Shown: one piece after another, positions 1 to 32,453 of the stretch
Position numbering within the stretch: position 1 is the first letter of the stretch
Layout of the letters: every line of letters begins with the position of its first letter
DNA from: Thomasclavelia saccharogumia DSM 17460
Lineage (GTDB): Bacteria; Bacillota_I; Bacilli_A; Erysipelotrichales; Coprobacillaceae
Length of the DNA: 32,453 nt
Assembly (NCBI RefSeq): GCF_000686665.1
Contig: NZ_JMLH01000032.1
Span: forward strand, 1-32,453
Direction: 5' to 3'
Notes under the pieces: generated by a model
The model's input: only the letters and a program-made list of their open reading frames with translations
What the model was told of the DNA's origin: nothing
Databases searched by the model: none
Made by a program: the position numbers and the translations under genes

Positions 1-587
1 CATTGATGCTGCAGTCTAATGGTGAAACAGAATATTATCGTATCGATATTGAAGGAAATGAAACCAGTCATTTAGTAAGTGGATTAAATCAAAATGATGA
101 GTACTTACTTAAAGAAGCGGAAGCACCAAAAGGCTATGCAACTGCAGCTACTCAGGATCTAAAAGTTGATAATAAAGATATTGTATTGAAGATGGTAGAT
201 GAAATAACGAAAATCGAGATCTCTAAATTAGATATCACAACATCAAAAGAATTACCGGGAGCGCATTTACAGGTGAGTGATGAAGAAGGGAATATCGTAG
301 ACAGCTGGATTTCTGGTGAAGAGGCACATATGATCAAAGGTCTATGTGTAGGAAAGACTTATACTTTGACAGAAACAATTGCGCCTGATGGATATCAAGT
401 AGCTCAAAGTATTGAATTTACTGTTGATGATACTGGAAATGTACAGAGTGTAGTAATGTATGATGAGTTGCTTCCTAAAAAAGTAATTACAAGTGATGAT
501 AGTAATATTTCAACTTATTTATATATGGCAGGGTTAACTGCTTTATTTTTTGGAGTATTAAATATTAAAAGAAAAAAATTAAATTAA
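1..587 (+). CDS. Surface adhesin with Cna-B/SpaA-type repeats, C-terminal part
   Basis: The gene is open at the left edge, so only the last 194 or so residues are seen. They hold the end of one and the whole of a second Cna-B-like (SpaA/prealbumin-like) beta-sandwich. Each carries the E-box-like signature of this family: LKEAEAPKGY and LTETIAPDGY. The C-terminus has a hydrophobic segment (YLYMAGLTALFFGVLN) followed by a basic tail (KRKK), the usual layout of a sortase-anchored wall protein. The expected LPxTG is not present; LPKK lies at about the right distance. Such proteins stiffen stalks or bind host or partner cells, and adhesins at the head of a conjugation operon often promote mating-pair contact; that role is inferred. 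A terminator follows at once. Confidence 0.8.
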   Translation, partial: LMLQSNGETEYYRIDIEGNETSHLVSGLNQNDEYLLKEAEAPKGYATAATQDLKVDNKDIVLKMVDEITKIEISKLDITTSKELPGAHLQVSDEEGNIVDSWISGEEAHMIKGLCVGKTYTLTETIAPDGYQVAQSIEFTVDDTGNVQSVVMYDELLPKKVITSDDSNISTYLYMAGLTALFFGVLNIKRKKLN

Positions 588-589
588 TA

Positions 590-620
590 AACAACATGGC
601 AAATTTGCCATGTTGTTTTT
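590..620 (+). terminator. Terminator hairpin containing the palindrome ATGGCAAATTTGCCAT
   Basis: A perfect inverted repeat with 14-base arms, starting AACAACATGG, runs from 590 to 617 and is followed by a T-run (616-620), directly after the adhesin stop codon. It has the shape of a rho-independent terminator. Its 19-base core, AACATGGCAAATTTGCCAT, recurs exactly at 8043-8061. Both copies end 28-30 bases before a gene start, so it may also act as an operator or a 5' leader hairpin. Confidence 0.7.
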
Positions 621-639
621 GTATAAAAAGGAGAAAATA

Positions 640-918
640 ATGAAAAATATGATATTACTTAATGATATAAAAATAAATTCATCAGGAATTATTGATTTAG
701 TGAAAGGAATATTAGATCCACTAATGACGATTTCGTTAGCCCTTATTCCACTTGCTGGATTAGTTGCAGCACTAATTACAGCTGTATTCTGGTATTTCAA
801 AGATGATGAAGAAAAAGAAAGGAAACCAGTAGGGAGAATGATAAAAAAAATAGGTTTTATAACAGCTACTGCTGAGCTTCTTCCAACATTATGGACATTA
901 TTTGGATTAATGAACTAA
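640..918 (+). CDS. Small pilin-like membrane protein of the conjugation apparatus
   Basis: A 92-residue protein. An upstream in-frame ATG lies at 610, inside the terminator hairpin; the start at 640 has a good ribosome site (AAAAGGAGA) and is preferred. The protein has a short N-terminus, a hydrophobic segment around residues 22-52 (PLMTISLALIPLAGLVAALI), a charged loop (DDEEKERK) and a second weaker hydrophobic stretch at the end. This size and topology, directly before a TrbL-like gene, match the small VirB2/TrbC-like or Maff2-type proteins of Gram-positive conjugative elements. Family membership is inferred from layout and position, not from a clear motif. Same operon as the next gene (16 bases apart). 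Confidence 0.6.
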   Translation: MKNMILLNDIKINSSGIIDLVKGILDPLMTISLALIPLAGLVAALITAVFWYFKDDEEKERKPVGRMIKKIGFITATAELLPTLWTLFGLMN

Positions 919-934
919 TGGAAGGAAGGGTATT

Positions 935-2503
935 ATGTTTGATAGTTTAATTCAGGTATTTAATGAATTTTTACGTAGCTTATTATGGGAATTAGCATCT
1001 TTGTTTTTATCTGTTTTAGATTTTCTTTGGGAAATAGTTTTAAAAGTAGCCACCTTAAATTTAGGAGATTTAGGCTCCATTGATACTTGGTTTGCAGGTA
1101 TTGTTTTAACTTTTGTATTATTCTTGACTTATAGAGCACTTAAAATATGTGTAAGAGCTATTCTAGAGGAAGATTATAGAGATAAAATTGAGCCTGGAAA
1201 AATGGTTATGCGTTTTATTGTTACATTAATAATAATAACAGTTATTCCATTAAGCTATAAAGGATTATGTTCAGTTACATCTGAGGCAGTAGATAAAATA
1301 TCTTATTTTATTCCATCTTTAGAATCTTCCGGAGATTTTAATAAAATTAGTAATGTATTGATTCAGTCAGGGCGTACGGATATAACCAATATACGAAATG
1401 ATTTAGGTCCAGAAATCAAATTAAATGAAGATTTTGATATAAATAATAAAGATGAAAATGGTAATTTTCTTTATTTTCCAACTTATTCAAGCATTTTTCT
1501 TATTATTGCAGTATCTTGCATTAGTTTAGTTATTTTTATTACGATTGCTCTACAGGTTGGAAAAAGATTGTTCAGCATTTTAACTTATTATCTTCTTTCA
1601 CCATATGCAGCAGCATCATATCTTGAACCAGATAGCCAAACATTTTCAAAATGGCTGATGTTTTTATTATCCGATTTAGGATTAAATTTTTTTCAGATTT
1701 ATATGACTTATTTTGTTTTAGCTTTATGTAATAGTAATATTATTTCAGAAAAAATGGGATCTAATGGTATTGGTATATTTGCACAAATAATACTTTTTAT
1801 TGCAGGGATACTTTTTTTACAAGACGTACCTTCTAAATTTACGGCCCTATTAGGAAGTAGTGGTGATACAACGGGATTGCGCCAATTGATGGAAACTTCA
1901 AATACACAAAGAGCTATTCTTGGTGGTGCTGCAGGTGGTTTAGCAACTGGAATGGCATATGGTGTTGTTGGTACAGCAGGTATTGCAAGTGGTATGGCTG
2001 GTGCAAAAAATGGTATACAGTCCGGTGGAGGACTAAAAGGTGCTTTAGCAGGAGCTAAGAAGGGATTTGCTTCAGCAATGCCAAGTGCAAGAAATAGTTC
2101 ACAAAGTAGAAGTGGTTCAAGTGATGCAAATAGATCTTCTAATGAAAGATCTACTGCTAGTGTTACTGATAGTGCCGCATACAAGGCACCTCCTACAAAC
2201 GCACAATTAAATGCCGCAAAATATTATGGAATAGATGGAGCAGAAAATATGAATCGTGGAGATTTATCAAGAGCTTTAGAAAAAGCAGGAGCTAGTCCAT
2301 CATATTTTAATGATAATTCAGATACTCAACAATATGCAAGTGGAGGAAATGAACAGCTTGATGATATGGCTAATCCTTCAACGAATGCTAAGAAAAGATC
2401 ACTTATATCTCGTGGTGGTAATTATCTTTATAATGTGTCAGCGTCAAGAATAGCAACAAGCAGGCAGTATCGACAACAAAGAAAAATGTATAGAAGAATG
2501 TAG
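935..2503 (+). CDS. TrbL/VirB6-like conjugation channel membrane protein
   Basis: A 522-residue polytopic membrane protein starting at an ATG behind GGAAGGAAGGG. About six to seven hydrophobic helices can be seen, roughly at residues 15-37, 52-72, 90-112, 185-212, 235-270 and 275-298. They are followed by a Gly/Ala-rich stretch (about 325-380) and a long Ser/Asn/Gln-rich hydrophilic tail. That order is typical of TrbL/VirB6-type inner-membrane components of type IV secretion systems in Firmicutes, which form the channel base. Placement between the pilin-like gene and the PrgI/VirB4 genes agrees. A Gly-rich low-complexity middle and polar tail are common in the family. I saw no enzymatic motif. 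Confidence 0.75.
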   Translation: MFDSLIQVFNEFLRSLLWELASLFLSVLDFLWEIVLKVATLNLGDLGSIDTWFAGIVLTFVLFLTYRALKICVRAILEEDYRDKIEPGKMVMRFIVTLIIITVIPLSYKGLCSVTSEAVDKISYFIPSLESSGDFNKISNVLIQSGRTDITNIRNDLGPEIKLNEDFDINNKDENGNFLYFPTYSSIFLIIAVSCISLVIFITIALQVGKRLFSILTYYLLSPYAAASYLEPDSQTFSKWLMFLLSDLGLNFFQIYMTYFVLALCNSNIISEKMGSNGIGIFAQIILFIAGILFLQDVPSKFTALLGSSGDTTGLRQLMETSNTQRAILGGAAGGLATGMAYGVVGTAGIASGMAGAKNGIQSGGGLKGALAGAKKGFASAMPSARNSSQSRSGSSDANRSSNERSTASVTDSAAYKAPPTNAQLNAAKYYGIDGAENMNRGDLSRALEKAGASPSYFNDNSDTQQYASGGNEQLDDMANPSTNAKKRSLISRGGNYLYNVSASRIATSRQYRQQRKMYRRM

Positions 2504-2513
2504 GGGTGAAATA

Positions 2514-2654
2514 ATGATTGAAAATTATGATGATTTAAAGATGATTATAGAAACAATTGATTTATTTACAAATAATTTTTTAGATGAAGAGTTACCAGAT
2601 TCGTTTAAAGCATATACTGCAGATGAATTAATAAATTATATAAATGGCTTTTAA
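2514..2654 (+). CDS. Small acidic protein, 46 residues, unknown function
   Basis: A short open frame starting MIENYDDLKM and ending YINGF, 10 bases after the TrbL-like gene and 16 before the ArdC-like gene. It has its own ribosome site (TAGGGGTGAAATA) and follows the same AT-rich codon habit as its neighbours. The product is strongly acidic and predicted helical, with no cysteine and no membrane segment. I do not recognise a family. Small acidic proteins next to ArdC-like genes are sometimes anti-restriction or DNA-mimic proteins; that is only a guess from charge and position. Confidence 0.5.
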   Translation: MIENYDDLKMIIETIDLFTNNFLDEELPDSFKAYTADELINYINGF

Positions 2655-2670
2655 AGTAGATGATTAATGT

Positions 2671-4008
2671 ATGAATAAAAATAATTTAAATAAGAGTAGA
2701 GAATATTTAATAAATTCTTTTATTAATTGTTTGGAAAAAGATATAATTCCTTGGCAGATAGGTTGGAAAACACCTGAGGCTGTGTTTAATCCGGTAACTA
2801 AAACTCGCTATAAAAATAGTAATCGTTTTTTATTAGAACTGGTATCTTATATTAAGAATTATGATGATCCACGTTGGATGACTTTCAAGCAGGCTAGAGA
2901 TAAAGGATATCATATTATTAAAGGAGAACATGGGGTACCTATTGAATATTGGAGTGTCTATAATTACAAAACTAAAAAAAAGCTAACACTTCAAGAGTAT
3001 ACAAGGATAGTGCGTGAAAATCCTGAAGAATCAAAGGATTTTTATTTTATATCCAATGTCTATACTGTTTTTAATGCTAAACAGATAGAAGGAATTGAAA
3101 AATATATTCCACCTGTAAACCTATCAAGGAGTGCTATTGCTGAAGGAAATTATAATATTGCAAAAAGAGTATCTGATGAATATCTAAAAAATGCTAAACT
3201 GTCTATTGTTGAGTCAAGAAAGTTTTCTTCACCATTTTATGATTATGAAAATGATAAAATAGGTATGCCTAATGTTGAATTTTTTCTTAATGAATATGAA
3301 TATTATTCTGCACTATTTCATGAATTTATGCATTCGACTGCTCATAAAAGTCGATTAAATCGTACATTGTACTCTTTGAAAGAAAACAGGGAAGAATATG
3401 CAATTGAAGAATTGAAGGCAGAAATTGGATGTACATTTATATGTAATGAATTAGGGTTTCCACCAAACTCTAAACAACTTGAAAATCATGAATCTTATAT
3501 CCAGTTTTGGCTTAAATCGATTAAGGAAAAGCCGAATAATCTTTTTAGAGCAATCAAAGCAGCTGAAGAGATTTCTTTATATGTTATGGATAAAGCAAAC
3601 GTGAAAAAATATATTACAAATCATACAGAAAGTTTAGAAAATATAATTAATGATATTATTGACAATCCATATGTATATAAAGCAGATTTAATTACTAAAT
3701 CGGAATTTGACTTATTGGCAAAAGATAGAGGATTTAAAGAAGTTTCTTATAAAGAAATGGAATCACTTATTAATAATCAAGAAGCTATTTATAATAGTCT
3801 AGAAAAAGTTTATAGATTTGAAAATCAGACTATTATATGTTTGGATAATTCTTCATTAAATGCAAGAGTAGAAGAATTTACATATGATCATGCGCTTCTT
3901 GCTTTTATGTGGTTAGATGAAAAAATAGCAATAGATGATTGTTATAGACTAATGAACCAACGTGATCTTGACTTTATTGAATTTAATGAAGTTATATCAA
4001 TCAAATAA
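2671..4008 (+). CDS. ArdC-like antirestriction protein with zincin peptidase domain
   Basis: A 445-residue protein in two recognised parts. Residues 10-110 match the ArdC N-terminal ssDNA-binding domain: LEKDIIPWQIGW, a conserved asparagine-rich turn (YKNSNRF), WMTFKQA and the KGEHG motif. Residues about 190-300 are a zincin-like metallopeptidase with HEFMHSTAH (His217, Glu218, His221) and a downstream EELKAEIG that can supply the third zinc ligand. The last 130 residues contain no motif I know. ArdC-type proteins enter the recipient with the transferred strand and protect it against restriction (family knowledge from plasmid pSA ArdC). Its place inside the transfer operon suits that role. 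Ribosome site is weak, so translation may be coupled to the small gene before it. Confidence 0.8.
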   Translation: MNKNNLNKSREYLINSFINCLEKDIIPWQIGWKTPEAVFNPVTKTRYKNSNRFLLELVSYIKNYDDPRWMTFKQARDKGYHIIKGEHGVPIEYWSVYNYKTKKKLTLQEYTRIVRENPEESKDFYFISNVYTVFNAKQIEGIEKYIPPVNLSRSAIAEGNYNIAKRVSDEYLKNAKLSIVESRKFSSPFYDYENDKIGMPNVEFFLNEYEYYSALFHEFMHSTAHKSRLNRTLYSLKENREEYAIEELKAEIGCTFICNELGFPPNSKQLENHESYIQFWLKSIKEKPNNLFRAIKAAEEISLYVMDKANVKKYITNHTESLENIINDIIDNPYVYKADLITKSEFDLLAKDRGFKEVSYKEMESLINNQEAIYNSLEKVYRFENQTIICLDNSSLNARVEEFTYDHALLAFMWLDEKIAIDDCYRLMNQRDLDFIEFNEVISIK

Positions 4009-4048
4009 CGTAAGTATAAATTTTTATTGTTAGAAAGGAAGGTAAATA

Positions 4049-4390
4049 ATGTTATTAACAATTCCTGATGATTTTAAATCTGGTAGATATTATTTTAATA
4101 AATATAGAAAAATTGATTTAATTATTTTAATTAGCGGTATATTAATTGGAATTACTGTATTTCTAATTTCGATGTTTGTTGCTTTAGCGATTAGGTCATT
4201 AGCAATTATGTTATTAGGATTATCCATAAGCGCAATAAGCATAAGTACTGTTTTTCTTCTGACTATGAATATAACACATTATCATAATGTACTTGAAAAA
4301 ATAATATGTATGATTCACTATTCAAAAAGTAAAAAAAAGTATATATGGAGAGGAGTAATATATGATAGTCAAAAAGATGAAGAAATCTAA
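4049..4390 (+). CDS. PrgI-like membrane protein of the type IV secretion system
   Basis: A 113-residue protein with the N-terminal signature of the PrgI/TrsC group (LLTIPDDFKSGRYYFNKY) followed by two adjacent hydrophobic helices (about residues 26-48 and 50-72) and a polar C-terminus. In Gram-positive conjugation operons this small protein lies just before the VirB4-type ATPase and is taken as its membrane partner, comparable to VirB3. Strong ribosome site (AGAAAGGAAGG). The gene overlaps the following one by 29 bases, which points to translational coupling. Confidence 0.75.
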   Translation: MLLTIPDDFKSGRYYFNKYRKIDLIILISGILIGITVFLISMFVALAIRSLAIMLLGLSISAISISTVFLLTMNITHYHNVLEKIICMIHYSKSKKKYIWRGVIYDSQKDEEI

Positions 4391-5024
4391 AAAAAGACCC
4401 ATGAACAAAAGGAAAGCAGAAAAAAAGGTTAAAAAGAGAAGAAAAGAAATTGAAGATACTTTATCATGGATGGATATTTTGAAAATAAGTGAAGATGGTA
4501 TTTATCTAGCTAGAGATAATAAAACTGAAGTTCTTAGAGGGATTGTTATTAATCCGGTTAATCTATATTTAATTGAAGATTTTGAAGTAATAAATTATAT
4601 TTTATCATTATCAAATAGTCTTGATAGATTAAAAAGACCATTATATTTTAAATTCATTAAAGAAGAACCTAATTTAGATTATCAAATCGATCGATATATA
4701 GAAATAATGGAAACCTCTTCAGATTCAGCAGTTAAAAAATTAGCACAAATGCAAATTGATAAAATGGAATGGTATATAGAAAATCATAGTGAAGTAAAAT
4801 TTTGCATAATGATTAAGGCTGATGAAGAAAAAATTGATAAGTATTTTGAAATGCTTCAAAAAGAAATAAGCAGTTCTCATATGATAAATAAAGAGATGAC
4901 TGTCTCTTTATATGAAAGTGTAATTAAGCAATATTTTGAAAATCCAACTGTAAATGAATATATGTTTTCAGATCTTGTTTTACCATCTGTTGATAATGTA
5001 AAAGAAAAAGAGAGGATTATATGA
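4362..5024 (+). CDS. TrsD/TraD-like conjugation protein
   Basis: A 220-residue protein whose start lies inside the PrgI-like gene behind GGAGAGGAG and whose stop overlaps the VirB4 start (ATGA at 5021-5024). The first 30 residues are extremely basic (KKMKKSKKRPMNKRK). The remainder is soluble and resembles the N-terminal region of VirB4 proteins (SEDGIYLARDNK, then a two-layer alpha/beta pattern). Size and order (PrgI-like, this gene, VirB4) match trsC-trsD-trsE of staphylococcal pSK41/pGO1 and traC-traD-traE of pIP501, where TrsD/TraD is about 220 residues. The assignment rests on that gene order and size. The alternative is that an ancestral VirB4 N-terminus was split off; against this, the next protein still has its own N-terminal domain. 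Confidence 0.6.
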   Translation: MIVKKMKKSKKRPMNKRKAEKKVKKRRKEIEDTLSWMDILKISEDGIYLARDNKTEVLRGIVINPVNLYLIEDFEVINYILSLSNSLDRLKRPLYFKFIKEEPNLDYQIDRYIEIMETSSDSAVKKLAQMQIDKMEWYIENHSEVKFCIMIKADEEKIDKYFEMLQKEISSSHMINKEMTVSLYESVIKQYFENPTVNEYMFSDLVLPSVDNVKEKERII

Positions 5025-6871
5025 AAAGTATATTAGCTAAACGTAGTACTATTGCTCCTGCTAATTTCGATCCACAAAGGAATCATTATTTAATAGGAGA
5101 TAAATATATAAGAATTTTAACAGTTAAAGGGTATCCAAATGAATTCTATCATGGACTTTTAGCTGAATTTATTAACAATGTTAGATATAATATCGATATT
5201 AAAATAGTACCTTCCGATCTGGATATGGCCACATTAGTTAAGAAAAAATCAAATGATATTGATGAAAAATGGCGGAAGTGTAAAGATCCAACAGAAAAAG
5301 AACGTTTGAGAAAAGAACATGATGCTTTAGAAAATTATATTAAAGAGCTTGTTAATAGTGAAAATGATACAATTAATGTTATTACTAATATTTATATTAG
5401 AGGTGACTCTCTAGATGAAGTTAATAAATATACAAAAAAAATTAAAAATGAGTTTATAACTAGAGGTATTAGATTAGTAACTTTAAATAATATTCAAGAA
5501 GAACAGTTAAGAAATAATTCAGGTCTGTTTATAAAATCAAATTTGAGGCCGGATATAGAATACAATGATGGAGTTTTAATGACCACAAAAGCATTTGCTG
5601 GATTGTGGCCTTTTATTTATGATACAGTTGATGATCCTAAAGGAGCTCTTTTAGGAAGAGAAATGACGAATGGTGGAAAAATAGTATTTGATCAGTTTTA
5701 TTATTTGAACAATAAAGAAGAAGCACGATTAGATAATCGTTCTTCAGGTAATATGATTGTTGTTGGAAAGACAGGAACTGGTAAAACTACAGTAATGGAT
5801 CTGCTTTTAATAGGGCATTACATAAATGGACGTAGTATTGTATGGATTGATCCAGAAAATAAAAATGAAAAACTTTGTAAACTTGTAGGTGGTAACTATG
5901 TGTCATTTGGAAGTGGTGATTATATAATTAATATTTTTGATTTAAAGCCAATTTCAACAGATTCTGAACAAAAGGAAAACAAAGATAAGATGTATGATAC
6001 CAAGATTGCTATTTTTAATGTTGTTGAAGATATTAAAATTACTTTTAAATTGTTATGGCCAGATTTAGATGAAGATGCGTTAGCCATGATAAATGAGGTT
6101 GTTGTTGAAACGTATAGAGAAGTTGGTATTGATACACATAAATCATTTGAGCATTTAAAACCTGAAAATTATCCTACTTTTACAAATTTTACAGCAGTTA
6201 TAAAAGATAGAATAGAGATTTATTCTAAAGAATACGATAAATATTCTACTGAAATAAAAGCATTAAAAAGATTAGAAATGAAAATGCGTCAAATTACCGG
6301 TTATAACGATACTCCAGGTGAATGGGGACGTTATTTTAATGGAATAACAACTGTAAAAAAATCCATAAATAATAAGTCATGGATGATCGCATTTGGAACA
6401 AAACATCTTTTTGAGGTTTCATCAAATCTTAAAAATGCTTTGATGAGAATGGTGTTTCAGTATTCATGGTCATTATGTCTTGGTGATGATAGAAATCAAA
6501 CTGTTTTTTGTTGTGATGAGGCTCACACATTTATTCTTAATCTTGAATTAGCTGATATTTTAGCTCAATTTCAACGTCGTGCAAGAAAATATGAAACTTC
6601 TACATTGATAGGTACACAGGAAGTTAGAGATTTTACAGATCCTGTGATTTTAACACATGGTAAAGCTATATTTTCAAATTCGACTTATCAGCTTTATTTA
6701 AAAACGAATAAAGCTGGGGTATTAGATTTACGTCAGCTTGTCGAATTAACTGAAAATGAATTTGATACAATTCAAAAACTTCCGGCATATCATGGAATTT
6801 TCTGTTTAGGAGATAAGCACATACCGATTGAAATTCTTGCAACTCCAAATGAACTTAAATTAATATCTTAA
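5021..6871 (+). CDS. virB4: VirB4/TraE-type conjugation ATPase
   Basis: A 616-residue ATPase that powers assembly of the mating channel and pilus-like structures. Residues 1-230 are the VirB4 N-terminal domain. The HerA/FtsK-like ATPase follows, with Walker A GKTGTGKT near residues 248-256 and Walker B VFCCDEAH near 495-503. Near the end are a TLIGTQEVRDF segment and a YQLYLKTN segment typical of the family. Length is near that of TrsE/TraE (about 650). It starts at the ATGA overlap with the preceding gene. It works with the PrgI-like and TrbL-like membrane proteins and the later VirD4 coupling protein. Confidence 0.93.
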   Translation: MKSILAKRSTIAPANFDPQRNHYLIGDKYIRILTVKGYPNEFYHGLLAEFINNVRYNIDIKIVPSDLDMATLVKKKSNDIDEKWRKCKDPTEKERLRKEHDALENYIKELVNSENDTINVITNIYIRGDSLDEVNKYTKKIKNEFITRGIRLVTLNNIQEEQLRNNSGLFIKSNLRPDIEYNDGVLMTTKAFAGLWPFIYDTVDDPKGALLGREMTNGGKIVFDQFYYLNNKEEARLDNRSSGNMIVVGKTGTGKTTVMDLLLIGHYINGRSIVWIDPENKNEKLCKLVGGNYVSFGSGDYIINIFDLKPISTDSEQKENKDKMYDTKIAIFNVVEDIKITFKLLWPDLDEDALAMINEVVVETYREVGIDTHKSFEHLKPENYPTFTNFTAVIKDRIEIYSKEYDKYSTEIKALKRLEMKMRQITGYNDTPGEWGRYFNGITTVKKSINNKSWMIAFGTKHLFEVSSNLKNALMRMVFQYSWSLCLGDDRNQTVFCCDEAHTFILNLELADILAQFQRRARKYETSTLIGTQEVRDFTDPVILTHGKAIFSNSTYQLYLKTNKAGVLDLRQLVELTENEFDTIQKLPAYHGIFCLGDKHIPIEILATPNELKLIS

Positions 6872-6885
6872 TCAGGTACAAGAAT

Positions 6886-7833
6886 ATGATAAAAAAGTTT
6901 CTTATAAAAACTATGATAATTATGATGTCATTTTACTTAATTATAGGAATTATTTCAGCTCCTTTTATAATGGCACAGGAAGTGGTCAGTAATCCAATAG
7001 GATTTGCATGTAATATACTTGTATCAGTTTTTGGAATAGATTTAGATGCTCAAAATTCTATAAGTGATTTTACTTCATTAGATCAGGTAATAATATATTA
7101 CCTTCAGGAATTTCCTGAAACTGATCAATTGTTTGAGAGTGTTATTAATGAGTATAGTGATAAAGGAGCTGTAGCCATAACAAAAATAGAACTTGTTAAA
7201 CCATTTTTACTTTGTTCGATAAAAGAGCCGAATAAAAAAGATATTCAAAATTATGCAAATTTCATTCTTGATAATTGTAAAGATAAATTAGATGTAAACA
7301 AAGCAGTAAATTATATTGAAAATAATACACCATTTAAAGAAGTTATTATTTCTAATAAACTGCAGGATATAATCAAAATCAGCTATGGAATTTATGAGAT
7401 GAATTCTGGTCAAGAAGTTGTTGTTACAGGTAATAGTGAAATAGGTTTAGCAATTGCAAATAAAGCATTATCAAAATTGGGTTTAGCGTATGTCTGGGGT
7501 GGCAGTCATGATATAGCAGCCATTAAAGATCCAAACAGCAGTAAATTTGATTGTTCCAGTTTGGTATGCTGGGCATATTATCAATCAGGAATAGATATTG
7601 GTAGTCAGACAACAAAAACATTAATTACAATGGGAACTGAAATCTTATTTGAACAATTGCAGGCAGGAGATATAGTTCTTTTTAATACTTCAGGTAATGG
7701 AGTAAGTCATGTAGGTATATATATTGGTGACAATAAAATGGTACATGCACCACGAACAGGTGAAGTTATTAAAATAACAGAATTAACAGGTTATTATAAA
7801 TCAAGATTGATGAGTTGTAGAAGACTTTATTAG
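6886..7833 (+). CDS. Secreted NlpC/P60 peptidoglycan hydrolase (VirB1-like role)
   Basis: A 315-residue exported protein. Residues 1-30 form a signal peptide (basic start, long hydrophobic core, possible cleavage after PFIMA). Residues 45-170 are an unrecognised helical region. The NlpC/P60 cysteine peptidase domain occupies about 185-315: Cys223 in FDCSSLVCWAYYQSG is the nucleophile, His275 in SHVGIYIGD the base, with a further conserved VHAP. In Gram-positive conjugation modules such proteins open the cell wall so the channel can pass. Many relatives also carry an SLT or lysozyme domain; none is visible here. It closes the first transfer operon, before the repeat-rich intergenic region. Confidence 0.88.
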   Translation: MIKKFLIKTMIIMMSFYLIIGIISAPFIMAQEVVSNPIGFACNILVSVFGIDLDAQNSISDFTSLDQVIIYYLQEFPETDQLFESVINEYSDKGAVAITKIELVKPFLLCSIKEPNKKDIQNYANFILDNCKDKLDVNKAVNYIENNTPFKEVIISNKLQDIIKISYGIYEMNSGQEVVVTGNSEIGLAIANKALSKLGLAYVWGGSHDIAAIKDPNSSKFDCSSLVCWAYYQSGIDIGSQTTKTLITMGTEILFEQLQAGDIVLFNTSGNGVSHVGIYIGDNKMVHAPRTGEVIKITELTGYYKSRLMSCRRLY

Positions 7834-7842
7834 TAAAATTGT

Positions 7843-8038
7843 GGTATACATCTTGGTATACCACATAGTGACACTTTGGTATACCATATAATTCTGTCTA
7901 AAACTAAGCAAAGTCAACGTTGTTGACTTGTGCAAAATGGAAAATGTATACCAGAATGGTGACATTTTCCCTTATCCTGCTTTAGTAGTTTTTGGTATAC
8001 ATTTTGGTATACTAAAAACTTGTCTAAAGTTAAGCAAA
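7843..8038 (+). repeat. Array of GGTATAC(C) palindromes with longer repeats: candidate oriT or control region
   Basis: In this gene-free stretch the palindromic word GGTATACC or its GGTATAC/GTATACC variants occurs six times (starting at 7843, 7855, 7878, 7946, 7994 and 8006). The outer pairs have 12-base spacing on each side. Between them lies a perfect hairpin, AAGTCAAC-GTT-GTTGACTT (7911-7929). A near-identical direct repeat, GTCTAAAACTAAGCAAA (7896-7912) and GTCTAAAGTTAAGCAAA (8022-8038), is also present. GTGACA-(C/T)TTT also occurs twice. The region lies just before two DNA-binding-like proteins and the relaxase gene, the usual place of an oriT. Several TATAC words could also serve as -10 boxes, so repressor-controlled promoters are an alternative. 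Confidence 0.6.
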
Positions 8039-8045
8039 TAGAAAC

Positions 8046-8061
8046 ATGGCAAATTTGCCAT
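8046..8061. promoter_or_regulatory. Second copy of palindrome ATGGCAAATTTGCCAT
   Basis: A perfect 16-base palindrome, identical to the core of the hairpin at 596-611. It lies 30 bases before the start codon at 8092, while the first copy lies 28 bases before the start at 640. Here no T-run follows, so it is not a terminator. A shared operator for the two transfer operons is the simplest reading. Confidence 0.5.
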
Positions 8062-8091
8062 TGAACCTATTGATAAGATTAGGAGGTAATT

Positions 8092-8430
8092 ATGGACAAG
8101 AATAGATTTGCGCCTTTACAAATTCGTTGTGAAAAAGATGATGTAAAAAAATTTGAGTTAATAGTTAAATTTTTAAATAAATCAAAAAAAGACAGTATGT
8201 CAGAAGTTATAAATTATTATTATAAAAATGTTATTGAAAATGATATAGAGCATATCGATGATATTAATTATAAATTAAATATGATAATTGAATATGTAAG
8301 TTTATTGGTAAAATCTAGTAAAGATTTACCACCAATAGTAAAACTTGATGAAATGAAAACAATGGTAGATTCGCCATCAAGATTTGAAAAACTGATTAAA
8401 GATAAGATTGACAAGGAAAATATATTATGA
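8092..8430 (+). CDS. Probable ribbon-helix-helix relaxosome protein 1
   Basis: A 112-residue protein starting at an ATG behind a perfect AGGAGG. The first 50 residues have the ribbon-helix-helix outline: a short beta strand (APLQIRCE), a helix (DDVKKFELIVKFLNK), a turn, and a second helix (SMSEVINYYYKNVIE). The rest is charged and helical. Position directly after the palindrome array and before the relaxase suggests a relaxosome accessory protein or an autoregulator that binds the array. No exact family is recognised. It overlaps the next gene by four bases (ATGA). Confidence 0.55.
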   Translation: MDKNRFAPLQIRCEKDDVKKFELIVKFLNKSKKDSMSEVINYYYKNVIENDIEHIDDINYKLNMIIEYVSLLVKSSKDLPPIVKLDEMKTMVDSPSRFEKLIKDKIDKENIL

Positions 8431-8696
8431 GAAGAACCTATCGTACAAATAAAAATTTTGATGAAAAACTGGATGCAATAAAAAAACATTATAAAGATAA
8501 CGATATTTATATGAGTGTTGCACAATTATTTGATGAAATGATTGATTTGTATTATACAAAGATAATGATTGATGAAAATGAATTAATTTTATCTGAACAG
8601 CTAGAATTAGTTGTTATAAATGTATTAAATAGATTTACTGAAATAAATGCACAGATGTTTAATGCTGTATTAGAGGAGATAAAAAAGAAAAAGTGA
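8427..8696 (+). CDS. Probable ribbon-helix-helix relaxosome protein 2
   Basis: An 89-residue protein overlapping the preceding gene (ATGA). It shows the same outline: a basic strand (RRTYRTNKNF), helix one (DEKLDAIKKHYKD) and helix two (SVAQLFDEMIDLYYTKIM), then a C-terminal helix ending in KKKK. This could be a MobC-like or RHH-type DNA-bending partner, perhaps forming a heteromer with the preceding product. The function is inferred from fold outline and position next to the relaxase and the putative oriT. The stop codon is only 9 bases before the hairpin at 8706. Confidence 0.5.
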   Translation: MRRTYRTNKNFDEKLDAIKKHYKDNDIYMSVAQLFDEMIDLYYTKIMIDENELILSEQLELVVINVLNRFTEINAQMFNAVLEEIKKKK

Positions 8697-8705
8697 TTTT
8701 TCGCG

Positions 8706-8728
8706 GGCACGACTTAAATAGTCGTGCC
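8706..8728. repeat. Hairpin 1 flanking the TIR gene, loop TAAAT
   Basis: A perfect 9-bp stem, GGCACGACT and AGTCGTGCC, with loop TAAAT, followed by TACC. Its reverse complement equals the core of hairpin 2 at 9797-9819, so the two copies are inverted repeats of each other around the TIR gene. There is no T-run, so termination is unlikely. High GC in the stem stands out from the AT-rich surroundings. Confidence 0.75.
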
Positions 8729-8761
8729 TACCTATAAAAAATGTAGAACTGGGGTGATAAG

Positions 8762-9790
8762 ATGGATAATCAATCTTGGGAGTATATTTTTAAAAAATTC
8801 AATATTGATTATCATAAAGAAGGAAATAATTATTATATTTCTTTGAAGTCAATTATTAGTAATAAATCGATAAATTATACAGAAATTAATTATTTTATTA
8901 CTTATTTATATTCATATACTTTGCTTATGCCATTAGACTACTTAATTACTTTGAATTATAATAATAGTGAAATTATAATTAAGGAGCTGAGCAGTAGAAT
9001 GAAAAATTTTTATTTTGAGATAGATTATGATAAAAGGAATGAATATATTGATTCTGTATACGAAATTAATAACATCATAAATAAGGGACGGGTGACATTA
9101 TTCGTTAATAACATTCCTTTATATTTAAGAGCTTGTGTTTATGTAGAATGTAATAATGATGAATTAACAAAAGTGCTAGAAATAGCCAAAAAATATAATC
9201 TTATTTTTAAAACAGATAAGGGAATAAAAGATTTTTTTGCTGATATGGGAAATCGAATGTGGAATTCGGTGGATTTTCATTGTAACGAAAGTAAAGAAAT
9301 ATTTGATTTAATATTTAATAGTATGTTTTATTATAAAACGACATCTCAACTTCAAAAAGAAGGATATAATTTTTCGAGTGAATCAGTGAGAAAAAAAGTA
9401 TTTATTTCTTATTCGTGGAATGATGATGTATTTGTTGAAAATTTTGTTAATCAGTTAAAATACAGTGGAATAAGTGTATGGATAGATAAGCAGAGTATAG
9501 ACTTTGGTGATAATATTTTAGAAAGTTGTTTATCAGGATTGAATGAATGTGATGCTGCTTTGATTTTTATAAGTAAAAATTATAGTACCTCAGCTATGGC
9601 TAAACAAGAATTAATTACATTTTGGTCTAAAGCTATTAAACTTAAGAAGAAAATGTATGTAATCAAAATTGATGATGTAAATCCTGATGAAATATTTTTT
9701 GGATTAAGTGATTTGAAATATTTTGTACCAGGTAAAGACAGTATTGAATTATTAGCAGAGTCATTAAAAAGAAATTTGAATAATAACTAA
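8762..9790 (+). CDS. TIR-domain protein, probable NAD-cleaving or signalling effector
   Basis: A 342-residue protein. Residues 1-205 form an unrecognised domain, rich in Asn, Tyr and Ile, probably a sensor. Residues about 211-342 are a TIR domain: VFISYSWNDD at the start, VWIDKQSIDFGDNI, AALIFISKNYSTSAMAKQEL and a closing YFVPG segment. Glu283 in AKQEL aligns with the catalytic glutamate of NAD-cleaving TIR proteins. Bacterial TIR proteins commonly act in anti-phage abortive systems (Thoeris and related), and some protect plasmids or manipulate hosts. The gene sits between relaxosome genes and relaxase, bracketed by two hairpins, which suggests an inserted cassette. Good ribosome site (GGGGTGATA). 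Confidence 0.85.
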   Translation: MDNQSWEYIFKKFNIDYHKEGNNYYISLKSIISNKSINYTEINYFITYLYSYTLLMPLDYLITLNYNNSEIIIKELSSRMKNFYFEIDYDKRNEYIDSVYEINNIINKGRVTLFVNNIPLYLRACVYVECNNDELTKVLEIAKKYNLIFKTDKGIKDFFADMGNRMWNSVDFHCNESKEIFDLIFNSMFYYKTTSQLQKEGYNFSSESVRKKVFISYSWNDDVFVENFVNQLKYSGISVWIDKQSIDFGDNILESCLSGLNECDAALIFISKNYSTSAMAKQELITFWSKAIKLKKKMYVIKIDDVNPDEIFFGLSDLKYFVPGKDSIELLAESLKRNLNNN

Positions 9791-9796
9791 AAAACG

Positions 9797-9819
9797 GGCA
9801 CGACTATTTAAGTCGTGCC
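9797..9819. repeat. Hairpin 2 flanking the TIR gene, loop ATTTA
   Basis: Stem GGCACGACT and AGTCGTGCC with loop ATTTA, the exact reverse complement of the core of hairpin 1; both are preceded by CGG and followed by TACC. It ends 21 bases before the relaxase start codon. Possible roles are a cassette boundary, a nick-region hairpin or a translation control element for the relaxase. Confidence 0.75.
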
Positions 9820-9840
9820 TACCAGTAAAAAGGTGATAGA

Positions 9841-11004
9841 TTGAAAATTACTACATTAAGGTTTTGTGAATTGGGAGCTCAAGCTCCTAAAAATTCTCGT
9901 TTTAAAGGAGTTATATCGCAGGAATCACTTATTGGGTGGTTTGGATATACCGCTCGTGATGAATCAAAAGAAAATGAACAAGAGTTAGGAAAACGCGAAG
10001 ATGGCTTTTTTGGATATACTGCTAGTCATGCTAAAGATCCAACTTTTACAAATGCTGGGTTTTTAAAAAGTGATAAAGATCGCGAAAAATACAGAAAACA
10101 AATAAGTAAAGCATTTTCAAAAAAAGGTAATCTTTTTTGGGATGCTGTTATTTCTTTAGAAAGTTTTGAGGAAGCAGATGACTGTGGTTTAAATTCAGGT
10201 GAAGATTGGAATATAGTTGTTAATAAAGCAATTAATAAATTTTTTAAAAATGTGGGACTGGATTCTAAAAATATGCTTTGGTGGGGTGATTATCATATCA
10301 ATACAAATAATCCCCATATTCACTTGACTTTTCTTGAAAAGAAGCAGACTAGGACTAAAGGTAAATTTAGTCCGAAACAGTTGGCGTCCTTTAAAAGATT
10401 TATGTATGCAGAAATAAATGCTCGAAAAGAACTAGAGAAAAGAGTAAAAACTAATTCAGTATTGTTTTTTAAAGATAAAGATATTAAGTTTAATGAAATA
10501 ATCAGAGATGTAGATGAGTTTTTGAAAGATAATCCAAAAATTACTATTTCGAAATTGAATAAGATTTTACCTAAAAAAGGTCGTCTACAGTATAATTCAA
10601 AAAATATGATTCCATATCAACAAATAATTGATGCAATAATTGATGAGGTTATTTTGAATAATCCAAAGGTTAACAAATCAGTTACATCATGGATGAAATC
10701 AATTGAAATATTGAATGAAACAATGAATGATATTGGTAGTAGCAATATCGCTACAATTAAACAGGCTGAAATGAAAAAGTTATATGAACAGATTGGAAAT
10801 AAAATTCTGCAGGAATATAAGTCAGTTAAATATAATGATTATATAAAAACAATCGGAGGGAAAAAAACGCTTGTAAAATATAAAAGAAAATTGTTTACAA
10901 AAACAAGATTAGAACAGAGCATTATTTCATATGCTGATCTTCAGGATCAAAAAATAAAAGAAGCTCTTGAAGAATTTTTAAGAGATAATAATTTAAAATT
11001 GTAG
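9841..11004 (+). CDS. MobL-like relaxase
   Basis: A 387-residue protein starting at TTG behind AAAGGTGATAG. It resembles the MobL/MobP2-type relaxases of Firmicutes. Residues about 35-75 hold two related tyrosine-containing motifs (GWFGYTARDES and GFFGYTASHAK). The metal-binding histidine triad follows in HINTNNPHIHL (His152, His159, His161). The C-terminal half is helical and basic. The enzyme nicks one strand at oriT, stays bound to its 5' end and is passed to the recipient through the VirD4/VirB4 machinery. Either conserved tyrosine could be catalytic; I cannot tell which. It lies directly before the coupling-protein gene (12 bases). Confidence 0.82.
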   Translation: MKITTLRFCELGAQAPKNSRFKGVISQESLIGWFGYTARDESKENEQELGKREDGFFGYTASHAKDPTFTNAGFLKSDKDREKYRKQISKAFSKKGNLFWDAVISLESFEEADDCGLNSGEDWNIVVNKAINKFFKNVGLDSKNMLWWGDYHINTNNPHIHLTFLEKKQTRTKGKFSPKQLASFKRFMYAEINARKELEKRVKTNSVLFFKDKDIKFNEIIRDVDEFLKDNPKITISKLNKILPKKGRLQYNSKNMIPYQQIIDAIIDEVILNNPKVNKSVTSWMKSIEILNETMNDIGSSNIATIKQAEMKKLYEQIGNKILQEYKSVKYNDYIKTIGGKKTLVKYKRKLFTKTRLEQSIISYADLQDQKIKEALEEFLRDNNLKL

Positions 11005-11016
11005 GAAGGGGCAGTA

Positions 11017-13053
11017 ATGAAAAGATTATTATATATTATAATAGGTGGGTTTTTAAGCTATTTTTTAACTTTTACGTTAGTAATATGGATGATAAATTTA
11101 ATTAGATTTAAAAATATAAATTTCGTTACATTCGATTATAGTATCTTATTTATAGAAGGTACCAGTAGATTTAAGACTATATTTTTCTTTGCTACTGGTA
11201 TTTTTTTTATGATTATTTTTGTTACATATGCGCCTGTTTTAAAACAATACATAAAAGGTGACAAAAAATCATATTCTACTTTAATGACATCTCATCAGGT
11301 GAAAAAAGAATATATGAAATTAAAAATAAAGAATGGGGGTATCTTAGTTTTAACTACAAAAGATCGTATTAATATTGCAGTCAATCCAATTAAAATAAAA
11401 ATTAATAAATTGCTGGAAATATTAAATCTAGATGCGGTATTCAGATTAAAAGTGGCACAAAAATATTATATTGGTGGAGAAGCGAAGTATAAAAGAGCAG
11501 GTTTAATTGTAAAAGTAAAAATCAATCCAATTACTAAAACTAATTATGTTTGGATAGATCCCAGTAAAACGCATAATTTAATTTTGGGGGCAACTGATTC
11601 AGGTAAATCATATAGTTTAACACTACCAGCCCTTGAAGTATGTCGAATAGCTGGTGAAAGTGCTTTAGTATTTGATTTAAAAGGTGAAATAAAAGATGCA
11701 ACTCTAAAAAAGTTTATCAATGATGGTTATAAAACATATGTAATTAATTGGATTGAACCAGAAGAATCGGATGGCTGGAATCCTTTAGAATTGGGTACGA
11801 TAGAATACATAAAAGCGTTAAAAAAAGCTAAAGAACTGGAATATCAAATAAATAAAAAAATTATAGCAGCAAAAAAGAAGCATTCTATCATTAATCCTGA
11901 AATTCCATTTGATTTTAAAGAATATTTAACAAAAAAAGAATTAGCTGTTACTAAATATGATAAAAAAACTAAACGTTTAAAAGTAATACCTGATTTTTCT
12001 AAAGCTCAAGAATACTTTGAAGATGTTTTTAAGACAATGACGTATAATCCAAATGAAGAAAATAATTTTTGGAATGATAAAGCAAAAGAAGTAATGAGGG
12101 GTATTGAAAATTTATTATGTGAAGAAGATGTTTCGTGTTCAAACTTTGAAGCAATTTCTAAAGCGATTTTTACTGGAACAAGACCTTTTCCAACTAATAG
12201 AAAATCAACCTGGTTAAAAGAGTATATAACTAATTTTAAAGATAACGATGATTTATCTAGAGAATTATTAGAGGAATTTGTTAACTCTCCTAGTGAAACG
12301 TATGGCTCAATTTTATCTGTATTAAAAGATAAATTGTCATTAGTAACTCTTAATTCTCAAATTACCAAAATGATGTCTTCTAATACAATTGATTTTTCAA
12401 AAATAGGGGATGAAAAGACAGTAATTTATCTAGTTGTACACGACGAGAAAAATACCTATCATTCATTAGCTACCTTATTTATCAAACAGCTATATGAATG
12501 TCTGATTGGATCAGCACGTAAAAATAAAGAGAACAAAGAATTAAAAGTTCCTATGAATGTCTATTTTGATGAGTTTGCTAATGCTCCTGTTATAGAAAGT
12601 ATTGGTACAATGTTAACCGCTTCAAGGGCTAGAGGAATGAGATTTAATTTGTATGTTCAAGATTATTCGCAGCTGGATAACAGATATGGAAAAGAAATTA
12701 GTAAATTGATAAGATCACAAACTAATACTGTTTATTTATTGTCAAAAGGAAATGAAACATTAGAAGAAGTAAGTAAGTCTTTGGGTAATAAACAGGTAAT
12801 TAATAAAGGAAAAGAAGAGATTAAGCCTCTCGTTACTACTGATCAGTTAAAGAATATGAAATTAGGTGAAGCATTTTATATAATGCGTAGAGGTAATAAT
12901 TTTAAAACGCGTTTACCAGCGTATAATAAATATAATTTTTTTACAGGTAATTACAATGAATGTCCAAAAAAATATGTATTCAGTGAATACGCAAAATGGA
13001 TTGATATTAGTGAGTTATATAAGATGAAGAGAAAGGAGTATGAAAATGGATAG
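11017..13053 (+). CDS. virD4: VirD4/TraG-type coupling protein
   Basis: A 678-residue membrane ATPase that delivers the relaxase-DNA complex to the channel. The N-terminus has two transmembrane segments (about residues 4-28 and 50-75). Walker A is GATDSGKS (191-198). Walker B is VYFDEFAN (515-522). The arginine-finger region (RARGMRFNLYVQDYSQL) follows. Length and motif order match TraG/VirD4 and TrsK/TraJ proteins of Gram-positive elements. The C-terminus overlaps the next gene by a few bases. Ribosome site GTAGGAAGGGG overlaps the relaxase stop, so the two are probably co-translated. Confidence 0.93.
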   Translation: MKRLLYIIIGGFLSYFLTFTLVIWMINLIRFKNINFVTFDYSILFIEGTSRFKTIFFFATGIFFMIIFVTYAPVLKQYIKGDKKSYSTLMTSHQVKKEYMKLKIKNGGILVLTTKDRINIAVNPIKIKINKLLEILNLDAVFRLKVAQKYYIGGEAKYKRAGLIVKVKINPITKTNYVWIDPSKTHNLILGATDSGKSYSLTLPALEVCRIAGESALVFDLKGEIKDATLKKFINDGYKTYVINWIEPEESDGWNPLELGTIEYIKALKKAKELEYQINKKIIAAKKKHSIINPEIPFDFKEYLTKKELAVTKYDKKTKRLKVIPDFSKAQEYFEDVFKTMTYNPNEENNFWNDKAKEVMRGIENLLCEEDVSCSNFEAISKAIFTGTRPFPTNRKSTWLKEYITNFKDNDDLSRELLEEFVNSPSETYGSILSVLKDKLSLVTLNSQITKMMSSNTIDFSKIGDEKTVIYLVVHDEKNTYHSLATLFIKQLYECLIGSARKNKENKELKVPMNVYFDEFANAPVIESIGTMLTASRARGMRFNLYVQDYSQLDNRYGKEISKLIRSQTNTVYLLSKGNETLEEVSKSLGNKQVINKGKEEIKPLVTTDQLKNMKLGEAFYIMRRGNNFKTRLPAYNKYNFFTGNYNECPKKYVFSEYAKWIDISELYKMKRKEYENG

Positions 13054-14290
13054 AAAAGAAAGAGTAACTAGGATATTAGAAGAAAACAACATACAGCCAG
13101 GATTTGTTGAATTTAGTAATATAGATTTACAAAAGCTTAGTAAATCAGATATTCATCAATTAGTAAATGCATCTGCGGTATTGATTATAGATAAAGTTTC
13201 AGGCATAAAGGAAACTTTTATGTTATCAAATTCTATAATAAAAAATACTTCTATTAGATTTTTTGATATTAATAAATCGTGTTTTTTGAAAAACTGTATG
13301 ATAGATGATGTTGTTTTTAGTCAGGTAAATATAAGAAATGCAGTTTTTTTAAACTGTAAATTTATTAATGTCGTGTTTTCTCAATGCAATTTTGAGGAAG
13401 CGTTTTTTATTGGATGTAAATTTATAAATTGCACAATGAAAAAAGTAAAATTAAATAAAACAACATGGTTTAAAAGTAATTTTAAAGATATAGATATAAA
13501 TAATGATAAAACGTCTATAGATTTTTGCGAATGTGAAGATATATATGTTGATGATTCTATAGAAAATTTGGAGTCTGATAAATCAAAAATTGCAGCAATA
13601 GAAAAAGCAATAGAAAAGGAGATAAGTATGAACGAAGAGATTATAGAAGAAAAAATATTTTCAAATATGATAATGAAAACAGATGAATTAAAAAATAAAA
13701 TTTTTAATAAATGCACATTTGATAATATTGTATTTGATGATACTATTATTGAATTTAATACAAGTTTTATTGCATGTACTTTTCTTAAATGCAGATTTGA
13801 TGATGCAAAATGTAATTGCATAGCATTTGATGAAAGTATATTTAAAAATACTGTATTTAATGGAAATGTAATAAGAGCCTCATTTATAAATACTGTTTTT
13901 GAAAATTGTACAGCACCTGAAGGGGTGTTTATGAAATGTAATTTTTATAGAAGTACTTTAAATGGTAGTTTTGGAAATGATATGAGTAACTTTAAATTAT
14001 GTAATTTAAGAGAAGATAATATTGGTGGAATAGATTTAAAGAAAGAATATGATTTGAATTTTGATTATAAAAGTATAGTTGAGCAAATGGCTCAACTATT
14101 AAATATTAATTTGGAAGAAAAGATGGATCCTGAAATAAAAGCTCTTAAGTATTTAACTTCATTAAATGATCAAGATTTTATCACCTTTTTTGGTAAAATA
14201 ACTCAGGCTAGAATAAATAAAAATTTTGTTAATGATAATGCATCAAATGCAAATATTAAAGATGAAAAAACAAATGTTAAGCCAATCTAA
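13046..14290 (+). CDS. Pentapeptide-repeat protein
   Basis: About 414 residues. ATGs exist at 13040 and 13046 in the same frame; the ribosome site AAAGGAG (13032-13038) is correctly spaced only for 13046. Two blocks of pentapeptide-like repeats can be seen, about residues 60-165 (AVFLNCKFINVVFSQCNFEE) and about 225-330 (SFIACTFLKCRFDDA). Phe or Leu sits at the centre position, with many Cys and Asn. A charged helical spacer joins the blocks and an ordinary helical tail closes the protein. The repeats form a right-handed quadrilateral beta-helix, as in Qnr/MfpA DNA mimics, but many such proteins have unknown roles. Overlap with the coupling-protein gene suggests an accessory transfer or protection function. 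Confidence 0.75.
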   Translation: MDRKERVTRILEENNIQPGFVEFSNIDLQKLSKSDIHQLVNASAVLIIDKVSGIKETFMLSNSIIKNTSIRFFDINKSCFLKNCMIDDVVFSQVNIRNAVFLNCKFINVVFSQCNFEEAFFIGCKFINCTMKKVKLNKTTWFKSNFKDIDINNDKTSIDFCECEDIYVDDSIENLESDKSKIAAIEKAIEKEISMNEEIIEEKIFSNMIMKTDELKNKIFNKCTFDNIVFDDTIIEFNTSFIACTFLKCRFDDAKCNCIAFDESIFKNTVFNGNVIRASFINTVFENCTAPEGVFMKCNFYRSTLNGSFGNDMSNFKLCNLREDNIGGIDLKKEYDLNFDYKSIVEQMAQLLNINLEEKMDPEIKALKYLTSLNDQDFITFFGKITQARINKNFVNDNASNANIKDEKTNVKPI

Positions 14291-14888
14291 ATATTATATA
14301 ATTGTTAAGGATGGCCGAAATAAGACGTATAATTATCGAAAAGAGCTATTTAATTTTGGACTTAGGTTTAAAAAAACTGGAAAATATATTGGATATTGGA
14401 GAAAAACTACATCCAATATAAATAACTTAAGAGATATTCAAGTTTATTGTAAAAAGAAACATCTCAAATTTTTAAGCTATGATATCAATAAAAAAAGATC
14501 ATCAAATTATAGAAAAATATTTTTTGCAAATTATGATACGGTTTTTAAAGATTATTATATTTGTTCGTATTGTGGAAAATTACTAAAGAAAGAGGAAGTA
14601 ACAGTTGATCATATTATTCCAATTGCTAAAGCTCAAAAAAATAATTTTTATAGAATAATCTTAAGAAAATTAAATATTATTAATATTAACGATTATAAGA
14701 ATCTTACCTGTTCATGCAGTGAATGCAATTTTAGAAAATCAAATAAAGCAGGTATATGGATTGTTCATGGTTTCTTAGGCAAAAATGCATATTTTTGGGT
14801 TTTTATGAAATTAATATTACTGATTGTTATAGGAATAGAATTGATAGTATTTATTAATGTTTTTATAAAGTATGCAAGTATGATATAA
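14262..14888 (+). CDS. HNH nuclease-like protein with C-terminal membrane helix
   Basis: The start is uncertain: the frame is open from 14226, overlapping the previous gene, with candidate ATGs at 14232, 14262 and 14274 and no clear ribosome site. The middle holds a complete HNH core with zinc cysteines: YICSYCGKL, then VDHIIPIA (the first histidine), a conserved Asn in INDYKNLTC, and CSECNFRKSNK. The C-terminus has a long hydrophobic helix (FWVFMKLILLIVIGIELIVF) that should anchor it in the membrane. HNH enzymes cut or nick DNA. Anchoring near a conjugation pore could mean processing or exclusion of incoming DNA, which is inference only. Confidence 0.7.
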   Translation: MKKQMLSQSKYYIIVKDGRNKTYNYRKELFNFGLRFKKTGKYIGYWRKTTSNINNLRDIQVYCKKKHLKFLSYDINKKRSSNYRKIFFANYDTVFKDYYICSYCGKLLKKEEVTVDHIIPIAKAQKNNFYRIILRKLNIININDYKNLTCSCSECNFRKSNKAGIWIVHGFLGKNAYFWVFMKLILLIVIGIELIVFINVFIKYASMI

Positions 14889-14951
14889 CTATTATTTAAA
14901 TTAATAAAAATCAGATTAAATATACTTGATTATTTGGAGGTGATAGTTTAA

Positions 14952-16031
14952 ATGAGTGAAAGATTGGATATGTTACTTAAAAATTATGCATGGAATACAC
15001 AGCAGATAAATCAACTTCGTCAAGCTGATAAAAATAATTTAGATCTACGCTATATGGCCAATCCTAAACTGGACTGGGAACAGTTAAGAGAAATTAGAAT
15101 TGCATTAGAATATGGCGTTGATCCCTCTAGTTTCGCAAATCCTGATATTTCATCTGAACGAATGGAAGAACTTCGAGAGTATTTATTTTCTCAATATGGA
15201 GTATTTGAAGAAAGAAATGAACAAATAAAACGGATAAAATTAAAGCGCATTGTTATCACAGTTATACTATTATTTATGTTAACAGTTATTGCTGGTTTGG
15301 TTTTCATAAATAGAGAAAATATCTTGCCTTATTTTGAAACGTTAACATTAGAATTAAAAACAGATAAATTGAAAATAGGATTATCTGAAATTTTTGATCC
15401 AATGGATTATATAAAAAAGTATAATAAAGATAAAACTTTAAAAATTGATAAAATTGATTTATCTCAACCAGGAAATTATAATGTTACATATAAATTATCC
15501 AATAAAATTAAAAGCATTTCTAAAAGTATAAAAATAACTGTTTATGATGATATAGCACCTATATTAGAATTAAGCAGTAGTAATGTTGTAGTGGATTATC
15601 AAGGTAATTTTAATGCCGCAGATTATATATTAGTAGCTGATGACAACGTAGATGGGAATATGTATGATCAAGTTAGTTATACATCTATAGATACATCAAT
15701 TAGTGGAAATTATACAATTACATATGAGGTTGAAGATACAGCAAAAAATAAAACAGTTAAAGATTTGATGGTAACTGTCAAAGATAAACCAATTGATATA
15801 GTAGATAATAAAACTAATAGTTCATCTAATGATGTTTCTTCAGATAGTTCTAATACTAATGTTAAGCCAAATATAGATAAAAGTTTATTAACAAAAATTT
15901 TTCCTTATTCGGTTGATGCTTATTCTGAAGCAGAGCGATATGTTGAGGATATAAAGAAGAAATATGGTTTAACCAGTTATTCAATTTTGCCAGATCCTGA
16001 AAATGGTGATATAATAGTTACATTTTTGTAA
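14952..16031 (+). CDS. Single-pass membrane protein with Ig-like (DUF5011-type) domains
   Basis: A 359-residue protein with a strong ribosome site (TTGGAGGTGATAG). Residues 1-90 are a cytoplasmic helical region with short repeats of the type LDLRYMANPKLDWEQLREIR followed by a similar VDPSSFANPDISSERMEEL. Residues 99-118 are a transmembrane helix. Outside lie two beta-sandwich domains (about 125-200 and 201-280) resembling bacterial Ig-like DUF5011 domains; their ends read GNYNVTYKL and GNYTITYEVED. A Ser/Asn linker and a 50-residue C-terminal alpha/beta unit follow. The protein probably presents these domains at the cell surface. A role in mating contact or surface exclusion is plausible but not shown. 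Confidence 0.65.
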   Translation: MSERLDMLLKNYAWNTQQINQLRQADKNNLDLRYMANPKLDWEQLREIRIALEYGVDPSSFANPDISSERMEELREYLFSQYGVFEERNEQIKRIKLKRIVITVILLFMLTVIAGLVFINRENILPYFETLTLELKTDKLKIGLSEIFDPMDYIKKYNKDKTLKIDKIDLSQPGNYNVTYKLSNKIKSISKSIKITVYDDIAPILELSSSNVVVDYQGNFNAADYILVADDNVDGNMYDQVSYTSIDTSISGNYTITYEVEDTAKNKTVKDLMVTVKDKPIDIVDNKTNSSSNDVSSDSSNTNVKPNIDKSLLTKIFPYSVDAYSEAERYVEDIKKKYGLTSYSILPDPENGDIIVTFL

Positions 16032-16067
16032 TACTAAGTTTGTTAGATTTGAAGAGGAGGAATAAAA

Positions 16068-16391
16068 ATGACAATAATAAAGATAAGATTTAAAAAAGGA
16101 ATAAGAAGAAAAATTAAAGATACACAAAAAGAATATTATTATGTTTCACGTTTTGATGAATTAGAGGTAGGTGATTATGTAGTTGTTGATGTAAAACTAA
16201 CACATCAGGGTGAAGATTTTAAAGTAGGCCATGTTGAAGAAGTTATTAGTGATGAAAATGAGATTAATGGAATTTTAGAAAAATATAAGCCATATGGATT
16301 GGTTATATGTAAACTGCCATATGATTTTGAAGCAAGATGTATAGTCGCAACAAAAATAAAGTTTAGCATGATTGAAAAATATAAAAATTAA
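16068..16391 (+). CDS. Small basic protein, unknown function
   Basis: A 107-residue soluble protein with a very good ribosome site (GAGGAGG). The N-terminus is basic (KIRFKKGIRRKIK). The middle reads YYVSRFDELEVGDYVVVDV, then FKVGHVEEVI, a small beta-barrel pattern reminiscent of SH3- or OB-like domains found in many phage and element proteins. I recognise no family with certainty and see no catalytic motif. It is the last gene of the transfer cluster before a 156-base gap that contains a promoter for the TcmP operon. Confidence 0.5.
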   Translation: MTIIKIRFKKGIRRKIKDTQKEYYYVSRFDELEVGDYVVVDVKLTHQGEDFKVGHVEEVISDENEINGILEKYKPYGLVICKLPYDFEARCIVATKIKFSMIEKYKN

Positions 16392-16437
16392 TTTGAACGC
16401 TTCGTTTAAACTAATTTATTATCTTAATTGAATAAAG

Positions 16438-16468
16438 TTGTTCAACTACGGATTAAGTATGTTATACT
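16438..16468 (+). promoter_or_regulatory. Probable promoter of the TcmP operon
   Basis: An extended -10 box TGTTATACT (TATACT at 16463-16468) is preceded by TTGTTC at 16438, 19 bases away. The -35 box lies in a small palindrome, GTTGTTCAAC. Spacing is long, but the TG extension can compensate. It gives the two-gene TcmP/Gp68 operon its own transcript. Confidence 0.4.
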
Positions 16469-16547
16469 ATTATTAGTTTGTAGAAAGGAAAAGTATATTG
16501 TTGCTATTTAATAATTGGAATATTTATAATATACTAGTGAGAGTTAT

Positions 16548-17765
16548 ATGTGTAGTTGTAGTTATAGGGATGAAGTGACATGTGCAAAAAAAGTAAATAA
16601 TAATATTCATGATGGAACAAGATTAAAGTTCAATGCATTTGAAAGATATACATATGCATGGCTAGAAAAAATTGTTAATTTCAATAAAAATAAAAGAAAT
16701 GATTTATATAATGTAAATTTTATTGATTGTATGGCAAGTTCTGGACTTTATTTCGATCATAAACATTATAATGATTTTTATGATGGAACAGCAATTAGAA
16801 TTTTTAAGATTTTTGTTAATTCTGCACGAAAGTATAAGGATATACAATTTAATATATTTTTAAATGATTATAATTCTCAATATATCGAATGTTTAAAATG
16901 TGTAAAAAAAAATGTAATTACAAATACCCCTAACAATTTGAAAATAATTATAACAGAAATGGATAAATATGATTACATAAATTTTTTAGCATGTGAAAAG
17001 GTGATTAATGGATATGGCAGTAAAAATTTGATAATTTATGATCCTTATGGTGTAGACTTTAATTGGAAATATTTATCTAAAATATTAAATATCAATGCCG
17101 ATTTCTTGTTTACCCATTTTTTTCCAAATGATATAAAGAGAAATATGAAGACGACTAATCCTGATATTGTATCAAGATATGAAGAAGCTTATTGTATGAA
17201 TTTTAATGAAATAAAAGAAAATTTTGATATTGAAAGTAATCCTTTTAAAAGAACAGCGTTTTTTCGAAATAGATTTCATGAAATATTAAAGAATAAATCA
17301 AATAAAAAATTTTTGGCATATGCACCTGTGATTTTAAAACGAACACTTCATGTTTATGATATAGTTTGTCTATCATATTCGTCATTTGCACAAGAATTAT
17401 TAAAAAATACCATGTACTCTTTATATAAGGAATATGAACTTGATCAGACTAATAAAGTTGCTATTCAATTAAAATTATTTGATGATGTAGTAGAAGATAG
17501 GTATGAAAATGATAGAAATAATGGAGTTTCAGAATTTAAATTTCATTATGATGATTCGCATATTTGTAAAATGTTCTACATTGAATTTAAAGGAAAAGTG
17601 ATACCGAAAACTGAATTTAAAAAAATATTAAGAGTTCATCCATATTTACCTACAAATATAATGAAGATGGTAAAAGGATTTTATAAATATAAAATTGAAA
17701 AAAAAGATATTAATGGAGAAGTGGTTGATTGTTATGTATTTCCTGATGGAGGGTTTAGTGTATGA
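16548..17765 (+). CDS. tcmP: TcmP, three-Cys-motif partner protein
   Basis: A 405-residue protein. Residues 55-80 hold the methyltransferase-like nucleotide site of this family (NFIDCMASSGLYFD, then YDGTAIRIF). Residues about 160-175 hold the family hallmark (NLIIYDPYGVDFNW, with Asp165-Pro-Tyr-Gly). The C-terminal third has no motif I know. TcmP proteins are defined by their pairing with a three-cysteine Gp37/Gp68 protein, and here that gene follows with a four-base overlap (ATGA). The N-terminus is unusually Cys-rich (MCSCSYRDEVTC). The in-frame stop at 16527 leaves ATG 16548 as the start; its ribosome site (GTGAGAG) is weak. The biochemical role of the pair is not firmly known. Confidence 0.82.
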   Translation: MCSCSYRDEVTCAKKVNNNIHDGTRLKFNAFERYTYAWLEKIVNFNKNKRNDLYNVNFIDCMASSGLYFDHKHYNDFYDGTAIRIFKIFVNSARKYKDIQFNIFLNDYNSQYIECLKCVKKNVITNTPNNLKIIITEMDKYDYINFLACEKVINGYGSKNLIIYDPYGVDFNWKYLSKILNINADFLFTHFFPNDIKRNMKTTNPDIVSRYEEAYCMNFNEIKENFDIESNPFKRTAFFRNRFHEILKNKSNKKFLAYAPVILKRTLHVYDIVCLSYSSFAQELLKNTMYSLYKEYELDQTNKVAIQLKLFDDVVEDRYENDRNNGVSEFKFHYDDSHICKMFYIEFKGKVIPKTEFKKILRVHPYLPTNIMKMVKGFYKYKIEKKDINGEVVDCYVFPDGGFSV

Positions 17766-18469
17766 ATAACACAAAAATAGAATGGACTGAGAAAACATGG
17801 AATCCTATTACAGGATGTAGTAGTGTAAGTTCTGGTTGTAAAAATTGTTATGCAAAAAAAATGGCAAAAAGATTGCATGCAATGGGGAATCCTAGATATA
17901 TAAATGAATTTGAAGTAACTGTTCATGAAGATCTTTTTGAGCAGCCATTAAATATTAAAAAGCCAAACATTATTTTTGTATGCTCTATGTCTGATTTGTT
18001 TCATGAAAATGTTCCATATAAAACTATTGAGCAGATCTTCGATATTATGAAACGAGCATATTGGCATGTATTTCAGGTTTTAACTAAAAGGCCTGAAAGG
18101 CTGTTAGAGTTTTCTAGAAAATATGAGATACCAAAAAATGTTTGGGTAGGAACTAGTGTTGAAAATGAAAGTGTTATTAATAGAGTCGATATTTTAAAAA
18201 ATGTTGAAGCTGAGATTCATTTTTTATCTTGTGAACCATTATTGGGCCCTCTAACTGAATTGAATTTGGATAAAATTCAATGGGTTGTAGTTGGAGGGGA
18301 ATCAGGAAGTAATGCACGTTCTGTTGATAAACAATGGATTATAGAAATCAGAGATAAATGTAAAGAAAAGAATGTTCCATTTTTTTTCAAACAATGGGGA
18401 GGATGGAACAAGAAAAAGAATGGTCATGAACTGGATGGCAAAGTATACAAAGAAATGCCATTGTATTAG
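17762..18469 (+). CDS. Phage Gp37/Gp68-family three-Cys-motif protein (DUF5131)
   Basis: A 235-residue protein that opens with the family signature IEWTEKTWNPITGC. Three cysteines, Cys19-x6-Cys26-x2-Cys29 (TGCSSVSSGCKNCYA), could bind an iron-sulfur cluster, and a radical-SAM-like barrel follows: FVCSMSDLFHE, VFQVLTKRPERL, VWVGTSVENE, LSCEPLLGP, VVVGGESGS and FFKQWGGW. Families of this type occur in phages and mobile elements and are always close to TcmP. A chemical modification of DNA, RNA or protein is likely, with TcmP as partner. Length is typical and all motifs are intact. The gene ends before two strong terminators. Confidence 0.88.
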   Translation: MNNTKIEWTEKTWNPITGCSSVSSGCKNCYAKKMAKRLHAMGNPRYINEFEVTVHEDLFEQPLNIKKPNIIFVCSMSDLFHENVPYKTIEQIFDIMKRAYWHVFQVLTKRPERLLEFSRKYEIPKNVWVGTSVENESVINRVDILKNVEAEIHFLSCEPLLGPLTELNLDKIQWVVVGGESGSNARSVDKQWIIEIRDKCKEKNVPFFFKQWGGWNKKKNGHELDGKVYKEMPLY

Positions 18470-18481
18470 TCTTAAAACTTT

Positions 18482-18513
18482 AACTTCTTTTTGAAATATA
18501 AAAGAAGTTTTTT
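18482..18513 (+). terminator. Terminator of the TcmP/Gp68 operon
   Basis: AACTTCTTTT and AAAAGAAGTT form a 10-bp stem around an 8-base loop, followed by a T-run, 12 bases after the Gp68 stop codon. Confidence 0.75.
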
Positions 18514-18531
18514 ATTAAATTTTTATTTGTG

Positions 18532-18567
18532 TAGCAGTTCTCTTTATGAGAACTGCTATTTTTTTTT
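18532..18567 (+). terminator. Second strong terminator before the integrase
   Basis: A perfect 11-bp stem TAGCAGTTCTC and GAGAACTGCTA with loop TTTAT, followed by nine T. Two terminators in a row insulate the integrase gene from readthrough of the cargo and transfer operons. Confidence 0.88.
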
Positions 18568-18604
18568 GTTTATATAAATTATTAATAAGAAGAGGGAGAG
18601 TATA

Positions 18605-19699
18605 ATGACTTTAAATGAATTATTTGGAAAATATTTAGAAGATATAGATTTAACACATCAAACTACAACAATTGATGCTATTAAATATAGGTATAACGCA
18701 CATATTAAACCTATTTTTGGTGAAGAGGAAATAGAAAAAATTACTTTCTTAAAGGTGAAAAAATACCAGAAAGAACTGGTAGATGGACTATACAGGTCAA
18801 GAAAGAATCAAGTATTTACACCTGCTTATATAAATATTATTATTGGACTTTTAAAAAGATTATTAAAATATGCTAATTTAATGAAATATGCTCAAATAAA
18901 TATAGATGAACTTAGAGGTTTAGAATTAATTAAAGATATTGTAGACAAGTATAAGTTGAAGGATTCGCAAATTGTATGGAGTATTAAGGAATTTAATCAA
19001 TTTATTGACGTAGTTGAAGATAAACAATATAAAGTATTATTTAATATACTTTATTATTGTGGCCTTAGAAAAGGAGAAGTACTTTCACTTCGGTGGAATA
19101 ATGTTGATTTAATTGAATCAACATTAACTATTAACTCTACGGCATGTAAAATTAGGGGAAAGGGTCAGGTAGTAAAAAAGCCTAAAACAAATAATTCTAT
19201 TAGAACCATTTTTATTAATTCTAGTCTTAGAGATCTTTTGTTAGAATACTTTCTTGAGGTAAAGAAAGATTTTAAAAATATGGATGATTTATATATTATA
19301 GGAGGTATTAAAATGATTAGTTTTAGTACACTTGATAGAAGGTTTTCTCATTATCTTAATGTTTCAGGTGTAAAGCGTATGAATTTACACGGTTTTAGAC
19401 ATAGTCACGCAACTATGCTATTAGAACTCACGAATGATATCTATAGTGTTTCAAAACGTTTAGGGCATGAATCAATTGAGGTAACAGAAATATATATACA
19501 TAGTGGATCTAATGCAGAAAAAGAGATTATTGAAAAAATGGAGTGTGCGATAAGAAATACTTCAGTTAAAAATTCTTTTGATGAATTGAAAAAAGAACTT
19601 GAACATAGGCTAATAAAGGAGATAAATTCTTATGATTATTCTAGTGATGAAATTAGAAAAATAATAAACATATATAATTTTATTAAAAGTTGTGCCTAG
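18605..19699 (+). CDS. int: Tyrosine recombinase (integrase) of the conjugative element
   Basis: A 364-residue site-specific recombinase. Residues 1-115 form the SAM-like core-binding domain (YLEDIDLTHQTTTIDAIKYR and the following helices). No N-terminal arm-binding domain of the Tn916 type is evident. The catalytic residues are present: Arg155 in CGLRKGE, His262-x-x-Arg265 in HGFRHSH, His288 in LGHES and Tyr297 in EIYIH. The last 45 residues extend beyond the catalytic core as a helical tail. The enzyme would excise and integrate the element. Ribosome site AGAGGGAGAG. No excisionase gene is evident beside it. Its position at the right end of the conjugation cluster suggests that an attachment site lies nearby. 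Confidence 0.92.
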   Translation: MTLNELFGKYLEDIDLTHQTTTIDAIKYRYNAHIKPIFGEEEIEKITFLKVKKYQKELVDGLYRSRKNQVFTPAYINIIIGLLKRLLKYANLMKYAQINIDELRGLELIKDIVDKYKLKDSQIVWSIKEFNQFIDVVEDKQYKVLFNILYYCGLRKGEVLSLRWNNVDLIESTLTINSTACKIRGKGQVVKKPKTNNSIRTIFINSSLRDLLLEYFLEVKKDFKNMDDLYIIGGIKMISFSTLDRRFSHYLNVSGVKRMNLHGFRHSHATMLLELTNDIYSVSKRLGHESIEVTEIYIHSGSNAEKEIIEKMECAIRNTSVKNSFDELKKELEHRLIKEINSYDYSSDEIRKIINIYNFIKSCA

Positions 19700-19958
19700 T
19701 AAAATAATTATATTTTAATATCAGTGAGAAGTATAAAATATGGCGTGTAAGTAATATGTTGTATTGATTCTTATCTCATAATATTTCAATGTTTAGAAAT
19801 AAGCGAGTAAGAACCATTTATTGTGCTATATTCCTTGAATTTTATAAGTGTGTAGGGATACTTTTTTAAAAGTTGTAAAATACTTTTCTATTCTTTTGGC
19901 AACTGCACAAAATAAGGGGAAAGCAGAATTTACCTTTGTAACTGCTTGATAAATTTTA

Positions 19959-20210
19959 CTATAGCTTATTTTCATCTATATAAAGATTGGTTGTAAGTGT
20001 TTCGATAATTTCATCATTATCATTTATTAGGGCTACTTTCAAATTGTTAATTTCAGCAAATTTGATTAAATCTTTTAAGTTAAACCTTGTTTCGCAACTT
20101 CTGAATTTATTATTGAAACTATTATATGGCATATCATAGTACTTAGAAAGTTCTTTTTGTGAAATTCCATTTTTTGAAGCAATAGATTTTAATTTTTCAA
20201 AATAAGTCAT
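19959..20210 (-). CDS. Small XRE-type (Cro/C1) DNA-binding regulator
   Basis: An 83-residue protein on the opposite strand to the integrase. Residues 5-60 are a helix-turn-helix of the Cro/C1 type (KLKSIASKNGISQKELSKYY, then a basic recognition helix region NSFNNKFRS), followed by a short strand-rich tail (LKVALINDNDEIIETL). A perfect AGGAGG precedes the start, and an inverted repeat immediately upstream of it may be its own operator. It may control the integrase or the element, or be a host gene; position between integrase and tRNA does not settle this. 259 bases separate it from the integrase stop. I see no gene in that gap. Confidence 0.75.
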   Translation of the reverse strand: MTYFEKLKSIASKNGISQKELSKYYDMPYNSFNNKFRSCETRFNLKDLIKFAEINNLKVALINDNDEIIETLTTNLYIDENKL

Positions 20211-20229
20211 TTTATTCTATCCTCCTATA

Positions 20230-20249
20230 AAATACCAATAATGGTATTT
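20230..20249. promoter_or_regulatory. Palindromic operator candidate before the XRE gene
   Basis: AAATACCA and TGGTATTT with a 4-base centre, 3 bases upstream of the AGGAGG ribosome site of the - strand XRE gene. This is the classical place for autoregulation by a Cro-like protein. Confidence 0.4.
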
Positions 20250-20408
20250 CTCCATATTTATGAATTCATATTTATTAAAATAATTATATATTTGCTAAGG
20301 ATAAATATCAACGTTAAAGATATAATTTTTAAAAAACTAAACGTTATAAGTTGAATTTTTACTAAAAATAGTATATAATATAGTAGAAAAGTACAATAAA
20401 TAAAAAAA

Positions 20409-20437
20409 TTGATATTGAAGCACATGTGTGCTATAAT
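20409..20437 (+). promoter_or_regulatory. Consensus promoter without a following coding gene
   Basis: TTGATA (20409-20414), a 17-base spacer and TATAAT (20432-20437) preceded by TGC, so nearly consensus with an extended -10. It points at a region with no + strand gene but with five hairpins and a terminator. Confidence 0.75.
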
Positions 20438-20442
20438 CAAAG

Positions 20443-20657
20443 TACAAAATAAAAAATACGCTTTAGCACAAGCGTATCACATATAAATAGCTATCTAAAA
20501 GGGAGATAACTATATTATAACTATTACTTGAATAGTTAGGTTATATAAAATGAATTACGTAACCCGTAACTCAATTATAACATAATAAGCATTACTTTCA
20601 AGAATAAAAGTATAATATTGATTATCCAAACACAGATAGCGTTTGGATTTTTATTTT
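20443..20657 (+). ncRNA. Candidate structured non-coding RNA, about 215 nt
   Basis: The transcript from the promoter at 20409-20437 contains no convincing reading frame. It can fold into a row of hairpins: 20456-20477 (ATACGCTT/AAGCGTAT), 20487-20513 (ATAGCTATCT/AGATAACTAT, one mismatch), 20518-20538 (TAACTATT/AATAGTTA), and 20540-20581 (outer GTTATA/TATAAC, inner TTACG/CGTAA). It ends in a terminator at 20624-20657 (ATCCAAAC/GTTTGGAT plus T-run). I do not recognise a family; 6S RNA, tmRNA and SRP RNA features are absent. It lies between the XRE gene and tRNA-His. It fills the gap of over 500 bases between these two. Confidence 0.5.
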
Positions 20658-20678
20658 AAAGTAAAAATCCTTAATGAT

Positions 20679-20722
20679 ATGACACTGGATGATACTAACT
20701 ATGACACCAGATGATACTGATT
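20679..20722. repeat. Tandem 22-bp imperfect repeat next to tRNA-His
   Basis: ATGACACTGGATGATACT at 20679 recurs at 20701 as ATGACACCAGATGATACT, period 22, two differences in these 18 bases. The pair sits between inverted arms AGTAAAAATC (20660-20669) and GATTTTTACT (20719-20728), about 20 bases beyond the 3' end of the tRNA. It may be part of tRNA 3' processing or termination, or an old attachment site. Confidence 0.5.
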
Positions 20723-20741
20723 TTTACTGAATTAATTAACT

Positions 20742-20818
20742 TGGGGCGGACGATGGGGATCGAACCCACGAATGCCAGAGCCACAATCTGGTGTGTTAAC
20801 CACTTCACCACGTCCGCC
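20742..20818 (-). tRNA. tRNA-His (anticodon GTG)
   Basis: On the - strand the gene begins GGCGGACG and ends CGTCCGCC-CCA, giving the 8-bp acceptor stem with the extra G(-1):C73 pair that marks histidine tRNA. The anticodon stem CCAGA/TCTGG encloses TTGTGGC, anticodon GTG. The T arm contains GGTTCGATCC. The CCA end is encoded. A run of other tRNA genes is not seen beside it. Confidence 0.97.
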
Positions 20819-20915
20819 ATATATCCATCATTAAGCAATTAGAGCTTAACGCAAGAATAATTATATCTAATATTTTATTAAATGTAAAGAGAAAATACAA
20901 AAAAATTAAAATATT

Positions 20916-21260
20916 TTAATCTATTAGTTCAGATATATCAGTAGCAAAGTTAATTGAGTTAGGTTCGCTAAAATACATTGTGTATGTTTCTGATGAACCG
21001 TTATTATCGATTATAGTCATTATAAATTCATCTTTATAACATAATTCCATAATAGAATTCATTCCCTGATAGGTAATACTATATGACGTATAATTTCTTT
21101 CATTTGTATTGATTTCTAATTTAGCTCGATTGGGATATATATCCCAATCAATTAAATCACTATCAACTCCCCAATCAATTAAAATAAAAGAAATAGGATC
21201 AATAATACTCTCATCAAATTCATCATCGGATTTAATTGTAATATATAATTTACTAAACAT
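20916..21260 (-). CDS. Small acidic protein, unknown, immunity-protein-like size
   Basis: A 114-residue, strongly acidic, soluble protein with a good ribosome site (TGGAGGAAT before the ATG). Sequence features: FILIDWGVDSDLIDWDIYP, an alternating strand pattern in the middle (NYTSYSITYQGMNSIMELCY) and SETYTMYFSEPN near the end. It has no signal peptide or membrane segment. Size and charge would fit a toxin immunity protein or a small phage-type protein, but no toxin gene is next to it, and I recognise no family. Confidence 0.55.
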   Translation of the reverse strand: MFSKLYITIKSDDEFDESIIDPISFILIDWGVDSDLIDWDIYPNRAKLEINTNERNYTSYSITYQGMNSIMELCYKDEFIMTIIDNNGSSETYTMYFSEPNSINFATDISELID

Positions 21261-21326
21261 ATTTTATTCCTCCATTTATAGAATACTATAATAAATATAA
21301 ACAATTATGTGATTTTTTTGGAATAT

Positions 21327-22261
21327 TTAAGATAATAGAATGTCTTTTAGACAACCAAAAAATTCTCTTATGTAATAATGCGGTGCTGTATATAAGTTTT
21401 CTTTAGCACTATATGTATGAGCTATTAAATTATGCTTGTTTGCAAGCAATTGGCTTCGATAACAATGAAAGCCGTTTGTTATGATCGTTACACTGCAGCT
21501 GCTTTTATTTAATGAATCAATAATTTTTTTACTATAAATAATATTTTCGTTTGTATTTGTACTTTTATCTTCTTCAATAATCAAACTTTCATTAATGCCT
21601 TTATCAACAAGATATTTTTTCATTGCTTTGGCTTCGCTGATTTCTTCACCATTACCACGACCACCACTAACAATAATTGGTGTTGTTGGAAATGTTTGAT
21701 GGTAATCAATGGCAGCCTCTAATCGATATTTTAATGAGTTAGATGGAATACTACCATTCAAGTGAGCTCCTAATACGATTATATAATCACTTGCTTCATT
21801 ATATTGTTTATTTGCTTTGTATATTATTGATCCTTCGATTATTATAAATAAAGATAAACTAAAAATTCCGAATCCCTTAATGATATAATAGGTGTGAAAC
21901 TAATGCGTGCTTTGCATGGAGAATATCATATATTCGCACATGCGATGCAAAGGACGCATTAGTTTGATTGTACGAAATCGCAAGATTTTCGTGCAAGAAA
22001 ACGTTAGTTTCACACCTATTGTACGAAAGAGTACCGTAGGTGCGATTTCGTACAATTTAATTTAAGCGGCAGTTTAGATAAAATACTAAAATGTGTTTTT
22101 AGTTCATAGTTTCCGTAAAATCTAGTGATAAAAGAAAGTATTGGGTAAGCGAGGTATGCTGGAATAAAACGAGAATTTGCAATAACGAGTATAAAGTATC
22201 CCATTGATAATATTGATAAAATAATTAAAACAAAGTCAAATAATATACAATTTTTTTTCAT
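21327..22261 (-). pseudogene. DUF218 (YdcF/SanA-like) membrane protein gene, interrupted
   Basis: The N-terminal part (from the ATG at 22261) reads MKKNCILFDFVLIILSILSM and carries two hydrophobic segments. The C-terminal part is a typical DUF218 domain: DYIIVLGAHLNGSIPSNSLK, VSGGRGNGEEISEA, an acidic STNTNENI segment and TNGFHCYRS. Between them lies a 176-bp insertion (21881-22056) flanked by TTAA. Removing it with one TTAA copy joins the halves in frame (LPLKLKGFGIFSL, then FIIIEGSIIY), with a membrane helix restored. The insertion brings a stop (TAG at 22016). DUF218 proteins such as ElyC and SanA act in envelope maintenance; this copy should be inactive unless the C-terminal part starts at an internal TTG (21761). 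Confidence 0.75.
21881..22056. mobile_element. 176-bp MITE-like element with nested inverted repeats
   Basis: It interrupts the DUF218 gene and is bounded by TTAA at 21877-21880 and 22057-22060, a likely target duplication. Inside are three pairs of inverted repeats: a 21-base pair at 21897-21917 and 21945-21965 (one mismatch), a 16-base pair ATAGGTGTGAAACTAA at 21888 with its complement at 22004-22019, and a 15-base pair TTGTACGAAATCGCA at 21968 with its complement at 22041-22055. The second and third pairs interlock, so the RNA or single strand could form alternative folds. No reading frame of note and no transposase. Confidence 0.65.
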
Positions 22262-22389
22262 TTAAAACACCTCTAATATTTATATAATATCATATGATCC
22301 TATAATAGTTTCTTAAGAATATTTAATTATAGTAAAAATGTTATTTCAGCTGTATAATAATATTGTGTAGGAATGTGGAGGAAAAATAA

Positions 22390-23508
22390 ATGAAAAAGAA
22401 AAGATTTGAAAAATTGGGAATTGAACCATCGTTATTAGGTTTTGGCTGTATGCGTTTTCCTTTGGATGCGGATGGTAATATTGATGAAAATGAAGCTGAA
22501 AAAATGATTGATAAGGCGATTGCATCAGGGGTAAGTTATATTGACACAGCTTTTCCTTATCATAATGGTGATAGTGAACCATTTGTAGGTAAGGTTCTAA
22601 AGAAATATAATCGGGAAGATTACTTTTTAGCTACTAAACTGCCAATTTGGGATGTTTCTAGTAAAGAGGAAGCTGAAAAAATATTTTTAGATCAATTAAA
22701 AAGACTAGATGTTGATTATGTTGATTTTTACTTATTACATGCTTTAGATAGAGATAAGTGGTCGAAAGTATTAGAATACGATATTTTAGATTTATGTGAA
22801 AGATTTAGAGATGAAGGAAAAATTCGTTATTTTGGATTTAGTTTTCATGATGAATATCCTGTTTTTAAAGAAATTTTAGAATATCATGATTGGGATTTTT
22901 GTCAATTACAGTTAAACTATTTAGATATGGATATTCAAGCAGGAATGAAAGGATATTTATTAGCAGAAAAATATAATATTCCTTTAATTGTAATGGAACC
23001 AGTTAAAGGCGGGGCATTAGCAAATTTACCAGAAGATATCATGGAAAAGTTTAAAAATTATGATTCTGAAGCTAGTATATCATCATGGGCACTTCGATAT
23101 GTAGCCAGTTTGCCAAATGTTAAGGTTGTTTTAAGTGGGATGTCAACTTATGAACAGGTCATTGATAACTTGGAAACATTTGAAAATTTTAGATATTTAA
23201 ATGAAGAAGAGCTGGTTTTAATTCAAAATGTTAAAGATACGCTAAAATCACGGACACAGAATGGATGTACCGGTTGTGGTTATTGTATGCCTTGTCCTTT
23301 TGGGGTTGATATTCCTACTAATTTTAAACATTGGAATAATGCTTATGTTTATAATCAACATCATAAATCAAAAGAAAATCTTGAAAATATGCCAGTAGAG
23401 AAGAAAGCAGAAAATTGTAAAAAATGTGGTTCATGTGAAAAAATGTGTCCACAGCATCTACCTATTCGAGAAGATTTAACGCGTGTGTGTGATTATTTAA
23501 AAAAATAG
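22390..23508 (+). CDS. Aldo/keto reductase with C-terminal 4Fe-4S cluster domain
   Basis: A 372-residue cytosolic oxidoreductase. Residues 1-275 form the aldo/keto reductase barrel: GFGCMRFP at the start, the catalytic YIDTAFPYHNGDSE region, ATKLPIWD, DFYLLHALD and the NADPH-binding end GMSTYEQVIDNLETF. Residues about 290-365 add two ferredoxin-like clusters. The first is CTGCGYCMPCP starting at Cys293, with one residue less than usual between the last two Cys; the second is CKKCGSCEKMCP. This two-part layout is common in anaerobes, where electrons probably come from ferredoxin-type carriers; the substrate is not predictable. Good ribosome site (GTGGAGGAA). Confidence 0.93.
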   Translation: MKKKRFEKLGIEPSLLGFGCMRFPLDADGNIDENEAEKMIDKAIASGVSYIDTAFPYHNGDSEPFVGKVLKKYNREDYFLATKLPIWDVSSKEEAEKIFLDQLKRLDVDYVDFYLLHALDRDKWSKVLEYDILDLCERFRDEGKIRYFGFSFHDEYPVFKEILEYHDWDFCQLQLNYLDMDIQAGMKGYLLAEKYNIPLIVMEPVKGGALANLPEDIMEKFKNYDSEASISSWALRYVASLPNVKVVLSGMSTYEQVIDNLETFENFRYLNEEELVLIQNVKDTLKSRTQNGCTGCGYCMPCPFGVDIPTNFKHWNNAYVYNQHHKSKENLENMPVEKKAENCKKCGSCEKMCPQHLPIREDLTRVCDYLKK

Positions 23509-23524
23509 AGCCAGGTTTTAGAAT

Positions 23525-23568
23525 ATTGACAAAGTTGTTTTTTAAATTAATACTTTGTCAATTTTTTT
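23525..23568 (+). terminator. Terminator after the aldo/keto reductase
   Basis: ATTGACAAAGT and ACTTTGTCAAT form a perfect 11-bp stem, with loop TTGTTTTTTAAATTAAT and a T-run from 23562. Confidence 0.85.
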
Positions 23569-23666
23569 AATAGTATAAAAAATTGAGAGTATTTACAATT
23601 TGTTGCTATATATTTGATGTCATGGTATTATGATATTAAATATATAGGTATAGGAGAATTTGGGGT

Positions 23667-24542
23667 ATGGATGAACAAATAAATTTTAAAGAAGATGCTA
23701 AGAATTTGAATATGATGATCATTATACAGATGCTGTTAGCAGAAATATTATCATTGATTATTGGGAAAATTATGTTAGCGATGAGATTTGATCAAGATTT
23801 TACCACTTATTTTTCACTCATTGTTTCGTCATGTGCAGCAACATACTATATAATAAAACATTATCAAAAAAAATTTTCTTTAAAAATAAATTATAAAACA
23901 GATGAAAATTTTGATGTTTTAACATATTCGAAATTTGTAGTAATGACATTAGGAGCTACATGGCTTACTAGTATAGTTTTAAGTTATATCATGGAGCTAT
24001 TATCAGGGGTTATAATATTTGAAACGTCAGAATATTTAGTTAAATATGATCTTATAACGAATATTGTTTTATGTATTAGTACGATTATTGTTGCGCCGAT
24101 AACCGAAGAATTATTATTTAGAGGAATTATATTAGGTAAGTTGAAACAATATGGAAATGTATTTGCAATTGTTGTTGTATCGATTTTATTTGGTCTTTTA
24201 CATGGGAATTTACCTCAAACGATACCTGCTTTTGTTACATCATTATTTTTATGTCAATTAACATTAAAAAGTAATTCAATTGTTCCTGCAATTTCAATTC
24301 ATATGATAAACAATGTAGTTGCTCACTTGGAGGATATCAATAATGGTCTTTTTCAAATATTTTTGAATGCAATAATTATTATTGTAATAATAACTGCTAT
24401 TGTTTTGATTGTTAGAGAATATAGAAGCGGTAAAAAATATAAAATTGAATTTAAAGTGACAAACTATTTTAAAAACTGGCCAGGAATATTGATTTTGATT
24501 TTTACAATTTTTTCAATTATTGGATCAATACAAATAATTTAA
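23667..24542 (+). CDS. CPBP-family intramembrane metalloprotease
   Basis: A 291-residue membrane protein with seven to eight hydrophobic helices. The CPBP (CAAX protease and bacteriocin-processing) motifs are present: EELLFRGIILGKL with Glu147-Glu148 and Arg152, then FGLLHGN, and HMINN in the last conserved helix. These residues form the active site inside the membrane. Bacterial members process peptides or act in bacteriocin self-immunity; others have unknown targets. No bacteriocin gene is adjacent. Its own weak promoter and start after GGAGAATTTGGGG suggest a single-gene unit. Confidence 0.9.
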   Translation: MDEQINFKEDAKNLNMMIIIQMLLAEILSLIIGKIMLAMRFDQDFTTYFSLIVSSCAATYYIIKHYQKKFSLKINYKTDENFDVLTYSKFVVMTLGATWLTSIVLSYIMELLSGVIIFETSEYLVKYDLITNIVLCISTIIVAPITEELLFRGIILGKLKQYGNVFAIVVVSILFGLLHGNLPQTIPAFVTSLFLCQLTLKSNSIVPAISIHMINNVVAHLEDINNGLFQIFLNAIIIIVIITAIVLIVREYRSGKKYKIEFKVTNYFKNWPGILILIFTIFSIIGSIQII

Positions 24543-24649
24543 AAAATAGAAAATTATTTTTTAAATATAAATAGTTTATATGATAAAAGTCCTAAATCGT
24601 ACTAATATATAAGCGCGATTTCAGACTATGAAAATGGGGTGATGGTATT

Positions 24650-26389
24650 TTGCGTTATTTAAATAGAAAACCAAATTATGATAAATATCCGGTAACAAAT
24701 ATTATTGGATATGATGGTGGAATTGAAGGATATAAAGCAATTATCAAAAAAATTTTAGAACATTTAGGTAATAAAAAAATAATAGTTGTAGATTGTTATC
24801 CAGGTGTAAATGATGAAGAAGTATTAACAGCATTAATAAAGGGATTAAAACCTGATCATGTTATTAAAAGTGTTGATATGTTTTATGATGAGGCAGTTTT
24901 GACCTCTATGATGTCGATGCATTTAACAGATGATCGTGTAAGAGGAATAATGTATTATGGACAAATGATGGATTTTATTGATGAGAAAAAAAGAAGCATG
25001 TTTCAAAAACAAGTAAGTAGATGTAGTGGTATTTGTCTTATTTATGGTGTTGGAGCAAGTTTGATTACAAAAGGTGATCTTCTCGTTTATGCAGATTTAG
25101 CAAGATGGGAAATTCAATTAAGATATCGTAAGGGAATGCCAAACTTTAAATGTCATAATAATGATGAAGATATTCTAAGAAAATATAAACGCGGTTTTTT
25201 TATTGAATGGAGAATAGCTGATAAACTTAAACGCGATTTATATGATGACATTGATTTTTATTTAGATACAAATAAAGCTGATCAACCTAAGATGATTTCT
25301 GGCGAAGCTTTCAGGGCAGGGTTAAAACAAATAAGTCAAAGACCATTTAGATTAGTCCCATATTTTGATCCTGGTGTTTGGGGTGGACAGTGGATGAAAG
25401 AAGTATGTAAATTAGATTTAAATGAAGATAACTTTGCCTGGAGTTTTGATGGTGTTCCAGAAGAAAATAGTCTTTATTTGAAATATGGCGATATTGTTAT
25501 TGAGACACCAGCTATGAATGTTGTTCAATATCAACCAGAAAATTTATTAGGAGAAAAGAATTTTGCACGTTTTGGAGCAGAATTTCCAATTAGATTTGAT
25601 TTTCTTGATACTATGGAAGGACAAAATTTAAGTTTGCAGGTTCATCCTTTAACTGAGTATATTAAATCTTATTTTGGAATGACCTATACTCAAGATGAAA
25701 GTTATTATATTTTGGATTGTCAAGAAGGTGGCGGAGTTTTTTTAGGGCTAAAGGAAGATATTCAAAAAGAAGAGATGATTGATGAATTAAAACGAGCTCA
25801 AGCTGGTGAAGGGTCATTCAATGTACAACGTTATATTAACTTTTTTGAAGCTAAAAAACATGATCATTATCTTATTCCCGCTGGAACAGTTCATTGTTCA
25901 TCAGCAAATTGTATGGTTTTAGAAGTTAGTGCGACACCATATATTTTTACATTTAAACTTTGGGATTGGGATCGTCTAGGATTAGATGGCCTTCCCCGCC
26001 CAATTCATATTGAAGATGGCAAAAAGAATATTCAATGGAATCGGACAACAACATGGGTGAAAGATAATTTAGTTAATCATTTTGAACTTATTGAAAATAA
26101 TGATGACTATACTGAAGTGAAAACTGGATTACATGAATTAGAATTTATTGAAACAAGAGTTATAACAAGTCGTACAAAAACTTTTCATCAGACAAATGGT
26201 GGAGTTAATATGTTAAATCTGGTAGAGGGAACAAGTGCAGTGATTGAAAGTCCTATAAATGCCTTTGATCCGTTTGTCCTACATTATGTCGAGACTGTTA
26301 TTATTCCTGCAAGTGTAAAACAATTTACGATTAGACCAGAAGGTCCAGATGAGGAAATCAAAGTTTTGAAAGCGTATGTCAGAAATTGA
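24650..26389 (+). CDS. manA: Class I phosphomannose isomerase with extra N-terminal domain
   Basis: 579 residues, starting at TTG behind GGGGTGATGG. Residues about 230-579 are the class I mannose-6-phosphate isomerase cupin fold: PYFDPGVWGGQWMKE, LSLQVHPLTEY (zinc-binding Gln and His), HDHYLIPAGTVHCSS and FTFKLWDWDR. It should interconvert mannose-6-phosphate and fructose-6-phosphate for mannose use or glycoconjugate supply. Residues 1-210 form an additional alpha/beta domain (KKIIVVDCYPGVNDEEV, then LIYGVGAS) that resembles a nucleoside-kinase fold without a P-loop. This long form is seen in various Firmicutes and may have a regulatory role. The enzymatic call is firm for the C-terminal part only. 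Confidence 0.85.
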   Translation: MRYLNRKPNYDKYPVTNIIGYDGGIEGYKAIIKKILEHLGNKKIIVVDCYPGVNDEEVLTALIKGLKPDHVIKSVDMFYDEAVLTSMMSMHLTDDRVRGIMYYGQMMDFIDEKKRSMFQKQVSRCSGICLIYGVGASLITKGDLLVYADLARWEIQLRYRKGMPNFKCHNNDEDILRKYKRGFFIEWRIADKLKRDLYDDIDFYLDTNKADQPKMISGEAFRAGLKQISQRPFRLVPYFDPGVWGGQWMKEVCKLDLNEDNFAWSFDGVPEENSLYLKYGDIVIETPAMNVVQYQPENLLGEKNFARFGAEFPIRFDFLDTMEGQNLSLQVHPLTEYIKSYFGMTYTQDESYYILDCQEGGGVFLGLKEDIQKEEMIDELKRAQAGEGSFNVQRYINFFEAKKHDHYLIPAGTVHCSSANCMVLEVSATPYIFTFKLWDWDRLGLDGLPRPIHIEDGKKNIQWNRTTTWVKDNLVNHFELIENNDDYTEVKTGLHELEFIETRVITSRTKTFHQTNGGVNMLNLVEGTSAVIESPINAFDPFVLHYVETVIIPASVKQFTIRPEGPDEEIKVLKAYVRN

Positions 26390-26524
26390 AATAGCAATAA
26401 AAATATTGAGTGCAGCAATAATTATCAATTTGTTAAAAATGTATTTGAATTAAATATAATATTTATTGTAAAATTTAGTATTATTATAAGTTTTTGCTCA
26501 ATGAAAAGAGGATAAAGTCATTGA

Positions 26525-26561
26525 AGATTGAAATCTATGGGGATAGAGTTCAATCTTTTTT
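26525..26561 (+). terminator. Terminator between isomerase and Sir2 genes
   Basis: AGATTGAA with TTCAATCT, inner stem CTAT-GGGG-ATAG, followed by a T-run (26556-26561). Confidence 0.8.
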
Positions 26562-26659
26562 CATTAATATTCTAATAAAAAAATGATATAAATCATTGAT
26601 TTAACTATTTAATATTTTATAAATTAAAAGTATTTAAAATGTAAGAAGATAGATTTTGT

Positions 26660-26687
26660 TTGATAAATCCAATTAAAGTGATATGCT
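26660..26687 (+). promoter_or_regulatory. Candidate promoter of the Sir2 operon
   Basis: TTGATA (26660-26665), 16-base spacer, TATGCT (26682-26687), 66 bases before the Sir2 start. In such AT-rich DNA other matches are possible. Confidence 0.35.
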
Positions 26688-26753
26688 AGTTATATAAGAA
26701 TTAGATATTAATAAAATATTAATTTATAAAAAATAGAGAAAGAAGGAAGAAAT

Positions 26754-27314
26754 ATGAAAATTTTAGCTTTTACAGGAGCAGGAATTAGTAAACAAAGCAA
26801 TATTCCAACTTTTATGGAACGTCCCGATGTTAGAGAAAAATTATTTAGAAGTTATGCTAATGTTCATCATGAAGAATACAATGAAGTAATCAAACAATTA
26901 AAAGCTAATATGAATGGGGCAAAACCTAATGATGGACATATTGCCTTAGCTGAATATAATATTCCAGTTATTACTATGAATATTGATGGATTGCACAAGT
27001 TAGCTGGCAGTGAAGCACTAGAACTGCATGGTGGATTACCTGAAGATGATGAAATGGATATAGCATACTCTTTATATAACAAACCGGTATTATATGGTGA
27101 TCCGGCACCAAATTATCAAAAAGCCTACGAAATGGTATATACATTACAGCCAGAAGATGTATTTTTAGTTGTGGGATGTTCATTTCATACAGGAATATCA
27201 GTAGATTTAAGAGAAATAGCAAAAAGCAGAGGAGCAAGAATTATAGAAATTCAGGAAGATGCTGCTCATAATGTAAGAAAAACATTAGAAGAATTAATAG
27301 GAGATATGAAATAA
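26754..27314 (+). CDS. Compact Sir2-family NAD-dependent protein
   Basis: A 186-residue Sir2 protein, shorter than usual (about 230-250). The NAD-binding motifs are intact: FTGAGIS (residues 6-12), MNIDGLH (75-81, with Asn76, Asp78 and His81) and the catalytic LHGG (His92). The C-terminus has VVGCSFHTG and ARIIEIQE. The zinc-finger module with four cysteines is absent; only one Cys is seen. Sir2 proteins deacylate lysine residues or, in defence systems, degrade NAD. It overlaps the ATPase start by one base (TAATG), which indicates translational coupling, so a shared role with the next two genes is plausible. A similar C-terminal end is found again at 31510-31590. Confidence 0.85.
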   Translation: MKILAFTGAGISKQSNIPTFMERPDVREKLFRSYANVHHEEYNEVIKQLKANMNGAKPNDGHIALAEYNIPVITMNIDGLHKLAGSEALELHGGLPEDDEMDIAYSLYNKPVLYGDPAPNYQKAYEMVYTLQPEDVFLVVGCSFHTGISVDLREIAKSRGARIIEIQEDAAHNVRKTLEELIGDMK

Positions 27315-28561
27315 TGGAAAATATTTATGTTACGAATTTAAAAATTAAATCGCTTAGGCATTTACATAATATAGAAATACCCTTATCTGATAATAAAAAG
27401 AATTTAATTCTTACTGGAAAAAATGGCAGTGGGAAAACGAGTGTATTAGATGCACTTTCTAAATATCTAGATAGTGTTGCTAATAATTCTGATTTTCAAG
27501 AATATGAATCATCTTTATCATATAACATGCAACGATTAGATATAGCCCGAAATAATAATGATATAGAAAAAATTAACGATTATGAAAGATTTGTAAAAAT
27601 GTACAAAAATAAAATTCTTAATACAAGAAATGGTTTAGAAGTATTGTTTAATGTTAAGCCGGCATCTATTTTTAGATACTATAATAATGGAGAATTTGTT
27701 TTGGCATATTATAAAGCTGATAGAATATTTCAAATCGAAGAAGTAAAAAATGTTGAAAAAGTGAATTTAAATGATAAGTACTCAATTAATGAGAAACCTA
27801 GTTCTAAATTTGTAAAATATCTTGTTGATTTAAAAGTAACACAGGCATTAGCATTGACTGGCGGTAAGAAAGAAAAAGCAGAGCAAATAGAAAATTGGTT
27901 TAAATCATTCGAAGATTATTTGAAAGTTGTTTTCGATGAAAAATCTTTAAAATTAGTATTTGATGAAGATGCTTTTCATTTTTATATTTCTATGAATAAT
28001 AGGGATACTTTTGATTTTAATACTTTATCTAGTGGCTATTCGGCAATACTTGATATTGTTGTTGATTTAATTATGAGAATGGAAAAAAAATCAAATAGAA
28101 AATTTGAATATAATATGCCAGGAATAGTTTTAATTGATGAAATTGAAACACATTTACATTTGGAATTACAAAAAAATATCATGAGTTTATTAACAACTAT
28201 TTTTCCTAATATTCAATTTATTGTAACAACACATTCGCCTTTCATTCTTAATAGTTTAGATAATGTCGTTATTTATGATTTGGAAAATCATATTTTAATT
28301 CAAAACGGATTGACAGACGTTCCATATAAAGGTGTAGTGGAGGGCTATTTTAAGGTTGATTCACTTTCAAAAGAATTAAAAGAAAAATTTGAAAAATATA
28401 AAGAACTAGTAAAAAAAGAGCATTTAGAAGATGAAGATTTTGCTGAAATAGCACGACTTCAAGTTTATTTAGAAGAAATCCCAGATTATCTTGCATTAGA
28501 TATTTCAACTGAATATCAAAACTTGAAATTAGAGTTTGAAGGAAGAAGTGATTTACAATGA
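27314..28561 (+). CDS. AAA/RecF-like ATPase, PtuA-type (Septu-like)
   Basis: A 415-residue ATPase of the SMC/RecF/OLD class. Walker A is GKNGSGKT (residues 35-42). A long charged insertion follows (about 55-210). The signature-like LSSGYS and the Walker B VLIDEIETHLHLE lie near residues 238 and 270-282, followed by the H-loop TTHSPFI. Next to an HNH nuclease gene with a four-base overlap (ATGA at 28558), this matches the two-gene plan of Septu (PtuA plus PtuB), where the ATPase senses infection and the nuclease cuts nucleic acid. The pair is also used as effector in some retrons; no reverse transcriptase is present here. Confidence 0.85.
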   Translation: MENIYVTNLKIKSLRHLHNIEIPLSDNKKNLILTGKNGSGKTSVLDALSKYLDSVANNSDFQEYESSLSYNMQRLDIARNNNDIEKINDYERFVKMYKNKILNTRNGLEVLFNVKPASIFRYYNNGEFVLAYYKADRIFQIEEVKNVEKVNLNDKYSINEKPSSKFVKYLVDLKVTQALALTGGKKEKAEQIENWFKSFEDYLKVVFDEKSLKLVFDEDAFHFYISMNNRDTFDFNTLSSGYSAILDIVVDLIMRMEKKSNRKFEYNMPGIVLIDEIETHLHLELQKNIMSLLTTIFPNIQFIVTTHSPFILNSLDNVVIYDLENHILIQNGLTDVPYKGVVEGYFKVDSLSKELKEKFEKYKELVKKEHLEDEDFAEIARLQVYLEEIPDYLALDISTEYQNLKLEFEGRSDLQ

Positions 28562-29202
28562 TTAAAATTGAAAGAAGTCCAAATCCTCCTGAATCATTAA
28601 AAGAGAAGAAAAAATATGATGGAAAAGATGTTGTTTTACTATTAAAACATGATTTTTATGATAAATGTTATATATGTGGCATTAAACCTGTACAAGATCC
28701 AGAAATAGAGCATCTTTTGCCACATAAAAACGGAACATATCCAGAAAGAAAATTTGATTGGAATAATTTGTTTTTTTCTTGTTCTCATTGCAACAGTGTT
28801 AAAAAACAAAGTAAGTATGATAAAAATGTTTTAGATTGTTGTAAAAGAGATCCTGAAGAACTACTTGATTTTAAAATAAATAGAGAAAACGTTTTGATAG
28901 ATGTAAAAGATAATAAAGACATTGAAGCAAAAACTACAGCTAACTTAGTGAATGAGGTTTTTAATAAAACTAATACAGGGATGCGAATCCATAAATGTCA
29001 AGTAAGGGTTGATGAATTATTGAAAGAAATGAATACTTTATATGATATTTTAGAAAAGTATCAGGGTGGAAATTGTTCTGTAATAATAAGACATTCTTTA
29101 AAAGGATTATTAGATAGGAAATCACCTTTTGCTGAATTTAAAAGAAGTTACATCAGGCATCAAAAAGATCGATATCCAGAATTAATGAGATTTATTAACT
29201 AA
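28558..29202 (+). CDS. HNH endonuclease, PtuB-type (Septu-like)
   Basis: A 214-residue nuclease of the TIGR02646/PtuB-like kind. The zinc and catalytic residues can be followed: CYICG (Cys37, Cys40), the EHLLPH motif (Glu51-His52, His56), then DWNNLFFSCSHCNSVK with Asn70, Cys75, Cys78 and Asn79. The C-terminal half is helical and charged. The start overlaps the ATPase gene. In Septu systems such a protein degrades DNA when the ATPase is triggered. All key residues are present, so it is probably active. Confidence 0.85.
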   Translation: MIKIERSPNPPESLKEKKKYDGKDVVLLLKHDFYDKCYICGIKPVQDPEIEHLLPHKNGTYPERKFDWNNLFFSCSHCNSVKKQSKYDKNVLDCCKRDPEELLDFKINRENVLIDVKDNKDIEAKTTANLVNEVFNKTNTGMRIHKCQVRVDELLKEMNTLYDILEKYQGGNCSVIIRHSLKGLLDRKSPFAEFKRSYIRHQKDRYPELMRFIN

Positions 29203-29392
29203 TAATTGGTATTGGTAAAAGTAGTACTATTTGTAATGTAAAAAAATAATAGAGCAACGGAAAATTTACTTATAAACTGCATAGTAAAAGGCGATAGTTG
29301 AAGAATATTCCTTTAATGTTAGACAGATTCTCAGATAGGTCAAGCAGTTTTTACAACTTTTGAAAGATGTTTCGTATAGATAGGAAGATAGA

Positions 29393-30571
29393 ATGAATTG
29401 GCAGATAAACGAATGTAAAAAGATGGCTATAGTAGATATTTTACAGTCTTCAAATACATTGGAGAAAGTAGAAAAATTTAGATTATATAAAGATGAAATA
29501 AGTGATTGTAGAATTTTTTTGTTCGATGAGGAGTATTCAAATTTTAATGATTCCTTAAAAAATAAAAAAATAGGGCAATGTGGAATTTGGGGAATAGGAA
29601 ATTATACAAAAACTTGGATTTTGGATTCAAAACATATTTCGGAAAGGATTTTAGTTCAAGTTGGTAAAACTTTAGATTTTGATTTGAACATTCTTACATA
29701 CTTAAACAAAATAATGGTAGGACGTAAAATAAATATTGATAAAGTTGAATTTTCAAATTATCTTAATTATATAAAAAAAGAAGGATTTCAAATCGGTATA
29801 ACAACAGCACTTATGGAGAGAGTGCGAACACGTGTTGACTTATATATCCTTTCTGAAATGATAACGTCTTTTGTAAAGTTTGATAATATTCCATTGATTA
29901 ATGGGAACTTAGAAAATATTTACTTGTCTTCCAATGATTATATGAGAATAAAACGAATATATGATATGGCGCTTGGTCAAATGGATGAGACAATGGAACA
30001 ATTTAATTTGGTATGTTGTTGTGTGATGAAAGCCTTTTTAATAAAAACAAATGATATTGTTTTAGATAAAAGTAAAAAAGTTGAGAAATTTATAGATTAT
30101 TGTTTAAATGTGCTGAATTGTTATTTGGAAAAAGAAATTGTAATATTATCTTTATATATTATGGATGATAGTAGAGCACATAAAACATTCAAAAAGTTAA
30201 AAAACAATTCTGATATCATAAAAAATGTTTTGAATGTTACATGGGATATTTACCATATTAGACTTATAGAAGAGATTATGTTATGGGATAATATGAAAAA
30301 TCCAGAACGAGTCATTCTTTCTTATTTTGGTACAGCAGATAATGGGATTATTGATGCTATGCAAATTAATCCAGTTAAGGCATTTATTATAATAGATGAT
30401 TATTCGGTTTCTATCCATCAAATGAATATTAAAGATGTATGTAAAAATGAAGAACTATTAAAAAATGGATATTTGAATACGAACATAAGAGGAAAGAAGA
30501 TTAAAAAATTAAATTTCATGAAAATTAGAGAACAATTAGAGTCTGAGATTTTAGAGAAAGTTGATTCTTGA
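29393..30571 (+). CDS. Unrecognised 392-residue protein in the defence island
   Basis: A soluble, mostly alpha-helical protein of 392 residues with its own ribosome site (TAGGAAGATAG) after a 190-base gap. No motif of a known family is clear. The N-terminal part reads CRIFLFDEEYSNFNDSLK, then CGIWGIGNYTKTWILDSKHI and TLDFDLNILTYLNKI, which has a vague PIN-like look with scattered acidic residues. The middle contains a cysteine cluster (NLVCCCVMKAF). Near the C-terminus is AFIIIDDYSVSIHQMN. It follows the Septu-like pair and could be a sensor, a toxin or unrelated cargo. I do not assign a function. Confidence 0.55.
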   Translation: MNWQINECKKMAIVDILQSSNTLEKVEKFRLYKDEISDCRIFLFDEEYSNFNDSLKNKKIGQCGIWGIGNYTKTWILDSKHISERILVQVGKTLDFDLNILTYLNKIMVGRKINIDKVEFSNYLNYIKKEGFQIGITTALMERVRTRVDLYILSEMITSFVKFDNIPLINGNLENIYLSSNDYMRIKRIYDMALGQMDETMEQFNLVCCCVMKAFLIKTNDIVLDKSKKVEKFIDYCLNVLNCYLEKEIVILSLYIMDDSRAHKTFKKLKNNSDIIKNVLNVTWDIYHIRLIEEIMLWDNMKNPERVILSYFGTADNGIIDAMQINPVKAFIIIDDYSVSIHQMNIKDVCKNEELLKNGYLNTNIRGKKIKKLNFMKIREQLESEILEKVDS

Positions 30572-30895
30572 AAATATAAAATGGATTAGTTTTACAATTT
30601 CTGAATTTAGTTTCAATGTAATTTGCTTTTCTGAACTATTTGAATTTAAGAGGATGATTTAACTTGTAACATCCCAGATATCTAACAGTGGAATACAAAT
30701 ATAATAGGAAACAGTATCAAAAAGTCTCGGAACACAGATTATACGTAAGCTATTTGACGCTTACTGAATAGTGAGTTAGTATAAAATAAAGAAAAGTGTG
30801 TATGAATAACTTGAGTATAGAAGAAAATAATATATTTATGCAATGAACTAAGTTTTTTTGAGGGAGTTATAAATTTTTGAGGAGGTATTAGCAAA
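30572..30895 (+). other. Intergenic stretch, possible GNAT promoter only
   Basis: No gene of significant length. A possible promoter for the acetyltransferase gene is TTGACG (30754-30759), 17-base spacer, TAGTAT (30777-30782). The -35 box lies in a weak hairpin, GTAAGC (30745) with GCTTAC (30759). The rest is AT-rich without recognised structure. Confidence 0.4.
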
Positions 30896-31408
30896 ATGAT
30901 TTGTAAAATAAGAAAATGGACATTAACAGATGCAAATGACTTAGCAATAGTTCTTTCCAACAAAAAAATACAAAATAATCTTCGAGATGGGTTGCCATAT
31001 CCTTATACAAAACAAGATGGAATAGATTATATTTCTACTATTCTTTCTGCAGATGAAAATAAAACATTCGTTTTTGCTATTACGATAGATGACAAAGCGA
31101 TTGGGAGTATTGGCATATTTCGACAAGAAAACATTCATAGACAGACTGCTGAATTAGGATATTACATTGCTGAAGAATACTGGGGCAAGGGAATTATGAC
31201 CGAAGCTGTAAAACAAATTTGTGAATATGTTTTTAATAAAAGTGATATTATTCGTATTTACGCTGAACCATTTGCATATAATGCTGCGTCTTGTAGAGTA
31301 CTTGAAAAAGCAGGGTTTCAATGTGAAGGCACATTACGAAGCAATGCTATCAAAAATGGTAAAGTTGTTGACATGAAAATGTATTCTTTGCTAAAAACAA
31401 AAATATAA
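30896..31408 (+). CDS. GNAT N-acetyltransferase (RimJ/RimL-like)
   Basis: 170 residues, GNAT fold of the Acetyltransf_3 type. Visible features are the N-terminal RKWTLTDANDLAIVLSN, the central strand FVFAITIDDKAIGSIGIF, the ELGYYIAEEYWGKGIMTEA motif that binds acetyl-CoA, and the closing NAASCRVLEKAGFQCEGTLR. It transfers an acetyl group to an amine on a small molecule, drug or protein; the substrate is unknown. Perfect ribosome site GAGGAGG. It is the last complete gene of the accessory island. Confidence 0.92.
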   Translation: MICKIRKWTLTDANDLAIVLSNKKIQNNLRDGLPYPYTKQDGIDYISTILSADENKTFVFAITIDDKAIGSIGIFRQENIHRQTAELGYYIAEEYWGKGIMTEAVKQICEYVFNKSDIIRIYAEPFAYNAASCRVLEKAGFQCEGTLRSNAIKNGKVVDMKMYSLLKTKI

Positions 31409-31509
31409 ATTTAATTTTTAAAAGATAAATAAATTTGAATATACTTGTTAAAAACATGAATTTGGTGGAAATGATATATAGTAAGTTGGTTTGTAATTTA
31501 GAATCAGTT

Positions 31510-31590
31510 AAAAGTAAAAGAGCAAGAATTATAGAAATTCAAGAAGCTGGCGCTAGTCATTTAAGAAAGTTTTTAGGGCAAATATTTTAA
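31510..31590 (+). pseudogene. C-terminal remnant of a Sir2 gene
   Basis: Translation gives KSKRARIIEIQEAGASHLRK and a short end with stop, close to the end of the Sir2 protein at 26754-27314 (KSRGARIIEIQEDAAHNVRK). A 22-base block is identical (27232-27253 and 31520-31541). Upstream of 31507 the frame continues to an ATG at 31471, but that part does not resemble Sir2. So only the 3' end of a second Sir2 gene is left. It marks the far side of the accessory island. Confidence 0.7.
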
Positions 31591-31607
31591 AATAAATAGC
31601 AAATTAA

Positions 31608-31636
31608 TTGACATTTAAATAAATAATGAGTATCAT
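31608..31636 (+). promoter_or_regulatory. Promoter of the aroF T-box transcript
   Basis: Perfect TTGACA (31608-31613), 17-base spacer and TATCAT (31631-31636). It is located directly upstream of the T-box leader. Confidence 0.75.
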
Positions 31637-31642
31637 GAATCT

Positions 31643-31910
31643 ATAGATTAAATACGATGAATTGAAATAGTAGACTAGGCATTTAGGCAAAGAGAGTACT
31701 GGGCTGGTGTGACGGTATCCAAATAAATAGTTGAATACATCAAGGAGTAGAATGTTGAATTGAGTAGGCATCTCCGGTTACACCCGTTAAAGTGTCAGAG
31801 TATGAACTATATAATAAATAGCGTACTTGATGAGGCTGATAGGGTGATCTATTAGTGAATAAAGGTGGTACCACGAAGTTATCTCGTCCTTTGATCAGGA
31901 CGAGTTTTTT
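31643..31910 (+). promoter_or_regulatory. T-box riboswitch leader, probably tyrosine-specific
   Basis: The typical parts are in order: Stem I 5' strand with a GATGA and an AGTA element (31656-31672), the distal AGAGAG...CTGGTG region (31691-31709), the 3' strand with GAATACATC (31734-31742), and the T-box itself AAAGGTGGTACCACG (31861-31875). A terminator closes the leader, CTCGTCCT and AGGACGAG plus T6 (31883-31910). By alignment to the usual GAA-NNN-AUC pattern the specifier is TAC (31736-31738), tyrosine. Uncharged tRNA-Tyr would stabilise the antiterminator and switch on aroF. T-box identity is firm; the specifier is a reading from memory of the consensus. Confidence 0.92.
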
Positions 31911-31934
31911 GTTTATTTATAGGAGGAAAAGAAA

Positions 31935-32453
31935 ATGATTATTGTTTTAAAACCGCACACAAGTGATGAAGGTATTGAAAAGATTAAAAATTTAATCATA
32001 GCTAAAGGAGCTCAACCACATGTATCTAAAGGAGATATTCAAACAATTATTGGAATGGTAGGTGATACGACTAAAATTGATCCTAAAGCAATCGAAGTAG
32101 AAGAATGTGTTGAAAAGGTTATGAAAGTATCAGAGCCTTATAAACTAGCAAACCGGGCATTTCATCCAGATGATACGATCATCGATGTATCAGGAGTTAA
32201 AGTCGGTGGTGAAAATCTAGCGTTGATCGCAGGACCTTGTTCGGTAGAAAGTGAAGAACAGGTAATTGAAGTTGCTAAAGCTGTAAAAGCAGCCGGAGCT
32301 AATATTTTACGTGGTGGAGCTTTCAAACCAAGAACCTCACCATATGCATTTCAGGGAATGGGTTCTTCAGGACTGGATATTTTGGTAGCTGCTAAAAAAG
32401 CAACAGGTCTGCCAATCTGTTCAGAATTAATGGATGCACAGTATCTTGACGAA
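31935..32453 (+). CDS. aroF: DAHP synthase, class I beta type (5' part)
   Basis: The first 173 residues of 3-deoxy-D-arabino-heptulosonate-7-phosphate synthase, the first enzyme of the shikimate pathway; the gene runs out of the window. Residues 1-70 are a ferredoxin-like regulatory domain (MIIVLKPHTSDEGIEKIKN, then IIGMVGDT). The barrel follows with LIAGPCSVES, RGGAFKPRTSPYAFQG and the LPICSELMD segment, which bind phosphoenolpyruvate and metal. This arrangement is the AroF type of Bacillus/Thermotoga. Strong ribosome site AGGAGGAAAAG. Expression is controlled by the T-box upstream. Confidence 0.95.
   Translation, partial: MIIVLKPHTSDEGIEKIKNLIIAKGAQPHVSKGDIQTIIGMVGDTTKIDPKAIEVEECVEKVMKVSEPYKLANRAFHPDDTIIDVSGVKVGGENLALIAGPCSVESEEQVIEVAKAVKAAGANILRGGAFKPRTSPYAFQGMGSSGLDILVAAKKATGLPICSELMDAQYLDE

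Follow-up and report, generated by a model that had tools for sequence, protein, structure and literature searches.

The right end of an ICE inserted at tRNA-His in Thomasclavelia saccharogumia DSM 17460 carries a compact, strongly folded unit with a putative promoter and a putative terminator on each strand. The reading that we rank first, and hold tentatively, takes the unit for a control region in which a leader, driven by a promoter facing the circle junction, is subject to a counter-transcribed RNA, with attenuation resembling that by RNAIII of pIP501. The window, that is, the whole stretch of 32,453 nt analysed, holds the ICE in its first 20.74 kb.

The right end of the ICE

A tyrosine integrase and a MobL relaxase are among the genes of the ICE, and its VirB4- and TraG-like genes were recognised by reading of the translated open reading frames. 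The integrase gene adjoins tRNA-His, the sole intact copy found in the genome. The preliminary description placed the unit between a regulator and tRNA-His, in agreement with the position of the tRNA gene (20742-20817, minus strand), and presumed an element boundary close by. This boundary is now shown: a second copy of the 24-bp att core occurs on another contig of the same genome (G000:C8:10594-10617), so that both attR and attL are known and the RNA locus falls inside the ICE, where the folded unit lies 85 bp from the attR core. The features surrounding the unit are as follows.

18605..19699, plus strand: tyrosine integrase of the ICE (PF00589, PF14659)
19959..20210, minus strand: 83-aa HTH-type small regulator, between the integrase and the plus-strand promoter (list of open reading frames)
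20660..20728, no strand assigned: right-end repeats, with an inverted repeat AGTAAAAATC/GATTTTTACT around direct repeats TGACACTGGATGATACT (20680) and TGACACCAGATGATACT (20702) (direct reading)
20742..20817, minus strand: tRNA-His(GTG), the integration target (sequence search)
20743..20766, plus strand: attR core GGGGCGGACGATGGGGATCGAACC, 24 bp, the 3' end of tRNA-His (repeat search in the genome)

The right-end repeats are probably integrase arm sites; an inverted TGACAC pair is present at the left end of the ICE too. We regard the HTH-type regulator as a candidate repressor. Its only NCBIfam match is a weak one, to a sigma-like HTH segment, and as a query it retrieved no relatives from 294 genomes of the order; weak relatives occur in viral contigs.

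Elsewhere in the ICE, a 405-aa protein with a DUF5131 (Gp37/Gp68-type) partner (16548-18469) and a TIR-domain protein (8762-9790) are possible defence cargo. A strongly folded stretch with repeated GGTATACC palindromes (7834-8091; DNA z -7.2) lies upstream of the MobL relaxase, with an NlpC-type gene on one side and two small genes, possibly of the ribbon-helix-helix type, on the other, and is a candidate oriT or operator region. For its GC content, no stretch of the window folds better than 21800-22120 (plus strand; -101.6 kcal/mol, z -8.3), a long imperfect hairpin that lies past tRNA-His in the host chromosome, with a partly broken gene nearby; no Rfam match was obtained for it. A T-box leader lies near the window end (31648-31894; Rfam RF00230, 121 bits).

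Predicted transcripts and folds on the two strands

20409..20437, plus strand: outward-facing extended -10 promoter TTGATA-17-TATAAT with TG before the -10, predicted start ~20444 (consensus, 11/12)
20444..20657, plus strand: predicted sense leader RNA, ~214 nt, heading to att (folds, direct reading)
20490..20496, plus strand: GCTATCT, predicted partner of AGATAGC (20634-20640) in the loop of the plus-strand terminator, a competing structure (fold model)
20624..20657, plus strand: terminator or putative attenuator, ATCCAAAC, 9-nt loop and GTTTGGAT, then TTTTTATTTT (folds; hairpin -8.6 kcal/mol)
20443..20657, minus strand: whole folded unit, six hairpins and an end-closing stem (-61.5 kcal/mol, z -8.45)
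20649-20657/20446-20454, minus strand: end stem of the unit (fold)
20624-20648, minus strand: hairpin H1 (fold)
20593-20612, minus strand: hairpin H2 (fold)
20540-20581, minus strand: hairpin H3 (fold)
20518-20538, minus strand: hairpin H4 (fold)
20487-20513, minus strand: hairpin H5, loop CUCCCUU (fold)
20455-20478, minus strand: hairpin H6 (fold)
20574..20601, minus strand: counter promoter TTGAAA-16-TG.TATAAT of the predicted antisense RNA, start ~20567 (consensus)
20446..20567, minus strand: predicted antisense RNA, ~120 nt, covering part of H3, H4, H5 and the terminator H6 (fold)
20446..20478, minus strand: putative terminator H6, GATACGCTTGTGCTAAAGCGTATTTTTTATTTTG, hairpin and U-run (terminator scan)

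The preliminary description proposed a single plus-strand RNA of about 215 bases without a reading frame, with a near-perfect extended -10 promoter, five hairpins and a terminator. The plus-strand signals are borne out: the promoter scores 11/12 against the consensus, and as good a plus-strand site arose there in 0 of 2000 shuffles; the span of ~214 nt has no reading frame over 24 codons; a terminator hairpin with a 9-nt loop is seen in the folds; and the strand folds beyond chance (-43.2 kcal/mol, z -5.2, with 0 of 200 shuffles as low). Overlooked were an equally good promoter on the minus strand (20601-20574), matched in 1 of 2000 shuffles (fraction 0.0005), and a minus-strand terminator; all promoter and terminator calls rest on consensus. 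In place of the one new small RNA then suggested, there are most likely two, a plus-strand leader and a shorter minus-strand antisense RNA.

In a GC-corrected energy scan of the window, only one 215-nt stretch folds better than the unit. The better structure is that of the minus strand, with its six hairpins and end stem. A single A-C mismatch had been described in several stems; the plus-strand fold indeed contains three 1x1 A-C mismatches and no G-U pairs, and the minus-strand fold, in which the same positions pair as G-U, contains five G-U pairs and no mismatches. Read from the opposite strand, an A-C mismatch becomes a G-U pair, and this exchange, together with the better minus-strand fold, favours the minus strand for the window's copy.

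The two predicted RNAs would overlap head-on (sense 20444-20657, antisense ~20567-20446). The antisense segment 20446-20567 has a z of -4.9 on the minus strand against -3.4 on the plus strand, and its RNA is predicted to form stem-loops and to end in a terminator beside the sense start. Under every model, this terminator probably also stops read-through from tRNA-His; the tRNA gene points into the element, and no minus-strand terminator precedes hairpin H3. In the fold model of the leader, the GCTATCT/AGATAGC pairing has a probability of ~0.59, against 0.41 for the terminator stem, and blocking the antisense-covered positions (20446-20567) in the nested-fold model raises the probability of the plus-strand terminator from 0.41 to 1.0. 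The 7-bp contact may instead be a pseudoknot that can coexist with this terminator.

Related elements at the same att site

No nucleotide relatives of the window's unit were found in plasmids, phages or 98 related genomes, and its exact hairpin pattern does not occur in viral contigs. A single 30-bp match (L002) was dismissed as chance; its place looks like coding sequence. The search of RNA family databases suggested in the preliminary description yielded no family: Rfam covariance models, at gathering and permissive E-values, matched only the tRNA at the locus. Relatives were reached via integrase relatives and tRNA-His loci. Elements of sister species at the same tRNA-His att site carry unrelated sequence in the same place, and four types are distinguished.

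Type A: the window's unit, one sequence only
Type B: L010 and L015; a remnant next to a partial core (L011); a decayed copy (L110); a fragment beside the attL of the window's own element (L105)
Type C: L012
Type D: L109

A type D flank, with the RNA deleted, was found at the attL of a type B element (L106). In the examined elements with an intact unit, the unit is located between the int-side genes and the core. Remnants of earlier elements, either an RNA unit or its flank, sit immediately beside att cores (L105:3485-3600, L011:4018-4340, L106:1570-1673), which points to repeated insertion at tRNA-His in the genus. Together with the different types found at this one tRNA, they suggest that elements have displaced one another or piled up there.

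All four types display an extended -10 on the plus strand just before an A-rich run and a hairpin; the chance expectation for an extended -10 in AT-rich DNA is ~0.0015 per base. Facing promoters with an overlapping sense leader and antisense RNA can be traced in the sequences of types A and B: the minus-strand promoter of type B reads TTGAAT-17-TG.TATAAT, the two promoters are spaced by 144 bp, against 147 bp in type A, and a 12-bp terminator with a U-run follows on the minus strand. The minus-strand promoters of types C and D were no better than chance in shuffles. At the position of the H6 terminator, a hairpin and TTTTTTATTT occur on the minus strand in types B and C, and more weakly in type D. 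Type D also has a plus-strand hairpin with GGATTTTTATTT, similar to the window's plus-strand terminator; such a terminator is absent in type B and only weak in type C.

Strand preference differs among the types. Types B and C fold with z -6.5 and z -8.0, respectively, on the plus strand, and type D with z -6.6 on the minus strand. The minus-strand fold is better by 18 kcal/mol in types A and D (shuffle mean 5-8), whereas in types B and C the plus-strand fold is equally good or better, so that their preference is plus or undecided. Covariance among homologues, another check suggested earlier, comes down to the few informative substitutions of type B, which lie in a long-range stem and keep its pairs as G-U on the plus strand; the window type is a single sequence. 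The strict claim that all four types share one P1/long-range-stem architecture was given up, as inner folds and strand preference differ. What the types have in common, as far as their sequences tell, is the layout, and we do not group them into one RNA family.

The left end and the excised circle

The left-end gene of the window's ICE has a Shine-Dalgarno site, starts 120 bp past the core and is followed by parA; no promoter was found before it. The type B element has a homologue of this gene (32%) as well as parA-parB, and no promoter was found before the first left-end gene either. Between att and the operon of the window's ICE lies a strong hairpin with a T-run (-22 kcal/mol). Type B likewise has a hairpin with a T-run after att, and in both types these may be read, by sequence, as insulator terminators of the Tn916 kind. 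Terminators were also seen in L153. In a relative, G013 (integrase 40% identical), the element lies whole on one contig, and an 11/12 promoter at its int end points outward; at its other end, past the att, tRNA-Ser and two terminators, with no promoter found, precede a homologous left-end gene. It has this promoter and operon layout without a structured leader. An outward promoter at one end is combined with a promoterless operon at the other in types A and B and in G013; judging from these layouts, the pattern is a wider one, comparable to that of Porf7 and its operon in Tn916 (PMC11658703).

The left-end gene family is present in 16/294 genomes of the order, in several cases as the first gene after a tRNA, behind terminators; the gene has no relatives in the plasmid collection. 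It does not encode a recognised replication protein, and a MobA_MobL match was obtained for one homologue only, below threshold. In several elements, an inverted repeat ACATTAAAGC..GCTTTAATGT is conserved immediately before the left-end gene (L144, L145, L146, L147, L106:2608-2630); it is possibly an operator or binding site of the gene product.

Because the left operon is promoterless and begins 120 bp from the core, the plus-strand promoter would, in the excised circle, read the leader and attP into it from ~420 nt upstream of the operon (a MobA/MobL-like gene, then parA). In the integrated state, the same transcript would lead only towards tRNA-His and be stopped. In our first-ranked reading, the strong outward promoter would produce the structured leader, able to end at the terminator before attR, and the facing promoter inside the leader would produce the stem-loop antisense RNA that ends beside the plus-strand start. 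By binding the 5' part of the leader, the antisense RNA would bring about the terminator form, and operon expression would fall as copies rise. The arrangement would amount to an attenuation module as in pIP501, cut in two by integration, with the minus-strand terminator capping read-through from tRNA-His, an essential gene. The left-end protein may act in replication. The left-end hairpin before the operon would need read-through in the circle, and the missing or weak plus-strand terminator of types B and C implies that attenuation may not be general. The suggestion that the locus belongs to the control of the element gains support from the position of the unit inside the ICE next to attR, from the recurrence of the module at related att sites and from the promoterless left operon that it would face in the circle.

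Alternative readings

The main rival, which we consider unlikely, has the plus-strand leader act in cis as a processive antiterminator like canT of Tn916, letting RNA polymerase pass the left-end insulator terminators in the circle, and ascribes the minus-strand features to a tRNA-His terminator and chance. Tn916 shows the matching order of right-end promoter, structured RNA, att, insulator terminator and operon (PMC11658703). The left-end hairpins with T-runs past att in types A and B, the terminators of L153, the strong plus-strand folds of types B and C and the G-U pairs kept on that strand in type B all agree with it. The window type fits less well: its leader ends in a plus-strand terminator of its own and contains a strong minus-strand promoter, and its better fold and G-U pairs are on the minus strand; in G013, moreover, the layout dispenses with the structured leader.

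Third, and improbable, comes a bidirectional insulator without regulatory RNA, which would only keep tRNA-His read-through out of the ICE and ICE transcripts out of tRNA-His. It accords with the terminators bounding the unit in both directions, with the orientation of the only tRNA-His copy found and the lack of a minus-strand terminator before H3, and with the terminators next to the tRNA in elements inserted the other way round. It leaves unexplained the facing promoters, which exceed chance and keep the same spacing in two unrelated types, as well as four extra hairpins and the z of -8.45.

Free-standing units from promoter to terminator on both strands, a C-rich loop (UCUCCC) on the minus strand and tRNA-His transcription pointing into that strand would suit a trans-acting small RNA, either a free RNA or a processed tRNA-His trailer. 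It might act on transfer genes in the manner of RteR, or bind ribosome sites through the CUCCCUU loop of the minus strand. We think this quite improbable: loop sequences are not kept between types, and the place beside att and the facing promoters fit a role in cis better. RteR of CTnDOT is a ~90-nt trans-acting RNA of Bacteroides, and the locus likewise presents a candidate ICE-encoded regulatory RNA near excision genes, but, unlike in CTnDOT, nothing ties it to tra mRNA.

A role at the level of DNA, as a single-strand replication origin or as palindromes for recombination, is hardly credible: hairpins do form on both strands at the element end, and TAGCGT at 20638, in the end-hairpin region, is a motif that we take to resemble the CS-6 box of ssoA, but it was not seen by eye in types B-D, a surplus of G-U pairs over A-C mismatches on one of the strands is typical of RNA, and the promoters and terminators sit where transcription would need them. 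Another reading, in which the minus-strand transcript attenuates the HTH gene, was rejected, type B having no such gene downstream.

Comparison with known systems

In pIP501, the repR leader is subject to attenuation by RNAIII (136 nt), and the small CopR protein acts upstream (PMC4981023). The RNAII/RNAIII-CopR systems of the Inc18 plasmids pIP501, pAMbeta1 and pSM19035 (PMC4981023) share with the locus, as predicted from its sequence, an upstream gene for a small DNA-binding protein, a sense promoter, a structured leader with an inner counter promoter and a terminator, a stem-loop antisense RNA of ~120-136 nt, and a gene of interest downstream. Unlike in Inc18, the locus lies at the end of an ICE, its module is parted from the operon by integration, and no RepR homologue was seen in the ICE; the regulator is on the opposite strand, its likeness to CopR being one of position, and attenuation is predicted.

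Tn916, where Porf7 drives the operon across the circle junction, resembles the locus in its order of Porf7, canT, att and T1: transcription from a right-end promoter runs through a structured RNA and over the junction, past an insulator terminator, into a left operon that lacks a promoter (PMC11658703). The locus differs by its own plus-strand terminator at the leader end and by its facing antisense promoter. The likeness described is one of layout, and the window's ICE has a fixed tRNA-His site, against the many sites of Tn916.

Structured RNAs next to integrase genes are also found among Rfam motifs such as int-alpA, but the locus matched no Rfam family, even at permissive E-values.

Implications

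That the layout recurs with unrelated sequences suggests that the layout, and not the sequence, is under selection. A bolder form of our first-ranked reading, possible but doubtful, has a copy-control module split between the ends of the ICE, with leader and antisense RNA at one end and the controlled operon at the other. Attenuation would then operate only in the circle and couple replication control to excision, and one element after another at this tRNA-His would have exchanged the module for unrelated sequence with the layout unchanged. Only a few models (Tn916, ICEBs1) show how ICEs silence their replication genes in the integrated state and restrict their plasmid-like phase. If the reading is true, a leader driven by a junction promoter and accompanied by an antisense RNA of its own would add a simple copy-sensing switch, in gut bacteria of the Erysipelotrichales type.
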